From contig JALOOU010000031.1 of assembly GCA_025454255.1 (NCBI GenBank), positions 1 to 60,463 on the forward strand: a DNA stretch of 60,463 nucleotides, read 5' to 3'. The stretch comes from Desulfobacterales bacterium (GTDB lineage Bacteria; Desulfobacterota; Desulfobacteria; Desulfobacterales; SpSt-501). How positions within the stretch are numbered: position 1 is the stretch's first letter; every line of letters starts with the position of its first letter. Shown here piece by piece: positions 1-60,463 of this stretch. Below the pieces are notes generated by a model. It made no database searches. It was not told the DNA's origin and saw only the letters and a list, made by a program, of their open reading frames with translations. A program made the position numbers and the translations under genes.

Positions 1-395
1 TGCTGCGAGAATAGCGATCTATTCGAGCCAAGTCAACGGCAGCCGCAGAACCGGCAGCCGCCGAGGACCCGCCAGGGATCCCCCCGCCGCCCCGCGCACG
101 ATCTTGACACCGCAGCGGCTGTTTGCGATAGGTTGCGCTGCGCTCAGCCCGTTCGAAGCGTTCAGGTGAAGGGAGCCCGCCCCATGCCGCAGTCCGGACC
201 ACACGCAGCGACCCCGCGACGCGGCGGGCAAGCCGATGCCAGCGCACCGCCACCCCCCTGCCGGCCGGCCGGCAACGCCGCAATACATCACCTCACGACC
301 GTGACGACTGCCGCCGCGGCACGGCTTGCCATCAGCGGGCTCGAGCCAGCGGAGGCCGAGGGCATCGGCCTTGAGCCCTTCACTTTGCCGGTCCC
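1..395. other. No supported gene
   Basis: This GC-rich stretch holds only overlapping open frames with low-complexity Pro/Arg/Ala translations. I see no ribosome-binding site, promoter or hairpin worth calling. It may contain the end of a gene lying mostly outside the window, but nothing recognisable supports that. Confidence 0.5.
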
Positions 396-1280
396 TTGCT
401 CATGCTGCTCTCCGCCGGCTTCTTTACGGTCATGAACCTGCTGCTCAAGCAGTCGATGGCGTATTTCAGCATCTGGGACATAGGCTTCTACCGCTTTATC
501 GGGGGCTTCGCCGTGCTGGTCGCCCTTTTCGGCCGACGCGCGAACCCGTTGCGTTCGAGCGACACGAAACTGCTGCTCATCAGGGGATGCACGGGCTCGG
601 TCGCCTTCATCTGCTTCATTTTTTCCGTGCGCCGGCTGCCGGTTTCCACGGCATTGATGCTGTTGTACGCCTATCCGGTTTTTGCAGCCCTCTTTTCGTC
701 ATGGCTTTACCGAGAGCGATTCTCGGCCCCGGCAGTGCTGTGCATGGCGGCGGTTGCCGCCGGCGTCGCCATCCTGGTCGACCCCGGCGGAGGAATGGAT
801 CTCGCCGGCACCATCGCCGGCATCCTCTCGGCGGTGTTTGCCGGGCTGACCATCGCCATCATTCGACGCCTGAAGCAGACGAATGGCTCGGTTGTCATCT
901 ATCTCTATTTCTGCGTGGTCGGCGCCTTGGTGACGGCCCCGGCCTTTTTGCATTCACCCACCGCCCCGGCCACATTTGCGCAAGCCATGCTGTGCCTCGG
1001 GATCATCGTCACCTCGGTCCTTGGGCAGCTCAGCATGAACCACGGGTTCGGATACTGCCGCAGCTGGGAAGGGGGCCTCTACCTCACGAGCGAGGTCGCA
1101 CTGACGAGCTTGGCCGGAATCATGCTCCTCGGGGACCCTGCCGGCTGGCGTTTCTTCACCGGGGGGGCGCTCATACTGGGAAGCGCCGTGGCCACCCAGG
1201 TTGAACGGGCGTGGCACGGGAAAAAAATTAGCGGCGCTAGTTTTTCAAAGGACCGGACGCCGGGTTCAATGGGTCGATGA
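396..1280 (+). CDS. EamA/DMT-family permease
   Basis: A polytopic inner-membrane protein of 294 residues with about ten hydrophobic segments in two similar halves, the EamA layout of the drug/metabolite transporter superfamily. These proteins export or exchange small metabolites; the substrate cannot be read from sequence. The first segment begins almost at the N-terminus. An in-frame TGA at 372-374 limits the start to TTG 396 or ATG 402, and neither has a convincing ribosome-binding site. The protein is therefore a little shorter at the front than usual, so a sequencing frameshift near 380 is possible. It stands alone, convergent with the stress protein gene downstream. Confidence 0.8.
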   Translation: MLMLLSAGFFTVMNLLLKQSMAYFSIWDIGFYRFIGGFAVLVALFGRRANPLRSSDTKLLLIRGCTGSVAFICFIFSVRRLPVSTALMLLYAYPVFAALFSSWLYRERFSAPAVLCMAAVAAGVAILVDPGGGMDLAGTIAGILSAVFAGLTIAIIRRLKQTNGSVVIYLYFCVVGALVTAPAFLHSPTAPATFAQAMLCLGIIVTSVLGQLSMNHGFGYCRSWEGGLYLTSEVALTSLAGIMLLGDPAGWRFFTGGALILGSAVATQVERAWHGKKISGASFSKDRTPGSMGR

Positions 1281-1381
1281 CGGCTGGGCGGCGGCAAAAA
1301 CGCGGAAGTCGGTCCACACCGGGGACCTGCCGCCAGCAGTCCCTGCGCCCGCGGCAGGGGGCCGCGCCCCGTCCGCCGCGC

Positions 1382-1855
1382 TCAGGCCACCACCCAAACG
1401 GTGCAATTGCGGGCATGGCTGACGATTTTGCTGGACACGCTGCCGAAGAGAAACTCCTCCTTGCGGGACAACCCCTGGCGGCCGACCACGATGGTGCCGT
1501 ACCCGCTGGTCTCGAGTTCGGATAAAATGCACTCGGCGATGGACGGGCAGAACCGCAAGGGAGTGTGCGTCCGGATGCCGTCCTCCGGCACGCCGGCACC
1601 CACCAGGCTACGGCGGAAGCCCTCCAGCGCCGCTGCGATCCGCCGACGGTACTGCTCCAGCCACTGGCGTTTTTCCTCGAGCTTGGGAAAATAGTCCTCC
1701 TCGGGCTCGGAGATCACGTGCAGCAGCGTGACCTGAAACCCCTCCCGCCCGCCGAGCATGGCGCCGGCGTAGTCCACGGCGCGCCGGGAGTTCTCGGAAT
1801 CGTCTACCGCCAGCAGAACGGTTCGATTGAGTCCGGAAGAGGTGGCGGCGTTCAT
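1382..1855 (-). CDS. Universal stress protein, UspA family
   Basis: A single-domain Usp of 157 residues. It opens with the typical strand 'VLLAVDDSENSRRAVDYA' and ends with the ATP-binding loop G-R-Q-G, nine residues, then G-S (the G-2x-G-9x-G(S/T) signature). It is therefore probably an ATP-binding Usp rather than the non-binding UspA subtype. Its ATG overlaps the stop of the upstream kinase-like gene in an ATGA arrangement, so the two are translationally coupled and probably act together. Usps are cytoplasmic proteins for stress survival; the specific signal here is unknown. Confidence 0.9.
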   Translation of the reverse strand: MNAATSSGLNRTVLLAVDDSENSRRAVDYAGAMLGGREGFQVTLLHVISEPEEDYFPKLEEKRQWLEQYRRRIAAALEGFRRSLVGAGVPEDGIRTHTPLRFCPSIAECILSELETSGYGTIVVGRQGLSRKEEFLFGSVSSKIVSHARNCTVWVVA

Positions 1856-2895
1856 GGGTCGTCCTTTCGATCGGGTTGTTGCAGAAACAGATCCGCTCCC
1901 GCGCGCAGCTCGCCTGCGGCCGGCAGCAGATCTTCCAGCAGCTGATCGGTGGTTTCGTAGAACCAGTTGGCCCCGCGGGAGAAGTGCAGCAGGATCCGAT
2001 TGAGCGACTCGGGGATGTACGGGTAGACCTTTCTTAGATTCGCCACGCGGTTGTTGAAGACGATGTTCACGTCCGCGTCGGTCAACCGCGACAAAACCCC
2101 CGGCGCGTGGCGCTCTAAGTCGGGGAGCAGCACATCCCCCCGCCCCACCAGATAGATGAGCACGTTTCCCAGCCCGAACAGGTCGTAGCCGTAGATATTC
2201 TCCCGGTGCCGGTAGTTGTAGTCGAAATCGATCCAGCGAAAATGCCCGCTGCCGGCATCGATCAGGATGTGGTCGCGGCGGATGTCGCCATGCTTCTCCC
2301 CGTGCGCGTGCAGAAACCGAACGGCCTCCACGCAGCGGATGAAATTTGCCAGCAGGTGCGGCAGCCGGGTGAAAAAATAGGCCTCGTGCGCCTGTTTGAT
2401 TTCGGCCACGTGATCGGCCAGGGAGGTTCCGCTGATGACATCGAGAACGCGGACCAGGTTCCCCGCCGCATCGGCGATGCTCAGGCCGTGCATGAAATTG
2501 GGGTGCTCGCGGACGATTTCGAGGATCCGGGCTTCCTTGCGGGGGCTTCGGAAACAGTCGAAGGCAATGCCGCCGATGGTGGCGGTGAAATGCTCGTAGA
2601 ACACCAGCTTGATGATCTTCATCTCGCCCGAAATCAGGTCGATGGACCGCTTTACCCAGTGTTTGACCTCATCGTCCAGTCCGAAGCGGCCCTCCCGGAC
2701 GCTGTTGCGGATGAGATAGGGCCGGCCTTGCAGCAGGATGACATCGCCGGCATCCACGCGGAAGAAGTCCGAGGTGTCGGTCAGGATGCTCAGCTCCTGC
2801 GGCCGGGGCGGGGCCGTCAGCCACCGCGCGGCCAGCGCATGGATGTCGGCGCGCGACAGGCGGCCATCGGGGGCTGCTCCTGCCTCATCCGCCAT
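1852..2895 (-). CDS. Atypical protein-kinase-fold protein coupled to Usp
   Basis: About 347 residues. The ATG at 2895 is preferred over a longer open frame because it follows a GGGAAGGGA ribosome-binding site and the extra 45 residues look non-coding. Kinase-like marks are a lysine strand 'MKIIKLVFYEHF' near residue 105, a catalytic-loop motif 'HGDIRRDHILID' and a metal-binding 'IDFDYNY'. This H-G-D / I-D-F-D pattern resembles aminoglycoside-phosphotransferase and LPS-kinase folds more than Ser/Thr kinases. The Asn usually found four residues after the catalytic Asp region is His here. It ends in an ATGA overlap with the Usp gene. The substrate is unknown; the Usp is an obvious candidate partner. 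Confidence 0.65.
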   Translation of the reverse strand: MADEAGAAPDGRLSRADIHALAARWLTAPPRPQELSILTDTSDFFRVDAGDVILLQGRPYLIRNSVREGRFGLDDEVKHWVKRSIDLISGEMKIIKLVFYEHFTATIGGIAFDCFRSPRKEARILEIVREHPNFMHGLSIADAAGNLVRVLDVISGTSLADHVAEIKQAHEAYFFTRLPHLLANFIRCVEAVRFLHAHGEKHGDIRRDHILIDAGSGHFRWIDFDYNYRHRENIYGYDLFGLGNVLIYLVGRGDVLLPDLERHAPGVLSRLTDADVNIVFNNRVANLRKVYPYIPESLNRILLHFSRGANWFYETTDQLLEDLLPAAGELRAGADLFLQQPDRKDDP

Positions 2896-3180
2896 AACGT
2901 CCCTTCCCGGTTTGGTGTTCAGGCCGATCGAGCGGCCCTGCGGCTCCTTGCCCTGCGACAGTGGAGGTGGTGGCCACCAAAATAGCCTTCTTGTTTGGCC
3001 ATGGCAAGATCGAACCCGAAGGCAAAGCACGGCAGCCGGGGGCCGGCCGGGAGATCCAGCGCCCTCCGAAGGGATCCTTTCGGCTTCAGCGGCGTGAGGG
3101 GTAAAACCGGCTAATGTCGGAGGGCAAACCTGCCGATACCGCTCTCACAGGTTCGAAATTTCCGAGGAGGTCGCACCCTC

Positions 3181-3417
3181 ATGAAAGACCGGCTGCCCCA
3201 GTTCGTCAAAATGAATTCCGTCCGCGAAGAAAACCCGCCGCCCCGCGCCGTGGGCTGCCCGGGCTACCGCCGATGTCTGAACGAGGCGGCTTACAAAAAT
3301 TATTGCCTCGACTGCAGCCAGTGCGCCTCGGTTGAAGCCGTCGCAGATGGCCCGAGCCTCAAGCGCCCCCCACGGTCGCCCAGCGCCACCGCCCTTCCCG
3401 CCGCATCGACCGTTTGA
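3181..3417 (+). CDS. Small Cys-rich protein, possible zinc or metal site
   Basis: A 78-residue frame starting at an ATG preceded by a strong GAGGAGGT ribosome-binding site. The centre carries four spaced cysteines in 'CPGYRRCLNEA' and 'NYCLDCSQC', a plausible Zn-knuckle or metal ligand set. The C-terminal third is low in complexity. No family is recognised with confidence. It sits alone, just ahead of the dispersed repeat copy. The good ribosome-binding site and ordered Cys pattern argue that it is real; a shadow frame on the other strand has no such support. Confidence 0.45.
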   Translation: MKDRLPQFVKMNSVREENPPPRAVGCPGYRRCLNEAAYKNYCLDCSQCASVEAVADGPSLKRPPRSPSATALPAASTV

Positions 3418-3483
3418 CCCAAACGTCTCGCCCTGCTTCGTATCCGGACTCAAGCGATCTCAGCACTCCGTAGCTGACTGAAG

Positions 3484-3512
3484 TTGACAGCTATTTTCGC
3501 CTGGTGTATGGC
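3484..3512 (+). promoter_or_regulatory. Possible sigma-70 promoter ahead of repeat copy 1
   Basis: A perfect TTGACA at 3484-3489 is followed after 17 bases by TATGGC at 3507-3512, a poor -10. Transcription would begin near 3519 and run into the repeat element at 3549-3686. The weak -10 makes this only suggestive. Confidence 0.3.
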
Positions 3513-3548
3513 GTCAATATTATCAAACTGTATTTACAATCACTTGAA

Positions 3549-3686
3549 GTGGTTTCACAACCTCGGATCACGGTTGCGGGCAAGGCGGGAGGCCGATTCG
3601 AAAGCGCAGCAACCTGAATTAGGTCGTGAGCGCCTTCGCGAGGCCTGCCATCCCGCCACGGCGGGACCCCCAGCCGTCAGACGGGG
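3549..3686 (+). repeat. Dispersed ~138-bp structured repeat, copy 1
   Basis: This intergenic element matches 26516-26652 along its whole length, with short blocks of identity such as CCTCGGATC, CGGTTGCGG, TCGAAAG, GCAACCT, GCGAGGCC, GCCATCCCGCC and AGACGGGG. Small insertions or deletions between the copies break any common reading frame. An outer stem (CACAACCT with AGGTCGTG, one mismatch), an inner stem (GGTTGC with GCAACC) and a 3' hairpin (TCCCGC/GCGGGA, loop CACG) can be drawn. It could be a non-coding RNA or a mobile palindromic repeat. The strand is assigned only from the candidate promoter upstream. Confidence 0.6.
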
Positions 3687-3741
3687 TTAGTCAACCACTT
3701 TCTATAAAATCGCCGCTCGGATACCGGGGAACCCTCTCCGC

Positions 3742-5358
3742 ATGAAACCAACGGTTGTGCGCATTGTGCTGGCGTTGCTTCCATTGGGGGCGGCGCTTTA
3801 CGCCCTTGCGGCCGGCCAGGACGCCAACTGGGACCTGCGCAATTACCACTTCTACAACCCCTTCGCCTTCCTCACCGGCCGCATGGGGCACGACATCGCC
3901 GTCTCCCACGTGGCAACCTATTACAACCCGTTGATGTATGTACCGTTCTACTGGGCGGTCACCTCGCTTCCGCCCAAGGCTGTGGGGTTTTTGCTCGGAT
4001 GGATCCCCGGGCTGAATGTCTGGCTGCTGTACGGCATTGCCCGCAACTCAGTCGATCTCGGCGGCAGTCGGCGGACCGCCTGGTTTTGTCTGGCCGCGGC
4101 GACGGTCGGGATGCTGGGCGTTGTGAACCTGGCCGAAATCGGAACGAGCTACGGCGACAACGTGCTCAGCCTGCTGGTGTTGGCCGCTGTCTGGCTGATC
4201 GTGCGGTTCCGGGAGCGACTCGGCGCTTCTGTGAGGTCCGCCTGGCCGATCGCCGGCGCCGCGGGGCTTCTGACCGGAGTCGCCTTCGGCTTGAAGCTGC
4301 CGTTCGCGGTTTACGCCGTCGCGCTCTGCGCTGCCCTTTTCGGGCTGAGCCTGCCGTGGCGCCGACGCCTTCTGGTGGCCGTTGTCTTCGGCTTGGGGGT
4401 ACTGGCCGGCGCGGCGGCCTCCGGCGGATTCTGGGTGCTGGAGATGTGGCAGCGTTTCCAGAACCCCGTGTTTCCCTATTTCAACCAGTATTTCGAGTCG
4501 CCCTGGGGCACGATCGGCTCCTACCGCGACGAGCGTTTTATCCCCACGGGCCTGCTCATGTGGCTCTCTTTTCCCATCTGGTTCAACATCGACCCGATGC
4601 AGGTCGGCGAGGTGGACTTCAGGGATCTGCGCTTTCCCCTGCTCTACCTGTTGATGATCGGCCTGCTGTTGAAGACCGCGGTGACCTTTGTGAAGCGGCC
4701 TTCGCCGGGCGGGCAGCCCGCGGCTGAAAGTTCGGGCCGTATGCCCGTCACGCCCTTTTTCATCATTTTCATGCTGGCGGCCTTCATGCTCTGGATGAAG
4801 CTCTTTGCCGTCTATCGCTACCTGATGGTAGGCGAGATGCTGGTGCCGTTGACGGTGTTCCTCGTGCTGGGCGCCCTGCTGCAGAACCGCCGGCGGCAGC
4901 TTCAGGCCGCTCTGGCCGGATTCGTCCTGCTGCTGGTCACCCTCGTTCCCGGCGATTGGGGACGCAGGCCCTGGGCGGCCGATTACTTCGGAGTCGAACC
5001 GCCGCCGCTCGCGGAGCCGGAGAGCGCCATCGTGCTGATGACCGGGCATGATGCCATGGCCTACCTGATTCCTTTCTTCCCGCAACCGGTGCGCTTCCTG
5101 CGCATCCAGGGGTATGTCACCGGTCCGTCGACCTCCCCCAATCAAACCGATCGGCTGATGCGGGAGATCATCGCCCGCCACGACGGGAAGCTCTTCATCC
5201 TGTACCGGGCCTACGAGGAGTGGCATGCCATGACCGCGTTGAGCTCCTATCATCTCGAGGCGGACCGCGACGCCTGCACCCCTTTTGTGCCGCGGATCGA
5301 ACCCCAACCGGAGCACCCGTTTTATCTATGCAGCGTAAGGAAGATCCAATCGCCGTGA
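3742..5358 (+). CDS. Polytopic membrane protein, GT-C glycosyltransferase-like
   Basis: A 538-residue protein with roughly ten to twelve membrane segments and a soluble C-terminal domain of about 120 residues. Near the N-terminus is 'GQDANWDLRNYHFYNPFAF', whose acidic residues just after the first membrane segment recall the first-loop catalytic motif of lipid-linked-sugar GT-C transferases. That comparison is inference; I do not recognise a named family. The stop overlaps the GTG of the following GT2 gene by four bases (GTGA), so the pair is translationally coupled. Together they suggest transfer of a sugar from a polyprenyl carrier to an envelope glycan or protein. Confidence 0.65.
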   Translation: MKPTVVRIVLALLPLGAALYALAAGQDANWDLRNYHFYNPFAFLTGRMGHDIAVSHVATYYNPLMYVPFYWAVTSLPPKAVGFLLGWIPGLNVWLLYGIARNSVDLGGSRRTAWFCLAAATVGMLGVVNLAEIGTSYGDNVLSLLVLAAVWLIVRFRERLGASVRSAWPIAGAAGLLTGVAFGLKLPFAVYAVALCAALFGLSLPWRRRLLVAVVFGLGVLAGAAASGGFWVLEMWQRFQNPVFPYFNQYFESPWGTIGSYRDERFIPTGLLMWLSFPIWFNIDPMQVGEVDFRDLRFPLLYLLMIGLLLKTAVTFVKRPSPGGQPAAESSGRMPVTPFFIIFMLAAFMLWMKLFAVYRYLMVGEMLVPLTVFLVLGALLQNRRRQLQAALAGFVLLLVTLVPGDWGRRPWAADYFGVEPPPLAEPESAIVLMTGHDAMAYLIPFFPQPVRFLRIQGYVTGPSTSPNQTDRLMREIIARHDGKLFILYRAYEEWHAMTALSSYHLEADRDACTPFVPRIEPQPEHPFYLCSVRKIQSP

Positions 5359-6311
5359 AAGAGAACCCGTCGAACCTCGGATGGCCGAACCTTCGCACCG
5401 CGGTGATCCTGCCCTGCTACAACGAGGCGGCGGCGATCGGGGATGTGGTGCGCGCATTTCGCACCGCCCTGCCGGAAGCCCTGATTTACGTCTACGACAA
5501 CAACTCCCGGGACGAAACCGTTGCGCGCGCCCGCGAAGCCGGGGCGGTGGTGCGCCGCGAGGCGCGGCAGGGCAAGGGCCATGTGGTGCGCCGCATGTTC
5601 GCCGACGTCGAGGCCGACATCTACGTGCTGGCCGACGGCGACGGCACCTACGACGCCGCAAGCGCGCCGGCCCTGGTGGAGAAGCTCGTTGCCGAGCGGC
5701 TGGACATGGTCGTCGGCTCGCGCCTGAGCGCCTACGAGGGGGAGGCCTTCCGCCGCGGCCACCGGTTCGGAAACGATCTTCTGACGGGCTTTCTCGGGCT
5801 GTGCTTCGGCCGCACCTTCACCGACATCCTCTCGGGCTACCGCGTGTTCTCGCGGCGGTTCGTGAAGTCGTTCCCGGCGCTCTCTGCCGGATTCGAGACC
5901 GAGACCGAACTCTCGGTGCATGCCCTCGAGCTGCGCATGCCGATCGCCGAGGTGCCCACTGCCTATCGGGCGCGGCCGGCGGGCTCGGCCAGCAAACTGC
6001 GGACCTACCGCGACGGCTTCCGCATCCTGATGATGATTCTAAACCTGTTCAAGGAGGAGCGGCCGCTGGCCTTCTTCTCTATCATTGCCGGTCTTCTTGC
6101 CCTCATTTCCGTGATCTTGGCCTATCCCGTCATCCTCACCTATGTCGCGACCGGCCTGGTGCCGCGGTTTCCCACCGCCATCCTCTCCACGGGGCTCATG
6201 ATCCTGTCAAGCCTTGCCCTCACCTGCGGTTTCGTGCTCGACACCGTCACTCACGGCCGCCGGGAGATGAAGCGCCTGGCCTACCTGTCGATCCCGCCTC
6301 TGGGCGAATGA
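5355..6311 (+). CDS. GT2-family glycosyltransferase (dolichyl-phosphate sugar synthase type)
   Basis: About 318 residues from GTG 5355, which forms a GTGA overlap with the upstream stop and follows AAGGAAG. ATG 5328 is an alternative start. The GT-A domain shows 'VILPCYNEAAAIGDVV', 'YDNNSRDET' and the metal-binding 'ADGDGTYD', with 'GSRL' and 'DILSGYRVFSRR' further on. Two C-terminal membrane segments follow. The layout is that of a polyprenyl-phosphate mannose or glucose synthase. Coupling with the membrane protein upstream suggests that this enzyme charges the lipid carrier and the partner uses it. The sugar and acceptor are unknown. Confidence 0.85.
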   Translation: MKENPSNLGWPNLRTAVILPCYNEAAAIGDVVRAFRTALPEALIYVYDNNSRDETVARAREAGAVVRREARQGKGHVVRRMFADVEADIYVLADGDGTYDAASAPALVEKLVAERLDMVVGSRLSAYEGEAFRRGHRFGNDLLTGFLGLCFGRTFTDILSGYRVFSRRFVKSFPALSAGFETETELSVHALELRMPIAEVPTAYRARPAGSASKLRTYRDGFRILMMILNLFKEERPLAFFSIIAGLLALISVILAYPVILTYVATGLVPRFPTAILSTGLMILSSLALTCGFVLDTVTHGRREMKRLAYLSIPPLGE

Positions 6312-6478
6312 ACCGCAGCGCCCGGCAGCCGACCCAACCCTCCGATTTGACAGGCATCGGGGACATTCGTATTATCCGATCATAATTGTCGGGTATAGAA
6401 AACTCGTCCCTCGCCGGATCCCCGGCCCCGCACCGTAGAAAAACCGACCGGTTGCCCGACCCAAAAAAGGCGGTCATC

Positions 6479-7852
6479 ATGGCCCAGCAACGAAAGGCGC
6501 TCCCGGCAGCAGGCGGGATGCGGTCGTCCCTTCGGCAAGGCAACCCGCTCGCATCGCAAGCCCGCCGCCCCGGCCGCACCCGGCGGGGGGCCCTCCCAAC
6601 GGCGGGGTGCATCGCATGCTTGATTCTCGCGGTGGCGACAACGCCGCTGCTCGCCGAGCCGCCGGTCTTGGAGATCGATTGGCTTGTAAGCGAAGCGCTT
6701 GCGAACAGCCCGAGAGTATCGGCCGCCCGCGAGAGATACGCCGCTCTCAAAGAAAAAATACCACAGGCCGGCGCCCTTGAAGACCCCATGCTGGGATTCG
6801 GCGTGGTCAACCTGCCGAACAACTTCGACTTCAACGACGAAGACATGACCGCCAAAGAGCTCTCCGTCTCCCAGAAATTTCCATTTCCCGGCAAAAGAGG
6901 CCTGAGCGAGCAGATCGCCGCAAGGGAGGCAGATGCGGGCGCGGCCGATGTCGAGGAGATCGCCAACCTGTTGGTGAAAGAGGTCAAATCCGCCTTCTTC
7001 GATCTTTCCCACGTCTACCGCACCACGGAGGTCGCCCAGCGCAACAAGCGCCTGCTGGAGGAGCTGGCCAAGACCGCCGAGACCCGCTACTCCGTGGGCA
7101 GGGCCACCCAGGAGGAGCTCATCAGAAACCAGGTGGAGATCTCCAAAATGGTGGATGACCTGATCACGCTCGAGCAGCGCAAGCGGGCGCTAACGGCCCG
7201 GTTGAACTACCTGCTCAACCGGCCGCCGAACAGCCCCCTGGGCCGACCGGCGGAGCTTGAGTTCAGGCCGGCGCCGTTTTCGATCGAAGCGCTTCAGCAC
7301 CAGGCCGTTGCGGACAATCCCATGCTCAAATCCTTGAAACAGGAGATTGCCGCCCGTGGCAAAAGCATTGAACTGGCCAGGCGCGATTTCTTCCCGGACC
7401 TCAACCTGAGGCTCGCCTACGGCCAGCGGGAGGATCGCCTGGACATGGTCAGCGGCATGGTCGAAATCAACCTGCCCGTTTTCTTCACCTCCAGGCAGGA
7501 GCGCAAAGTCGAGCAGGCCTATGCGGAAGTTCGCTCCGCCCAGGCCAAATTCGATGACATCCGCAGCGAGACCCTGTTTAGGATCGAAGAGTCGGGATCG
7601 ATGGCCCAGAGCCTGGAGCGCAAGATCGAACTCTACCGCACGGGCATCCTCCCCCAGTCCCGGATGCAGATCGAGGCCGCCGCGAGCGCCTACATGGTCA
7701 ACCAGGCCGAGTTCTCGACGGTGCTCGAGAGCCGCATGCGGCTGTACCGGTTTGAACTCGACTACCACGAGGCCCTGACCGAATACGAAAAGAGCCTGGC
7801 CGCGTTGGAGGCCGCCGTGGGCAGAACCTTCACCCGCGAGGTGGCGCAATGA
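6479..7852 (+). CDS. TolC/CusC-type outer-membrane efflux channel
   Basis: About 457 residues from ATG 6479, which follows AAGGCGG; the open frame extends further upstream without support. A signal peptide is visible ('CIACLILAVATTPLLAEP'). Two outer-membrane-efflux repeats follow, rich in long amphipathic coiled-coil helices such as 'EELIRNQVEISKMVDDL'. It is the outer-membrane duct of the tripartite pump encoded by this operon. The stop overlaps the adaptor gene start (ATGA). Pairing with an HME-type RND gene points to metal export, probably Cu(I)/Ag(I). Confidence 0.88.
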   Translation: MAQQRKALPAAGGMRSSLRQGNPLASQARRPGRTRRGALPTAGCIACLILAVATTPLLAEPPVLEIDWLVSEALANSPRVSAARERYAALKEKIPQAGALEDPMLGFGVVNLPNNFDFNDEDMTAKELSVSQKFPFPGKRGLSEQIAAREADAGAADVEEIANLLVKEVKSAFFDLSHVYRTTEVAQRNKRLLEELAKTAETRYSVGRATQEELIRNQVEISKMVDDLITLEQRKRALTARLNYLLNRPPNSPLGRPAELEFRPAPFSIEALQHQAVADNPMLKSLKQEIAARGKSIELARRDFFPDLNLRLAYGQREDRLDMVSGMVEINLPVFFTSRQERKVEQAYAEVRSAQAKFDDIRSETLFRIEESGSMAQSLERKIELYRTGILPQSRMQIEAAASAYMVNQAEFSTVLESRMRLYRFELDYHEALTEYEKSLAALEAAVGRTFTREVAQ

Positions 7853-9051
7853 ACCGGTTGGCATGGATGGTGTTGCTCGCCGCGCTCTCCGCCGACCCCG
7901 CTGCCAGCCAGGCCCAGCACCCGCCCGGCCATGGCGCCGGCGCCCCCCGGCCGGAGCAGAGGGTCGACGACCTCGACGAATTGAAGGGGCTCTCCATGGA
8001 CTCCATCCGCAGGGAGGGCCGGGTCCAGGAGATCGCCCCGGGCACCGTCCAGATTTCCCCGGAACGCCAGCAGCTCATCGGGGTGAGGTTCGGCACGGTG
8101 GAGAAGCGGGACCTTCAGAAAGTCATCCGCACGGTGGGGCGGATCGACTTCGACGAGAAGCGCATCGGCATTGTATCCCCTAAAATCAGCGGCTGGATCG
8201 AGGCCCTCCACGTGGATTTCACCGGCCGCTTCGTCCGCAAGGGGGAGCCGCTGCTCGCCATCTACAGCCCCGAGCTGGTGGCCACTCAGCAGGAGTACCT
8301 CTTGGCACTCAAGGCCCAGCAGGAGTGGTCGCAAAGCCCGTTTGCCGAAGTCGCCCAAGGCGGCCGGCGCCTGGCGGAGTCGGCGCGCCGGCGCCTGAAA
8401 CTCTGGGACATCAGCGATGCCCAGATCCAGGCGCTCGAGGAGGGCCGCGAACCGAGCAAGACCTTGACCCTCTACAGCCCGTTCACCGGCTACGTGGTTG
8501 AAAAAAGCGTCAACCCCGGGCAGTTCGTCGAGGCCGGCACGGCGCTCTTCAAAATCGCGGATCTCTCGGTGGTCTGGCTGATCGCCGACATCTACGAATA
8601 CGAGCTGCCGGCCATTCGCGTGGGGCAGCAGGCGGCCATCCGGATGGCCTACTACCCCGGCGAAACCTTCACCGGCCGGGCCATCTACATCTACCCTTAT
8701 CTGGACCCTCAGACGCGGACCGCCAGGGTCCGGTATGAGTTCGCCAACCCCCACGGCAGGCTCAAGCCGGAAATGTTCACCCACGTCGAGATCATCGTCC
8801 GCTTGGGCGAGAAGCTCGCCGTGCCGGAAGGGGCGGTCATCGAGACCGGAGTCCGTCAGGTGGTCATCGTCGACCGGGGAGCCGGCTACTTCGAGCCGCG
8901 TGAGGTCCGGCTGGGGGCCAAGGCGGGCGAGCTCTTCGAAGTGCTCGACGGCCTCAAGGCCGGGGAGCGGGTGGTGACCAGCGCCAACTTCCTCATCGAT
9001 TCGGAATCCAAGCTCAAAGAGGCCGTCGGCGGCATGGGCCATCAGCATTAG
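7849..9051 (+). CDS. cusB: CusB-type periplasmic adaptor of metal RND pump
   Basis: A 400-residue membrane-fusion protein with a short signal peptide and a mature N-terminus containing His and Met. Lipoyl-like and barrel segments are visible ('GWIEALHVDFTGRFVRKGE', 'YSPFTGYVVEKSVNPGQFV'), with a central helical hairpin between. It links the inner-membrane pump to the outer-membrane channel and in CusB also hands metal to the pump. Its ATG overlaps the channel gene stop, and the pump gene starts two bases after its stop. Specificity for Cu/Ag is inferred from the partner pump. Confidence 0.88.
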   Translation: MNRLAWMVLLAALSADPAASQAQHPPGHGAGAPRPEQRVDDLDELKGLSMDSIRREGRVQEIAPGTVQISPERQQLIGVRFGTVEKRDLQKVIRTVGRIDFDEKRIGIVSPKISGWIEALHVDFTGRFVRKGEPLLAIYSPELVATQQEYLLALKAQQEWSQSPFAEVAQGGRRLAESARRRLKLWDISDAQIQALEEGREPSKTLTLYSPFTGYVVEKSVNPGQFVEAGTALFKIADLSVVWLIADIYEYELPAIRVGQQAAIRMAYYPGETFTGRAIYIYPYLDPQTRTARVRYEFANPHGRLKPEMFTHVEIIVRLGEKLAVPEGAVIETGVRQVVIVDRGAGYFEPREVRLGAKAGELFEVLDGLKAGERVVTSANFLIDSESKLKEAVGGMGHQH

Positions 9052-9053
9052 CC

Positions 9054-12000
9054 ATGATCGAGAGAATCATAGAGAGCTGCGCGCGCAACCGGTTCCTGGT
9101 GTTCGCGGCGGTCCTGCTGCTGGCCCTGGGCGGGGTGGCGGCGCTGAAAAACATCCCGCTTGACGCGGTGCCGGACATCTCCGACGTGCAGGTGATCATC
9201 TACACGCCCTGGGAGGGCCGCAGCCCGGACCTGATCGAAGACCAGGTCACCTACCCGATCGTCACCGCCAAGACCGTCCGGGGCTTTTCGGACTTCGGCT
9301 TCTCCTTCGTCTACGCCATTTTCGAGGACGGCACCGACATCTACTGGGCGCGCTCCCGGGTGCTCGAATACCTGCAGCAGATATCGGGGCGGCTGCCCGA
9401 TGGCGCCGCACCCGTCCTGGGGCCGGACGCGTCGGGGGTCGGCTGGGTCTTCACCTACGCGCTGGTGGATGAAAGCGGCGCGCACGACCTCGCTTTTCTG
9501 CGCACCCTGCAGGATTGGTATCTGCGCTATGCTCTCGCCAGCGTCGAGGGAGTGGCCGAAGTCGCCAGCGTGGGCGGCTTCGTCAAGCAGTACCAGGTCA
9601 ACATCGACCCCAACCGGCTCTCGGCCTACGGCCTTTCCATCCGCGAGGTGATGGATCGCATCAAGATGTCCAACAACGACGTGGAAGGCCGACTGATCGA
9701 GATGTCCGGCCGGGAGTACATGGTGCGCGGCCGGGGCTACATCAAGTCGGTCGCGGACATCCAGTCGATCGTGGTGGGCAGCAAGGGCGGGACCCCGGTG
9801 CTGCTGCGCGACATCGCCAACGTCGCCCTCGGACCCGACATCCGCCGCGGGATCGTGGAGCTGGACGGCCGCGGCGAGGTGGCCGGCGGCATTGTGGTGA
9901 TGCGCCACGGCGAGAATGCCTTGAAAGTGATCAACGCCGTCAAGAAGCGGATGGCCGAAGTCGCACCGGGCCTGCCGGAGGGGGTCCGGATCGTGCCGAC
10001 CTACGACCGTTCCGAGCTGATCCGCCGGTCCATCGCCAACCTGCAGCGGACCCTGATCGAAGAGATCGTGGTGGTCAGCCTGGTGGTGGTCGTTTTCCTG
10101 TTTCACTTCCGCTCCGCCTTCGTGCCGATCGTCACCTTGCCGATCGCCGTGCTGATCTCCTTCATTCCCATGTATTTTCTGCAGATCACCTCCAACATCA
10201 TGTCGCTCGGCGGTATCGCGCTCTCTATCGGCGTGCTGGTGGATGCCTCCATCGTCATGGTGGAAAACGGCTACCGCCACCTTGCGGAGGTCACGTCCGA
10301 GGAGCGCCGCAACAGCTCCGCCATCATCATTCGCGCCTGCCAGCAGGTGGGCCGGGGCATCTTCTTCGCCCTGATGATCATCATCGTCTCCTTCATGCCC
10401 GTTTTCATGCTGGAGGCCCAGGAAGGGCGGCTCTTCCGTCCGCTGGCCTTCACCAAGACCTTCGCCATGGCCGCCTCCTCCCTGCTGGCCATCACGCTGG
10501 TCCCGGTGCTGATGACCGCCTTCGTTAAAGGCAAAAACCTCAAGCCGGAAGCGGCCAACCCCATCTCCCGTGTCCTGCGATGGGTCTACGAGCCGATCAT
10601 CCGCTGGGCGCTGCGATTCAGGAAAACCGCCCTCTTTGCCAATTTTCTGCTGATCCCGCTCAGCATCGTTTTAATGCTGCGGATCGGCAGCGAGTTCATG
10701 CCGCCGCTTTACGAGGGCACCATCTTCTACATGCCGGTCACCAGCCCCGGCATCTCCGTCACCGAAGCCGGACGGCTCCTCGCGATGCAGGACCGGATCC
10801 TGAAAAGCTTCCCCGAGGTCGAAACGGTCTTCGGCAAGGCCGGCCGCGCGGAGACCGCCACCGACCCGGCCCCCTTCAGCATGATGGAAACCACCATCCA
10901 GCTCAAGCCGCAGAGCCAATGGCGCACGGTCGAAAAAGACTACACCCATCTGCCCGCGTGGCTGCGCCCGGCCGCCGCGGCGGTTTTCGGCGCCGAGCGC
11001 CCCCTGACCTATGCGGAGCTGGTGGAACAGATGGACCAGCGGATGCAGTTCCCCGGCCTGCAAAACGCCTGGACCATGCCGATTCGCGCACGGATCGACA
11101 TGCTGAGCACCGGCATCCGCACCCCCGTGGGGATCAAGATCTTCGGGCCCGACCTGGAGACCATCCAAGCGCTGGGGGTTCAGGTCGAGGGCATCCTGAA
11201 GGAGGTGCCCGGCACGCGCAGCGTCTATGCCGAGCGGGTGGCCGGGGGCTTCTTCATCGACATCGACATCCAACGCGACGCCATCGCCCGCTACGGTCTG
11301 ACGGTGGGCGAAGTCCAGGAGGTGATCCAATCGGCCATCGGCGGCATGAACATCACCCGCACCGTGGAGGGCCGGGAGCGCTACCCCGTCAACGTGCGCT
11401 ACCCGCGGGAGCTGCGCGACGATTTAGAAAAACTCAAGCGGATCCTGGTGCCGGCGCGGCTGGGGCCAAGCGCCCCGATGGGGGCCGGCGGCGGCACGGG
11501 CCTGGCGCAAATCCCCCTGGCCCAGCTGGCGGACATCCGCGTGACCACCGGGCCGGCCATGATCCGGGATGAGGACGGCATGCTCGCCGGCTACGTGTTC
11601 ATCGACGTCACCGCCCGAGACATCGGCGGCTACGTGGAGGAGGCCAAAAAGGCCGTTCAGGAGCGGCTGAAGCTGCCGGCCGGCTATTTTCTCTCATGGA
11701 GCGGCCAGTACGAATTCCAGCTGCGCGCCAAGGAGCGGCTGAAGCTCCTTTTGCCGGTCGTCTTTTTCGTGATCTTCATCCTGCTCTACATGACCTTCCG
11801 CTCCCTGTCCGAATCGATCATCCTGATGGTGGCCGTCCTGTACGCGATGACCGGTGGCGTGGTGCTGCAGTACCTGCTGGGCTACAACTTCAGCGTGGCC
11901 GTATGGGTGGGCTACATCGCCCTTTACGGAATCGCGGTGGAAACCGGCGTGGTGATGATCATCTACCTGCACGAAGCCCTCGACCGCCGCCTGGCGCGGG

Positions 12001-12284
12001 GCGAGATCGGCCCGCGGGACATCCTGGAGGCCACCGTGGAGGGCTCGGTGCTGCGGCTGCGGCCGAAGATCATGACGGTCGGCACCACCCTGATCGCCCT
12101 GATGCCGATCATGTGGTCGGCCGGTGTCGGTGCGGACGTGATGAAGCCGATCGCAGCCCCCATCATCGGCGGGGTCATCACCTCGACCCTCCACGTGCTC
12201 ATCATTACCCCGCTCATTTTCGCCATGGTGAAGGAGCGGGCGCTCAAGCGCGGGCGCCTGCACTCGCCGGAAAAGAGACCTTGA
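9054..12284 (+). CDS. cusA: CusA/CzcA-family heavy-metal RND efflux pump
   Basis: At 1076 residues this is full length for an HME-type RND protein, with twelve membrane segments and two large periplasmic loops. The N-terminus 'AVPDISDVQVIIYTPWEGR' and the fourth-helix motif 'GVLVDASIVMVEN', with its proton-relay Asp, are diagnostic of the family. The porter domain has 'PIRARIDMLSTGIRTP', a Met-bearing stretch typical of Cu/Ag pumps, where Zn/Co/Cd pumps of the CzcA type have an Asn-Glu-Leu version. It exports metal from periplasm or cytoplasm using the proton gradient. It follows the adaptor gene directly. Confidence 0.92.
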   Translation: MIERIIESCARNRFLVFAAVLLLALGGVAALKNIPLDAVPDISDVQVIIYTPWEGRSPDLIEDQVTYPIVTAKTVRGFSDFGFSFVYAIFEDGTDIYWARSRVLEYLQQISGRLPDGAAPVLGPDASGVGWVFTYALVDESGAHDLAFLRTLQDWYLRYALASVEGVAEVASVGGFVKQYQVNIDPNRLSAYGLSIREVMDRIKMSNNDVEGRLIEMSGREYMVRGRGYIKSVADIQSIVVGSKGGTPVLLRDIANVALGPDIRRGIVELDGRGEVAGGIVVMRHGENALKVINAVKKRMAEVAPGLPEGVRIVPTYDRSELIRRSIANLQRTLIEEIVVVSLVVVVFLFHFRSAFVPIVTLPIAVLISFIPMYFLQITSNIMSLGGIALSIGVLVDASIVMVENGYRHLAEVTSEERRNSSAIIIRACQQVGRGIFFALMIIIVSFMPVFMLEAQEGRLFRPLAFTKTFAMAASSLLAITLVPVLMTAFVKGKNLKPEAANPISRVLRWVYEPIIRWALRFRKTALFANFLLIPLSIVLMLRIGSEFMPPLYEGTIFYMPVTSPGISVTEAGRLLAMQDRILKSFPEVETVFGKAGRAETATDPAPFSMMETTIQLKPQSQWRTVEKDYTHLPAWLRPAAAAVFGAERPLTYAELVEQMDQRMQFPGLQNAWTMPIRARIDMLSTGIRTPVGIKIFGPDLETIQALGVQVEGILKEVPGTRSVYAERVAGGFFIDIDIQRDAIARYGLTVGEVQEVIQSAIGGMNITRTVEGRERYPVNVRYPRELRDDLEKLKRILVPARLGPSAPMGAGGGTGLAQIPLAQLADIRVTTGPAMIRDEDGMLAGYVFIDVTARDIGGYVEEAKKAVQERLKLPAGYFLSWSGQYEFQLRAKERLKLLLPVVFFVIFILLYMTFRSLSESIILMVAVLYAMTGGVVLQYLLGYNFSVAVWVGYIALYGIAVETGVVMIIYLHEALDRRLARGEIGPRDILEATVEGSVLRLRPKIMTVGTTLIALMPIMWSAGVGADVMKPIAAPIIGGVITSTLHVLIITPLIFAMVKERALKRGRLHSPEKRP

Positions 12285-12334
12285 CAGCGGCCCCGGCAGA
12301 CCGCAGCGGGCCCACCCACAGGAGGGGCACACAC

Positions 12335-12814
12335 ATGAAAACGAACTTTTCCTTGGCGCTTCTCGTCGCGTTCGCAATTGCCCTGGCTGCCGGCGTTGCA
12401 TCGGCCCAGCACACCCATGGCCACGGAGCCGGCGCTAGCGGCATGAAGATGGACACCCGGGAGGTGCGCGTGGAGGGCCTCAAGGTGACCTTCCAGATCA
12501 TGGCCAACCCGGAGCATCGCAAAATGCTCAAAGAGATGAAAATGAAGGACGACATCGAGGCCGGCACCACCCACAACGTGACGGTGGCCCTGACCGATTT
12601 ATCCACCCAGGCCCCGATCACCGATGCGGCGGTCAGCATGAAGGTGGTCGACCCCAAGGGAGCGGACCAGGTCAAGAGCCTGAAATACGAGGGGGCGATG
12701 AAGAGCTATGACGCCTATTTCAATCTGCCCGCCAAGGGCCGCTACGAGCTGCTGGTTCTCATCCGGCAGGGGGAGCGGCGAACCACGGCCGGTGTCTATT
12801 ACGATCTGAAGTGA
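12335..12814 (+). CDS. Periplasmic YtkA/FixH-like protein of the efflux operon
   Basis: A 159-residue exported protein starting at an ATG behind AGGAGGGG. The signal peptide ends near 'GVASAQHTHGHGAG', leaving a His-rich mature N-terminus that could bind metal. The rest is Met-rich ('MLKEMKMKDDIEAGTT') and ends in an Ig-like fold resembling YtkA-like domains ('APITDAAVSMKVVDPKG'). It is the last gene of the cus operon, 50 bases after the pump. A periplasmic metal-binding or chaperone role is inferred from the composition and location. I do not recognise a characterised homologue. Confidence 0.75.
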   Translation: MKTNFSLALLVAFAIALAAGVASAQHTHGHGAGASGMKMDTREVRVEGLKVTFQIMANPEHRKMLKEMKMKDDIEAGTTHNVTVALTDLSTQAPITDAAVSMKVVDPKGADQVKSLKYEGAMKSYDAYFNLPAKGRYELLVLIRQGERRTTAGVYYDLK

Positions 12815-13097
12815 AACGGCCCGGTCCACCGGGAATCGGGCGGCGGGGTTCTTGATCTTTCGCCGCGCTGGGGCGACTGCCGCGGCGGATCGGGCTCTCG
12901 TGGGTGCAGACGGCCGCTTTCAGTCGGTTGAACCCCTCACTCCGGCCTGAGGCTTGCCGCCGCGGCCGGACGGGGGGTTCCGCGCGGCGGCAGGCATTCT
13001 CGCTGGTTCTGAATCTGCGCGCGGATGGATCGGCAGCGCGCCCCGTGCGTCCGGACCCCTTCGCCGGCGATCGATGCGGAAGCGCGCCGCCCTGGCC
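12815..13097. other. Intergenic region between convergent operons
   Basis: This stretch separates the convergent cus operon and the porin gene. A small hairpin (CCCGG with CCGGG, loop TCCA) lies just after the last cus gene, near 12822-12835, but lacks a T tract. Otherwise there is nothing identifiable. Confidence 0.4.
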
Positions 13098-13883
13098 TCA
13101 GAACGTCCGGGACACGGAGAAGACCAGCCTTTCGTCCGCAATGTCCTTGCCGAGGAAGGCTGCCTCATCCGTGTCCTGATAACTCAGGTCGAGGGTGAAC
13201 CCGAGCAGCGCCCGCGACAGCCCCACCTGCCAGTGGGTGTAATCAAACCCATCGTTGCCGTTTTCGCCGGCCCCTTTCCCGCTGCTCTGGTCCCCCTCCA
13301 CCCACTGGTAGCCGATCAGGCCGTAGAGGGTGAACTCGAAGGGCAGGGAGAGATCGACGCGGCCGCTGGTGTAGTGGCCGTCGCCGTCTTCTCCGAAAAA
13401 GTCGGGCGAGTAGTTGCAGCCGGCGCTGATCTTCGGGCTGAGGGACAATGCCTTGAAGGTGTAGTCCGCCCCCAGGCGCCCTTCCACGTAACTCTTGCGC
13501 GGGTCGGACCCGCTCCCCGGGTAGTAGTAATAGATGAGAGCGGCCTGAAGGTTGAGGCCGGGGAGTGGCTCGAGGCCGTATCCACCGTAGAGGTCGAGCT
13601 CGACGTTGCCTTTGGAGACATAGTCATCGACGTTCGAGCCCCAAAGCCCCGCAAACACGCCGATCGGGTGCTTGTAGTCGAAACTGCCCTGCACGGCCGG
13701 CTTGTTGTCCGTCTGGGAAACGCCACGAAAAACGTAGTCGGTGGCGAAGGTGAGCGTAGCGCTGAAGTTTTCGGGGTTGGTCGTCTGACGCCACCCGTCT
13801 TCTGCCCCCACCGGCGTCGCGGCAAGGGCCAAGGAAAGAGAGCAGGCAATCACCACCGCTGCAACTAACCGCTTTCGTTTCAT
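13098..13883 (-). CDS. TorF-family putative outer-membrane porin
   Basis: A 261-residue protein with a clear signal peptide ('VIACSLSLALAATPVGAEDG'). Its body alternates polar and aromatic residues as in beta-barrels, and it ends in a terminal Phe ('VFSVSRTF'), a hallmark of outer-membrane proteins. The segment 'LTFATDYVFRGVSQTDNKPA' is characteristic of the TorF (gcw_chp) family. It lies last in the glnK-amtB cluster, an arrangement known for this family. It probably lets ammonium or small nitrogen compounds cross the outer membrane under nitrogen limitation; that role is inferred from context. Confidence 0.85.
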   Translation of the reverse strand: MKRKRLVAAVVIACSLSLALAATPVGAEDGWRQTTNPENFSATLTFATDYVFRGVSQTDNKPAVQGSFDYKHPIGVFAGLWGSNVDDYVSKGNVELDLYGGYGLEPLPGLNLQAALIYYYYPGSGSDPRKSYVEGRLGADYTFKALSLSPKISAGCNYSPDFFGEDGDGHYTSGRVDLSLPFEFTLYGLIGYQWVEGDQSSGKGAGENGNDGFDYTHWQVGLSRALLGFTLDLSYQDTDEAAFLGKDIADERLVFSVSRTF

Positions 13884-13997
13884 GAAACTTTTCCTTTCTT
13901 CGAGTTGATGGGGCGTGAACGGTTTAGGCTCCTCGGGCCGGCGGCGGGTTTTGTCCGGGGAGCCGATCCCGCCGGCGGCTCGGTTGAATCCGGTGGG

Positions 13998-15407
13998 TCA
14001 GGTTTGCTTGACCGGCGACATCCCTGCACCCAGCGGGGCCCCGGCCGCATATCCGGCCCCGGCCGGGGCCGCGGTGATCCCGCCCCCGTGCGCAAGCACC
14101 TCGAAGTCCGGGTAGGCCACACCGGCGTGTTCGCTGATATCGAGGCCTTCGAGCTCCTCTTCGGGGGAGACGCGCAAGCCGACCGTCCTGGCGATAACCT
14201 TGAACAGGATGAAGGCCGTGGGGAAGACCCACAGGAAGCAGGCGGCGATCCCCAGCGCCTGCACGCCGACCTGGCCCCAATCGAGCCCATTCACATGGAA
14301 CAGCCCTGCCGCCAGGGTTCCCCATGCGCCGTTGACGGCATGAACCGAGACGGCGCCGACCGGATCGTCGATACGCAGGTGCTCGAAGAAGAGCACGGAG
14401 GCCACCACGAGCACGCCCGCGGCAGCCCCGATCACGACGGCGCTGAGCGGCGTCACGGTCGCGCACGGGCTGGTGATGGCCACCAAACCTGCCAACGCCC
14501 CGTTCAAGCTCATCCCGATCTCCGGCTTGCCGAACTTGAACCATGATGTGGCCATGGCCATGACGCAGCCTGCGGCCGCGGCCAGGTTGGTGTTGACGAA
14601 TATCAGGGCGATCTCCCTGTTGGCCGCCGTGGTGGAGCCCGGGTTGAACCCGAACCATCCCAGCCAGAGAATGAAGACGCCGAGGGCGGCCAGCGGCATG
14701 TTGTGGCCCAGGATCGGCCGGACGCGACCATCTTTGCCGTATTTGCCGATCCGCGGCCCCAGCACCAGGGTGCCGGCCAGAGCGGCCCAGCCGCCGACGG
14801 AATGCACCACCGTGGAGCCGGCAAAGTCGATGAAGCCCATCGCTTCGAGCCATCCCTTGCCGTTCAGAAGACCGCCCCAGGCCCAGCTGCCGAAAATCGG
14901 GTAGATCACGGCCGAGATGACCACGCTGTAGATCAGATAGCCGACGAACTTGGTGCGCTCGGCCATGGCGCCGGAGACGATGGTGGCCGCGGTGGCGGCG
15001 AACACCACCTGGAACATCCAGAAGGCCAGCACCCAAGGGTCCCCGCCCGGAGCGAAGTCGCTCAGGAAAAAGCCGGATGTTCCGAACCAGCCCGTGCTGC
15101 TGGCACCGAACATCAGCCCGAAACCGACCGCCCAGAAAGCGATTGAGCCGACGCTGAAATCCATCAGGTTCTTCATCATGATGTTGATGGCGTTCTTCGC
15201 GCGCGTGAAACCGGTTTCCACCAGAGCGAAGCCGGCCTGCATGAAAAACACCAGTGCGGCGGCCACCAAGGTCCAAATGTAATTGGCATGAGTCTGAACC
15301 AGGTCGATGGCGGCCTTGTTGGATTCAGGCGTCGGTGGTTCATCGCCGGCCCACGCCGCTGCAGCGCTCACCAGAAGGATCAGGGCGGAAATGACTGTGT
15401 TGCTCAT
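13998..15407 (-). CDS. amtB: Ammonium transporter AmtB
   Basis: A 469-residue Amt/Rh-family channel. A cleavable-looking signal peptide ('LILLVSAAAAWAGDEP') is followed by about eleven membrane helices. The twin pore histidines are visible in 'STVVHSVGGWAALAG' and 'VSVHAVNGAWGTLAAG'. The signature 'DFAGSTVVH' is present. The cytoplasmic C-terminal tail that contacts the PII protein is longer than usual and Gly/Ala rich. The gene follows glnK by 56 bases with its own AAGGAG site. It imports ammonium and is blocked by GlnK when nitrogen is plentiful. Confidence 0.95.
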   Translation of the reverse strand: MSNTVISALILLVSAAAAWAGDEPPTPESNKAAIDLVQTHANYIWTLVAAALVFFMQAGFALVETGFTRAKNAINIMMKNLMDFSVGSIAFWAVGFGLMFGASSTGWFGTSGFFLSDFAPGGDPWVLAFWMFQVVFAATAATIVSGAMAERTKFVGYLIYSVVISAVIYPIFGSWAWGGLLNGKGWLEAMGFIDFAGSTVVHSVGGWAALAGTLVLGPRIGKYGKDGRVRPILGHNMPLAALGVFILWLGWFGFNPGSTTAANREIALIFVNTNLAAAAGCVMAMATSWFKFGKPEIGMSLNGALAGLVAITSPCATVTPLSAVVIGAAAGVLVVASVLFFEHLRIDDPVGAVSVHAVNGAWGTLAAGLFHVNGLDWGQVGVQALGIAACFLWVFPTAFILFKVIARTVGLRVSPEEELEGLDISEHAGVAYPDFEVLAHGGGITAAPAGAGYAAGAPLGAGMSPVKQT

Positions 15408-15463
15408 GGTTTGTTCTCCTTGTCGTTAGGTGGCTGGAACTCATCCGGCACGCGCCGGGGAAG

Positions 15464-15820
<357 letters not shown>

Positions 15821-15865
15821 TCAGTTTGCGACCATCCGATCGTTTCGCGAACGGCAGATACCCTA

Positions 15866-15881
15866 ATCAACTTGCATGCCA
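15866..15881 (-). promoter_or_regulatory. Sigma-54-like promoter of glnK-amtB-porin
   Basis: On the minus strand TGGCATG, four bases, then TTGAT resembles the consensus TGGCACG-N4-TTGCW. The -24 GG is present, but the -12 C is an A, which would weaken the promoter. The predicted start lies about 50 bases ahead of the glnK ATG. Nitrogen control of glnK-amtB by sigma-54 is common knowledge; the exact site is inferred. Confidence 0.45.
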
Positions 15882-16092
15882 TGGGCGCCGCATCGTGATT
15901 ACCAATTAAAATCATTAGCGATAACGACCATGCCGGGCAAATGGCCTCCGCCTGTTTATATACAAATATGTGATAAATTATATTATTAATTACAATTTAG
16001 TTATTTTATTTATGCCCAGCGCCCATGCTTCGGCCCGGGGACCGTCGGGAGATTTCCTGCGGCCCCGCATGCAAAAGGGAGCGGCGTTATTT
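15882..16092. other. AT-rich intergenic region between glnK and pal
   Basis: This divergent intergenic stretch is strikingly AT-rich from about 15950 to 16010, unlike the GC-rich flanks. It holds no gene. It would be the natural place for activator sites of the glnK promoter, but I could not assign one. Confidence 0.4.
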
Positions 16093-16121
16093 TTGACAAT
16101 CGCCGCAGCGTGGTATATAAA
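16093..16121 (+). promoter_or_regulatory. Sigma-70 promoter of pal
   Basis: TTGACA at 16093-16098, a 17-base spacer and TATAAA at 16116-16121 form a near-consensus promoter. The transcript would begin near 16128, which rules out the GTG at 16110 and supports ATG 16197 as the pal start. Confidence 0.75.
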
Positions 16122-16196
16122 ACCCGGATAAAGCCGACTGGCCGGAAAGCTCGGGCCAACGGGGATTCAGCGCCAAACGGATGCAAGGAGATGAAG

Positions 16197-16769
16197 ATGA
16201 AAAAAACAAGGTACGGGCTTTTGATGATGGTGCTTGCCGCTGCCGTTCTGTTTGCCCTTCCGGGGTGCCAGAAGAAACAGATCGCCGCGGACGCCGCCGG
16301 CGCTCAATCCGGCGGTGCCGCCGGCATGGGGGGAGCCGCCGCCGGACGCAAGGGCATCGGCGAGCAGGATCTCGGGGCCGGCGCCGGCCGCTCAGGGGCC
16401 GCCGGCAGCTCCATCGGGGCGCCCGAGCGATCGGCCTTTGAGAACGAGGACATCTTCTTCGGATACGACAGCTCCGCCATCACTGCGGAGGCCCAGGAAG
16501 TTCTGCGGCGCAAGGCGGCCTTCTTGAAGGCCAACCCCGCCATTCGAATCACCATTGAAGGCCATTGCGACGAACGCGGCACGAATGAGTACAACCTGGC
16601 CCTGGGCGAGGCGCGCGCCAAGTCGGCCAAGGCCTTTCTGGTCGATTTGGGCATTTCGGCCAATCGCATCGCCACGATCAGCTACGGTGAAGAGCGCCCC
16701 CTCGTCGAGGGCCGCACCGAGGAGGCCTTCGCCAAAAACCGCAGGGCGCATTTTGTGATCGAACGCTGA
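16197..16769 (+). CDS. pal: Peptidoglycan-associated lipoprotein Pal
   Basis: About 190 residues. ATG 16197 is chosen because AAGGAG sits directly against the ATG at 16191 but at proper spacing from 16197. A lipoprotein signal peptide ends in the lipobox 'ALPGC'. A Gly/Ala-rich linker of about 50 residues follows, then an OmpA-like domain with 'ITIEGHCDERGTNEYNLALG' and 'ISYGEERP', which binds diaminopimelate in peptidoglycan. Pal anchors the outer membrane to the wall with the Tol system. No tol genes are next to it here, and it appears monocistronic behind a near-consensus promoter. Confidence 0.92.
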   Translation: MKKTRYGLLMMVLAAAVLFALPGCQKKQIAADAAGAQSGGAAGMGGAAAGRKGIGEQDLGAGAGRSGAAGSSIGAPERSAFENEDIFFGYDSSAITAEAQEVLRRKAAFLKANPAIRITIEGHCDERGTNEYNLALGEARAKSAKAFLVDLGISANRIATISYGEERPLVEGRTEEAFAKNRRAHFVIER

Positions 16770-16851
16770 GCGTGCCTGCCGAGGACAAACCGAGGGACCG
16801 TGCGGTGGCCGCCGCGCGGTCTTGTTTTTCGCACGGAACGGCACGGCGGTC

Positions 16852-17676
16852 ATGATCGTAAAACTCATCTCCGGCGGACAAACCGGCGTGGACCGGGCCG
16901 CCCTGGACGCTGCGATCCGGCTGGGAGTCCCGCACGGGGGCTGGGTCCCCAAGGGTCGCCTGGCCGAGGATGGGCCGTTACCCCAAACCTACGCGGTGCA
17001 GGAGACCGCCTCGGCGGTCTACGCCGAGCGCACCGAAAAAAACGTCGTGGAGGCGGACGGCACTCTAATCATTTCGCGCGGGAAACTCTGCGGCGGGTCG
17101 GCCTACACGCGCGAAATGGCGGTCAAGCACCACCGCCCATGGCTGCACGTCGATCTCGACCGAACGGCTGCCTTCCGCAGCGCCATGACCATTCGCGATT
17201 GGATCGCGGCCCACCGCATCGGAGTGCTGAACGTCGCCGGCCCGCGTGCCAGCAAGGACCCGCTGATCTACCGCAGCGCGCTGGCGCTGATCGAAACAGT
17301 CTATTATCTGAGCCTATCGCACTTCGGCCCCCGGACCGACCCCGGTCCGGCGCCCGGCGGGGCGGCCGCGGCTTCAGGCGTTTCCCACCCGCCCCAAAAC
17401 GTCCATGCGGCAGTGGAGCAGGTCACGGCGTCATTGCCGCTCAAGGATCGCGTGACCATTGCCAACATGAGCGCGGCCGAGCTTCCCAGCCTGTTCCCCA
17501 CCCTGGGGGAATACATACTGAACCAGTTTTTTTTCGGGAGCAATCCCGCGCTCATGAATTCGTGCCGCTGGGTTGCACGGCGGGAAATCGCGACCGACGC
17601 CGAAGCCGCCCGGGAGATCCTCCGCGAACTGTGGAAGCGGTTGAGCCGAACGCACGCGCTGCGGCGCATCAAGTGA
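16852..17676 (+). CDS. Moco-carrier-like protein fused to DUF6794-like domain
   Basis: About 274 residues from ATG 16852. The first 150 residues match the putative molybdenum-cofactor carrier family: 'LISGGQTGVDRAALDAAI' at the start, then 'GTLIISRG' and 'LNVAGPRASKDP'. After a Pro/Ala-rich linker, the last 85 residues look like DUF6794, with 'LPLKDRVTIANMSAAELPSL' and the ending 'ELWKRLSRTHALRRIK'. Rossmann-like carrier proteins bind nucleotides or cofactors; the partner domain has no known function. No molybdopterin genes are nearby. Domain names are recalled from family patterns. Confidence 0.75.
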   Translation: MIVKLISGGQTGVDRAALDAAIRLGVPHGGWVPKGRLAEDGPLPQTYAVQETASAVYAERTEKNVVEADGTLIISRGKLCGGSAYTREMAVKHHRPWLHVDLDRTAAFRSAMTIRDWIAAHRIGVLNVAGPRASKDPLIYRSALALIETVYYLSLSHFGPRTDPGPAPGGAAAASGVSHPPQNVHAAVEQVTASLPLKDRVTIANMSAAELPSLFPTLGEYILNQFFFGSNPALMNSCRWVARREIATDAEAAREILRELWKRLSRTHALRRIK

Positions 17677-17736
17677 GGCGGCCGGGGCTCAGAGGCAACC
17701 GAAGCGGCTGCCAAAAAGAACAACATCGTGCCGGGC

Positions 17737-17754
17737 TGTGGTTTTTTTTCCACA
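17737..17754 (+). promoter_or_regulatory. Dyad upstream of sigma-54 promoter
   Basis: TGTGG and CCACA flank a run of eight T. The dyad lies about 140 bases upstream of the start predicted from the sigma-54 promoter at 17860. It could be an activator site, but arms of five bases are short and chance is possible. Confidence 0.2.
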
Positions 17755-17859
17755 CGAAACGATCCTCCACTCCATACCGCTATGAACCAAAAGATCCACG
17801 GGGCGCACTCCGGCATGGAAAACCCCCCTTTTTTGCAGGGGCGGCCCAATTCGGAAAAA

Positions 17860-17875
17860 TGGCACATGGATTGCT
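17860..17875 (+). promoter_or_regulatory. Consensus sigma-54 promoter
   Basis: TGGCAC, five bases, then TTGCT matches the -24/-12 consensus TGGCAC-N5-TTGCW exactly, with GG and GC ten bases apart. Transcription would start near 17886, about 54 bases ahead of the ATG at 17940. Confidence 0.7.
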
Positions 17876-17939
17876 TTATAGCCAGCGTCCCGTGCGAGAT
17901 GGGCGTTTTCCGATAACCTTATTTCGGGGGCAGGATACA

Positions 17940-18215
17940 ATGGCATCGCGGGAGGAGTTGCGGCGACGGCAGGAAAGCCGCCCGGGGGCGGTGGCGGACG
18001 ACGACAACGGGGGGGCGCGCGCGGGAACGGAGCGGCGGCGGCTACCGGCGGACGTTGAGGGCGACGAGCGCAGGTCCGGAAGGGACCGCAGACGGGGCTT
18101 CGACCGCAGGTCCGGTATCGACCGGCGCCGGACCGAGGACCGTCGCATCGGCCGCTATTTCTGGAACGGCGAGAGCGTAGAGCGGCGCGACGCGTTTCGC
18201 AAGCGCAACGCCTGA
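17940..18215 (+). CDS. Small Arg/Asp repeat protein (RRxxxDRR)
   Basis: A 91-residue, highly charged protein. The C-terminal half repeats a five- to seven-residue unit: 'DERRSGRDRRRGFDRRSG', then 'DRRRTEDRRIG', then 'RYFWNGESVERRDAF'. Similar small RRxxxDRR proteins occur in Desulfobacterota, from memory; no function is known to me. The ATG follows GGGGGCAGGAT. It lies behind a consensus sigma-54 promoter and ahead of strong hairpins, so it looks like a monocistronic regulated gene. The arginine density suggests RNA, DNA or membrane-surface binding; that is only inference. Confidence 0.6.
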   Translation: MASREELRRRQESRPGAVADDDNGGARAGTERRRLPADVEGDERRSGRDRRRGFDRRSGIDRRRTEDRRIGRYFWNGESVERRDAFRKRNA

Positions 18216-18216
18216 C

Positions 18217-18317
18217 GGTGGCCGCCCGACAGGCTTGTGCCGCGCCTGACGGCCACCGGACGCGCACCCCCGCCCGATTATCGAAAACGCCGGCGGCGGC
18301 CAGCCGCCCTCCGGCGT
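18217..18317. terminator. Two GC-rich hairpins between convergent genes
   Basis: GGTGGCCG at 18217-18224 pairs with CGGCCACC at 18250-18257. A second composite hairpin pairs ACGCCGG at 18287-18293 with CCGGCGT at 18311-18317, with GGCGGC/GCCGCC nested inside. Neither has a T tract, so they may slow polymerase or protect 3' ends on both strands rather than act as classical terminators. Confidence 0.4.
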
Positions 18318-18351
18318 CACACCGCAGGGTCGTTGCGGCGCCGGCGCACGG

Positions 18352-18867
18352 TCAGATCAGCTTTTTAACGGCAGCGACAACCGCCGCATAATCCGGCTCC
18401 TGCGACACCTCCTGCACGTGCTGCACATAGCGCACCACACCCGCGGCATCGAGGACGAAAATGCTGCGCGCCAACAGCCGCAACTCCTTGATGAGCACGC
18501 CGTAGCCCTGGCCGAAGGCCGCCTCACGATGATCCGAGAGGGTCCGGACCTTGTCCACGCCGGCCGCCCCGCACCAGCGTTTCTGGGCGAAGGGCAGATC
18601 GTTGCTGACCGTGAGGATCACCACATTGGGTCCCAGGGCGGCGGCCTCGGTGTTGAAGCGCCGGGTCTCCATGTCGCACACCGGGGTGTCGAGCGAGGGA
18701 ACGCTTGAAACGACGACCACCTTCCCGCGAAAATCGGACAGCCGGACGGGCTTAAGATCGTTGTCGAGCAGTTCCACATCGGGGGCCTTGTCACCCACCT
18801 TGATCTCGTTGCCAACGAGGGTCATCGGATTACCGCGAAGCGTCACTGCGTTTTTTCGCTCCTGCAT
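18352..18867 (-). CDS. tpx: Thiol peroxidase Tpx
   Basis: A 171-residue atypical two-Cys peroxiredoxin. The N-terminus 'MQERKNAVTLRGNPMTLVGN' is typical of Tpx, which settles the start. The peroxidatic Cys lies in 'VPSLDTPVCDMETRRFN' and the resolving Cys in 'KRWCGAAG'. It reduces hydroperoxides with thioredoxin as electron donor, in cytoplasm or periplasm depending on the organism; no signal peptide is visible here. It stands alone, convergent with the Arg/Asp repeat protein gene. Confidence 0.95.
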   Translation of the reverse strand: MQERKNAVTLRGNPMTLVGNEIKVGDKAPDVELLDNDLKPVRLSDFRGKVVVVSSVPSLDTPVCDMETRRFNTEAAALGPNVVILTVSNDLPFAQKRWCGAAGVDKVRTLSDHREAAFGQGYGVLIKELRLLARSIFVLDAAGVVRYVQHVQEVSQEPDYAAVVAAVKKLI

Positions 18868-19204
18868 GGCCTACCTCCTCTGTCGGTTGTTTGAAAGGCC
18901 GCGTTGAACCGCAAGCTCTCAGCGGCCATGATAAGGCGGCTCGCCGTCGAGTCAACGCCACCCGGCCTGCCTCCGTCCGCCGGCTGGGCGCTGCGCCGGG
19001 CCGCCTCCCCGGGGTCTTGAACCGAGCTGCCGCCGGGGCGGATCGAAAGACGGCCCTTGCCGGTGGGCACCTGCTCCGAGTCTCGGCCGGGCTGGAGGCC
19101 GCCGGCGCGCTGCGGAACAGAAAGAGTGATTGAAAATCCTCCTGTTTTCTGGCAAGGAGGGCATGGTTCGACGGTCCATTCTGCGCCTGAAAAGGGGAGC
19201 CTTC

Positions 19205-20314
19205 ATGCCTGAGCTTGCGGAACTCGAAAAATTCGGCCAGTCCGTCTGGTTCGACTTCATCCGCCGGTCGCTGATCACCTCCGGGGAGCTGGCCGGCCTT
19301 GTCGCTCAGGGGGTGCGGGGGGTGACCTCCAACCCCGCCATTTTCGAAAAAGCGATCGCCGGCACGCCGGACTACGACTCCGAGATTCAATCGATGTCGG
19401 CGCAAGGCAAACGCGTCGCGGAGATCTACGAGACCCTCGCGCTCAGAGACATCCAGCTGGCGGCCGACGTGCTGCTCCCGGTGTATCGCTCCTCGCAGGC
19501 GGTGGACGGGTATGTCAGCCTGGAGGTCGATCCGCTGCTCGCGCGCGACACATCCCGCACCATCGCGGAGGCCCGGCGCCTATACGAGGCCGTCGGCCGG
19601 CCGAATGTCATGATCAAGATCCCGGCCACCGCCGAGGGGCTGCCGGCTGTGGCCGAAACGATCGCCGCCGGGGTCAACGTCAACGTCACGTTGATCTTCT
19701 CCATCGAAAATTACACGGCCGTGGCAGACGCCTACATGGCAGGTCTGGAGGCCCTCGCCGCTAATGGCCCCAGCGCCCGCGGCGGCCATACGGTCGAGGG
19801 CGTCGCCTCGGTCGCATCCTTTTTCGTGAGCCGCCTCGACACCGCCCTGGAATACGACCTCGACCGCAGCGGCGCCGGCGAACTGAAGGGCCGGATGGCC
19901 ATCGCCAACTGCAAGCTGGCCTATGCCGAGTTCAACCGCATCATCGGCTCCCCGCGCTGGCAGGCACTCGCCGGCCGGGGTGCGCACCTCCAGCGGGTGC
20001 TCTGGGCCAGCACCAGCACCAAGAACCCGGCCTACCCCGACACCCTTTATGTCGACGAACTCGTCGGCCCACAGACGGTCAACACGATCCCGCCGGAGAC
20101 GCTCCGGGCCTTTCGGGACCACGGGCGGGCCGCCCCGACCCTCACCCGGGATCTCGACACGGCGCGGGCTCAGATCGCACGGCTGCCGCAGCTGGGCATC
20201 GATTTGGATCGGGTCACCCGGCGCTTGCAGGCGGACGGGGTCGCCGCCTTTGTCAAACCCTTCCAGGCGTTGATGGCCAGCATCGAATCCAAGTGCCGCC
20301 AGCTGAACGCATGA
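19205..20314 (+). CDS. tal: Transaldolase
   Basis: About 369 residues, the length of the bacterial type fused to or paired with other pentose enzymes. ATG 19205 follows AAGGGGAG. The motif 'GVRGVTSNPAIFEKAI' and the Schiff-base lysine in 'NVMIKIPATAEGL' are present. It exchanges dihydroxyacetone units between sugar phosphates in the non-oxidative pentose phosphate pathway. The next gene, rpiA, begins 14 bases after its stop with a ribosome-binding site overlapping the stop, so the two form one pentose-phosphate operon. Confidence 0.93.
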   Translation: MPELAELEKFGQSVWFDFIRRSLITSGELAGLVAQGVRGVTSNPAIFEKAIAGTPDYDSEIQSMSAQGKRVAEIYETLALRDIQLAADVLLPVYRSSQAVDGYVSLEVDPLLARDTSRTIAEARRLYEAVGRPNVMIKIPATAEGLPAVAETIAAGVNVNVTLIFSIENYTAVADAYMAGLEALAANGPSARGGHTVEGVASVASFFVSRLDTALEYDLDRSGAGELKGRMAIANCKLAYAEFNRIIGSPRWQALAGRGAHLQRVLWASTSTKNPAYPDTLYVDELVGPQTVNTIPPETLRAFRDHGRAAPTLTRDLDTARAQIARLPQLGIDLDRVTRRLQADGVAAFVKPFQALMASIESKCRQLNA

Positions 20315-20328
20315 AAGGACCGAGGCCC

Positions 20329-21021
20329 ATGACACGCCAGGATGAATTGAAAAAAGCGGCGGCGGCGGCGGCGGTCGAGCGGCTGGAGTCGGGCATGGTG
20401 GTCGGTTTAGGCACCGGCAGCACCGCCCGGTTCGCCTTGGAGCGGATCTCCGAGCTGATCCGCAACGGCAGACTCAAGAACATCGTCGGCATACCCAGTT
20501 CGCTGCGAACTGAGACGGAGGCCCGCGAGCTGGGGATCCCGCTCACCGGTTTCGAGTCCCATACGAGCATCGACGTCACCATCGACGGAGCCGACGAAGT
20601 CGACCCGGAGCTCAACCTGATCAAGGGGGGCGGGGGCGCCCTGCTCCGCGAAAAGGTGCTGGCCCAGGCGAGCCGCCGCAACATCATCATCGTCGACGAA
20701 TCCAAGCTGTCCGAACGGCTCGGCACCCGCTGGGCCTTGCCGGTCGAAGTGGTCCCCTTTGCCCGCGCCGTGGAGGAGCACTTTTTGAAATCCATCGGGG
20801 CGACCGTTGCCCTGCGGGCCCCAAACGGCCGGGCCGTGGCCACCGACCAGGGCAACCTTCTCTTGGATGCCCGCTTCGGCCCGATGGGCGATCCCGGCCG
20901 GTTGGCGCAGCAGCTGAGCGGCCGGGCCGGCATCGTGGAGCACGGCCTGTTCGTGGGGCTGGCGCACGAGCTCTTCGTGGCCGGCACCGACGGGATCCGC
21001 CACCTCAAACGCGGGGCGTGA
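20329..21021 (+). CDS. rpiA: Ribose-5-phosphate isomerase A
   Basis: About 230 residues from ATG 20329, which follows AAAGGA; GTG 20293 and ATG 20311 are less likely starts. RpiA motifs are intact: 'VVGLGTGSTARFALE', 'IDVTIDGADEVDPELN' with the catalytic Asp, and 'KGGGGALLREK'. It interconverts ribose-5-phosphate and ribulose-5-phosphate. It lies between transaldolase and aconitase genes on the same strand and probably shares a transcript with at least the former. Confidence 0.95.
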   Translation: MTRQDELKKAAAAAAVERLESGMVVGLGTGSTARFALERISELIRNGRLKNIVGIPSSLRTETEARELGIPLTGFESHTSIDVTIDGADEVDPELNLIKGGGGALLREKVLAQASRRNIIIVDESKLSERLGTRWALPVEVVPFARAVEEHFLKSIGATVALRAPNGRAVATDQGNLLLDARFGPMGDPGRLAQQLSGRAGIVEHGLFVGLAHELFVAGTDGIRHLKRGA

Positions 21022-21108
21022 GCGCGGGCCGGCCGCCGGAAAAGGCCCCCGTCGCGCCCGCGGACTCAATCACGGCACCCGTTGCAGGTGCCCTGCGGAG
21101 GAACCCCC

Positions 21109-23853
21109 ATGCTGAAAAAAGACTGGGTTCGCAAGATCAGGATTCGCAACAAGGATCATTATCTTGCCGACATCATGCGCTTGGAGAGGGATGGCGTGGC
21201 CGACATCCGCCGGCTGCCGTTCAGCATCCGCATCTTGGTGGAAAACCTCCTGCGCAAGATGGACGGCCGGAGGGTCACCGAAAAAGATCTGCTGCACATC
21301 GCCCGCTGGAAAAAGCGTTATGCCTCCCCCCAGGAGATCCCCTTCCACCCGGCACGGGTGCTGATGCAGGACTTCACCGGAGTCCCGGCCGTGGTGGACC
21401 TGGCGGCCATGCGCGACGCCGTTAAAACCCTCGGCGGAGACCCCCGCAAAATCAACCCCTTGGTGCCGGTGGACCTGATCATCGATCACTCGATCCAGGT
21501 GGACAGCTGGGGAACCCGGCAGGCCCTTACCGAAAACGTCGCCCGGGAATACCAGCGCAACGGCGAGCGCTACGCCCTGCTCAAGTGGGCCCAGGCCAGT
21601 TTCAACAATTTCCTGGTCGTGCCGCCCAACGCGGGGATCTGCCACCAGGTGAACCTTGAAAACATCGGCCGGGTCATCATGACCGAAACCGCGGGGGGCA
21701 GGCTCTGGGCCTATCCGGACACCGTCGTCGGGCTGGACTCCCACACCACCATGATCAACGGCGTCGGCGTGGTCGGCTGGGGCGTGGGGGGCATCGAAGC
21801 CGAGGCCGTGATGCTCGGCCAGCCCTACTACATGGCCATCCCCGAGGTGATCGGCGTTCGCCTGACAGGGGCGCTGAGCGAGGGGGTCACCGCAACCGAC
21901 CTGGTGCTCACCGTCACCGAGATGCTCCGCCGCCGCGGGGTGGTGGAGAAATTCGTCGAGTTTTTCGGACCCGGAATGCGGGCCTTGCGAGTCCCCGACC
22001 GGGCGACCATTGCCAACATGGCCCCGGAATATGGGGCCACCATCGGGTTCTTCCCGGTGGACGAACAGGTGATCGATTACCTGCACCTGACCAACCGCGC
22101 CGGCCGCGCCGAAATGGTGGAAAAAACCGCCAAGGCGCTGGGGCTGTTCTGCACCGGCAGCGAGACCCCGGAATACACCCAGGTGCTCGAGCTCGACTTA
22201 GGCGGGGTGGAGCCCTCGGTGGCCGGCCCGGCCCGGCCTCAGGACCGCATCCGCCTGCCGGAGCTCAAGGGCCGGTTCGCCACCGTGCTGGGCTGCGACT
22301 ACGAGCGCGACGCCGATGCGGCCCACATCTCCACTTACCACCAGGAGTCCGGCACGGGCACCCTGCGCCCGGAGGGCTGCCGCCCCAAACGCAAGGCCTG
22401 CGAGGTGGTGCTGAACGGCAACAGCGTGAGGCTCTGCGACGGGGATGTGGCCATCGCGGCCATCACCTCCTGCACGAACACCTCCAATCCGCACGTCCTG
22501 ATGGGCGCAGGTCTACTGGCCCAGAAAGCGGTCGAACACGGCCTGCGGGTCCCGGTGACCGTGAAGACCTCCCTGGCGCCGGGGTCCAAGGTCGTCATCG
22601 ACTACCTGAAAGCGGCCGGCCTGCTGCCCTACCTCGAGGCGCTCGGGTTCCATCTGGCCGCCTTCGGTTGCACGACCTGCATCGGCAACAGCGGGCCGCT
22701 GCTGCCCGAAATCGAAGAGGCCATTTCCCGCAACGACCTCACCGTCGCCGCGGTGCTCTCCGGAAACCGGAACTTCGAGGCCCGCATCCACCAGCGCGTC
22801 AAAGCCAACTTTCTCATGTCTCCCATGCTGGTGGTGGCCTTTGCCTTGGCCGGCCGGGTCGATATCGACCTGACCTCCGACCCGCTGGGCCGCGACCCCC
22901 AGGGGCGGCCGGTGTTTTTAAGGGAGATCTGGCCGAGCCAGGCCGAGATCGACGCCCTGGTGGCCCGACACGTCCAACAGAAGTCTTTCCGGCAGCACTA
23001 CAGCCGCATCTCCAAAGGGGATGAGTTCTGGCGTCGGCTCGAAGTAAAGGCAAGCACCACCTATGCCTGGGATGAGACCTCCACCTACATTCGCAACCCG
23101 CCCTATTTCGCCGGGTTTTCGCTCGACCCCGGTCAGCCGGCCGACATCCTGGAGGCCCGGGTGCTGATGCTGCTGGGCGACATGGTCACCACCGACCACA
23201 TCTCCCCCGCCGGCGCCATACCGGCGCACTACCCCGCGGGGCAGTATCTCATCTCCCAGGGCGTCGAGCCGAAGGACTTCAACTCCTACGGCGCCCGGCG
23301 CGGCAACCACGAAGTGATGATGCGCGGCACCTTCGGCAACATCCGCATCAAGAACCGGATGGTCGCGCCGAAAGAGGGCAGCTTCACCCTGGAGTACCCG
23401 GAGGGCCGCGAACGTTTCGCCTACGAGGCCGCCATGGCCTACCGCACGCACTCCGTGCCCCTGGTCATCCTGGGCGGGCGGGAATACGGCGCCGGCTCCT
23501 CGCGGGATTGGGCCGCAAAGGGCCCGAGCCTGCTCGGGGTCAGAGCCGTCATCTGCGAGTCCTTCGAGCGCATCCACCGCAGCAACCTGGTCGGCATGGG
23601 CGTGCTGCCCCTGGTATTCAAGGAGGGCCGGAGTGCACAAAGACTAGGGCTCGACGGCTCCGAACGCATCACCATCAAGGAGGTGGCCGCCATCAGCCCC
23701 CGGGCGACATTGCCCGTGACGGCGGTGAAGCCCGACGGGCGGGTCATCGCCTTCGAAGTGACCGCACGGCTGGACATGGATATCGAGGTTGACTACTTCA
23801 TCCACGGCGGCATTCTGCCCTATGTGCTGCGCCGGATCATGACTGCCGGCTGA
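21109..23853 (+). CDS. acnA: Aconitate hydratase, AcnA type
   Basis: About 914 residues from ATG 21109 behind GGAGGAA. The three [4Fe-4S] cysteines are visible in 'AITSCTNTSNP' and 'FGCTTCIGNSGPL'. The C-terminal swivel domain has 'GAGSSRDWAAKG'. The size and domain order match the AcnA/IRP class rather than AcnB. It isomerises citrate and isocitrate in the TCA cycle and may bind RNA when the cluster is lost. The gene follows rpiA by 87 bases on the same strand. Confidence 0.95.
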   Translation: MLKKDWVRKIRIRNKDHYLADIMRLERDGVADIRRLPFSIRILVENLLRKMDGRRVTEKDLLHIARWKKRYASPQEIPFHPARVLMQDFTGVPAVVDLAAMRDAVKTLGGDPRKINPLVPVDLIIDHSIQVDSWGTRQALTENVAREYQRNGERYALLKWAQASFNNFLVVPPNAGICHQVNLENIGRVIMTETAGGRLWAYPDTVVGLDSHTTMINGVGVVGWGVGGIEAEAVMLGQPYYMAIPEVIGVRLTGALSEGVTATDLVLTVTEMLRRRGVVEKFVEFFGPGMRALRVPDRATIANMAPEYGATIGFFPVDEQVIDYLHLTNRAGRAEMVEKTAKALGLFCTGSETPEYTQVLELDLGGVEPSVAGPARPQDRIRLPELKGRFATVLGCDYERDADAAHISTYHQESGTGTLRPEGCRPKRKACEVVLNGNSVRLCDGDVAIAAITSCTNTSNPHVLMGAGLLAQKAVEHGLRVPVTVKTSLAPGSKVVIDYLKAAGLLPYLEALGFHLAAFGCTTCIGNSGPLLPEIEEAISRNDLTVAAVLSGNRNFEARIHQRVKANFLMSPMLVVAFALAGRVDIDLTSDPLGRDPQGRPVFLREIWPSQAEIDALVARHVQQKSFRQHYSRISKGDEFWRRLEVKASTTYAWDETSTYIRNPPYFAGFSLDPGQPADILEARVLMLLGDMVTTDHISPAGAIPAHYPAGQYLISQGVEPKDFNSYGARRGNHEVMMRGTFGNIRIKNRMVAPKEGSFTLEYPEGRERFAYEAAMAYRTHSVPLVILGGREYGAGSSRDWAAKGPSLLGVRAVICESFERIHRSNLVGMGVLPLVFKEGRSAQRLGLDGSERITIKEVAAISPRATLPVTAVKPDGRVIAFEVTARLDMDIEVDYFIHGGILPYVLRRIMTAG

Positions 23854-23882
23854 AACGGCTGCGGCCACCTGCCGGGCGGGCC

Positions 23883-25208
23883 ATGTCTGACTCCCGCGAA
23901 CGCCTGATCCTCTTCACCCGCTACCCGGAGCCGGGCACCACCAAGACCCGGCTCATCCCGCTGTTGGGCCCGGAAGGCGCCGCCGCCTTCCAGGAGCGCA
24001 TGAGCCGGCATGCCGTGCAGGCCGCCGCCCGCCTGTCGCAGGAACGCGGCGTGCCCCTGGAGATCCGCCATGAAGGCGGAAGCGTCGGCCAAATGCGGGC
24101 ATGGATGGGTCCCCGGCACACCTACCGCCCCCAGGGCCCGGGCAGCCTCGGCCGCAGAATGCAACTCTGCCTGGCGCAGGCATTCGCATCCGGCGCCGAG
24201 CGGGCGGTGATCATCGGCGCGGACATTCCCGGCATCACGGCGGCAGACCTCGCGCGGGGCTTCGAGGCGCTGCGCCGCCACGACCTCGTCTTCGGCCCGA
24301 CAGCGGACGGCGGCTACTACGCCATCGGCGCCACCGCGGATGGGTTCCGCCGCGGTTCGCCCTACCTCGATGAGCGCATCCCCTGGGGCACCGCCGGGGT
24401 GCTCGCCCAATCGACCGACGCCGCCCGCGCCATGGGTCTGAGCTGGACGCTGCTTGAGGTGCGCGCGGACGTCGACCGGCCCGAGGACCTTCCGGCGGCG
24501 ATGAAAACGCTCGCCGAGGCCACCGGGCCGGCCCGCCTTTCAGTCATCATCCCCGCCCTGAACGAGGCGGAGCAGATCGGCGCGACCCTCTCCAGCCTGC
24601 CCGTCTCGGCCGAGGTGGAGGTGATCGTGGCCGACGGCGGCAGCCGCGACGGAACCGCGGCGATCGCCGCGTCCCGGCAGGCCCGCGTCCTCACGACCCG
24701 ACCGCCGCGGGCGCTCCAGATGAATGCCGGGGCCGCTGTGGCCTCCGGCGCAACTCTCCTATTCCTGCACGCGGACACTCGCCTGCCCCGCGACATGGCC
24801 GCACAGGTAGCCGCCACCCTGGCACGCCCGCAAACGGGGGCCGGCGCCTTCCAGCTTCAAATCGAATCGCAGCGCCCGGCCCTGAAACTGATCGCACGCG
24901 CAGCCAACTGCAGGTCCCGCTGGCTGCAGATGCCCTATGGCGATCAGGCGATCTTCATGCGGCGGGACCTCTTTTGGGGGCTGGGGGGCTTTGCGCCGCT
25001 GGCGATCATGGAGGATTACGACATCGTCCGGCGCATGAAAAAGCGCACCCGGATCCGTCTGGCGCCGGGCGCGGCCGTCACCTCCGCCCGCCGCTGGCAG
25101 CGGCATGGGATCCTCGCCACCTGGCTGTGCAACCAGTGGATGGTCGTCGCCTTCCATCTTGGGACGCCCACCGAGCGGCTGGCACGCTGGTACCGGTCCA
25201 GGGGCTAA
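23883..25208 (+). CDS. Fused double glycosyltransferase (TIGR04282 + TIGR04283 type)
   Basis: A 441-residue fusion. Residues 1-205 match the DUF2064/TIGR04282 family: 'LFTRYPEPGTTKTRLIPLLG', 'GADIPGITAADL' and 'GPTADGGYYAIG'. Residues 215-441 form a GT2 domain of the TIGR04283 family: 'SVIIPALNEAEQIGATL', 'VADGGSRDGT' and 'LFLHADTRLP'. The two families are named for arsenosugar biosynthesis neighbourhoods, and the halves are often encoded by separate neighbouring genes. No arsenic methylation genes are present here, so the true substrate is open. The gene lies 29 bases after the aconitase gene. Confidence 0.85.
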   Translation: MSDSRERLILFTRYPEPGTTKTRLIPLLGPEGAAAFQERMSRHAVQAAARLSQERGVPLEIRHEGGSVGQMRAWMGPRHTYRPQGPGSLGRRMQLCLAQAFASGAERAVIIGADIPGITAADLARGFEALRRHDLVFGPTADGGYYAIGATADGFRRGSPYLDERIPWGTAGVLAQSTDAARAMGLSWTLLEVRADVDRPEDLPAAMKTLAEATGPARLSVIIPALNEAEQIGATLSSLPVSAEVEVIVADGGSRDGTAAIAASRQARVLTTRPPRALQMNAGAAVASGATLLFLHADTRLPRDMAAQVAATLARPQTGAGAFQLQIESQRPALKLIARAANCRSRWLQMPYGDQAIFMRRDLFWGLGGFAPLAIMEDYDIVRRMKKRTRIRLAPGAAVTSARRWQRHGILATWLCNQWMVVAFHLGTPTERLARWYRSRG

Positions 25209-25525
25209 AGTCCGCCCGCCGAATCGCCGATACCAACCCGTGACTCCAGTGGGCTCCTGTTCATCCGCGGTGTCCTTCGGCCCATGCCGTCGTCCTCGTT
25301 CGCCGCACGCCTCGGCGCAGACCCGCTGCGCCTCCGCTTGCGACAGCGCTGCGGCCTTGGCCTGAACCGAAGCTCGCCCTTGCTGGACGAACTCCAGTTG
25401 ACGCCGTCCGCCCGCCGGTCCGGTTCTTGCCGGAGCTCACCCAGCCGGGCAGCGCCCGAACGTTGCTTGCAAAGGATGCTTTTGGTATTATGGTGACTTC
25501 AGGTATCACCCAGGAAACCGATCCG
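25209..25525. other. Intergenic region, no gene seen
   Basis: Only overlapping shadow frames occur here. ATG 25490 and GTG 25493 could extend the PHP protein at its N-terminus, but the added residues have no family support. Confidence 0.4.
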
Positions 25526-26434
25526 ATGGCCGTCGACACCACCCAGCGCATCTTGTTCGAGCGCCCCAATCTGCCGGAGCTGAAGCGGCACTATGCGGTG
25601 GTCGACATGCATTTCCACAGCGAGCTCTCCGACGGCCACGCCTCGATCGAGGCGATCGCCATGCGTGCCGCAGAGCTGGGCATCGGCATCGCCGTGACCG
25701 ACCACAACTGCATCCACGGTGCGGTGGAGATCGACCGCTTCAAGGAGGTGTTCAGCATCCCCGGCATCGAGTTGACCTCCTATGAAGGCACCCATCTGCT
25801 GGTCTATTTCTACGACATCAAAAGCCTGCTGCGTTTCTACAGCCGCCACGTCCAGCCATTCATGGGCGCTGAAATCATGTCCTCCCTGTCTTTGGAAATG
25901 GAGGACTTGATCGGCCGGGCGCGCCAATACGAGACGGTGGTCATCTTTCCCCACCCCTACTGCGGAACGTATACCGGGGTGCACAACCCCTACTTCACCA
26001 ACGGCCGCTTCGACCAGATCCTCGCCTTGGCCGACGGAGTGGAGGTCATCAACTCCGAAAACCTCAACAAGTGGAATCTGAAGAGCGCCTTGCTGGGCTT
26101 CAACCTGAACAAGGCCATCACCGGCGGCAGCGACGGGCACCGGCTTGTCCAGATGGGGCGCGTGGTCACGATAGCCGGCTGCGCCTGGAGGCGCCGCTCC
26201 TTTCTGGACGCCATCCGGCGCCGCCGCACCCGGGTCATCGGCAAGGAGATCGACATCCTGCGCAAGATGACATCAAGCGGTGCGAAACTGCGCTCGAGCA
26301 TGCGCCACTACCCGGACCTGGTCCAAAAAAACCTGCGCTACCTCAACACCACCTCCCGCGCCATCCGCGACAACGTGAAGCGCTCCCTGAACGAACGCCT
26401 GCGCGACCACCGTCAGCGCCACGGGCGCACCTGA
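25526..26434 (+). CDS. PHP-domain metal-dependent phosphoesterase
   Basis: About 302 residues from ATG 25526, behind AGGAAA. Metal-binding motifs of the PHP superfamily are in order: 'VVDMHFHSELSDGHAS', 'VTDHNCIHGAVE', 'ELTSYEGTHLL', 'IFPHPYCG' and 'ITGGSDGHRL'. The C-terminal 80 residues are basic and outside the PHP core. Relatives hydrolyse nucleoside or oligoribonucleotide phosphates; the substrate here is unknown. The gene is monocistronic and precedes the second repeat copy. Confidence 0.85.
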   Translation: MAVDTTQRILFERPNLPELKRHYAVVDMHFHSELSDGHASIEAIAMRAAELGIGIAVTDHNCIHGAVEIDRFKEVFSIPGIELTSYEGTHLLVYFYDIKSLLRFYSRHVQPFMGAEIMSSLSLEMEDLIGRARQYETVVIFPHPYCGTYTGVHNPYFTNGRFDQILALADGVEVINSENLNKWNLKSALLGFNLNKAITGGSDGHRLVQMGRVVTIAGCAWRRRSFLDAIRRRRTRVIGKEIDILRKMTSSGAKLRSSMRHYPDLVQKNLRYLNTTSRAIRDNVKRSLNERLRDHRQRHGRT

Positions 26435-26515
26435 GGCCGGCCGCATCCCTGCGGCATGCCGCCGCGATCCGCCGCCCGCGAAAGAAGATCTTTTCACCAC
26501 GGCAAATGAATAGAG

Positions 26516-26652
26516 GTGGTTACACGGCCTCGGATCGCGGTTGCGGCCGGGGCACCGGCCGAATCGAAAGTGCCGCAACCTCAACCGGTGGTGCGCACGT
26601 GCGCGAGGCCCGCCATCCCGCCGGGCCAGGCCCCCCGGCCGGTTAGACGGGG
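26516..26652 (+). repeat. Dispersed ~137-bp structured repeat, copy 2
   Basis: This copy is homologous to 3549-3686. The inner stem is extended to nine perfect pairs (GGTTGCGGC with GCCGCAACC). A loop that is GCG-CCTT-CGC in copy 1 is the 12-base palindrome GCGCACGTGCGC here, so sequence changes but pairing stays. Relative to copy 1 there are single-base indels in at least three places. It lies between convergent genes. I see no clear promoter for it and no target-site duplication. Confidence 0.6.
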
Positions 26653-26716
26653 CGGGAAACCGCTCTTAGCGCCAGACACGCTGCCGATGGGGCAACCCGG
26701 CGGGAGCGACGGCGTT

Positions 26717-27856
26717 TTAGGCGCGCGGGGATTTCGTATCATCCTCGGCCAGCAGAATTCGAGCGGCCTTACCCGGCGGCGGGTCGCCCGCAGCGGGGGG
26801 CGCCCTCTCCGTCAGGACATCCTGAAACGCCACCCCGTAAATCTCCCACACCGTGACCAGGAGGGCGGCCAGGATCGGGCCGATGATGATTCCGGCCGGC
26901 CCGAACATCAGAATCCCTCCCAGTGTTCCGAAAAGGATCAGCAGCTCGTGGATGCGGGTGTCTTTGCCCACCAGCCGGGGCCGCAGAAACGTGTCGATGC
27001 TGCTGATGACCACCACGCCGAAGAGCAGCAGGCCGACCCCTTTGCCGTAGCTGGCGCTCATGATCAGGATGATGCTGGCCGGCAGCCACACGATGCCCGC
27101 GCCGATACCGGGGATCAGGGAGGTCACCCCGGCCACCGTTCCCCAGAAAACAGCGCTCGGGATGCCAAGGACGGCGAACGCCCCCCCCGTGAGCGTGCCC
27201 TGGAGGATGCCGATGACCGCCACGCCCTTGATAGTGGCCCGGGTTACCGAGGTGAACTTCTCGAGCATGCGCTGCTGATCGCCCGGCTTCAACGGCAGGT
27301 AATACAAGATTTTGTTCAAGATGCGCTCGCCGTCCACCAGGAAGAAAAACATCGTGTAGAAAAAGATGAACAGCAGGAAAATGAACTGGGCCGTCATGAC
27401 CGTCACCGATGAGAGGCTGTTGATCAGGTAGCTGCTCAAGCGGCCCACCAGCTCACCGGCTTTTTGGAGAATCGTCTCCTTGTAGGGGAGAATACGGTCG
27501 TAGAACGGGATGGCCTCCATCCAGTCGGAGAAGGCCGCCGGCTCGGCGATCTGCCGCTGAATCCAGGGCTTGACGGTCTGGCTGACCTTGATGGCCTCGC
27601 CGGTCACCGCCCCCAACAGGGCTGCCAGCGGTAAAACAACGGCAAAGAAGATCACCAGCAGGGTCACCAGGGCGGCCGGGCTGCGGCGGCGGCCGAAGCC
27701 CTGCCGCAGCCGGCGGTAGAGAGGCCACGCCAGCCCCGAGAAAATCGCCGCCATGAGAATGGTCATCAGAAAGGGAAGGATCATGGCAGTGAACACCGAG
27801 GTGATGAACAACAAGAGCAGCAGCACGCAGGCTTTGTTGAAATTTTCCTGGCTCAT
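26717..27856 (-). CDS. AI-2E family (UPF0118) permease
   Basis: A 379-residue protein with about eight membrane segments and the large periplasmic region between segments three and four typical of the family. The signature 'GIPSAVFWGTVAGVTSLIPG' and 'IDTFLRPRLVGK' are conserved. Family members transport varied solutes; only a few are linked to autoinducer-2, so the name is not a function. A short Ala/Pro-rich tail follows the last segment. It is the last gene of a minus-strand run with ubiG upstream. Confidence 0.9.
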   Translation of the reverse strand: MSQENFNKACVLLLLLFITSVFTAMILPFLMTILMAAIFSGLAWPLYRRLRQGFGRRRSPAALVTLLVIFFAVVLPLAALLGAVTGEAIKVSQTVKPWIQRQIAEPAAFSDWMEAIPFYDRILPYKETILQKAGELVGRLSSYLINSLSSVTVMTAQFIFLLFIFFYTMFFFLVDGERILNKILYYLPLKPGDQQRMLEKFTSVTRATIKGVAVIGILQGTLTGGAFAVLGIPSAVFWGTVAGVTSLIPGIGAGIVWLPASIILIMSASYGKGVGLLLFGVVVISSIDTFLRPRLVGKDTRIHELLILFGTLGGILMFGPAGIIIGPILAALLVTVWEIYGVAFQDVLTERAPPAAGDPPPGKAARILLAEDDTKSPRA

Positions 27857-27913
27857 CGGGCGTCCGCCTTTTAATTTATCCGGGTGAGGTGGAGATGGTT
27901 GCGGGCACGCCGG

Positions 27914-28657
27914 CTACAGCCGCCGAACATGCATCAGGTAATTGACGTGGGTGTTCCCCCCAAGGAAATAGCGCTTCAAAAACGGATTGTAATGCAACCC
28001 GCAGCGATCCCTCAGCGACAGCCCGACGCCCTCGCACCACGCCTGCAGTTCGGAGGGCCTGATCAAACGCGAATAGGAATGGGTGCCGCGCGGCACCAGG
28101 CCCAGGAGGTATTCGGCCCCGATGATGGCGAACAACCAGGACTTCGGGTTGCGGTTGAGGGTCGCAAAAAAGAGGTCCCCGCCGGGCTTGACCAGGCGGG
28201 CGCAGGCCGCCACGATCGAGGATGGATGCGGCACGTGCTCCAACAGCTCCATGCAGGTCACGATGTCGAAGGCCCCGGGAGTCTGCGCGGCGAACTCCTC
28301 CGCCGTCGACCGGCGGTAGTCCACCGTCAGGCCGGATGCCTGCGCATGGTGTTTGGCAACGGTCAGGGGTTCCTCCCCGGCGTCGATCCCCGTGACCGCG
28401 GCACCCAGCGCCGCCATGGCCTCCGCGAGAATCCCGCCGCCGCAACCGATGTCGAGCACCGATTTGCCCGCCAATCCGACGCGCTCATCTATGTAGCCGA
28501 CCCTCAGTCCGTTGATGTCGTGCAGGGCTTTGAACGCCCCCTGGCGGTCCCACCAGATCGGAGAGAGCGATGCGAACCTGGCAAGTTCGGCCGGGTCGAC
28601 GTTGGCAGGGGCTGCCCGGAGGAAGGTGTTGGATGGCCTCTTTGGCATGCGCGTCAT
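27914..28657 (-). CDS. ubiG: UbiG-like quinone-biosynthesis O-methyltransferase
   Basis: About 247 residues. ATG 28657 is preferred; GTG 28672 and ATG 28648 are alternatives. The family N-terminus is clear ('FASLSPIWWDRQGAFKALHD' followed by 'INGLRVGYI'). The SAM-binding site is 'VLDIGCGGGILAEAMA', followed by 'CMELLEHVPHP'. UbiG methylates both hydroxyls on the ubiquinone ring. No other ubi gene is in the window, so in an anaerobe it may serve another quinone or phenolic lipid. The C-terminal 'NPFLKRYFLGGNTHVNYLMH' also fits UbiG. Confidence 0.88.
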   Translation of the reverse strand: MTRMPKRPSNTFLRAAPANVDPAELARFASLSPIWWDRQGAFKALHDINGLRVGYIDERVGLAGKSVLDIGCGGGILAEAMAALGAAVTGIDAGEEPLTVAKHHAQASGLTVDYRRSTAEEFAAQTPGAFDIVTCMELLEHVPHPSSIVAACARLVKPGGDLFFATLNRNPKSWLFAIIGAEYLLGLVPRGTHSYSRLIRPSELQAWCEGVGLSLRDRCGLHYNPFLKRYFLGGNTHVNYLMHVRRL

Positions 28658-28747
28658 ACGCCTACCCGGCACTCATTCGGGATCCCTGCCTTTTGGGCCG
28701 TGCGGCCAAGGCGCCGATCGAGGGGGGAGCACCCCGCTCACCCCCCG

Positions 28748-29629
28748 TCATCTTTTTAATGCCCACAGCTGCGACAGCAACATCCCGCCCAGCATGAACC
28801 CGCAGCCGGTCAGCGCGCGCAGGTTCAAGGATTCGTCCAGAATCCACCAGCCGCCCACGGCGGCGAATACCGCCTCGAGGCTCATCAAGATCGACGCATG
28901 CGCCGGGCGTGCGCGGCGCTGAGCCACGACCTGCAGCGTATAGGCGACCCCCACCGAAAGCACCCCGCCGTAGCCGATCGGCCCGGCGGCCGCCGCGATG
29001 GCGGACCATTCGAAGCTCTCGAGCAACCCGGCGACAGCCAGGCTGAGCAGCGCGCAGATGGAAAACTGGAAAAAGGCCAACTCCACCGGCCGGGTCCGCG
29101 GCGACAAATAGGCCACCAGCAGCACCTGAACGCTCCAGAGAACGGCGCTGACCAGTACCAGGGCGTCCCCTTTTGCGATCGAGAAATCCTCGTTCACCGA
29201 CAACAGGAAAAGCCCCGCAGCGGCCAACGCGGCCCCGATCCAGGTTCCCAGCCCCGGCCGCTGGTTCCAGAGCAAGCCCAGGATCGGGACCATGACCACA
29301 TAAAGGCCGGTAATGAAGCCGGCCTTGCCCGCCGTCGTGTAGAGCAAAGCGACCTGCTGCAGGGAGACCGCCGCAAACAGCACCACCCCCAGGGCGCCAC
29401 CGCCGAGGAGAAACAGGCGCGAGCGCACCGGCGCGGCGACCGGCCGCGGAAGCCGGCGGCCGGCTGCCAGCAGCGGCAGCAGCGAGAGGCAGCCCAGGGC
29501 GAAGCGCAGCCCGTTGAAGGTGAAGGGCCCGACATGCTCCATCCCCAGGCGCTGCGCCACAAAGGCAAACCCCCAAATGGCCGCCGTCAGCAACAGCAGC
29601 AGATCGGCCGTGAGGCAGGAGGATCGCAT
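28748..29629 (-). CDS. EamA/DMT-family permease, second of a tandem pair
   Basis: A 293-residue protein with ten predicted membrane segments in two EamA halves. 'AAIWGFAFVAQRLGMEHVGP' is a typical N-terminal half motif, and 'MSLEAVFAAVGGWWILDE' a typical C-terminal half motif with its helix-capping Glu. It starts four bases after the stop of another EamA gene, so the two are co-transcribed. They may form a heteromeric exporter or have separate substrates. The substrate is unknown. Confidence 0.88.
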   Translation of the reverse strand: MRSSCLTADLLLLLTAAIWGFAFVAQRLGMEHVGPFTFNGLRFALGCLSLLPLLAAGRRLPRPVAAPVRSRLFLLGGGALGVVLFAAVSLQQVALLYTTAGKAGFITGLYVVMVPILGLLWNQRPGLGTWIGAALAAAGLFLLSVNEDFSIAKGDALVLVSAVLWSVQVLLVAYLSPRTRPVELAFFQFSICALLSLAVAGLLESFEWSAIAAAAGPIGYGGVLSVGVAYTLQVVAQRRARPAHASILMSLEAVFAAVGGWWILDESLNLRALTGCGFMLGGMLLSQLWALKR

Positions 29630-29633
29630 CGGC

Positions 29634-30563
29634 TTACCGGCTCCGCGCGTGCAGCAGGGCGGCCATCTCGCGGTGCTGGCCGATCTGAACCGTGACGATC
29701 CCGGCCACGATGAGCGCCAGCGCCAATAGGATCATGGCACTGATCGGCTCGTCCAGCAAGGCCCCGGCCAGCAGCACCCCGGAGACCGGGATCAGGAATA
29801 CAAAAGAGTGCAGCGCCACGGCGCCGTGGGCCGCCATCAACCGGGTCCAGGCGACGAAGGCGAAGGCCGTCGCCAGAGCCCCTTGAAAAACGATGGCCGC
29901 GGCGATCTCCAACGTGACCCCCGAGACCATGGGTGCATCCCACACGGGCGCCCCCACGGCGAACAGCGGGACGGCGAAGAGGAGTTGGTAAAACACGATT
30001 TGGACCGAGGAGATGCGTTTGAGCAGGTGTTTGGTGTAAACGGCGCTGCAGGCCCAAACCAGTGTCGAGGCCAAGAGCAGAAGATCGCCGGCCAGGAAAT
30101 TTCCGGCAAGCCCCGGAGCGTCTAAAAAGACGCAGGCCGCACCGGAAAACCCCAACACCAGGCCGGTCAGCTTGAGCGGGGTGATCCGGTCGCCGGCCAG
30201 GAAAAAATGAGCCAAAAAGAGCAGAAAAAACGGCTGCAGGTTGGTCAGCAGGGCGCCACGGGAGGCGTGGGTCATAGTGAAACCGACATAGATGAGCGTC
30301 AGCTGCAGGGTGAACAGCAGCGAATTGATCAGCAGCGGCCGCAGGGCTCCCGGGGCGGGGCGCAGCGGCTGGCCGGACACCAGCGCCCATCCCCACAGAA
30401 TCAGCGTGGAAACGGCAAACCGCACCGCAGCGGCCGTCAACGGGCCGAAACCGGAGAGGCTGAACTTGACGGCCACCGTGTTGGCTCCCCAGAGCACGCA
30501 GAGAAACGCCGCCAGCGCGGAGGATAGGAGCGGGAGCTTGGGGCCGAAAGGCAGGGGTGCCAT
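29634..30563 (-). CDS. EamA/DMT-family permease, first of a tandem pair
   Basis: A 309-residue protein with ten membrane segments and EamA halves ('ALAAFLCVLWGANTVAVKFS' near the start, 'FVFLIPVSGVLLAGALLDEP' late). The two adjacent permeases are clearly diverged, so this is not a recent duplication. It lies 45 bases downstream of the SHMT-family gene on the same strand. A link to export of an amino acid made or cleaved by that enzyme is possible but unproven. Confidence 0.88.
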   Translation of the reverse strand: MAPLPFGPKLPLLSSALAAFLCVLWGANTVAVKFSLSGFGPLTAAAVRFAVSTLILWGWALVSGQPLRPAPGALRPLLINSLLFTLQLTLIYVGFTMTHASRGALLTNLQPFFLLFLAHFFLAGDRITPLKLTGLVLGFSGAACVFLDAPGLAGNFLAGDLLLLASTLVWACSAVYTKHLLKRISSVQIVFYQLLFAVPLFAVGAPVWDAPMVSGVTLEIAAAIVFQGALATAFAFVAWTRLMAAHGAVALHSFVFLIPVSGVLLAGALLDEPISAMILLALALIVAGIVTVQIGQHREMAALLHARSR

Positions 30564-30608
30564 CGCGAGGTTCCTATCGGCCGTTGATTCAGCCGCGGGC
30601 GTACCGCC

Positions 30609-31856
30609 TCACCGGAGCGAATCGAAGCAGTAGTGCAGTTGTTGGTAGGCGCCCCGGAAGCGGTGGACTTCCTCCTTCAGGCCGTTGCCGCCGCGGAGGC
30701 ACTCGTGGATGAGCTCGGCGATCCGCTCCATCTCCGGCTCCGCCATGCCGAAGCGCGTCATCTCCTGCACGCCGATGCGGATGCCGTCGGGGTGGTCATG
30801 GCGGCTGAGCGGCTCGTGGGGCAGCATGTTCATGTTCAGGATGATATCGTTGGCTTCGAGGCGGCGCGAGACCTGCTCCCCGCCGCCGTGCGACCCGACG
30901 TTCACGGCCACCTGGTGGCTTTCGGTGAATCCATGCTCTTTGCCCTGGACATCGAAGCCCCGCCGGTCCAGTGCTGCCGCCAGCGCCTTGGCATTGCGGA
31001 TCACGTCGCCGGAGTAGCGCTCCGCGAATTCGATCATTTCCCGGGTGCAGATGGCCATCTGGGCCAGGGTGTGCAGGTGGTGGTTGCTGGAGGATCCGGG
31101 AAAGGCCCCCCGGTCGATCCGGCGCCAGGAGTCCTCGTCCATGCTGCTTAAAATGACGCCGCGCTGGCTGCCGAAAAAAGTCTTGTGCGTGCTGCCGGTC
31201 ACGAGGAACGCCCCTTCCGCGAGCGGTTGTTGAAACCGCTTGCCGGCGATCAGGCCTAAAACGTGAGCCCCGTCGTAGATGATCAGGGTGCGCGTCTGCC
31301 GGCAGACCTCGGCCAGCTCGCGGACCGGTTCGGGGAACAGGAAGAGGCTTTTTCCGAGCACGATCAGCTTGGGCCGTGTTTTTTCGATCAGGAAGACCGA
31401 TTTTTCGACGTCGATGTGATAGCCGTCCGGGCTCAGGGGGAAGTCGATGATGTTGCGCGTGAATTTTCCGAGCGACCCCATGCGATGATGGCTGATATGG
31501 CCTCCGCCGGGGGTGGAGTTCACCATCACCAGGTCCCCGGGGTTGACAAACCGGCTGAAAACGGCCTCGTTGGCATTGGTCCCGCTGATCGGCCGCACCT
31601 CGCAGCGGTCGCACGCGAAGAGGCGTTTCAAATCGGCGGTGAGCTGCTCTTCGATCCGGTCGATGTAGCCGGTGCCCCGATAGTAGCGCTCGCCGGGATG
31701 CCCCTCGGCGTAGCGATGGGCGAAGTCCGACCCGGCCGCGGCCCGCGCCCTGGCGCTCATCACATTCTCGCTGGCGATCAGATTGATGCAGCGGCTTCTC
31801 CAGTCGTCCTGGTCGCGGATCAGCCCCTCGATTTCGGCAAGGGTGTTCACTGTCAT
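30609..31856 (-). CDS. Divergent serine hydroxymethyltransferase-family enzyme
   Basis: About 415 residues from ATG 31856 behind AAGGAAA. The PLP lysine lies in 'VTGSTHKTFFGSQRGVI', and 'INLIASENVMS' and 'YAEGHPGERYYRGTGYID' are SHMT-like. Two family signatures differ: the usual V-Q-P-H-S-G is 'VRPISGTNANEAVF', and 'NSTPGGGHISHHRMG' replaces the common cofactor-loop form. It may therefore be an SHMT acting on an unusual aldehyde or amino acid (a threonine-aldolase or transaldolase-like role) rather than the housekeeping glyA. It is first in an operon with two DMT permeases. Confidence 0.8.
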   Translation of the reverse strand: MTVNTLAEIEGLIRDQDDWRSRCINLIASENVMSARARAAAGSDFAHRYAEGHPGERYYRGTGYIDRIEEQLTADLKRLFACDRCEVRPISGTNANEAVFSRFVNPGDLVMVNSTPGGGHISHHRMGSLGKFTRNIIDFPLSPDGYHIDVEKSVFLIEKTRPKLIVLGKSLFLFPEPVRELAEVCRQTRTLIIYDGAHVLGLIAGKRFQQPLAEGAFLVTGSTHKTFFGSQRGVILSSMDEDSWRRIDRGAFPGSSSNHHLHTLAQMAICTREMIEFAERYSGDVIRNAKALAAALDRRGFDVQGKEHGFTESHQVAVNVGSHGGGEQVSRRLEANDIILNMNMLPHEPLSRHDHPDGIRIGVQEMTRFGMAEPEMERIAELIHECLRGGNGLKEEVHRFRGAYQQLHYCFDSLR

Positions 31857-32065
31857 GGGCAGCGGTTTCCTTCTCGACCCCGAAGATGTGCGACGCCGGG
31901 GCCCTTCCATGCTGGGCGAAGGGCTCCGGCGCCTTTAGAAAAAAGTGAACATCTATAGGCCAACGGAGAGCTCAAGTCAACGAACAAAAGAGCGTCGACG
32001 GCCGTCCACGCGCGCATCCCCTCCCCCAGCGGTGCGGCAGTTGCATCGGCCGCCGGTCATGGTGT

Positions 32066-32566
32066 ATGGGGAGGCTCATGCGAGCAGGATTTCGTTACAC
32101 CACGCTGGTTGTTGCGCTGATCCTGACGGGGTTACAATTTTGCGCCTCGACCCGTTCGGCCCTTGCCGCGCCCGTCATCCGGCCCGACGGCCTGGTCGAG
32201 TTCTTGCGGCCCGATGGGTCCGTCGCCGCGCAGCTGGTGGTTGAAATCGCCGAGACCGGCAAGGATCGCGCTGCGGGGCTGATGGGACGGGTCCTTACGG
32301 ATTACACCGGCGGAATGATCTTCCTGTTCGAGCGGGCCGAGCCCCAGGTGTTCTGGATGCGCAACACTCCCACCGCGCTGGACATCATCTTCATCGATAC
32401 CGCCGACCGGGTGCTCAACGTCGCCGCCTACACCACCCCGATGTCGGATCGGCTCTATGCATCCGCCGGCCCCGCCCGCATCGTCGTTGAGGCCAAGGCC
32501 GGGTTTGCCGACCGGTACGGCATCCGCGAGGGCGTCAGGGTGCGCTGGAAACGATTCCAGCGTTGA
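32066..32566 (+). CDS. DUF192-family exported protein
   Basis: A 166-residue protein with an N-terminal signal peptide and a DUF192 domain: 'AAGLMGRVLTDYTGGMIFLF', 'QVFWMRNTPTALDIIFID' and 'VVEAKAGFADRYGI'. DUF192 proteins are small, mostly periplasmic beta-proteins without an assigned activity. ATG 32066 is used; ATG 32078 has a GGGGAGG sequence just ahead but at very short spacing. The glucanase gene starts five bases after its stop, so the two are probably co-transcribed. Confidence 0.88.
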   Translation: MGRLMRAGFRYTTLVVALILTGLQFCASTRSALAAPVIRPDGLVEFLRPDGSVAAQLVVEIAETGKDRAAGLMGRVLTDYTGGMIFLFERAEPQVFWMRNTPTALDIIFIDTADRVLNVAAYTTPMSDRLYASAGPARIVVEAKAGFADRYGIREGVRVRWKRFQR

Positions 32567-32570
32567 AGCC

Positions 32571-33566
32571 ATGGGACCGTCTGCGCAATGGATCCGGGGG
32601 GTCGCACTGGCCGGCGCAGCCGCCTGCCTGCTCATCAGCGCCGGCGCCGGGGGGCAGGCGGCTGCTTTTCCCGGGGTGAACTATGGCCCCTTTCATCGCC
32701 CGGGGCAAAGCCCGGAGCACACCGTCCGGCTTTCGGCGGAGCACCTGGAAGCGGACCTCGCGGCCATATCCGCGGCAGGCTTCCGCGTCGTTCGGACCTT
32801 CGGCCTCGACAACGGGCTGGATCAAATCGTTCCCATCGCCCACCGCCGATTCCCGAAAATGGCGTTCTTCATCGGGGTCTACGTCTGCGGAACCGGCCAC
32901 GACGATTCGGCCAATCCGCACAGCACCCGCTCCCAGATGAATGCGGCGATCCGCCTGGCCAACGCCTACGACTCCGTCGAAGCCATCGTCGTCGGCAATG
33001 AATGCCTGGCCGGTGAACCCGAAGCGTGCCGCCAACCCGTTGCGGTCGAGCAGTTGATTGCGGATATCGAGGACGTCCGCCGGGGGCTTGCCGACCCGGC
33101 GCGCGCGCGGGTCCGCGTCACCACCGCCATGTCGATGGTGGCCGCAGTGAAACACTACGAAACCCACGGCCGGCGACTGGCCGCGCACGTCGATGCCGTG
33201 ATGGTGAACATCTATCCGTTTTTTGACAAGCTCGCCGCAGCCGACGCCCCGCAGGCCTTCGCGGGGGCCCTGCAGCACGTGATGCGCCTTTATGCCTTTA
33301 GCGGGAAAAGCGTGATCGTAGGGGAGACGGGATGGCCGAGCGCCGGCCCGGCCAACGGCGCCGCCGTTCCCGGCCGCGAACACCAGGCCGACTACCTGCG
33401 CGCGGTAAGCCGCTATGCGCGGGCCCATCGCATCGAGCTGTTTCTCTTTGAGATGTTCGACGAGCCGTGGAAGCAGGCGGCCGAGAGCGTCGGCCCGCAC
33501 TGGGGGCTCTTCGACTCGGGCGGGCGGCCGAAGTTCAGCCCGCCGTTTCCCTGGGCGGCCGATTGA
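32571..33566 (+). CDS. GH17-family beta-1,3-glucanase-like protein
   Basis: A 331-residue protein with a signal peptide and a TIM-barrel of glycoside hydrolase family 17. The acid/base Glu lies in 'AIVVGNECLAGE' and the nucleophile in 'VIVGETGWPSAGP'. The start 'FPGVNYGPFHRPGQSP' is also typical. Bacterial GH17 proteins trim or transfer beta-1,3-glucan chains in the periplasm. No glucan synthase gene lies nearby. The start at 32571 places it five bases after the DUF192 gene. Confidence 0.85.
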   Translation: MGPSAQWIRGVALAGAAACLLISAGAGGQAAAFPGVNYGPFHRPGQSPEHTVRLSAEHLEADLAAISAAGFRVVRTFGLDNGLDQIVPIAHRRFPKMAFFIGVYVCGTGHDDSANPHSTRSQMNAAIRLANAYDSVEAIVVGNECLAGEPEACRQPVAVEQLIADIEDVRRGLADPARARVRVTTAMSMVAAVKHYETHGRRLAAHVDAVMVNIYPFFDKLAAADAPQAFAGALQHVMRLYAFSGKSVIVGETGWPSAGPANGAAVPGREHQADYLRAVSRYARAHRIELFLFEMFDEPWKQAAESVGPHWGLFDSGGRPKFSPPFPWAAD

Positions 33567-33571
33567 CCGGC

Positions 33572-34624
33572 TCAGTTCAAGGAGCGGGGTTCGATGGAGC
33601 CGTGCGGGGTTTTCCTGCCGAACACGGGGTGGCGCTTGGCCGCCAACGCGATCAGATAGCCCGCCATGTCCCCGTAGGAATACCCGGCGAATTCGGCTGC
33701 GCTGGCCATGCTGGCGTCTTCGCTGATGTCCGGGTTGGGGTTGATGTCGAGCACGTAGAAAACGCCGTCCCGCAGCCGCAGGTCGATGCGGCCGTAGTCG
33801 CGGCAGCCGATGGCCTTGTAGGCGGCCATGCACACGCGCTCCAGTTCCGCTCGCTCGCCGCCATCGAGGGTGCTGGGAATAACGGTGCGGATATTTTCGT
33901 AATGAACCGACCCCGGCATGAACTTGGCGTCAAACGAGCACAGCCGGTCGTGCACGTCGTTGAGGGCTGAAAAGTCCATCTCGGCCGGCGGCAGCATCTC
34001 GACCCGGCCGTTGCCCCACAGGGATACATGGAATTCGCGCCCGTCGATGAAATCCTCCACCAGCGCGGGCACCCCGACGCCGTCGACCAGATAGGAGATT
34101 CGATCCTTGAGCTCCTTTTCGTTCACGGCCACCGACTCGGAGGTGACCCACTCGCTGCAGTGGCCGATCGCGGGCTTGACGATGGCCGGAAAGTCATGCC
34201 AGCCGTTGGAGCTTGAGGAGGTGTAGAGCCGCCAGCGCGGCGTGGGCACCTGCTGGCGCTCGAGAATTTCCTTCACCCGGTGCTTTTCGTAGCTGAGCGC
34301 AAGCGTTGCGGAGCTCGATCCGGTGAACACGAAGCGCATCTGCTCCAAATGGCGGGCAACGATCCACTCGCTGTGCTGGTAGCCGGGAATGCCGTCGCAC
34401 CAGTTGAAGAGAACACACGCTTCGGAATCGTATGAGCTGAGTTTGTCCGGAAAGTGGTGGTCGACGACGGGCACCGGATCGACGCAGAGACCGGCAGCAT
34501 TCAGGTATTCGGTGAGCCGTGCGTGGGCGTTGGCGACGTCCGCTTTCTCTTGGGAGCTCCACTGCGGGTTGAAATCATAGAGCAGCAGGACATTCATCTC
34601 AGCGGGGGGCAAGTTGACGGGCAT
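33572..34624 (-). CDS. ATP-grasp ligase, D-Ala-D-Ala ligase-like
   Basis: A 350-residue ATP-grasp protein. The central region has 'FPAIVKPAIGHCSEWVTSES' (ATP-lysine), 'ALVEDFIDGREFHVSLWGN' and the metal-binding 'YGRIDLRLRDGVFYVLDINP'. These resemble D-Ala-D-Ala ligases, but the N-terminal domain differs and no cell-wall cluster is near. It probably joins an amino acid or peptide carboxylate to an amine. The ATG follows AGGAGG. A near-perfect promoter lies about 290 bases upstream, giving a long AT-rich leader with two palindromes. Confidence 0.75.
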   Translation of the reverse strand: MPVNLPPAEMNVLLLYDFNPQWSSQEKADVANAHARLTEYLNAAGLCVDPVPVVDHHFPDKLSSYDSEACVLFNWCDGIPGYQHSEWIVARHLEQMRFVFTGSSSATLALSYEKHRVKEILERQQVPTPRWRLYTSSSSNGWHDFPAIVKPAIGHCSEWVTSESVAVNEKELKDRISYLVDGVGVPALVEDFIDGREFHVSLWGNGRVEMLPPAEMDFSALNDVHDRLCSFDAKFMPGSVHYENIRTVIPSTLDGGERAELERVCMAAYKAIGCRDYGRIDLRLRDGVFYVLDINPNPDISEDASMASAAEFAGYSYGDMAGYLIALAAKRHPVFGRKTPHGSIEPRSLN

Positions 34625-34729
34625 TCAAACCTCCTCTCCGCATCAGCCCGCGAACCGGGCCGGCCCGGGGGGCTATTCGGTCGCGGCCTGCCTTCAAACG
34701 GCAGAACCGCTGCGGCCATTTATATTTTA

Positions 34730-34761
34730 AATTAAGTTAACTATCACTAGCTAACTTAATT
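34730..34761. promoter_or_regulatory. 32-bp imperfect palindrome in ATP-grasp leader
   Basis: AATTAAGTTA and TAACTTAATT flank a centre in which CTA and TAG also pair across a TCAC loop, with one A/C mismatch between. The stem has 13 pairs. It lies between the predicted promoter and the ATG, so it could be a repressor operator or a leader hairpin. Confidence 0.45.
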
Positions 34762-34802
34762 AGATCTTTACCGCCGAGAAGATCCCCGGGCCCCGCTGCC
34801 CT

Positions 34803-34816
34803 GTAATTGCAATTAC
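34803..34816. promoter_or_regulatory. Perfect 14-bp palindrome in ATP-grasp leader
   Basis: GTAATTGCAATTAC reads the same on both strands. Its sharp symmetry in an otherwise irregular AT-rich leader suggests a dimeric regulator site. It may be chance in AT-rich DNA. Confidence 0.35.
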
Positions 34817-34919
34817 GCCCGTCGCCGATTGAGACCGCAGCAGGTGCTGCTTCAATCCAGAACATGCTGAATTTTATGATAAAGCCATATCGTCAGGATG
34901 CACTCGCAAGTACGGCCTG

Positions 34920-34948
34920 ATTATATCCGAGTGAATATAGTGTGTCAA
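34920..34948 (-). promoter_or_regulatory. Consensus sigma-70 promoter of the ATP-grasp gene
   Basis: On the minus strand TTGACA (34948-34943), a 17-base spacer and TATAAT (34925-34920) give a perfect consensus. Transcription should begin near 34912. The -35 lies inside a motif (34940-34965) shared with the promoter at 38848-38876. Confidence 0.8.
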
Positions 34949-34965
34949 GTTTTAATATTACACAA

Positions 34966-35538
34966 CATTTAGTGGTCCAAATTCGAACTTGAATTTTCCC
35001 GGGCGAGGCCGGAAGAGAGAGGCTAAAGAGAAGTATTTCTACTTATTTCAAATGGATTAATGAATTTCAGACAAACGGCACGGGTTGCTGCAAAACGATC
35101 CTCGAAGGAGATAAAAATTAGCCGAAAAGGAGTAATTTCCGCGGTTCCGACCGACCGCGCGGATGTCGAGCTGAGGTACAATAATTTAATGATGGGAGAT
35201 TCATTTCGCAGGGCGGCGCGGTGCGGCAGCAGCTGAAGGCGCGGAAGGCGCGCGCGGCGATAACACGATCCGCAAAAGATGGGGCGCTCGTAAAAAGATG
35301 CGCTAGTTATCTAACACCGGCGGGCGGGGTGCGCCTGCATCTTTACTTCATTTCTTCTTTTTTTATTTTCTTCCGACATTCGGCCCCGGCGGGAATGCTT
35401 GCGGCTGTTTTTCTTCTCTTCGCTTCCAGGGCCTTCTTTTGTTGCTTCGGACCAGGGAGACAGCGCCTGCCGCCGCGGCCCGACGGAACACTGCACAGCG
35501 GGCGGCAGGCATGCGGCAGAGCCTATCGGGTTGCCGGT
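34966..35538. other. AT-rich non-coding stretch
   Basis: No convincing gene is present. A 58-codon frame at 35060-35236 has no good start signal and no recognisable product. The base composition to about 35210 is much more AT-rich than the flanks, which suggests a regulatory or acquired segment. Two purine-rich GGAG stretches near 35108 and 35129 resemble ribosome-binding sites but lead to no credible frame. Confidence 0.4.
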
Positions 35539-36027
35539 TTACTGTCGCTGAAAACGCTTCTGGATCGAGTTTTTTTCCTGGGGGGATAATCGATCCCAGC
35601 GCTGAAGGTCGGTTTCTATCCGCCGGCGCTCCTCGGGCGATAGCTGCTGCCACTGCTGGTAGCGCTGCTGGTAGCGATCCCGGTTTTGGGGCGGCATGCG
35701 GTTCAACTCATCCATGCGCCGGCGCATGGCCTCTTTCTGCTCGGGCGGCAGGGACTGCCACTCCCGGTACTGCCGCTGCATTCGCTGCTGGTCCTCGCGC
35801 GGCGAAGCTTGAACCCTTAGCACGCCTTCGCCGACGGCAAGAGGCGGATCAAAATGCGGGCACGCGGCGACTTCCGGCGTCGGGGCGGAGAGCGGACTGT
35901 GGCGGGGCGCGGGCAATCCGGCCAGCACCGGAGCAGAGAGCGCCAAGAAGATCGACGCTATCAACGCCGGGCGGAAAAAGAGGCGGCATGAACTAGGACG
36001 TATGCGGTTAGGCGATTTCGGCCCCAT
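35539..36027 (-). CDS. DUF3106-family exported protein
   Basis: About 162 residues from ATG 36027, behind GAGGTG, overlapping the end of the anti-sigma gene by 20 bases. A signal peptide ('PALIASIFLALSAPVLAG') is followed by Arg/Gln-rich helical repeats around Trp: 'YREWQSLPPEQKEAMRRRM', 'YQQWQQLSPEERRRIETDL' and 'RWDRLSPQEKNSI'. This matches DUF3106, a periplasmic helical protein often encoded behind an ECF sigma and its anti-sigma factor. Its role may be in envelope stress sensing, in the manner of CpxP/Spy-like proteins; that is inference. Confidence 0.8.
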   Translation of the reverse strand: MGPKSPNRIRPSSCRLFFRPALIASIFLALSAPVLAGLPAPRHSPLSAPTPEVAACPHFDPPLAVGEGVLRVQASPREDQQRMQRQYREWQSLPPEQKEAMRRRMDELNRMPPQNRDRYQQRYQQWQQLSPEERRRIETDLQRWDRLSPQEKNSIQKRFQRQ

Positions 36028-36577
36028 GGCGCCGCACCTCGAGAGCGTGAGGGTTATCTTCCACCTTCGGCAGGCCTTCGGGAGCCGGTTCGAGGTCAAC
36101 GACCTGTACCAGTTTTTCGATCGTATCCAGGTGCTTCAGGAAATCGAGCTGTTTGACCACCTCAACATCCTGCAGGGGCAGTTGCTCTTCGAGCCGGAGC
36201 TCCGCCATCTTTCCGGAGTCGAAAAAGTGACCCTGGAGATAATATCCGGCCGCGGCGACGATGACCATCAGGCCCGCGGCGGCCATGGCCGGAGCCGTGC
36301 GCAAGCGCCATCCAAGGCCAACCGGCCGCGTCGCTGCCGGACGAAGCCCGCTGAGCACGCGAGCGGCCATGCGGCCGGCCTCGGCTCCGGAGAGCTCCGG
36401 CGGGGCAGCGGCCGCCCGCATGGTTGCGAGCAACCGGAGCAGCCGCTGCCTTTCGGCGCGGCAGGCAGCGCACGCCTCGAGGTGGGCCTCCCACGTTCGG
36501 CGCAGGCGCTGATCTTCCAACTCGCCCATGGCGTCCAACATCAAAGTTTCGTGATGATTGCGGCATGCCTGCTGCAT
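36008..36577 (-). CDS. Anti-sigma factor, zinc-finger (zf-HC2) type
   Basis: A 189-residue single-pass membrane protein. The N-terminal domain has the H-x3-C-x2-C zinc motif in 'WEAHLEACAACRAERQRLL', which binds the cognate ECF sigma. A membrane helix follows near residue 100 ('APAMAAAGLMVIVAAAGYYL'), then a periplasmic tail of about 70 residues. It lies 18 bases after the ECF sigma gene and overlaps the DUF3106 gene, a standard sigma/anti-sigma/target operon. Confidence 0.85.
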   Translation of the reverse strand: MQQACRNHHETLMLDAMGELEDQRLRRTWEAHLEACAACRAERQRLLRLLATMRAAAAPPELSGAEAGRMAARVLSGLRPAATRPVGLGWRLRTAPAMAAAGLMVIVAAAGYYLQGHFFDSGKMAELRLEEQLPLQDVEVVKQLDFLKHLDTIEKLVQVVDLEPAPEGLPKVEDNPHALEVRRHGAEIA

Positions 36578-36595
36578 GGTGTTCTCCTCCCGGCC

Positions 36596-37270
36596 TTACG
36601 GCTCGACCCAGCGGCGAAGATGGGCGCGCACCGCCTGGTTGGCACGAAAGAGGTGGGATTTGACGGTTCCCTCGGCCATGCCCGTTGTCTGGGCGATTTC
36701 CGCGATGCTCAACTCCTGAAACGTTTTGAGCTGAAAAACAACTCGTTGGTTCGCCGAAAGCATAGCGAGCGCCGCCTTTAGCTCCTGCTTGAGCTCTTTT
36801 TCACTCACTCTGGCATGCGGGTCGTCGGCCTCGACGGGGGCCGGTATGCTCTCGATGGGGTCCCCTGAGCCCCGATCGCTTCGATTCTCCGATCGCCACG
36901 GAAAAATGATCCGAGCCCATCGGCGGCGGCGCCGCCGCATGTCCAGGCATGCATTGACGGCCACCCGGTGGAGCCAGGTTGAAAATTGGGATCGGCCTTC
37001 GAAGCGTTTGATATTCTTGAAGACATGCAGCAGAGCTTCCTGGGCCATATCTTGGGCGTCGGTTTTGTCCAGGCCACACATCTGGTAGGCAATCGCGTAA
37101 ACCTTCCGCTGATAGCGGCCGATGAGCGCCTCGATCGCCCGCATGTCGCCGTTTTGCGCGCGACGCACCAGATGGCGCTCTTCCGACGAAACCGCAGACC
37201 CCTGCTCTTCGGCCTGCGCGGAGGACTCTGGTGCGGGGACCGCCACCGGCTGCGCCGTTGTCGCGCCCAT
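36596..37270 (-). CDS. ECF-family RNA polymerase sigma factor
   Basis: About 224 residues. ATG 37270 follows GGAGAGGAG; a GTG at 37348 lies only two bases from the predicted transcription start and is rejected. Region 2 is 'MAQEALLHVFKNIKRFEGRS' with 'FSTWLHRVAVNACLDMRRR'. Region 4 has the helix-turn-helix 'LSIAEIAQTTGMAEGTVKSH'. A longer than usual acidic linker separates the two. It directs polymerase to a small regulon, held back by the membrane anti-sigma factor encoded next. Confidence 0.92.
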   Translation of the reverse strand: MGATTAQPVAVPAPESSAQAEEQGSAVSSEERHLVRRAQNGDMRAIEALIGRYQRKVYAIAYQMCGLDKTDAQDMAQEALLHVFKNIKRFEGRSQFSTWLHRVAVNACLDMRRRRRRWARIIFPWRSENRSDRGSGDPIESIPAPVEADDPHARVSEKELKQELKAALAMLSANQRVVFQLKTFQELSIAEIAQTTGMAEGTVKSHLFRANQAVRAHLRRWVEP

Positions 37271-37356
37271 CTGATTGCGGCTCCTCTCCGGGGGCTGAGC
37301 CGGCGGAGGGGCTCCAGGCCCTGATCGAAGACGTTCGCTCGGTTTCACTGGACCAG

Positions 37357-37385
37357 ACTATATCACCCTTTGCCGATCGTTCCAA
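37357..37385 (-). promoter_or_regulatory. Sigma-70 promoter of the ECF operon
   Basis: On the minus strand TTGGAA, 17 bases, then TATAGT match the housekeeping consensus at nine of twelve positions. GGAAC within the -35 also recalls ECF promoters, but the matching -10 is not at ECF spacing. Transcription would start near 37350. Confidence 0.55.
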
Positions 37386-37528
37386 AACCGAGCCCGTATG
37401 GCATGCCTCGCGAATATGCCCCAAGCGACGAACCGATCAGCGCAGGCCGCTGGGCGATCGCTGCCGTTTGAACGTTTTAGACGCAACAGCTGCCGATCGG
37501 GTTTACGACCCGGGTCAAAAAGAAGAAG

Positions 37529-37906
37529 CTATGCGGGTTCGATCCTGGCAACAATGGAATCGCCGAGGGACTTCAACGCGCCCCAGTCTCCCGCGACCCG
37601 GCCGACCTTTTGAACCGGCACCGCGGCGCGCGGCTCGGTGCCGCGGCTGGCAGGTGTCGGCCCGAAGAACAGGCAGAACCATCCATTCGCGCCATGGTAG
37701 GCGAGGTCGCCGACCTCCATTAAGTCCGTCTCGGGGCCGGGGTAGGTTCCAAAAAGGGGCGTGGTCGTGCCGTAGTACTCGTCTCCCCAGCGCGACCAAC
37801 GGCAGTCTATGGGCAGAGCGGCGGCCATCGCCCGTCCCGCCGGGCTGTCGTTGAATTCGCCCTTCAATTCGATCTTTCCGATCGTGATGGTAATTGCGCG
37901 CGGCAT
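37529..37906 (-). CDS. Cyclophilin-like fold protein (DUF369 type)
   Basis: A 125-residue protein behind GGAGGGG. It matches the small cyclophilin-like family: 'AAALPIDCRWSRWGDEYYG', 'VGDLAYHGANGWFCLFFGPT' and 'PVQKVGRVAGD'. The family shares the cyclophilin fold but lacks the proline-isomerase active site, and its function is unknown. It is a single cytoplasmic domain with no signal peptide. It is monocistronic, just upstream of the ECF operon region on the same strand. Confidence 0.8.
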   Translation of the reverse strand: MPRAITITIGKIELKGEFNDSPAGRAMAAALPIDCRWSRWGDEYYGTTTPLFGTYPGPETDLMEVGDLAYHGANGWFCLFFGPTPASRGTEPRAAVPVQKVGRVAGDWGALKSLGDSIVARIEPA

Positions 37907-38019
37907 TTCGTGCCCCTCCTCGTAGGGTTGATCGTTTGCGAATCGGCGTTAAAATTAGTTCTATCAAGCTTGTGGTCCATCTACCGGGATCGGGTCGGAA
38001 TCGAAAGGATACCCATCGC

Positions 38020-38427
38020 ATGCCGTTTTGGGTAGTGAGCGCCGTTTACGCCGTCATGCTTGCCGTCTTCTTGGCGGTGGATTTGGTTTGGCTGGGGGTC
38101 GCCGCCAGAGGTTTCTACCAGAGACATCTGGGCCGGTTTTTTGCCGCAAAGGTGAACTGGCCGGCAGCGTTCGTGTTCTATTTTCTGTTTGTGGCCGGCA
38201 TGCTGATTTTCGCCGTCGAACCGGCCGTCGCCGTGCAATCGCCGCTGCGCGCCGCAGTTCTCGGTGCCCTGTACGGCCTGTTCACCTATGCCACCTACGA
38301 CCTGACCAACCTGGCGACACTGAAGGATTGGCCCATGCCCGTCGTGGTGGTTGACATTATGTGGGGCGTGGTGCTGAGTGGTCTGGTGTCGGTGGCGGGA
38401 TATACGGCGGCCACGTGGATCCGTTGA
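38020..38427 (+). CDS. DUF2177-family membrane protein
   Basis: A 135-residue protein with four membrane segments, from ATG 38020 behind AAAGGA. 'AVDLVWLGVAARGFYQRHLG' near the start and 'ALYGLFTYATYDLTNLATLK' then 'DIMWGVVLSG' fit the DUF2177 family. No activity is known for it. The gene is convergent with the small unknown gene that follows, and appears monocistronic. Confidence 0.88.
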   Translation: MPFWVVSAVYAVMLAVFLAVDLVWLGVAARGFYQRHLGRFFAAKVNWPAAFVFYFLFVAGMLIFAVEPAVAVQSPLRAAVLGALYGLFTYATYDLTNLATLKDWPMPVVVVDIMWGVVLSGLVSVAGYTAATWIR

Positions 38428-38478
38428 AGCCCGGCCAGGCGTGCCCCACCGGTCAAACCGGGCGGCCAGCCGCATGCG

Positions 38479-38799
38479 TCAGGCTTCCCCCATGGCGACC
38501 GGCGACGTTGTGAGTTCTCGCAAGCGCATGGCTTGGCGGCGGCCCTCGTTTTGCGAAAAGCGCTCGGAGGCGGCGGGCTCCTCCGATTCGAAATAGGCCA
38601 ACGCCAGCTGGAGGATGTGGTAATCCATTTGGATCTCATTCCAGCCGAGATAACAGAGCTTTTCGTTGGCCGTGGCCGTGTCGATCTCCGGATTGGCCGA
38701 AAGGATCTTGGAAAGGGCCCTGAGCATGCCGGGCAGGCTGGCGGGATCGGCGCCCTTTTTTACAAGTTGATCGATGAAGAGTTGCCGCAGATTGTTCAT
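38479..38799 (-). CDS. Small soluble protein of unknown function
   Basis: A 106-residue mainly helical acidic protein starting behind AGGAGGG. 'LVKKGADPASLPGMLRALSK' and 'CYLGWNEIQMDYHILQLALA' are orderly amphipathic stretches, which support a real gene. I do not recognise a family. Its promoter shares a -35-overlapping motif with the promoter of the ATP-grasp gene, so the two may answer to the same regulator. Confidence 0.6.
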   Translation of the reverse strand: MNNLRQLFIDQLVKKGADPASLPGMLRALSKILSANPEIDTATANEKLCYLGWNEIQMDYHILQLALAYFESEEPAASERFSQNEGRRQAMRLRELTTSPVAMGEA

Positions 38800-38847
38800 G
38801 GATCATCCCTCCTGTTGTGAGAACAAACACTTCAGGATCTGTGCAAT

Positions 38848-38876
38848 AGGATAGGCCAATACATTTTGTGTGTCAA
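38848..38876 (-). promoter_or_regulatory. Sigma-70 promoter of the small unknown gene
   Basis: On the minus strand TTGACA (38876-38871), 17 bases, then TATCCT (38853-38848). The -35 overlaps an inverted repeat with TTGTGTG at 38866-38872 and CACACAA at 38887-38893. The same bases and spacing recur at 34940-34965. Confidence 0.6.
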
Positions 38877-38923
38877 GTTTATCAACCACACAATTGGTGG
38901 GGCCAGTCCTGCTTTAAATCCGG

Positions 38924-38953
38924 TTGACTGCGACCGGCCTTTCGGCTTAGACT
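38924..38953 (+). promoter_or_regulatory. Possible promoter of lnt
   Basis: TTGACT, 18 bases, then TAGACT give a moderate promoter whose transcript would begin near 38960. It would pass through the hairpin at 38975-38996 before reaching lnt. Confidence 0.35.
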
Positions 38954-38974
38954 TAAGCTTCAAGTTTTAATCGA

Positions 38975-38996
38975 CCCCGCCCAGGCGGGGTTTTTT
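38975..38996 (+). terminator. Intrinsic terminator just upstream of lnt
   Basis: CCCCGC and GCGGGG pair across a CCAG loop (a further C/G pair is possible) and are followed by six T. It ends only 14 bases before the lnt ATG. It could stop read-through from upstream, or attenuate lnt transcription from the promoter at 38924. Confidence 0.6.
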
Positions 38997-39010
38997 ACGA
39001 GCTGCCGACG

Positions 39011-40591
39011 ATGATCAAAGCGGAAATCAAAGCATGGGCGGGCCTTGTTCTGAGCGGCCTGCTGTTGACTGCCGCCTTTCCCAAGACCTCCTTCGATGGA
39101 CTGGCATGGCTGGCGCTGCTGCCGCTGCTGTGGAGCCTCAACGGAACCACCCCCAAAGAGGCCTTTCGGCGCGGCTTCATCTTCGGGATCGCCCATTTTT
39201 GTTCGCTCCTCTACTGGCTGATTCCGACCATGGTCATCTACGGCCACCTGCCGTTGCCGCTAAGCGTGGGGATCCTCTTCCTCTTTGCATGTGTATTGAG
39301 CGCGGTGTTTGTCGCGCCGATGACCTGCGGTTTCGTGACGGCCGGCCGAACGCCTTTGCGCGCACTGCTTCTCTTCCCCGTGATGTGGGTCGGATTCGAA
39401 TACCTGCGCGCCTTCCTCTTTACCGGCTTTCCCTGGGCGCTCTTGGGCTACTCCCAAATCCCGCGGTTGCAACTGATTCAACTATCGGATATAGTTGGGG
39501 TGTATGGCGTCTCCGCATTGATTGCCGCGGCCAATGCCGCCTTGTTCTTCGGTGCCCTCGCCCTCCTGCGCAGAGACTGGCAAGGCGCTTTGGTGACCGG
39601 CCGCTTGGCCATTGCCGGGGTTGCCGTCGCAGCCGGGTTGGTGGCGCTGGCGTGGGGATACGGCGGGTGGCGCATCGCAACGATCGACCGCTTGGCTGCA
39701 ACCGCGCCGACGGTCCGCGTTGCGATCATCCAGGGCAACATCGAGCAATCGCAGAAGTGGGACCCCGCCTTCCAGGCGGCCACCATCGAAAAATACGTCG
39801 ACCTCTCGCTCTCCACCCGGGACCGGGAGCCCGAGTTGATCGTCTGGCCGGAGTCGGCCGCGCCGTTTTACCTCCTCCGCGAGGTGCCGCCGACCCGCAT
39901 GCTGCTCGAGGGCATCGCCGCCGCAAACACCTATTTTCTGATCGGCGCCCCGGCCTATGAACCGCAGGGGCCGGGGGTGGCGTACTACAACCGGGCCTAC
40001 CTGATCGGCCCCGGCGGCAGAGTACTCGGCCATTACGACAAGGCGCACCTGGTCCCCTTCGGGGAGTACACCCCGTTCAAGGACTACCTGCCTTTTTTGG
40101 GCAAAATCGTCGAGCACGTCGGCGACTTCGCAGCGGGGCCGAAGGGCCGGGTGCTGGACTGGAGGGATATCAAACTCGGGGTTCAGATCTGCTACGAGAT
40201 CATTTTTCCGCAGCACTCTCGGCTGCTGGCCCAAAACGGTGCCAGATTGCTGATCACCATCACCAACGATGCCTGGTATGGGACGACCGCCGGGCCGCAT
40301 CAGCATTTCTCTCTGGCCAAGCTGCGGGCGGTGGAGAACCGCCGTGCGCTGGTGCGGGCGGCCAACACGGGCATCAGCGGGTTCATCGACCCGGTGGGCC
40401 GGGAGCTCGACCCCACAGACTTGATGGCGGAGGCCGCCGTTGCACGGCCGCTCCCGCTGTTGGACGCCGAGACGCTGTACACTCGTTGCGGAGACCTTTT
40501 CGCAGCCGGGTGCCTTGCGCTCAGCATCGTCGGCGTCGGGTCCGGGTGGCGGAGCGCGCGGCGCAGCCGGCCGGCCCCCGGCAGAAGCTGA
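39011..40591 (+). CDS. lnt: Apolipoprotein N-acyltransferase
   Basis: A 526-residue inner-membrane enzyme with about seven membrane segments and a C-terminal nitrilase-like domain in the periplasm. The catalytic triad is visible: Glu in 'ELIVWPESAAPF', Lys in 'HYDKAHLVPFGEY' and Cys in 'LGVQICYEIIFP'. It adds the third acyl chain to lipoproteins such as the Pal encoded in this window. No strong ribosome-binding site precedes ATG 39011, since an intrinsic terminator occupies that space. prfB follows 41 bases downstream. Confidence 0.93.
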   Translation: MIKAEIKAWAGLVLSGLLLTAAFPKTSFDGLAWLALLPLLWSLNGTTPKEAFRRGFIFGIAHFCSLLYWLIPTMVIYGHLPLPLSVGILFLFACVLSAVFVAPMTCGFVTAGRTPLRALLLFPVMWVGFEYLRAFLFTGFPWALLGYSQIPRLQLIQLSDIVGVYGVSALIAAANAALFFGALALLRRDWQGALVTGRLAIAGVAVAAGLVALAWGYGGWRIATIDRLAATAPTVRVAIIQGNIEQSQKWDPAFQAATIEKYVDLSLSTRDREPELIVWPESAAPFYLLREVPPTRMLLEGIAAANTYFLIGAPAYEPQGPGVAYYNRAYLIGPGGRVLGHYDKAHLVPFGEYTPFKDYLPFLGKIVEHVGDFAAGPKGRVLDWRDIKLGVQICYEIIFPQHSRLLAQNGARLLITITNDAWYGTTAGPHQHFSLAKLRAVENRRALVRAANTGISGFIDPVGRELDPTDLMAEAAVARPLPLLDAETLYTRCGDLFAAGCLALSIVGVGSGWRSARRSRPAPGRS

Positions 40592-40632
40592 AACCGATCG
40601 ACGCGATGCAATTTTAGAAGGAGGAACAGCCC

Positions 40633-41655
40633 ATGTCCTACGAGATCAAGCAGACGCTAAGGGATGTCAGCGCCAAAATTCAAAAAATCAGAGACTGTCT
40701 TTGACGTAGCGGGCAAGGAACGCCGTCTGGCGGAGCTTGAGGCCATCGTCGGCCGGGAGGGCTTCTGGAACACGCCCGACAAGGCCAAAGTCCTCTTGAA
40801 GGAGCGCACCGCCATCAGCCATCGGCTGGAGCGCTTCAAGGCGATCCAGAAGGAGATAGAGGAGAACCAGGGGCTTCTGGAGATGGCCGTCGAGGAGAAC
40901 GATGAGCCCACGCTCGCCGACCTCGGCCGCCAAGCCGAGAACCTGCGCCGGAGCGTGGACCGCTTTGCCGTCGACATCATGCTCGACGGCGAGGACGACG
41001 ACCGCAATGCCATCGTCTCCATCAATGCCGGCGCCGGCGGCACCGAGGCCCAGGACTGGGCCAACATGCTTTTTCGCATGTACACGCGCTGGGTCGAACG
41101 CAAGGGGTTCCAGCTCGAACTGATCGATCTGCAGCCCGGCGAGGAGGCCGGCATCAAGAGCGCCACCTTCACCGCCAGCGGCGAAAATGCCTATGGCTAC
41201 CTCAAATCCGAGGTGGGCGTCCACCGGCTGGTGCGGATCTCCCCCTTCAATGCCAGCGGCAAGCGGCACACCTCCTTCGCATCGGTATTCGTCTTTCCCG
41301 AGCTCGACAACGAAATCGTGGTGGACATCGAAGAGAAGGACCTGCGCATCGACGTCTTTCGCGCCAGCGGCTCCGGCGGCCAGCACGTCAACAAGACCAG
41401 CAGCGCCGTGCGCATCACCCACCTGCCGAGCAACAAAGACAGGACGAGAAGCTGCAGGAGATGCACGACAGCAAGGAGGATATCGCCTGGGGCAGCCAGA
41501 TCCGCTCCTACGTGCTGCAACCCTACCAGCTGGTGAAGGACCACCGGATCGGGTTGGACATCGGCAACGTGACCGAGGTCCTCGACGGAGGGATCGACCC
41601 CTTTATCGAAGGGGTGCTCCTCGCCCGCAGCATGGGGGCCGCAAGGCCGGCCTGA
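40633..41655 (+). pseudogene. prfB: Peptide chain release factor 2 gene with internal out-of-frame deletion
   Basis: The gene starts at ATG 40633 behind GGAGGAA. After 23 codons it meets CTT TGA C at 40699-40705, the classical RF2 autoregulatory +1 frameshift site, then continues with 'DVAGKERRLAELE'. The catalytic '[20 protein letters not shown]' is intact. Immediately after, near 41427, the conserved stretch that should follow (T-G-I-V, then C-Q-N, R-S-Q, K-N-K and a helix) is missing. The frame also changes: the proper C-terminus '[20 protein letters not shown]' continues one frame over, to 41655. Roughly 31 residues (about 92 nt) are lost. Without the deletion, RF2 would terminate at UGA and UAA. 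The single-frame reading stops at 41536. Confidence 0.85.
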
Positions 41656-41663
41656 GCGCTGCC

Positions 41664-42209
41664 ATGGACCCCGCAGAGATCATCGGGCGCTACTACGCGC
41701 CGGGATCGGCACTCCACCGCATCCTCATGGAGCACGGAGAGCTGGTGGCCCGCAAGGCGCTGGCCGCTGCCGCTCGCGTGTCCCACCTGGAGCCCGATCT
41801 CGCCTTCATCGAGAGCGCCGCCATGCTCCACGACATCGGCATCTTCCTCACCCGCAGTCCCGGCTTGGGCTGCCGGGGCAGCGAACCCTACCTCCGCCAC
41901 GGGGTCCTCGGCCGGGAGCTGCTCGATGCCCTCGAGCTGCCCCGCCACGGCCTGGTCTGCGAACGGCACGTCGGGGTGGGGCTGAGCGCCGAAGAGATCC
42001 GCCGCAACAGACTGCCGCTGCCGGAGCGGGACATGCTCCCGGTTTCAATCGAGGAGCAGCTCGTCTGCTACGCCGACAAATTTTATTCAAAGAACGAAAA
42101 CGGGCGCCCGCCGGCGGAAAAGCCCATCGACCGGATCGTCGCGGAGCTGCGCCCGCACGGCGCCGACAAGGTGGCGCGCTTTCTGCGCTGGGCCGCCCTC
42201 TTCGGATAG
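41664..42209 (+). CDS. HD-domain phosphohydrolase-like protein
   Basis: A 181-residue protein from ATG 41664, eight bases after the end of prfB. The metal-binding HD motif is in 'IESAAMLHDIGIF', preceded by 'HGELVARKALAAAARVSHL' and followed by His residues in 'LRHGVLGRELL' and an Asp near 'CYADKFYSKN'. It probably hydrolyses a phosphoester, perhaps a nucleotide. The lnt-prfB-HD order suggests one transcript. Its ribosome-binding site is weak, so coupling to prfB translation is likely. Confidence 0.8.
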   Translation: MDPAEIIGRYYAPGSALHRILMEHGELVARKALAAAARVSHLEPDLAFIESAAMLHDIGIFLTRSPGLGCRGSEPYLRHGVLGRELLDALELPRHGLVCERHVGVGLSAEEIRRNRLPLPERDMLPVSIEEQLVCYADKFYSKNENGRPPAEKPIDRIVAELRPHGADKVARFLRWAALFG

Positions 42210-42388
42210 CTCGGCATCTTCCCCCATCGCCGGCCGGCGGCATGAGCGCAGGCCGGCGCTCGCCGCGGCCCGAAGCGGCGGCAGCGCCCGGACGACATCG
42301 CTGCCCCCGCATGCGCGTTGACTCCGATGGCCCGCCATGGTATCCCGCAGCCTGGCTTTCATTCCAATACCTTCTCTTTGCGGGGGCC

Positions 42389-43615
42389 ATGTCAACGGAA
42401 AGCATCATCCTGGTGCTCGGATACGCCGTCGGGCTCTACATGGCCTGGAACATCGGCGCAAACGACCTGGCCAACTCGATGGCCTCGGCAGTGGGCGCCA
42501 AGGCGATCACCGTCCGGCAGGCCATGCTGATCGCCGCGGTCCTCAACGTGGTCGGCGCCACTTTCATCGGCTCCCATGTCACCGACACCATCCGCCACGG
42601 CATAGTGGCCCCCGCAGTCCTGGCCGATCCCCGCGACACCATCGTCGGCGCCCTCTCGGCGCTTCTATCGGCCGCGCTCTGGGTCAGCTTCGCCACGTGG
42701 CGGTCGCTGCCGGTCTCCACCACCCACTCCATCGTCGGGGCCATGATCGGCTTCGGGGTCACCTCCAGCGGGTTTGCCGCCATCCAATGGAAGGTCATGA
42801 GCGGGGTGGTGCTGAGCTGGGTGATTTCACCGCTGTTTTCCCTGGCCATCGGGCTGGCCATGTTCAAGCTCATCGTGTGGCTGGTCATGGCGCGCTCCAA
42901 GCCCCACGAGCGCGCCCTGCAGTACTCGCCGCTTTTCATCGGGCTGGCCGTTTTCATCGTCGTCATGTCCTTTCTTTACAAAACCCCGTTGGGCCAGAGG
43001 CTGCAGGTGGCCACGCCGGCGGCCATGATTCTCTCGCTCCTGGCGGCGGCGCTGGTTGGCTATGCGGGCAAATGGGTGCTGGACCGCACGGTGCGCCGGC
43101 ACCCCGAGCAAGGGGCGGAGGCCGTTTTCCGCTTTATCCAGGTCGGCACGGCCTGCTACGTCGCCCTGGCCCAAGGCGCCAACGACGTCGCCAACGCCAT
43201 CGGGCCCCTGGCGGTGATCTACTTTTTCGTGACCTATGGCGAGATCGGCAGCAAGGTGCCCGTACCCATTTTCCTTTTGCTCTTCGGCGGCGTCGGGATC
43301 GCCGCGGGCATCATCATGGCCGGCCGGCGGGTGATGGAGACTCTGGGCGAGCGGGTCACGACCTTGACCAACACCCGCGGCTTTTCAGTCGAATTCGCCG
43401 CCGCCACCACGGTGCTGGTTGCCTCCAAGCTCGGACTGCCGGTGTCGACCACCCACTCCGCCGTGGGGGGCATCATCGGCGTCGGCCTGGCCGGGGGCAT
43501 CGACGCAGTGAACCTGGGCGTCGTGTTCAAAATCATTTTGTACTGGGTGCTCACCGTCCCGGCGGCCGCGCTGACCTGCGTGGCGGTCTACACCATCCTT
43601 CGGCTCTTCCTGTAA
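42389..43615 (+). CDS. pit: PiT-family inorganic phosphate transporter
   Basis: A 408-residue permease with about ten to twelve membrane segments. It carries the duplicated PiT signature: 'GANDLANSMASAVGAKAITV' in the first half and 'QGANDVANAIGPLAVIYF' in the second, with 'SLPVSTTHSIVG' and 'GLPVSTTHSAVGG' repeats. It imports metal-phosphate with protons or sodium. ATG 42389 matches the family start. The DUF47 gene follows by 16 bases, the usual accessory arrangement. Confidence 0.93.
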   Translation: MSTESIILVLGYAVGLYMAWNIGANDLANSMASAVGAKAITVRQAMLIAAVLNVVGATFIGSHVTDTIRHGIVAPAVLADPRDTIVGALSALLSAALWVSFATWRSLPVSTTHSIVGAMIGFGVTSSGFAAIQWKVMSGVVLSWVISPLFSLAIGLAMFKLIVWLVMARSKPHERALQYSPLFIGLAVFIVVMSFLYKTPLGQRLQVATPAAMILSLLAAALVGYAGKWVLDRTVRRHPEQGAEAVFRFIQVGTACYVALAQGANDVANAIGPLAVIYFFVTYGEIGSKVPVPIFLLLFGGVGIAAGIIMAGRRVMETLGERVTTLTNTRGFSVEFAAATTVLVASKLGLPVSTTHSAVGGIIGVGLAGGIDAVNLGVVFKIILYWVLTVPAAALTCVAVYTILRLFL

Positions 43616-43631
43616 AAACGAGGAGGCAGAC

Positions 43632-44300
43632 ATGCGCTTTCCGTTCTTCAACTTGTTCAAGCCCTCGCCGCTGGAAGGGCTGATCGAGCACATGGACAAG
43701 GTCAAGGAGTGCGGCGCCGCCTTCCAGGAGGCGATCGAGTGCCACATTTCAAACGAGTGCCAGCGCTTCGTCGAACTCAAGCAGGTCGTCGACGACCTCG
43801 AGCACCAGGCCGACGCCATCAAGCGCCGCATCCGCGGCCACCTGCCCAAGGGCACCCTCATGCCGGTGGACAAGTTCCAGCTCTTCCGCTACCTCGGCGA
43901 GCAGGACAACGTCTTGGATTCGGTGCAGGACACGCTCGATTGGCTGTCGTTCCGAAAGGAGCCGGGGGTCCCGGAGGAGCTCCACAAGGACCTCCTGCTG
44001 CTGGTGGAGGCGGCGCTGGAGGCCGTAGATGCCATGGGGATCATGCTGGCGGAGGCCCGGCACTATTTCCGGAACTACTCCGAGGGCCAGCGCGCGAAGG
44101 TCAAGGACCTCATCCGGTCCATCCGCCAGAAGGAGCACGAGGCCGACCTCGCCGAGGATCAGGTCAAGGAGAAGGTGTTCAACATGGGGTTGGATGGGGT
44201 CACGGTCTTCCACATGGTGCGGCTGGCGGAGATCATCGGATCGATCGCCGACCACGCCGAAAACGCCGGCGACATGATGCGCGCAATGATCGCCAAATGA
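43632..44300 (+). CDS. DUF47/TIGR00153 PhoU-like Pit accessory protein
   Basis: A 222-residue all-helical cytoplasmic protein behind GAGGAGG. 'FFNLFKPSPLEGLIEHMDKV' at the start and acidic helical pairs such as 'RQKEHEADLAEDQVKEKVF' are typical of this PhoU relative. It is co-transcribed with the PiT gene and thought to control the transporter. It ends ahead of a GC-rich hairpin between convergent genes. Confidence 0.92.
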   Translation: MRFPFFNLFKPSPLEGLIEHMDKVKECGAAFQEAIECHISNECQRFVELKQVVDDLEHQADAIKRRIRGHLPKGTLMPVDKFQLFRYLGEQDNVLDSVQDTLDWLSFRKEPGVPEELHKDLLLLVEAALEAVDAMGIMLAEARHYFRNYSEGQRAKVKDLIRSIRQKEHEADLAEDQVKEKVFNMGLDGVTVFHMVRLAEIIGSIADHAENAGDMMRAMIAK

Positions 44301-44302
44301 AA

Positions 44303-44331
44303 GCGCCGGGTAGGCGTTGGCCTCCCGGCGC
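44303..44331. terminator. Hairpin between convergent pit and nfn operons
   Basis: GCGCCGGG and CCCGGCGC form eight perfect pairs. It lies between two convergent gene ends (44300 and 44352) and can serve both strands, although a T tract is absent. Confidence 0.45.
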
Positions 44332-44351
44332 AGTGGATGTCGAACTAAGGC

Positions 44352-45773
44352 TTACCAGCCGTAGTTCAAATAGTCGTGGATCGAGTTGGCGGCGCCCCGC
44401 CCCGCCCCCATGGCCAGAATGACGGTGGCGGAGCCGGTGACGATGTCCCCGCCGGCCCAGACGCCCTTCTTACGGGTTTTTCCGGTCTTGGGATCGGTGT
44501 CGATGTAGCCCCACTTGTTCAGCTTTAGGTCAGGGGTCGAGCTCGTCAAGAGCGGGTTGGCGCCGGTGCCCACGGCGACGATGCACAGGTCGCAGTCGAT
44601 CTTGAACTCCGAACCCTTCACGGCCACCGGCCGCCTGCGTCCGGAGGCGTCCGGCTCCCCCAACTCCATTTTGATGCACTCCATGCCCGTCAGCCGCCCC
44701 TTTTCGTTACCGAGGTAGCGCACCGGGTTGGTCAGCAGGAAGAACTCGATGCCCTCCTCCTCGGCATGATGGGCCTCGGCGGCCCGCGCCGGCATCTCCT
44801 CCCGCGAGCGCCGGTAGACCAGCCGCACGCGGTCGGCGCCCAGGCGCAGGGCAGTGCGCGCCGAATCCATGGCCACGTTCCCGCCGCCGAGCACCACGAC
44901 CTCCTTGCCGCGCGGGATCGGGGTGTCCACCTTGGGGAAGAGGTAGGCCTTCATGAGGTTGGCCCGGGTGAGGTATTCGTTGGCGGAGAGGATCCCCACC
45001 AGGTTTTCGCCCGGAATGTTCATGAACTTGGGCAGCCCGGCCCCCACGCCCAGGAAGATGGCCTGGAAGCCCTGCGCGAACAACTCGTCCAGGGTGACGG
45101 TCCGGCCCACCACCGCATTGCACTCGACCTTCACCCCCAGGCGTTCGAGGAAATTGACCTCCTGGGCCACGATCTCCTTGGGCAGACGGAACTCGGGGAT
45201 GCCGTAGAGCAGCACCCCGCCCGGTTTGTGAAAGGCCTCGAACACCGTCACGTCGTGACCCTTCTGGATCAGGTCGCCGGCCACGGTCAGGCCGGCGGGC
45301 CCGGCGCCGACCACCGCCACCTTCTTGCCGCTGGCGGCGGCTTTCGGCGGCAGCGCGCCCGTGCCGTGCGCCCGCTCCCAGTCCGCCGCAAAGCGCTCCA
45401 GGTTGCCGATGGCCACCGGCTCGCCCTTCTTGGCCAGAATGCACTTGCCCTCGCACTGGATCTCCTGGGGGCAGACCCGGCCGCAGACCGCCGGCAGGCT
45501 GTTCATGGTCCAGATATGGCGGATGGACTGGGTGAATTCGCCCTCGTGGATGAGCTTGATGAAGCCCGGGATGTCGACGCCGACCGGGCAGCCCTCGACG
45601 CAGCCGGGGTTTTTGCACTGCAGGCAGCGCGACGCCTCCTCGCGCGCCATCTCCGGCGTGTAGCCCGTGGGGACCTCGAGAAAGTTCCGGGCCCTCACCT
45701 GGGGCGGCTGCTCGGGCATCTGCATGCGACTTTTCTTCTGCTTTTTTTCCTTCGCCGTGGTTTCGACCGACAT
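44352..45773 (-). CDS. NfnB/GltA-like NADPH oxidoreductase, large subunit
   Basis: A 473-residue flavoprotein. Two [4Fe-4S] motifs lie near the N-terminus ('CLQCKNPGCVEGCPVG' and 'CGRVCPQEIQCEGKC'). An FAD fold follows ('VAVVGAGPAGLTVAGDL'), then an NADP(H) fold ('VVVLGGGNVAMDSARTALRL'). It resembles the small subunit of glutamate synthase, but no large GltB-type subunit is present. Pairing with the SudB-like gene marks it as NfnB/SudA. Such pairs bifurcate electrons between NADPH, NAD+ and ferredoxin. The start follows GGAGGGAG. Confidence 0.88.
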   Translation of the reverse strand: MSVETTAKEKKQKKSRMQMPEQPPQVRARNFLEVPTGYTPEMAREEASRCLQCKNPGCVEGCPVGVDIPGFIKLIHEGEFTQSIRHIWTMNSLPAVCGRVCPQEIQCEGKCILAKKGEPVAIGNLERFAADWERAHGTGALPPKAAASGKKVAVVGAGPAGLTVAGDLIQKGHDVTVFEAFHKPGGVLLYGIPEFRLPKEIVAQEVNFLERLGVKVECNAVVGRTVTLDELFAQGFQAIFLGVGAGLPKFMNIPGENLVGILSANEYLTRANLMKAYLFPKVDTPIPRGKEVVVLGGGNVAMDSARTALRLGADRVRLVYRRSREEMPARAAEAHHAEEEGIEFFLLTNPVRYLGNEKGRLTGMECIKMELGEPDASGRRRPVAVKGSEFKIDCDLCIVAVGTGANPLLTSSTPDLKLNKWGYIDTDPKTGKTRKKGVWAGGDIVTGSATVILAMGAGRGAANSIHDYLNYGW

Positions 45774-45834
45774 GTTCTCCCTCCAGCTCGCTCAGCCGTT
45801 GCGGCAGGCTATGAGTTTGGCGGCATCGTGCCGC

Positions 45835-46680
45835 TTATTTTTTGTGCCAGGCCTCCTCCAGCATGCAGAACTCGTTGTGGCACATCTTTTCTTCCTCGCA
45901 GTAGGCCTGCAGCCGCATCATGAGCTCGTCGAAATCCACCTGGTGGCCGTCGAACTCGGGGCCGTCCACGCAGGCGAACTGGTTCTTGCCGCCGACCGAC
46001 ACGCGGCAGCCCCCGCACATGCCGGTCCCGTCGACCATGATGGGGTTCAGGCTCACCAGCGTGGGCACGTTGTACTCCTTGGTCAGCTTGGAGACGAACT
46101 TCATCATCGGCACGGGGCCGATGGCCACCACGAGGTCGATCTTCTCCTTGTCCAGGATGTCCTTGAGCGCATGGGTCACGAAGCCGTGGCGGCCGTAGGA
46201 GCCGTCGTCGGTGCACACGTGCAGCTCATGCGAGGCGCTCTTCATGAACCCCTCCAGAATGAGCAGCTCCTTGGTCCGGGCGCCGATGATGGCGGTCACC
46301 CGGTTGCCGGCCTCTTTCATGGCCCGGGTGATGGGGTGCAGCACGGCCACCCCGGTGCCGCCGCCCACGCAGACCACTTTGCCCAGCTTTTCGACATGGG
46401 TGGGCTTGCCGAGCGGCCCGATCACGTCCTGGTAGCCCTCGCCGACCTTCAACGTCTTGAAAAGAGCGGTGGATTTGCCGACCACCTGGTAGATCACGGC
46501 GATGATGCCTTTGTCGGCATCCGTGTAGGCCATGGTGAGCGGGATGCGCTCGCCGGTGTCGTTGGCCTTGAGGATCACGAACTGGCCGGGCTTGGCCTTC
46601 CTGGCGATCAGGGGGGCCTCGATTTCATTCAGAACCACGGTGCCTTGAGACATCTCCTCGCGTTTGACGATTTTGAACAT
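45835..46680 (-). CDS. NfnA/SudB-like FAD- and [2Fe-2S]-binding subunit
   Basis: A 281-residue protein of the ferredoxin-NADP reductase/PyrK type. The NAD-binding region has 'VVCVGGGTGVAVLHPITRAM'. Near the C-terminus 'GMCGGCRVSVGGKNQFACVD' holds the four [2Fe-2S] cysteines. Its partner is encoded 61 bases downstream. In Nfn complexes this subunit exchanges electrons with NAD(H) while the larger one handles NADPH and ferredoxin. The older name, sulfide dehydrogenase beta subunit, reflects an in vitro activity. The start follows GGAGGGA. Confidence 0.88.
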   Translation of the reverse strand: MFKIVKREEMSQGTVVLNEIEAPLIARKAKPGQFVILKANDTGERIPLTMAYTDADKGIIAVIYQVVGKSTALFKTLKVGEGYQDVIGPLGKPTHVEKLGKVVCVGGGTGVAVLHPITRAMKEAGNRVTAIIGARTKELLILEGFMKSASHELHVCTDDGSYGRHGFVTHALKDILDKEKIDLVVAIGPVPMMKFVSKLTKEYNVPTLVSLNPIMVDGTGMCGGCRVSVGGKNQFACVDGPEFDGHQVDFDELMMRLQAYCEEEKMCHNEFCMLEEAWHKK

Positions 46681-46915
46681 GGGGTCCCTCCAGGCGGTGA
46701 ATTCAAAAAGCAGCCATCTCCAAGATTGCGGATATTCTCAAATCGGAACAATCAAATCAAGGCAAAAAGCGCGGGGGGGGGAAAAAGAGGCGCATGCCCC
46801 ATGCGTCTTATCTGAATTACGGTCCTGCACCGGCGCCCGGACGCGGGGCCTTGTTGAAAGTCTTCATTAGGGGTAATAGTGTTTCGAAATTCAATCAGCG
46901 GATCTCGCGAACCAC

Positions 46916-47734
46916 ATGCATCTTTTCGACAGCCACTGCCACCTCGACGACCCCGCCTACGCGGATGACCTGGGGGGCGTGCTCGACCGCGCCCAGGCCG
47001 CCGGGGTCAGGCGCATGATGACGATCGGCGTCACGCTCGAGACCTCGCACCGGGCAGTGGCGCTGGCCAAGGCCCGGCCGGGGCTTTTCGCCTCGGTGGG
47101 CGTCCACCCCCACGACGCCCAGGCGTGCAGCGAGAGCGTCTTGGAGGCGCTGGCGAGCCTGGCCAAGGACCCCGCGGTCCGCGCCTGGGGGGAAATCGGC
47201 CTGGACTTCAACCGCATGTACTCCCCGCGGGATTCGCAGGAAAAATGGTTCGTCCACCAGCTCGAGGCCGCCTCCGAGCTGGGGCTGCCGCTGATTTTCC
47301 ACGAACGCGACAGCAACGGTCGCTTCTTGGAGCTGCTGCGCACCTGCCCGCCTCCGGCCGGGGCGGCGGTCGTGCACTGCTTCAGCGGGAGCCGCTCCGA
47401 GCTGACGCGCTATCTCGACCTGGGCTGCTACATCGGCATCACAGGGATCCTGACCCTCAAGGAACGCGGGGAGCCGCTGCGGCGGCTGGCCGTTGAGATC
47501 CCCGCCGAACAGCTGGTCGTTGAAACCGATGCCCCCTACCTCGCACCCGAGCCCGAGCGGCGCCGCCAGCGCCGCAACGAGCCCGCATTCGTACGTTCGG
47601 TGCTGCTCAAACTGGCCGACGTGCGGCGCGCGGACCCGCTGGCGCTGGCGCAGCAGGTGTATGCCAACACCTGCCGCCTGTACCGGCTCGAGAACGACGA
47701 GAAGGATACCCATGGCCACCCGGCGCGCCTCTGA
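46916..47734 (+). CDS. TatD-family metal-dependent hydrolase
   Basis: A 272-residue TIM-barrel enzyme. Metal ligands are in 'HLFDSHCHLDDPAYADDL', 'GEIGLDFNRMY', 'LIFHERDS', 'VVHCFSGS' and 'VVETDAPYLAPEP'. TatD proteins act as 3'-5' nucleases on DNA, or deacylate D-aminoacyl-tRNA in the related Dtd3 type. ATG 46916 gives the proper family N-terminus, although no ribosome-binding site is apparent. The next gene starts inside its last 23 bases. Confidence 0.92.
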   Translation: MHLFDSHCHLDDPAYADDLGGVLDRAQAAGVRRMMTIGVTLETSHRAVALAKARPGLFASVGVHPHDAQACSESVLEALASLAKDPAVRAWGEIGLDFNRMYSPRDSQEKWFVHQLEAASELGLPLIFHERDSNGRFLELLRTCPPPAGAAVVHCFSGSRSELTRYLDLGCYIGITGILTLKERGEPLRRLAVEIPAEQLVVETDAPYLAPEPERRRQRRNEPAFVRSVLLKLADVRRADPLALAQQVYANTCRLYRLENDEKDTHGHPARL

Positions 47735-48152
47735 CCCCCGCCGCAGGGGTCGCCCCGCGGCAGCGGCCCGGGGCCTGTTTTTTTTAGCCGCGCTGTTCGT
47801 CGCGGCCCGGCCGGCTCCGGCTTTTGCCGGTCCGGCCTTCCGCATGGCCGATGCACTCGTGTGCACCATCGAAGCCTCGACCGCCCCCGGTGACATCGGC
47901 AAAAAAATCACCCTCTCCGGCCTGACGACGGAGGCCCCCAAGGCGGTATTCGAAAACCACATCCGCTCCGCCATGGTCAAGCTTTTCGAATCCGACGCCA
48001 CTCTGGTCATCCAACTGGTGGCCACGGTCAGCGGCAGTGTGGACACCATCGTCATCGACACGCGCAGCGGCCGCTTCGCGCACACCGCCGCCGGCTCTTT
48101 TCCGGCCGAGTTGCACGCCGTTGCCGAGACCGGAACCTGCCGGCCGGAGTGA
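47712..48152 (+). CDS. Exported protein of unknown function
   Basis: A 146-residue protein whose start overlaps the tatD end by 23 bases. A signal peptide ('RGLFFLAALFVAARPAPAFA') follows a basic N-terminus. The mature part has one Cys pair ('ALVCTIEAS' and 'AETGTCRPE') that could form a disulfide across the domain, with beta-rich sequence between. I do not recognise a family. The signal peptide and codon use support a real gene. It lies 66 bases ahead of the aminotransferase gene. Confidence 0.6.
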   Translation: MATRRASDPRRRGRPAAAARGLFFLAALFVAARPAPAFAGPAFRMADALVCTIEASTAPGDIGKKITLSGLTTEAPKAVFENHIRSAMVKLFESDATLVIQLVATVSGSVDTIVIDTRSGRFAHTAAGSFPAELHAVAETGTCRPE

Positions 48153-48218
48153 GGGTTTGCCGGCTTGCCACAGCTGGAGTCATCGGCTCAGCGCCGCTTT
48201 GTTTCCAGGAGCCACGCC

Positions 48219-49331
48219 ATGCGCCTTGCCCCTTTTCGGCTGGAACGCTATTTCGCCCGCCACGAATTCAACGTGGAGCACCTGCTGTGCAGCGCCGACT
48301 GCGAATCCCTCGCCGTCCGGGAGCTGCTCGCGCTTGAACCGGATGCGCCCGACCGGTTCCAGCAGCTCCGGCTCGGCTACACGGAGTCCCAGGGCTCCTC
48401 AGGCCTGCGCCGGGAGATTTGCCGCCTGTATCAATCCATTGTTCCCGAACAGGTGCTGGTCCATGCCGGCGCCGAGGAGGCGATCTTCCTTTTCATGCAC
48501 GCAGCGCTCAGCCCCGGCGACCACCTCATCGTCCACACCCCCTGCTACCAGTCGCTCGCCGAAGTGGCCCGCAGCATCGGCTGTGAGGTCACACCGTGGG
48601 CCGCGCAGGAGTCCCGCGGATGGCGGCTGAGCCTGTCGGACGTAGAGCAGGCCGTCAGGCCGAACACCCGGGCGATCGTGGTCAACACGCCGCACAACCC
48701 GACCGGCTACCTGATGCGCCCGGAGGAGTTTCGCGAGCTTCACCGGGTCGCCGACCGGCATGGGGTCATCCTCTTCTCGGACGAGGTCTATCGGGAGTCG
48801 GAGTACGACCCCGCATATCGGCTGCCCCCGGCGTGTGATCTGAGCGACCGGGCCGTCTCCCTGGGCGTCATGTCGAAAACCTACGGGCTGCCGGGCTTGC
48901 GCATCGGCTGGGTCGCGACACGGAACACCGCCGTCTACGAGCGCATGGCCGCGTTGAAGGACTACACCACCATCTGCAACAGCGCCCCGAGCGAATTTCT
49001 GGCCGAACTCGCCCTGCGCCACCGCGCGCTGCTCATCGCACGCAACGTTTCCATCCTGACGGAAAACCTTGCTCTCTTAGATGACTTTTTCGAGCGGCAC
49101 CCGGCCACCTTCCGGTGGCATCGGCCGAAGGCGGGGCCCATCGGGTTTCCACGGCTGATAGGCGCGGAGGTCGAGGCGTTCTGCCACGAGCTCGTGACCA
49201 CGGCGGGAGTGCTGCTGCTGCCGGGCACCGTGTTCAACGACAGCGGCAACCACGTTCGCATCGGGTTTGGGCGGCGCAACATGCCCCAGGCGTTGGCCCG
49301 GCTGGAGGAATTTCTGAAGAACCGGGGATGA
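48219..49331 (+). CDS. PLP-dependent class I/II aminotransferase
   Basis: About 370 residues from ATG 48219 behind CAGGAG. Fold-type I motifs are present: 'GSSGLRREICRLY', 'VVNTPHNPTGYLM', 'ILFSDEVYRE', and the PLP lysine in 'VMSKTYGLPGLRIGWV'. The C-terminal 'VFNDSGNHVRIGFGRRNMP' completes the small domain. Its substrate cannot be assigned. It resembles enzymes in amino acid or capreomycidine-type biosynthesis only at fold level. It stands apart from a recognisable pathway. Confidence 0.85.
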   Translation: MRLAPFRLERYFARHEFNVEHLLCSADCESLAVRELLALEPDAPDRFQQLRLGYTESQGSSGLRREICRLYQSIVPEQVLVHAGAEEAIFLFMHAALSPGDHLIVHTPCYQSLAEVARSIGCEVTPWAAQESRGWRLSLSDVEQAVRPNTRAIVVNTPHNPTGYLMRPEEFRELHRVADRHGVILFSDEVYRESEYDPAYRLPPACDLSDRAVSLGVMSKTYGLPGLRIGWVATRNTAVYERMAALKDYTTICNSAPSEFLAELALRHRALLIARNVSILTENLALLDDFFERHPATFRWHRPKAGPIGFPRLIGAEVEAFCHELVTTAGVLLLPGTVFNDSGNHVRIGFGRRNMPQALARLEEFLKNRG

Positions 49332-49420
49332 ACCCGCTCGGTTCAACCGGCGCAGAAGCGCTCAGGCGGGTTGGCTCGTCGAGGGATACACGGCGATCGC
49401 CGCTGCCGACACGTTAAAAA

Positions 49421-50968
49421 ATGAACGCAAACAGACAACCGCACCCCGAGGCGGCCGCATCCGAAAATGAGAGGATGCGGGTCCGCTACCCGATCTGGGT
49501 CAAAATATTTGCAGGCAGCCTGCTGCCGGCCGTGGTGCTGATAGCAGCGGCGCTGCTGTATCACCAGGACCTGGACTCCCTCGGCCGCAGCGCGGGACAG
49601 ATCCTCTCTCAGAATTACAAGAGCATCAAGGCGGCCAAGCAGTCCCGCAAAACGATCGAGGAGACCCGCAACCTGATGCTGGAACAGATGTCAAGAGGCC
49701 TTCAACCTGCATTGGGTGTCCCCGAAACCCTGGCACGGATCGAGGCCCCCTTGAACATGTGCAAAGCGAATATCACCGAGGTGGGGGAGCGGGAGCTGAT
49801 CGAGCGGGTGATGGCGGATTTCAACCGGTATCAAATCACGCTCCCGTTTTTCGCGGAGGCAACGCCGGAGATCTGGCATACTCCATTATTTTCGGAGCTG
49901 CTTAAAAATTCCGCGACGCTGATCCGCAGGCTCGACGAATTGGTGGAGCTCAACGAAGCCGCCATGGAGCGGTCGGACCGGGAGACGCAGCTTCTGGCCG
50001 CCCGGGCTCAGCGCAGGGGGGCGCTGTTGTTTACCATGGCGATCATCGCCATGCTGGCCTTGAGTTTCCTTCTCTCGTATCGGATCGCCAAGCCGGTCAT
50101 GGCGCTCGCCCGCCTTCTTTCGGCGGCCAAGGAGGGCAGCGGCGCATATCCGCGGTTTGAGGTCCGGTCACGAGACGAAGTCGGCTTTCTGACCGAGGCG
50201 TTCAACCGGCTCTTAAGGCGCCTGGAACATCATGATCATTACCGTGATGATATCCTGGCGACCGAGAAGGAAAAAGTGCGCCGGGCCGAGGAGGCCAAGG
50301 GCAAATTTATCGCCGACATCTCCCACCAGCTCAAAACGCCGATGACCTCCCTGGCGATGAGCGTGAGCCTGCTCCATGAGCGCGGCGAAGAGCTGGAGAG
50401 CGGCAAACGCGCCCGGCTTCTTGAAACCGCAAGAGAAGACTGCCTCCGGCTCTCCGCCTTGATCAACGAGCTGGTGGATGTATCGCGTCTCGAGGCCATG
50501 GCGCGCCCTCGGCCCAAAGAGACCATCGAGGTCTCACAGCTGGTCCGCGAATCGATCGCTCCGTTGCTCAAACAGGCCGAAGAAAAACAGATCCGATTGG
50601 AGATCGACCTGCCGCCCGGGCTGCCCCCCATCACGATCGACTCTTTTCGGTTCCCGTGGGTGATCACCAACCTGGTCGGCAATGCGCTGCGGCATACCGA
50701 AAAGGGCGGGAGCGTGAGCGTCAAGGTTCGCAAAAGAGGCAGCCGCTTCTACTTCGAGTGCACCGACACCGGCAGCGGCATCGAACCGCGCTACCTGCCG
50801 CACATCTTCGACCGCTACACCCAGTTCAGCGAACGCGGCAAGCGCGGCACGATCGGCCTCGGCCTGGCGATCGTCAAGGACGTCATCGAACATCACAACG
50901 GGGATATCCACGTCGAAAGCCATCTGGGAAAGGGAACGAGGTTCATCTTCTGGATTCCGAACCCATGA
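49421..50968 (+). CDS. Membrane sensor histidine kinase
   Basis: A 515-residue kinase. A first membrane helix lies near residues 25-45 and a second near 203-223, with a helical periplasmic sensor of about 155 residues between them. A HAMP domain follows, then HisKA with the phospho-His in 'ADISHQLKTPMTSLAM' (near residue 302), and HATPase_c with 'NLVGNALRHTEKGG', 'DTGSGI' and 'GLGLAIVKDVIEHHNG'. It is coupled by an ATGA overlap to the NtrC-type regulator gene. Four downstream genes hint that it senses a signal tied to potassium or osmotic state; that link is inferred. Confidence 0.92.
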   Translation: MNANRQPHPEAAASENERMRVRYPIWVKIFAGSLLPAVVLIAAALLYHQDLDSLGRSAGQILSQNYKSIKAAKQSRKTIEETRNLMLEQMSRGLQPALGVPETLARIEAPLNMCKANITEVGERELIERVMADFNRYQITLPFFAEATPEIWHTPLFSELLKNSATLIRRLDELVELNEAAMERSDRETQLLAARAQRRGALLFTMAIIAMLALSFLLSYRIAKPVMALARLLSAAKEGSGAYPRFEVRSRDEVGFLTEAFNRLLRRLEHHDHYRDDILATEKEKVRRAEEAKGKFIADISHQLKTPMTSLAMSVSLLHERGEELESGKRARLLETAREDCLRLSALINELVDVSRLEAMARPRPKETIEVSQLVRESIAPLLKQAEEKQIRLEIDLPPGLPPITIDSFRFPWVITNLVGNALRHTEKGGSVSVKVRKRGSRFYFECTDTGSGIEPRYLPHIFDRYTQFSERGKRGTIGLGLAIVKDVIEHHNGDIHVESHLGKGTRFIFWIPNP

Positions 50969-52305
50969 GGGGGAGCGCTTTGAGAAAAGTCCTGGTCATA
51001 GATGATGATCGCAACATCGCGACGACCCTGGCGGTCTACCTGGAAGACAAAGGGCTTGAGGTCCTCTTGGCACGCAGCGCATCGGAAGGAGTCCAGCTGT
51101 TCCGCCGTGAGGTGCCGGACATCGTGATTCTGGACATGAAGCTTCCCGATGGCAGCGGGCTGGAGGTTTTAAAGGAGATCGTCGCCACAAGCCCCGGCAC
51201 TCAGGTGGTGATGATCACCGCCTATGCCACCATCGAAACCGCCGTCCAGGCGGTCAAGATAGGGGCGTTCGACTACCTTCCCAAACCGTTCGTGCCCGGG
51301 CAGCTGGATTTGATTTTAGAGAGGCTGAAACGGTTCCAAAGCCTGGAGCTGGAGGTCGCTGCATTAAAAGGGCTATTTTCGGATGGCGGGTTTCTCACCC
51401 GCAACAAAAAGATGCGCCGCCTGCTGAATACCGCCAAATTGGCGGCCGAGTCCAGCGCGACGGTGTTGATCACCGGCGAGAGCGGCACCGGAAAAGGACT
51501 GCTCGCGCGCTTGATCCACGACTGGAGCCCTCGCACCAGCGGCCCTTTTGTCACGGTGGACTGTGCCGCCTTGCAGGAAAACCTGCTGGAGAGCGACCTC
51601 TTCGGCCATGTCAAGGGATCCTTCACCGGGGCCACCCATGACAAGACCGGCAAATTGAAACTGGCCGCGGGCGGCACGGCCTTTTTGGATGAGATCTCCG
51701 AGGTCCCGCTGCCGGTGCAGGGCAAACTGCTGCGCTTCCTGCAGGATCGTGAATACGAGCGGGTCGGCGACCCTCAACCGCAGACGGTCGATGTGCGTGT
51801 GATCGCCGCGACGAACCGCGATTTGGAGGAGATGGTGCGGCACGGCGACTTCCGCGAGGATCTCTTTTTCCGGTTGAATGTGGTCGAACTGTTCCTCCCG
51901 CCTCTGCGTGAACGCCCGGAGGACATCCCCATTTTGTCGGACTTCTATCTGAAACGTTCGGCACGCGTGAATGCCAAGGCGGTTTCAGGCATCGCCACCG
52001 AAACCATGCAGCTGCTCCAGCTCTATCCCTGGCCGGGGAACGTGAGGGAATTGGTCAACACCATCGAGCGGGGCGTCATACTGTCCCAGGAACCCGTCCT
52101 GGGAATCGCATCCCTGCCGCCGCACATTGCAAATTACAAGATTTCCGCAGGCAGCGCAGAGCCTTTCGAGAATTTGGCCGAGATGGAAAAGCGGCACATC
52201 CAAAACGTCATTCTGCACTCCCCGTCGTTGGAAGAGGCGGCTAAACGGCTGGGGATCGATCCGGCAACCTTATGGCGCAAGCGTAAAAAATACAGCCTCG
52301 ACTGA
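50965..52305 (+). CDS. NtrC-family sigma-54 activator response regulator
   Basis: A 446-residue three-domain regulator. The receiver has 'VLVIDDDRNIATTL' and the phospho-Asp in 'DIVILDMKLPDGSG'. The AAA+ domain has Walker A 'GESGTGKGLLARLIH', the sigma-54 contact loop 'GSFTGA', Walker B 'GGTAFLDEISEVPL' and 'PWPGNVREL'. The C-terminus is a Fis-type helix-turn-helix ('SLEEAAKRLGIDPATLWRK'). Its ATG overlaps the kinase stop. A sigma-54 promoter with an upstream dyad lies directly downstream, ahead of trkHA, a likely target. Confidence 0.95.
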   Translation: MRGSALRKVLVIDDDRNIATTLAVYLEDKGLEVLLARSASEGVQLFRREVPDIVILDMKLPDGSGLEVLKEIVATSPGTQVVMITAYATIETAVQAVKIGAFDYLPKPFVPGQLDLILERLKRFQSLELEVAALKGLFSDGGFLTRNKKMRRLLNTAKLAAESSATVLITGESGTGKGLLARLIHDWSPRTSGPFVTVDCAALQENLLESDLFGHVKGSFTGATHDKTGKLKLAAGGTAFLDEISEVPLPVQGKLLRFLQDREYERVGDPQPQTVDVRVIAATNRDLEEMVRHGDFREDLFFRLNVVELFLPPLRERPEDIPILSDFYLKRSARVNAKAVSGIATETMQLLQLYPWPGNVRELVNTIERGVILSQEPVLGIASLPPHIANYKISAGSAEPFENLAEMEKRHIQNVILHSPSLEEAAKRLGIDPATLWRKRKKYSLD

Positions 52306-52318
52306 ACTCATTGCAAAT

Positions 52319-52338
52319 TGCAGGGCCTTTTTCCTGCA
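52319..52338 (+). promoter_or_regulatory. Candidate activator-binding dyad
   Basis: TGCAGG and CCTGCA flank eight bases. The dyad centre is about 120 bases upstream of the start predicted from the sigma-54 promoter at 52423, the usual distance for an enhancer of an NtrC-type activator. It begins 14 bases after the regulator gene, so a weak terminator role is an alternative. Confidence 0.4.
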
Positions 52339-52422
52339 CAATTCAATCCGCGACCCGCCCGACGATTTCCCGCCCTCCGCCATTCCACCGTTACATTCTG
52401 AAATAACAACATAAAGAACGTG

Positions 52423-52438
52423 CGGCATTTTTCTTGCT
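52423..52438 (+). promoter_or_regulatory. Sigma-54 promoter of the trkHA operon
   Basis: CGGCAT, five bases, then TTGCT keep the invariant -24 GG and -12 GC with exactly ten bases between, and match most of the consensus. Transcription should begin near 52449, about 62 bases ahead of the ATG at 52511. Confidence 0.6.
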
Positions 52439-52510
52439 GATCGGAATTCCCGGCTGAGTTTTCGATCGATGCAGATGCGAACCGGCCGATCCATGCGAAG
52501 GAGGCTGCAA

Positions 52511-53092
52511 ATGATTTCACCTACGGGTCGAGGCGAAATCCTGGTCTGTCAGTTTCCGCAGGCACTGGCCATGGAAGGCGTGAGAAACGGCCTGACGCTC
52601 GCGCGCAGCCCGATGGCCTGCCTGGATGCGGCCGTGACCAGGCAATTTGCAGGGATCCTGATCTATTTCGCGACGCGGATGATCAAAGAGCGCAATTCCC
52701 TGGTCGAGTTGTGCGCAGATCTCAACGATATCCCTTTCGCCTGCAGCGCTCGAAAGTGCGTCTCGTTGTCTGGCCGCAACCGCGACCTGCTGGCCCAGCT
52801 CAAAGCATCGGGCATCGAATACGTCGACATCCGCCTGACGACGGAACCGGTCGACCCGTGGCGCATGTGGGAGCGGCTCAACGGGTCGGGGTCAGCCTTG
52901 CGCATCGACGCCCATCTTTCCCGGTTGTGCCCCTTTTTGCGCTACAGGCCGATCAGCGACCAAAGCGAAATGATCACCTGCGCGGCCTACCGCTACCGGA
53001 TGGTGCTGGGGGGCCGCCGGCTGCGTGACGTCTGCCAGTCCGAAGCCTATTTGCAATGCGACTTCTACCTGAACCCACGGACGGCCGCATGA
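52511..53092 (+). CDS. Unknown protein, first gene of the trkHA operon
   Basis: A 193-residue protein from ATG 52511 behind AAGGAGG. No signal peptide or clear membrane helix is seen. Several cysteines occur ('FACSARKCVS', 'RLCPFLRY', 'ITCAAYRYR', 'VCQSEAYLQCDFY'), which may be a redox or metal site. 'LQVKASGI'-like spacing is not seen; 'DLLAQLKASGIEYVDIRL' is its most ordered stretch. I do not recognise a family. The stop overlaps the trkH start (ATGA), so it is made together with the potassium transporter and may regulate it. Confidence 0.65.
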   Translation: MISPTGRGEILVCQFPQALAMEGVRNGLTLARSPMACLDAAVTRQFAGILIYFATRMIKERNSLVELCADLNDIPFACSARKCVSLSGRNRDLLAQLKASGIEYVDIRLTTEPVDPWRMWERLNGSGSALRIDAHLSRLCPFLRYRPISDQSEMITCAAYRYRMVLGGRRLRDVCQSEAYLQCDFYLNPRTAA

Positions 53093-54462
53093 CGCTCAAG
53101 AACCGGTTTCAAAAATTGAGCCCGGCGACCCTGGTGCTGGCGAGCTTCCTGCTGGCCATCCTGGTCGGCGGCAGTTTGTTGAGCCTGCCGTTTTCGACGA
53201 GCGCGGGTTCGATCCGGTGGATCGATGCCCTCTTTACGGCCACCTCGGCCGTGTGCGTCACCGGACTGACCGTCGTGGATACGGGCACCTACTTCACCGC
53301 CATCGGGCAGGCAATCATTCTTTGCTTGATCCAGACGGGCGGCATCGGCGTAATGACGATCGCCGTCGTGCTGTTCGGGTGGGTCGGCCGGAGGATATCC
53401 TTCCACCAGCGCATGGCCATGCAGGATCTGTTCGCCAACAAGCCCCGGGAGGACATTCTGAGTCTTGTGAAAAGCATCATCGTCTTCACCCTCTCGGCGG
53501 AGGCGCTGGGGGCGGCGCTGTTGTGCATCCGCTGGACGCGGGAGCTTCCGTTCACGGCCGCGCTTTACACCTCCCTGTTCCATGCCGTTTCGGCGTTCTG
53601 CAACGCCGGGTTCTCGACGTTTCCGGACAGCATGGTGCGCTATAGGGACGATGTGCTGCTGAACCTTACCATGAGCGGGCTGATCGTGGTCGGAGGCATC
53701 GGCTTCCCAGTATTGTACGACCTGCAGCAGCGGCTGCGCCTGCGCGGCAAATCGCCCATGCGGCTTTCGATCCAAACGAAAACCGTGCTTGTGACGACCC
53801 TCTGCTTGATCGTCGCCGGGGCCGCCATGTTCTGGTTGCTGGAATCGGCCTCTTCGGGCGCGTCCTATCCGGTGCAGGAACGCATCCTGGCGGCGACGTT
53901 CCAGTCCATCACCTGCCGGACGGCGGGATTCAATACCGTGGATATCGCCGCCCTGAATGAAGCAACCCTGTTGATGATGATCTTTCTCATGTATTTCGGC
54001 GCCTCCCCGGGTTCCTGCGGCGGCGGAGTCAAAACCACCACGCTGGCGCTGGCGGTCACCTTCGCCGTCAGTCGCACGCAGCGAAAACGGCGTGTCAACA
54101 TCTGTCGCAAGAGCATCCCGGAGGAGACGGTCACCCGCAGCGTCTCGTTGATGCTCATGTCGGCGGCCATCATCGTGGCGGTGCTCTTCATGCTCTTGAT
54201 CGGCGACTGTGTCGGGGACCACAACGTGCCCTCCTACCAGCACGCAGGCTTTCTCGCCTACCTGTTCGAAACCGTCTCGGCCTTCGGCACGGTGGGGTTG
54301 TCGATGGGCATGACGGCGGATTTGAGCGATTGGGGCAAAGCGTGGATTATGTTAATGATGCTGATAGGGCGGGTGGGGGTGTTGACCTTCTCCTATATCA
54401 TCGCCGGAAACAGTGCGACCAAGGGCATCGAGTATTCTGAAGAAAACATCATGATCGGCTGA
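53089..54462 (+). CDS. trkH: TrkH/KtrB-family potassium transporter
   Basis: A 457-residue membrane protein with four pore repeats. The selectivity-filter loops are visible: 'TSAVCVTGLTVVDTG', 'SAFCNAGFSTFPD', 'SITCRTAGFNTVD' and 'SAFGTVGLSMGM'. 'QTGGIGVMTIAV' and 'GGGVKTTTLALAV' are also family marks. It takes up K+ with the cytoplasmic RCK-domain subunit encoded next. Its ATG overlaps the upstream unknown gene. ATP or c-di-AMP sensing is through the partner in known systems. Confidence 0.95.
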   Translation: MTLKNRFQKLSPATLVLASFLLAILVGGSLLSLPFSTSAGSIRWIDALFTATSAVCVTGLTVVDTGTYFTAIGQAIILCLIQTGGIGVMTIAVVLFGWVGRRISFHQRMAMQDLFANKPREDILSLVKSIIVFTLSAEALGAALLCIRWTRELPFTAALYTSLFHAVSAFCNAGFSTFPDSMVRYRDDVLLNLTMSGLIVVGGIGFPVLYDLQQRLRLRGKSPMRLSIQTKTVLVTTLCLIVAGAAMFWLLESASSGASYPVQERILAATFQSITCRTAGFNTVDIAALNEATLLMMIFLMYFGASPGSCGGGVKTTTLALAVTFAVSRTQRKRRVNICRKSIPEETVTRSVSLMLMSAAIIVAVLFMLLIGDCVGDHNVPSYQHAGFLAYLFETVSAFGTVGLSMGMTADLSDWGKAWIMLMMLIGRVGVLTFSYIIAGNSATKGIEYSEENIMIG

Positions 54463-54476
54463 CCAGGAGGTCGGCG

Positions 54477-55133
54477 ATGAAGCGATTTGCAGTCATCGGT
54501 TTGGGGAATTTCGGTTTTCATGTCGCCCAGGCGCTCTTCGAAGACGGCAACGAGGTGGTCGCCATCGACATGGACAAGAGCCGCGTTCAGGCCATCGATG
54601 CGCATGCGACCGAGGCCATCGTCATGAACGCGGTCGACAAGGAGATGATGAAGGCTCTCGGCATGGAGCAGTTGGACGGCGTGGTCGTGTCGACCGGGGC
54701 CAACATCAGCACGAGCGTTCTGATCTGCCTGCACTTGCAGGAGCTGAAGGTGAAGCGCATCATCGCCAAAGCGATCGACGACGATCATGCCAAGGTCCTG
54801 ACGAAAGTCGGCGCAACCGAGATCATCCACCCGGAGCGGGACATGGCCCTGCGGGTCGCCCGCAACTTGTCGCGGCCGAACATCATCGATTTCATACCGC
54901 TGGCCGCAGACTTCGACCTGGCGCAGATAGACCCTCCGCGGGAATTCATCGGCAAGAGCCTCAAGGAGCTCAACCTGCGGGCAAAATACAAGGTCCACAT
55001 CATTGCGATCAAGGAGCTGGTCCCGGAAAATTTTATCCTTGTTCCGCCTGCGAACTTTATCATCAAGGATAGCGACATTTTGATTGCTTTGGGAAAATCG
55101 GAGGACATAAAAGGGATAAGAGCCTTGGCGTGA
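54477..55133 (+). CDS. trkA: TrkA/KtrA-family RCK subunit
   Basis: A 218-residue soluble protein behind CAGGAGG. The RCK_N Rossmann domain has 'AVIGLGNFGFHVAQALFEDG' and 'AIDMDKSRVQAID'. An RCK_C domain follows from about residue 135. The short single-unit length matches KtrA rather than the doubled E. coli TrkA. It forms a ring that gates the TrkH-type pore in response to nucleotides. It lies 14 bases after trkH and closes the operon. Confidence 0.94.
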   Translation: MKRFAVIGLGNFGFHVAQALFEDGNEVVAIDMDKSRVQAIDAHATEAIVMNAVDKEMMKALGMEQLDGVVVSTGANISTSVLICLHLQELKVKRIIAKAIDDDHAKVLTKVGATEIIHPERDMALRVARNLSRPNIIDFIPLAADFDLAQIDPPREFIGKSLKELNLRAKYKVHIIAIKELVPENFILVPPANFIIKDSDILIALGKSEDIKGIRALA

Positions 55134-55395
55134 TCGAGACCCAAGGGAATTCTTGCCGTCAAGAAAATGATTCCGGCGCACAGGCGGGCACATCAAGGGG
55201 ATCGCGGTTCCGGAGCCGGGCTTTTGTCTGGGAGGGTTCGTATGCGAGCGGCCTGGCCATCCCGCTTGCAAATATTTTTCCCCGCCGCATAGTGGGTCAC
55301 GGAATCGATCATCCCGGCCTATCGCTTCCGGAGGGCGGCGCTTGGTTGTACCATTTTGAAACACCAGATGATTTGCATCCAAAGGAGACTGCGGC

Positions 55396-56109
55396 ATGGA
55401 TCGCAGGAGCGTTTTGGTTGTCGGCGGCAGCTCGGGCATCGGGCTTGAAATCGTAAAGGGGCTGGCCCTGCAGGGCGACGAAACCTACGTGGGCTCGCGC
55501 ACGACGGAGAAACTCGCCGGCGTCGAAAAGGTGCACCATCTGGCCTTCGACGTCCAAGAGCTCCCCGACCAGCTGCAGGGGCTGCCCGATGTGCTGAACG
55601 CACTGGTCTACTGCCCCGGCACCATCCGGCTGAAACCCTTCCAGCGCCTCACGCGGGAGGAGTTTCTGGAAGATTGGCAGATCAATTTTCTGGGCGCCGC
55701 CCGCACCATCCAAGCCTGCCTGCCCCATCTGAAAAAAGCCCCCGCCGGGGCGTCGATCGTGCTGTTCAGCACCGTTGCGGTCGCATGCGGCATGCCCTTC
55801 CATGCGTCGATCGCGGGCGCCAAGGGCGCCGTCGAGGGCCTGACGCGATCGTTGGCGGCCGAGCTGGCCCCCCGCATTCGCGTCAACGCGATCGCCCCCT
55901 CCTTGACGGATACCCCGCTGGCCGCCGACCTCCTGGCCGGCGACGAAAAGCGCAAGGCCGCCGCGGAGCGCCACCCGCTCAAGCGCATCGGCTCGGCGCA
56001 GGAGATCGCCCGCCTGGCGCTCTTTCTTCTGTCCGACGATGCCGCCTGGATCAGCGGGCAGATCCTGCATGCCGACGGGGGCATGGGAACGCTGAAGACC
56101 TTCAAATAG
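55396..56109 (+). CDS. SDR-family oxidoreductase with atypical active site
   Basis: A 237-residue Rossmann protein behind AAGGAG. The cofactor loop is 'VLVVGGSSGIGLEIVKGLA', and 'LVYCPGTIRLKPFQRLT' replaces the common N-N-A-G. The active-site region reads 'HASIAGAKGAVEGLTRS': the lysine is present but the Tyr four residues before it is Ile. The C-terminal 'IRVNAIAPSLTDTPLA' is regular. Some SDR subgroups share this loss and may use another residue or only bind. It stands alone; substrate unknown. Confidence 0.85.
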   Translation: MDRRSVLVVGGSSGIGLEIVKGLALQGDETYVGSRTTEKLAGVEKVHHLAFDVQELPDQLQGLPDVLNALVYCPGTIRLKPFQRLTREEFLEDWQINFLGAARTIQACLPHLKKAPAGASIVLFSTVAVACGMPFHASIAGAKGAVEGLTRSLAAELAPRIRVNAIAPSLTDTPLAADLLAGDEKRKAAAERHPLKRIGSAQEIARLALFLLSDDAAWISGQILHADGGMGTLKTFK

Positions 56110-56540
56110 CCGTTGCCTCACGCCAAACGCCTGTTGCGGCAAACCGCCGGGAAGCTGACCGGCTCGATTTCCGACAGGCCGTTCGATCGGCAGAAAACCG
56201 CCCGGCAGGGTTTCATCATCTCGATCGCCTGCGCAGTGACCGCCGTGGCAGCGCTCCTGGCTGACAGGATGCTGCCGCAACTTCTCATGCGCATCTTCCA
56301 CTCCCCGGCAGTCGCGAAGTGCGGCTTCTTCGCCGCCGTATCGGCTGCGATCTTTCGGTACGGGCTGCTTCGCCGCAAGAAGCACCCCCAGCGTGGCGAC
56401 AGCAATGAAGCGGTGTTCTTTTTAGGCGTCCTGGCGCCGGCGGCAGGCGTGTCCTTTCTCGGCGTCGCCATCGACACAGGCACAGCTCGCAGCTCCGTGC
56501 CATCCCGGTTCGCCGCGTTTTCATATGCGCTATCGGGATC
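56110..56540. other. Region with an unsupported long frame
   Basis: A TTG-initiated frame of about 200 codons (56113-56721) covers this stretch, with two weakly hydrophobic parts. No start signal or family mark supports it. It may be the displaced 5' part of the small membrane protein gene that follows. Confidence 0.3.
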
Positions 56541-56918
56541 ATGGTTCCCATCGACGCAGGTCTGGGTTTTCGGCCTGCTGTCTTTGGGAGTCTGGATTCG
56601 GCTCAAACCAGAGTCCTCGGCCTTCTGCACCTCTTCGTGGCTCTGTGGCTCATGTCCATCTTCGGAAACAAGAGCGACACGGCGCAATGGCAAAGAGCGG
56701 AACGGCGCGGCCTTGGCCTGACCTTTCTCTTTATCGACCTCTATACGCGCTTTTTTGAATGCTTTTGGGATTCGATCCACAAAGCAGCCTTCTTCGCGGT
56801 CCTTGCCGTCAGCTTTTGGTGCATCGGTCGCCGCGCAGAGGCGCTTTGGCACTTCGGCGAGCGCAGGCTGCAATCCGACAGCGGCGAAAAGACGAACTCC
56901 TCGGGCGGGTGCGGCTAA
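56541..56918 (+). CDS. Candidate small membrane protein
   Basis: A 125-residue frame with three hydrophobic stretches: 'VLGLLHLFVALWLMSIFG', 'LGLTFLFIDLYTRFFECFW' and 'AAFFAVLAVSFWCIGRRAEA'. The aromatic-rich, orderly pattern looks like a real membrane protein, although I name no family. ATG 56541 has only a weak ribosome-binding site. A different-frame open stretch from 56113 to 56721 overlaps its start, so an upstream frameshift cannot be excluded. Confidence 0.4.
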   Translation: MVPIDAGLGFRPAVFGSLDSAQTRVLGLLHLFVALWLMSIFGNKSDTAQWQRAERRGLGLTFLFIDLYTRFFECFWDSIHKAAFFAVLAVSFWCIGRRAEALWHFGERRLQSDSGEKTNSSGGCG

Positions 56919-56989
56919 CGCCCGGATTTCGCGCATTCGTTGTTGCCTGCCGTGAAGCCGTGGGGCCTTCCCCGGCGAAGGCGCCATGA

Positions 56990-57019
56990 AAAAAGGGCCG
57001 GGGTATGGCCCCGGCCCTG
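56990..57019 (-). terminator. Intrinsic terminator of the symporter operon
   Basis: On the minus strand AGGGCCGGGG and its complement form ten perfect pairs around a five-base loop, followed by a run of T (six A on the plus strand). It lies 29 bases after the symporter stop. This is the clearest rho-independent terminator in the window. Confidence 0.85.
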
Positions 57020-57047
57020 CGGCGTGCCTAATGCCAAGATGATGCCG

Positions 57048-58337
57048 TCACGACCATTTGCTCATGTCGAGGCTCTTGTCGGTCTTGGCGACGATGGAAG
57101 CCCCGACCAAATCGCCGGTGATGTTGAGCGAGGTGCGGCCCATGTCCAGGATCGCGTCGATCCCCAGGATCATGGCATAGGCCATGGCCACCGCCGAGCC
57201 CTCTTTGACCTCCAGCCCCACCGAGTTCAACACCATGAGCAGGATGATGACCCCGGCGCCCGGAACGCCGGCCGCCCCGATCGAGGCCAGGGTGGCGGTG
57301 AGGATGATGGTCATCTGGGAGCCAAAGTCGAGGGGGGAGCCGATGGCGAAGGCGACGAAAAGCGCGCAGACCCCCTGGTAAATCGCCGTTCCGTCCATGT
57401 TGACGGTGGCCCCGAGCGGAAGCGTGAAGGAGCTTATGCTCCGGGGCACCCCCAGGTTCTCCTCCGAGTTGCGCATGGTGATGGGCAGGGTGGCGCTGGA
57501 GCTGCGGGTGACGAAGGCAGTCAGCATGGCCTCCTTGGACCCGCTCAGAAAGCGGGTGAGCTTCAGGCCGAAGATGGCGAGGCCCCCGCCGTAGGTGACC
57601 AGCAGGTGGGCGATCAGGCCCAGGTAGACCGTGAGAGTGACCATGCCGAGGGGGCCGAGGGCCTTGGCCCCCTGCTGGGCGAAGACGACGGCGATCAGGG
57701 CGAAGACCCCGATGGGGGCGTATTGCATGACCCCGCGCACGATTTTGTAGATGGCCTCGGCCGCGCCGTCGAAGAATTTGAGAACGGCGGCGGCACCGCT
57801 GCTGAGCCGCTCCTCCTTGCTTTCCGCCAGGAAGGAGAGGGAGAACCCGAAAACGATGGCGAAGAAGATGATCGGGAGCACCTCGCCTCTGGCCAGGGCC
57901 CCGATCGGGTTGGTGGGGATGATGGCGAGCAGGGTGTCGACCACGTTGGGCTGGGTCAGGGCTTTTCCCGCGGCCTGGCCCGCGCTCAGGTTCAACCCGG
58001 CGCCCGGCTGCAGGATGTTGGCGAAAATCAGCCCGATGACCACCGCCGCCACGGTCGTGGCCATGTAGTAGATGAAAATCTTGACCCCCACCTTTCCCAG
58101 GCGCGCGGGGCTCAGGCTGGCGGCCCCCACCACGAGGGAGAAGAAAATCACCGGCACCACGATCATCTGCAGCAAACGGATGAAAATGTCGCCGAACGGC
58201 TTCACCCACAGGATCGAAGGCCCTGCGGCCAGGCCCACGATGGCCCCCAGGATCAAGCCGATCAGGATCCGCACGAGGAGATTGGACTTGAAATACCAAC
58301 TCATGAACCCGCTCTTGCCCGAGTGCTCCGCTGCCAT
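57048..58337 (-). CDS. Dicarboxylate/amino acid:cation symporter (DAACS)
   Basis: About 429 residues from ATG 58337 behind AAGGAGGT. Family marks are the serine-rich 'AFVTRSSSATLPITM', 'PLGATVNMDGTAIYQG' and the helix-eight 'GDLVGASIVAKT'. These GltP/DctA relatives import aspartate, glutamate or C4-dicarboxylates with Na+ or H+. It follows a racemase and a D-cysteine desulfhydrase remnant on the same strand, so the natural substrate may be a D- or L-acidic amino acid. A strong terminator follows. Confidence 0.93.
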   Translation of the reverse strand: MAAEHSGKSGFMSWYFKSNLLVRILIGLILGAIVGLAAGPSILWVKPFGDIFIRLLQMIVVPVIFFSLVVGAASLSPARLGKVGVKIFIYYMATTVAAVVIGLIFANILQPGAGLNLSAGQAAGKALTQPNVVDTLLAIIPTNPIGALARGEVLPIIFFAIVFGFSLSFLAESKEERLSSGAAAVLKFFDGAAEAIYKIVRGVMQYAPIGVFALIAVVFAQQGAKALGPLGMVTLTVYLGLIAHLLVTYGGGLAIFGLKLTRFLSGSKEAMLTAFVTRSSSATLPITMRNSEENLGVPRSISSFTLPLGATVNMDGTAIYQGVCALFVAFAIGSPLDFGSQMTIILTATLASIGAAGVPGAGVIILLMVLNSVGLEVKEGSAVAMAYAMILGIDAILDMGRTSLNITGDLVGASIVAKTDKSLDMSKWS

Positions 58338-58427
58338 AGGCCACCTCCTTAAGGTTGGGTAAGTTGGGTGTGAGAGTGTTCGACGGCGCATAGATCCTCG
58401 CCGCCTCCGACATGCCGCATGTTTTTC

Positions 58428-59132
58428 TCAACCGGCGCTGCGGGCCTCTTTGACGATGGCCTCCGCCAGGATCTGGGCGGAATCGAACAACTTGACGGCC
58501 GCTCTGATCTCGTGGCCGATGATCGAGAGCTCCGTGCAGGCGACCAGCAGCGCCTCGGCGCCGCGTGCAGCCAGATCATCGGCGGCCGCCTGCACCGCCG
58601 CCACGGCCTCGCTCCCGCAGCCGCCGGCCTTGATCCGCCTGATGGTCTGCATCACATCGTGTTGACGGCGATCCCCCGGCGGCAGCAGTGCCGCACCGGC
58701 CCTTGCGAACCGGTCCTCGTAGAGCTTCAACCGCAGCACGGCGCTGGAGGCGAGCAGCCCCACGGAGCGGAGGCCGGGGGTTTGCCCGGTGACCTCCCGC
58801 ACCGCCAGATCGATCATGTCTAGCAGCGGGACGGCAACCGCCTCCTGGATCTCCCGGTGGTAATAGTGGGCGGTGTTGCACGGCATGGCCAGGAAATCGG
58901 CCCCCCATGCCGCCAGCCGGCGGGCCATCTCCTGCAGACAGGGAGCCGGGCTTTCGCCTCCCCCTTCGATGAGGGCGCGGATGCGGGATGGCACCTTGGG
59001 GTTGTTGTCGACGAGCATCCGAATGTGGTCGACATCGTCCAGGGCCGGGGTGGCCTTGATGACCCGGGCCATGAGGTCGACCGTCGCCTCCGGCCCCATC
59101 CCGCCGATGATTCCGACTATTTTCTCCCGCAT
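58428..59132 (-). CDS. Aspartate/glutamate racemase-family protein
   Basis: A 234-residue cofactor-independent racemase. The two catalytic cysteines lie in 'FLAMPCNTAHYYHREI' and 'LLVACTELSIIG'. The start 'VGIIGGMGPEATVDLMARVI' is typical of the aspartate-racemase branch. It lies between the desulfhydrase remnant and the symporter gene, 27 and 90 bases away. Together they suggest uptake and interconversion of acidic amino acids; the true substrate is open. Confidence 0.92.
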   Translation of the reverse strand: MREKIVGIIGGMGPEATVDLMARVIKATPALDDVDHIRMLVDNNPKVPSRIRALIEGGGESPAPCLQEMARRLAAWGADFLAMPCNTAHYYHREIQEAVAVPLLDMIDLAVREVTGQTPGLRSVGLLASSAVLRLKLYEDRFARAGAALLPPGDRRQHDVMQTIRRIKAGGCGSEAVAAVQAAADDLAARGAEALLVACTELSIIGHEIRAAVKLFDSAQILAEAIVKEARSAG

Positions 59133-59158
59133 CGCCAGGCGCTTCCCATAAATTAAGG

Positions 59159-59515
59159 TCAGTCGGCCACCGCCTCTAAACCGAGCACCGGCTTGATATA
59201 GGCATAAAGCCCCGGGGGGCCGCCGGTGTGGACGAAAAGGATCTTCTCGCCTTTCTTGAAGCAGCCCGCGCGGCTCAGACCGGTCAGGCCGGCCACGGCT
59301 TTCCCGGTGTAGACCGGGTCGAGCAGGATGCCCTCGGTCTTGGCCATCAGATTGACGGCCTCGACCATTTTCTGGTTCGGCACCACGCGCTCGGCGTTCT
59401 TGAGCGCCAAATCGCAGCCGATGGGCCCGCCCGCGGCCGCGGTGAAACGCGGCAGGGATGCGACGGGGGTGCGGCCGGCGGAGTAGCTCCGAAGGGCAAA
59501 TTCGGCCTGATTCAT
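59159..59515 (-). pseudogene. D-cysteine desulfhydrase/ACC deaminase gene lacking its middle
   Basis: A 118-residue frame behind GGAGGAA. The first 31 residues ('[20 protein letters not shown]' with a following Gly-Gly-Pro) match the N-terminus of this PLP family. The last 70 ('[20 protein letters not shown]' and '[15 protein letters not shown]') match its C-terminus. The central region of roughly 210 residues, with the PLP lysine and the substrate-binding residues, is absent. The remnant is in frame but cannot be catalytic. Either the gene carries a deletion or the assembly does. Confidence 0.75.
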
Positions 59516-60453
59516 GGTCTTCCTCCGTTCGGTTTAAAGGCTGGCGATGGCTTCAGCGATTTCCGGGGCAGAGAAGCTGACGACCGCAGGTTCCTCAAAC
59601 GCCGGGATCGGGGATTCGGGAGGGGCTTGACGGATGCTGAGGCCCGGGAGAGGCGCTGGGCGACGACCTTTGATTTCAGGCGAAACGCACCGGCGCCCGC
59701 ATCGGCAATCTGAGCCAACACCTCGCCAAACGGATTCTTGTCACCCATGGCGTGCGGCCTTCGGAGGTTGAAAGGGATCTCGCCTGGACCCGAAATTGAC
59801 ATAACCTTCCCGGCAGGTCAACGGAATTGAGAGAACTTTAATCCCTCTCCGATGGCATGTCCGCAAACCGGGCGGATTGTCCGCATAGCCCGTGGCCAAC
59901 TACCGACAGCTTTGTCCTGCCGCATGCGCGTTGCTGACAATTAACGCCATCGGCTGCAACATAGCGCAACATATTGCAATGCTAAAAAACAAGTGGCGCG
60001 CGTCCCCCCCCCCCCCTGAGCTCGACCACCTATTGCCCCTGTTTTTCGACCGCTTGTTCTCCTGCTCTTTGAGGTCGTCTTGCCGGACGACAGCGAAAGC
60101 AGCGATGCATGCCGCCCCCGCCGCCGCAGACTCTCCTTGATTTGCCTTGCGAGCTCTCTTCTGGTTGGGGAGGACTACGAGCGCCGGCAGCGGCTGCAGA
60201 GCGCCAGATTAGGGCTGCCGGAGGTGGTTGCGGTCGCCTGCCGGCATTCGGGGGGCTCTCCCGAAGAGCTGGCCGGCTCTCGCTGCGGCAAACGCTCTCG
60301 CCCCACCTTTCGGCCGCGTCTCCCGGCCGGGGGTCCGCCGCGCGCCGCCAGATAATCAATAATCGACGGGCTGTTGCCCAAATAAGTCTTGAAAAATTCT
60401 CTCGAATTTGCTAGTTAGTTATATTACAGCAAATCAAGGAGAGCCTTCCTGCC
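59516..60453. other. No supported gene; contains a C13 tract
   Basis: A minus-strand frame (59512-59802) and several short frames occur, but none has a recognisable product. A run of 13 C lies at 60004-60016. The minus-strand frame begins 'MGDKNPFGEVLAQIADAGAG' and could be the relic of a gene upstream of the desulfhydrase remnant. The last 80 bases become AT-rich. Confidence 0.4.
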
Positions 60454-60463
60454 ATGATGGGTC
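60454..60463 (+). CDS. Possible gene start cut by the window end
   Basis: ATG ATG GG begins at 60454, ten bases after AAGGAGAG, in an AT-rich lead-in with TTGAAA at 60389. Only three codons are visible, so the product is unknown. Confidence 0.3.

Follow-up and report, generated by a model that had tools for sequence, protein, structure and literature searches.

The two related intergenic stretches found in the window, which is the whole 60,463-nucleotide sequence analysed here (Desulfobacterales bacterium, assembly GCA_025454255.1, contig JALOOU010000031.1), are probably copies of a MITE-like element that encodes a rod-shaped RNA and belongs to a superfamily including the ERIC repeats. The initial annotation had suggested that they are a new structured RNA or else a mobile repeat. 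Both suggestions are supported at once by the many intergenic copies, the conserved pairing and the lack of an Rfam match.

Copies of the element in the window

The two stretches can be aligned over their full length, and comparison of copy 1 with the window and 40 fetched loci by BLAST recovered copy 2 at 77% identity (E 4e-25). The copies had been placed at 3549-3686 and 26516-26652; both are real, with slightly wider limits, and their intergenic position is borne out by the neighbouring ORFs. The features are listed below with scores of covariance models R1 and R2; A6 is an alignment of 46 cross-phylum sequences.

3484-3512, + strand: sigma70-like promoter (TTGACA at 3484-3489, 17 nt, TATGGC), predicted from sequence and conserved in the orthologous locus of genome G001
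3544-3703, + strand: copy 1, the 159-nt type with internal hairpin (R1 165.7 bits; R2 61.6 bits, E 2.9e-11)
3578-3587, + strand: core motif GGGCAAGGCG of copy 1, 5' side of an internal loop (A6)
3600-3609, + strand: core motif GAAAGCGCAG of copy 1, 5' side of a GA-type internal loop (A6 and own copies)
3625-3631, + strand: core motif CGTGAGC of copy 1, 3' side of the GA-type internal loop (TGAG in 44-46 of the 46 rows of A6)
3651-3666, + strand: extra hairpin TCCCGCCACGGCGGGA of copy 1 (alignment of own and relatives' copies)
26511-26668, + strand: copy 2, decayed (R1 107 bits; R2 17.1 bits, E 0.16)

The stretch 3549-3698 of copy 1 has a folding energy of -76.4 kcal/mol (z -5.0 against shuffles). 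The fold of 26516-26663 in copy 2 is not better than shuffles (z -0.3), and copy 2 is therefore considered a decayed copy that has lost the fold. Across A6, five of the six CAAGGC columns are kept in 44-46 rows, while the C, G, A and G of CG.AG are present in all 46. The extra hairpin is missing from six of the 39 own-genome copies in alignment A2, four times by an 11-base loss and twice by a loss of about 37 bases. Among relatives it is found in two copies read from genome G006 and is missing from the other printed copies, except for L105, which carries a different insert.

The TTGACA promoter-like sequence noticed upstream of copy 1 is present, but it belongs to the downstream gene. The orthologous locus of G001, a genome of the same genus, has kept this promoter and the coding sequence on either side but has no element; the promoter is therefore assigned to that gene and not to the element. 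Copy 1 would lie within the 5' leader produced from this predicted promoter, upstream of a 538-aa ORF (3742-5358) without a Pfam or NCBIfam match. Copy 2 is flanked by a PHP-domain gene (25427-26434, + strand) and an AI-2E transporter gene (26717-27856, - strand). Weak partial matches to the element models were also seen at 25273-25371 and 37394-37460, both on the - strand (R2 E 0.036, nhmmer E 0.038, short of the inclusion threshold), which are either chance matches or decayed fragments.

Copy number in the source genome and its relatives

The source genome (4.11 Mb in 194 contigs, 87% complete) yielded 40 copies by BLAST, with 40 of 107 candidates scored. Model R1 was trained on A2, comprising 38 of these 40 copies and window copy 2; L001 (which is window copy 1), L027 and L029 were left out. 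Applied to the same genome, with 150 of 4307 candidates scored, R1 gave 75 rows at E<=0.01, the weakest few of which may be chance matches. Twelve of the rows hit a palindrome already counted on its other strand, which leaves about 63 distinct places. The initial annotation had suggested looking for numerous intergenic copies whose pairing is conserved; the copies are seen in these places, and the pairing in the covariation across genomes described below.

The element is an imperfect palindrome of 146-159 nt. Its own-genome consensus is 159 bp long, with ends TAGAAGTGGTTTCA..TGAAACCACTTCTA, a fold of -93 kcal/mol and a 14-bp perfect terminal inverted repeat; the cross-genome alignment A4 has 22 outer pairs. 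Matches at E<=0.01 occurred in 19 of 40 genomes, the source genome included, of which at least one match in G012 (L070) looks like a chance palindrome. The relatives' printed copies are mostly 144-149 nt long. The element is patchily present within the genus, where two of seven genomes including the source (G002 and G003) have no match, and near-identical copies were found in G018, G655 and G1291. The end sequence of G018, allowing up to two mismatches, occurs 135 times, as against once in a reversed control; its copies are nearly identical and several lie at contig ends, which is taken as a sign of recent spread.

Two further observations concern these relatives. Locus L105 carries a 166-nt copy (1620-1785) with additional palindromic stretches in the apical region and in the 3' half. 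At loci L076, L079 and L112 of G018, several copies have a second repeat, of the ttgaaccacgaagggcacgaagg type, next to them, as though both kinds of repeat landed at the same places in that genome.

Conserved fold of one strand

Pairing was examined in 30 sequences, obtained from 55 sequences of 18 genomes by removing those at least 85% identical. From the 55-row set L070 (the chance match), L105 (inserted stretch) and L072 (contains N) had been dropped and three own copies added, which brought the set back to 55. Alignment A4 consists of 29 of the chosen sequences and the own copy L020, which had earlier been removed by the identity filter and which replaces a G006 row. In A4, aligned by MAFFT and not fitted to a structure, the structure derived from this same alignment comprises 55 pairs; 90.1% of cells pair and 45 of the 55 pairs change on both sides. 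Both-side changes amount to 275 cells, compared with 76 +/- 7 after shuffling, and the covariation score is 0.553, compared with 0.214 for shuffled and at most 0.137 for slid alignments. Applied to the own-genome alignment, RNAalifold returned almost no structure; a fold was obtained first with a subset of 15 sequences and later with the cross-genome set.

The broader alignment A6, which is fitted to the model and thus biased towards it, has both-side changes at 53 of the 55 pairs (779 cells, compared with 237 +/- 14 after shuffling); it omits rows of alignment A5 above E 6e-10 (antisense and weak) and some sources. In A6 the columns with a conservation of 93% or more all fall within the core, and many of them belong to internal loops. 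G-U pairs outnumber A-C mismatches by 154 to 39 in the helices of the 30 chosen sequences and by 110 to 21 in the core of A6, and the + strand folds better in 27 of the 30. Such an excess of G-U over A-C is not expected of double-stranded DNA sites, and therefore the alignments show one strand folding under selection. The folding strand would be either RNA or single-stranded DNA, of which RNA is the simpler reading.

These data also bear on the reading of the element as an ordinary foldback MITE without RNA function, whose arms are transposase sites and whose pairing is renewed by quasi-palindrome template switching. It would agree with the signs of DNA transposition given below (a flank preference and the direct repeats in G1291) and with the decay of the own copies, and perfect arms could arise by quasi-palindrome repair; the wobble asymmetry is also weaker in the outer arms (53:21) than in the inner helices (101:18). 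However, template switching would erase unpaired loops, yet the internal loops are among the most conserved positions across phyla, and the asymmetry of the core is unexpected for a double-stranded site. A foldback MITE of this kind is thus distinctly unlikely, and a selected fold, most simply of RNA, is preferred.

Distribution among bacteria

A search of GTDB genomes with the core pattern found at least 116 stretches, for which 80 loci were returned. These include Pseudomonas viridiflava, P. turukhanskensis, Nitrosomonas eutropha, Edaphovirga cremea, Magnetococcales, Woeseiaceae, Rikenellaceae, Bacteroidales, Clostridia MAGs and many Deltaproteobacteria/Desulfobacterota. With model R2, 79 of these 80 loci score E<=1e-6 and the remaining one 0.046, and most matches are full-length, hence extending beyond the pattern itself. 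Ten genomes that were tested contained 2 to 59 rows each, some of which may be the second strand of one place; their presence is therefore not explained by a single contaminating contig.

The frequency of the element was determined in even samples of four phyla, each including the centre genome and a few others that had supplied model sequences, with only the best 7-10 candidates per genome scored under strict filters. At E<=1e-4 the element was found in 87 of 395 genomes from the phylum of the window (R2) and, with model R3, in 125 of 299 from the phylum of P. viridiflava, 50 of 296 from that of a Rikenellaceae MAG and 23 of 299 from that of a Clostridia MAG. The breadth of the family is evident from these sampled sequences. 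The core pattern had no match among the viral contigs of IMG/VR, so carriage by phages is not supported by the core pattern.

In P. viridiflava (G430), versions that consist of the core only, about 83 bases long, also occur frequently, and locus L319 of this genome carries three head-to-tail copies at 1203-1637 with a period of about 149 bases.

Relationship to known families and to ERIC

The element had not been recognised as a known family, and no Rfam match over it was found: Rfam 15, including permissive searches, gave none in the window, 19 relatives' loci gave two sub-threshold matches and 13 cross-phylum loci gave two tRNAs, none of these lying over the element. A hit to a known family had been named as an outcome that would refute the initial reading; Rfam gave none, ERIC included, but by models R2 and R3 ERIC appears to be a distant relative, which in part amounts to such a hit, of an unforeseen kind.

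Strain typing has relied on ERIC repeats for a long time, and we know of no established origin or mover for them. The similarity of the ERIC primer sequences to the core of the element served as the lead. A structure-free profile (nhmmer) matched neither of two ERIC loci, and R2 gave E-values of 0.002 and 0.01 on the same ERIC locus in two strains and only 18 bits on the E. coli ERIC. Model R3 was built without ERIC, its sole Enterobacterales row, from Edaphovirga (L251), differing from the ERIC centre. It matched all six distinct ERIC loci tested, at up to 41.5 bits, with E-values, rough for these covariance models by the tool's own statement, of 4.4e-9 (Pantoea), 2.1e-7 (Klebsiella), 1.8e-5 (E. 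coli plasmid pEGY2), 9.1e-5 (E. coli ybhJ-ybhI), 1.6e-4 (Rahnella) and 0.0025 (E. coli F17EC0245); the next-best other match had an E-value of 0.82. Since a model free of ERIC matches every ERIC locus tested, ERIC looks like one branch of the superfamily.

Both families are long palindromes, and a model of this kind might score any rod, so that the match would reflect convergence or chance. In 48 kb of E. coli ERIC was the top match of the search (E 8e-4), but a REP array came second at 20.1 bits (E 0.01), and the link therefore rests on the stronger scores in Pantoea and Klebsiella. The failure of the structure-free profile and the low R2 score on the E. coli ERIC also fit a fortuitous match. 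Against it, R3 matches at ERIC itself in all six loci, and in the better-scoring ones the positions of AAGGC, GGAGC, GTGA and AACGC align. Convergence or chance is hence considered unlikely, and ERIC is likely, although not proven, to be a divergent enterobacterial branch of the same pan-bacterial superfamily. The element of the window is likely a relative of ERIC rather than a member of the 127-bp ERIC family.

Like ERIC (also IRU or RU-1, 127 bp), the element is a multi-copy intergenic imperfect palindrome of similar size with copies at the ends of coding sequences, and an earlier report describes inverted ends, target duplication and terminal TA for ERIC (PMC2229807). The two differ in short inserts that ERIC carries beside the GA-type loop, and in range: a 2024 review gives Enterobacteriaceae and Vibrionaceae for ERIC (PMC10969869), whereas the family of the window occurs throughout the window's order and phylum samples and in further groups. 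Literature searches, as far as abstracts and excerpts show, returned no report joining ERIC to elements of other phyla; a search for the core strings gave, among the matches listed, titles that look unrelated.

Ends, target sites and the search for a mover

Signs of mobility are seen at the ends of the element. The flanks of 94 copies have a palindromic preference TTGNT-TA-ANCAA, with single positions at 0.39-0.51, and the ends are mostly TA..TA. The junctions of the empty locus in G001 fit a TA duplication, approximately only, the flanks being 76-77% identical. In G1291, from the phylum of the Clostridia MAG, the ends are GTGC..CCTC; of ten copies examined, nine have perfect direct repeats of at least 5 bp on their two sides and the tenth has TATTA/TATCA. 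Target-site duplication is accordingly observed in G1291 and would apply to the window's own copies as well. That a single core goes with two classes of duplication points to different transposases, so that the element is probably moved by several transposases differing by host.

An exact empty site was not found in Pseudomonas, where 149 genomes were searched and the loci of 29 relatives were compared by BLAST: none of the 29 has an R3 match, and their spacers have diverged too far for the junction to be placed. One of these relatives is 72% identical over the whole query and lacks the element.

No autonomous transposon with the ends of the element was found in the stretches examined, namely in G018 and in 800 kb of the 3.72 Mb of G1291. 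A 1.6-kb candidate in G018, bounded by a full copy and, on the opposite side, by a solo end, contains an ORF that does not look transposase-like and was rejected; other solo ends in G018 look truncated. The close end pairs in the 800 kb of G1291 are small elements, and two wider one-mismatch pairs near 41-43 kb contain ORFs that by eye do not look transposase-like. A 3.5-kb end pair was also noted in G1291 near 2.315-2.319 Mb.

On contig 1 of G1291, two elements whose ends are the same or similar differ inside: of those at 263028-263247 and 2046136-2046298, one has an insert in the core and the other a tandem repeat replacing the core. The core may therefore be dispensable for movement.

In being short and non-coding with terminal inverted repeats, the element resembles a generic MITE. 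In PMC2229807, RUP, Correia/NEMIS and other TA-inserted MITEs are described as about 100-200 bp long with inverted ends and terminal TA, and their transcripts as folding into long stem loops, like the rod predicted for the element; they, compared by description, are listed there only for Streptococcus pneumoniae and Neisseria. Further reports describe multicopy, partly palindromic intergenic sequences in Geobacter metallireducens and G. bemidjiensis (PMC2700814, PMC2996986) and the Chunjie MITE of G. uraniireducens, which shares these traits and likewise comes from the old Deltaproteobacteria (PMC10969869). Some of the Geobacter repeat families, compared by description only, may be members.

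Relationship to Y1 transposases and REP sequences

In the source genome, two of five Y1 loci have a copy of the element within about 1.5 kb. Eight other element-bearing genomes gave 36 Y1 rows; 30 of these loci were fetched, and an R1 match within 1.5 kb was present in one of the 30. In G018 three of five Y1 matches have an element or end match within 1.6 kb, these being an element at no more than 0.1 kb (L155), an end match at 0.2 kb that R1 did not report and an element at 1.6 kb. Proximity in G018 keeps a RAYT link open there, and a link to Y1 is no general rule. G001 retains the synteny of the RAYT locus of the source genome, with the element absent. An origin from RAYT/REPIN was therefore set aside, though not disproved, given the single case among 30 other Y1 loci and the G001 locus.

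The REP-like nature suggested in the initial annotation did not hold, with a length of 146-159 bp as opposed to the 20-40 bp given for REP units in PMC3733652, and with no consistent Y1/RAYT link. REP and REPIN sequences with RAYT are likewise multi-copy extragenic palindromes thought to be moved by a trans-acting enzyme; the element differs in its much greater length, in the target duplication seen in a relative (G1291) and, G018 apart, in the inconsistent Y1 link.

These comparisons also concern the reading in which the fold acts as single-stranded DNA, recognised during mobility by a structure-specific enzyme as are IS200/IS605 ends, REP with RAYT and integron attC sites. G-T pairs are tolerated in DNA too, so the wobble asymmetry alone is no proof of RNA; the combination of a conserved core and arms that vary suggests that it is the structure that is recognised, and the Y1 proximity in the source genome and in G018 points the same way. 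To our knowledge, however, enzymes of the IS200/IS605, REP/RAYT and attC types make no target duplications, and 5-bp duplications are seen in G1291 and TA duplications fit elsewhere; the rarity of the element near Y1 loci of other genomes and its absence from the RAYT locus of G001 also argue against it. The probability of this reading is considered small, and RNA is retained as the form in which the core most likely folds.

The Y1 transposase domain was found in three proteins, each about 340 aa long, encoded at L047 1605-2624, L048 1567-2604 and L049 2081-3097. By eye, they appear to have a DnaA-like C-terminal helix-turn-helix.

Placement at stop codons

Copies of the element lie at the very ends of genes. 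The position of stop codons relative to the element was counted in two largely separate sets, with frames called crudely and some perhaps spurious. For the 91 copies of set 1, 97 frames open for at least 80 codons enter an element end, and in 31 of them the stop codon starts at base 1-3 of the element, 23 on the 3' side and 8 on the 5' side (binomial p 0.011); for the remaining 66 frames the split is 36 to 30. For the 96 copies of set 2, with frames of at least 150 codons, stops at -3 to +5 favour the 3' side over the 5' side by 23 to 4 (p 0.0003); those elsewhere split 13 to 18 at -60 to -4 and 11 to 2 inside the element at +6 to +140. In two of the seven ERIC loci fetched, the ERIC match begins at the base after the end of the coding sequence.

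Insertion at the TA of a stop codon may be tolerated because the element restores TAG, as we propose. The bias in orientation would reflect selection against a sense fold in the gene's own mRNA, which agrees with the report that in Yersinia ERIC changes mRNA stability in an orientation-dependent manner (PMC2229807).

Such placement could also mean that the element benefits the host, as a small RNA or as an element of mRNA 3' ends, and that after spreading by duplication it has been retained because of this function; the preferred orientation at gene ends and the Yersinia effect of ERIC are compatible with this. The same is true of L005 and L068, from two families, in both of which one and the same HD-domain gene has the element at its stop codon; the proteins are 69% identical, right through to their last residues, so the gene has not been cut short. 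Yet a comparison of the 400-base flanks of 91 copies with the loci collected gave this as the one shared site, with three further short flank matches, and presence within one genus is patchy (G002 and G003 being without a match). Maintenance for host benefit is accordingly given little credence, and a mobile element settling where it does least harm is the preferred explanation.

Proposed model and implications

According to the proposed model, the element would be a non-autonomous DNA element, its outer arms serving as inverted terminal repeats for a transposase supplied in trans. Insertion would duplicate TA in the group of the window and 5 bp in G1291, probably through different transposases in different hosts. 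Inside the arms lies the conserved core (GGCAAGGC / AAAGCGnAGC - apical hairpin - GTGAGCATTT / AACGCnGC), which, as compensatory changes and tolerated G-U pairs show, is kept as a fold of one strand, most likely RNA inside host transcripts, and may have a conserved partner. The element would settle at the very ends of genes, with the 3' end of the RNA mostly against the stop codon of a converging gene, probably because this does least harm. The ERIC repeats would be a divergent enterobacterial branch of this superfamily.

A wider proposal, put forward tentatively and held to be possible rather than probable, is that of a pan-bacterial RNA module riding inside MITEs. Its core would be kept in at least four phyla through a conserved factor that binds the transcripts, its arms would be swapped for the ends recognised by the transposase of each host, and ERIC would be the branch that was seen first.

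A conserved RNA core in elements with different ends and different duplications would represent an unusual form of selfish DNA. Should ERIC prove to be a branch of this family, which was detected at frequencies of about 8 to 42% in the genome samples from four phyla, comparison across the family could be used to test where ERIC came from, what moves it and which partner its core has, and much intergenic sequence of MAGs and isolates, forming a large class, could be annotated with one covariance model.
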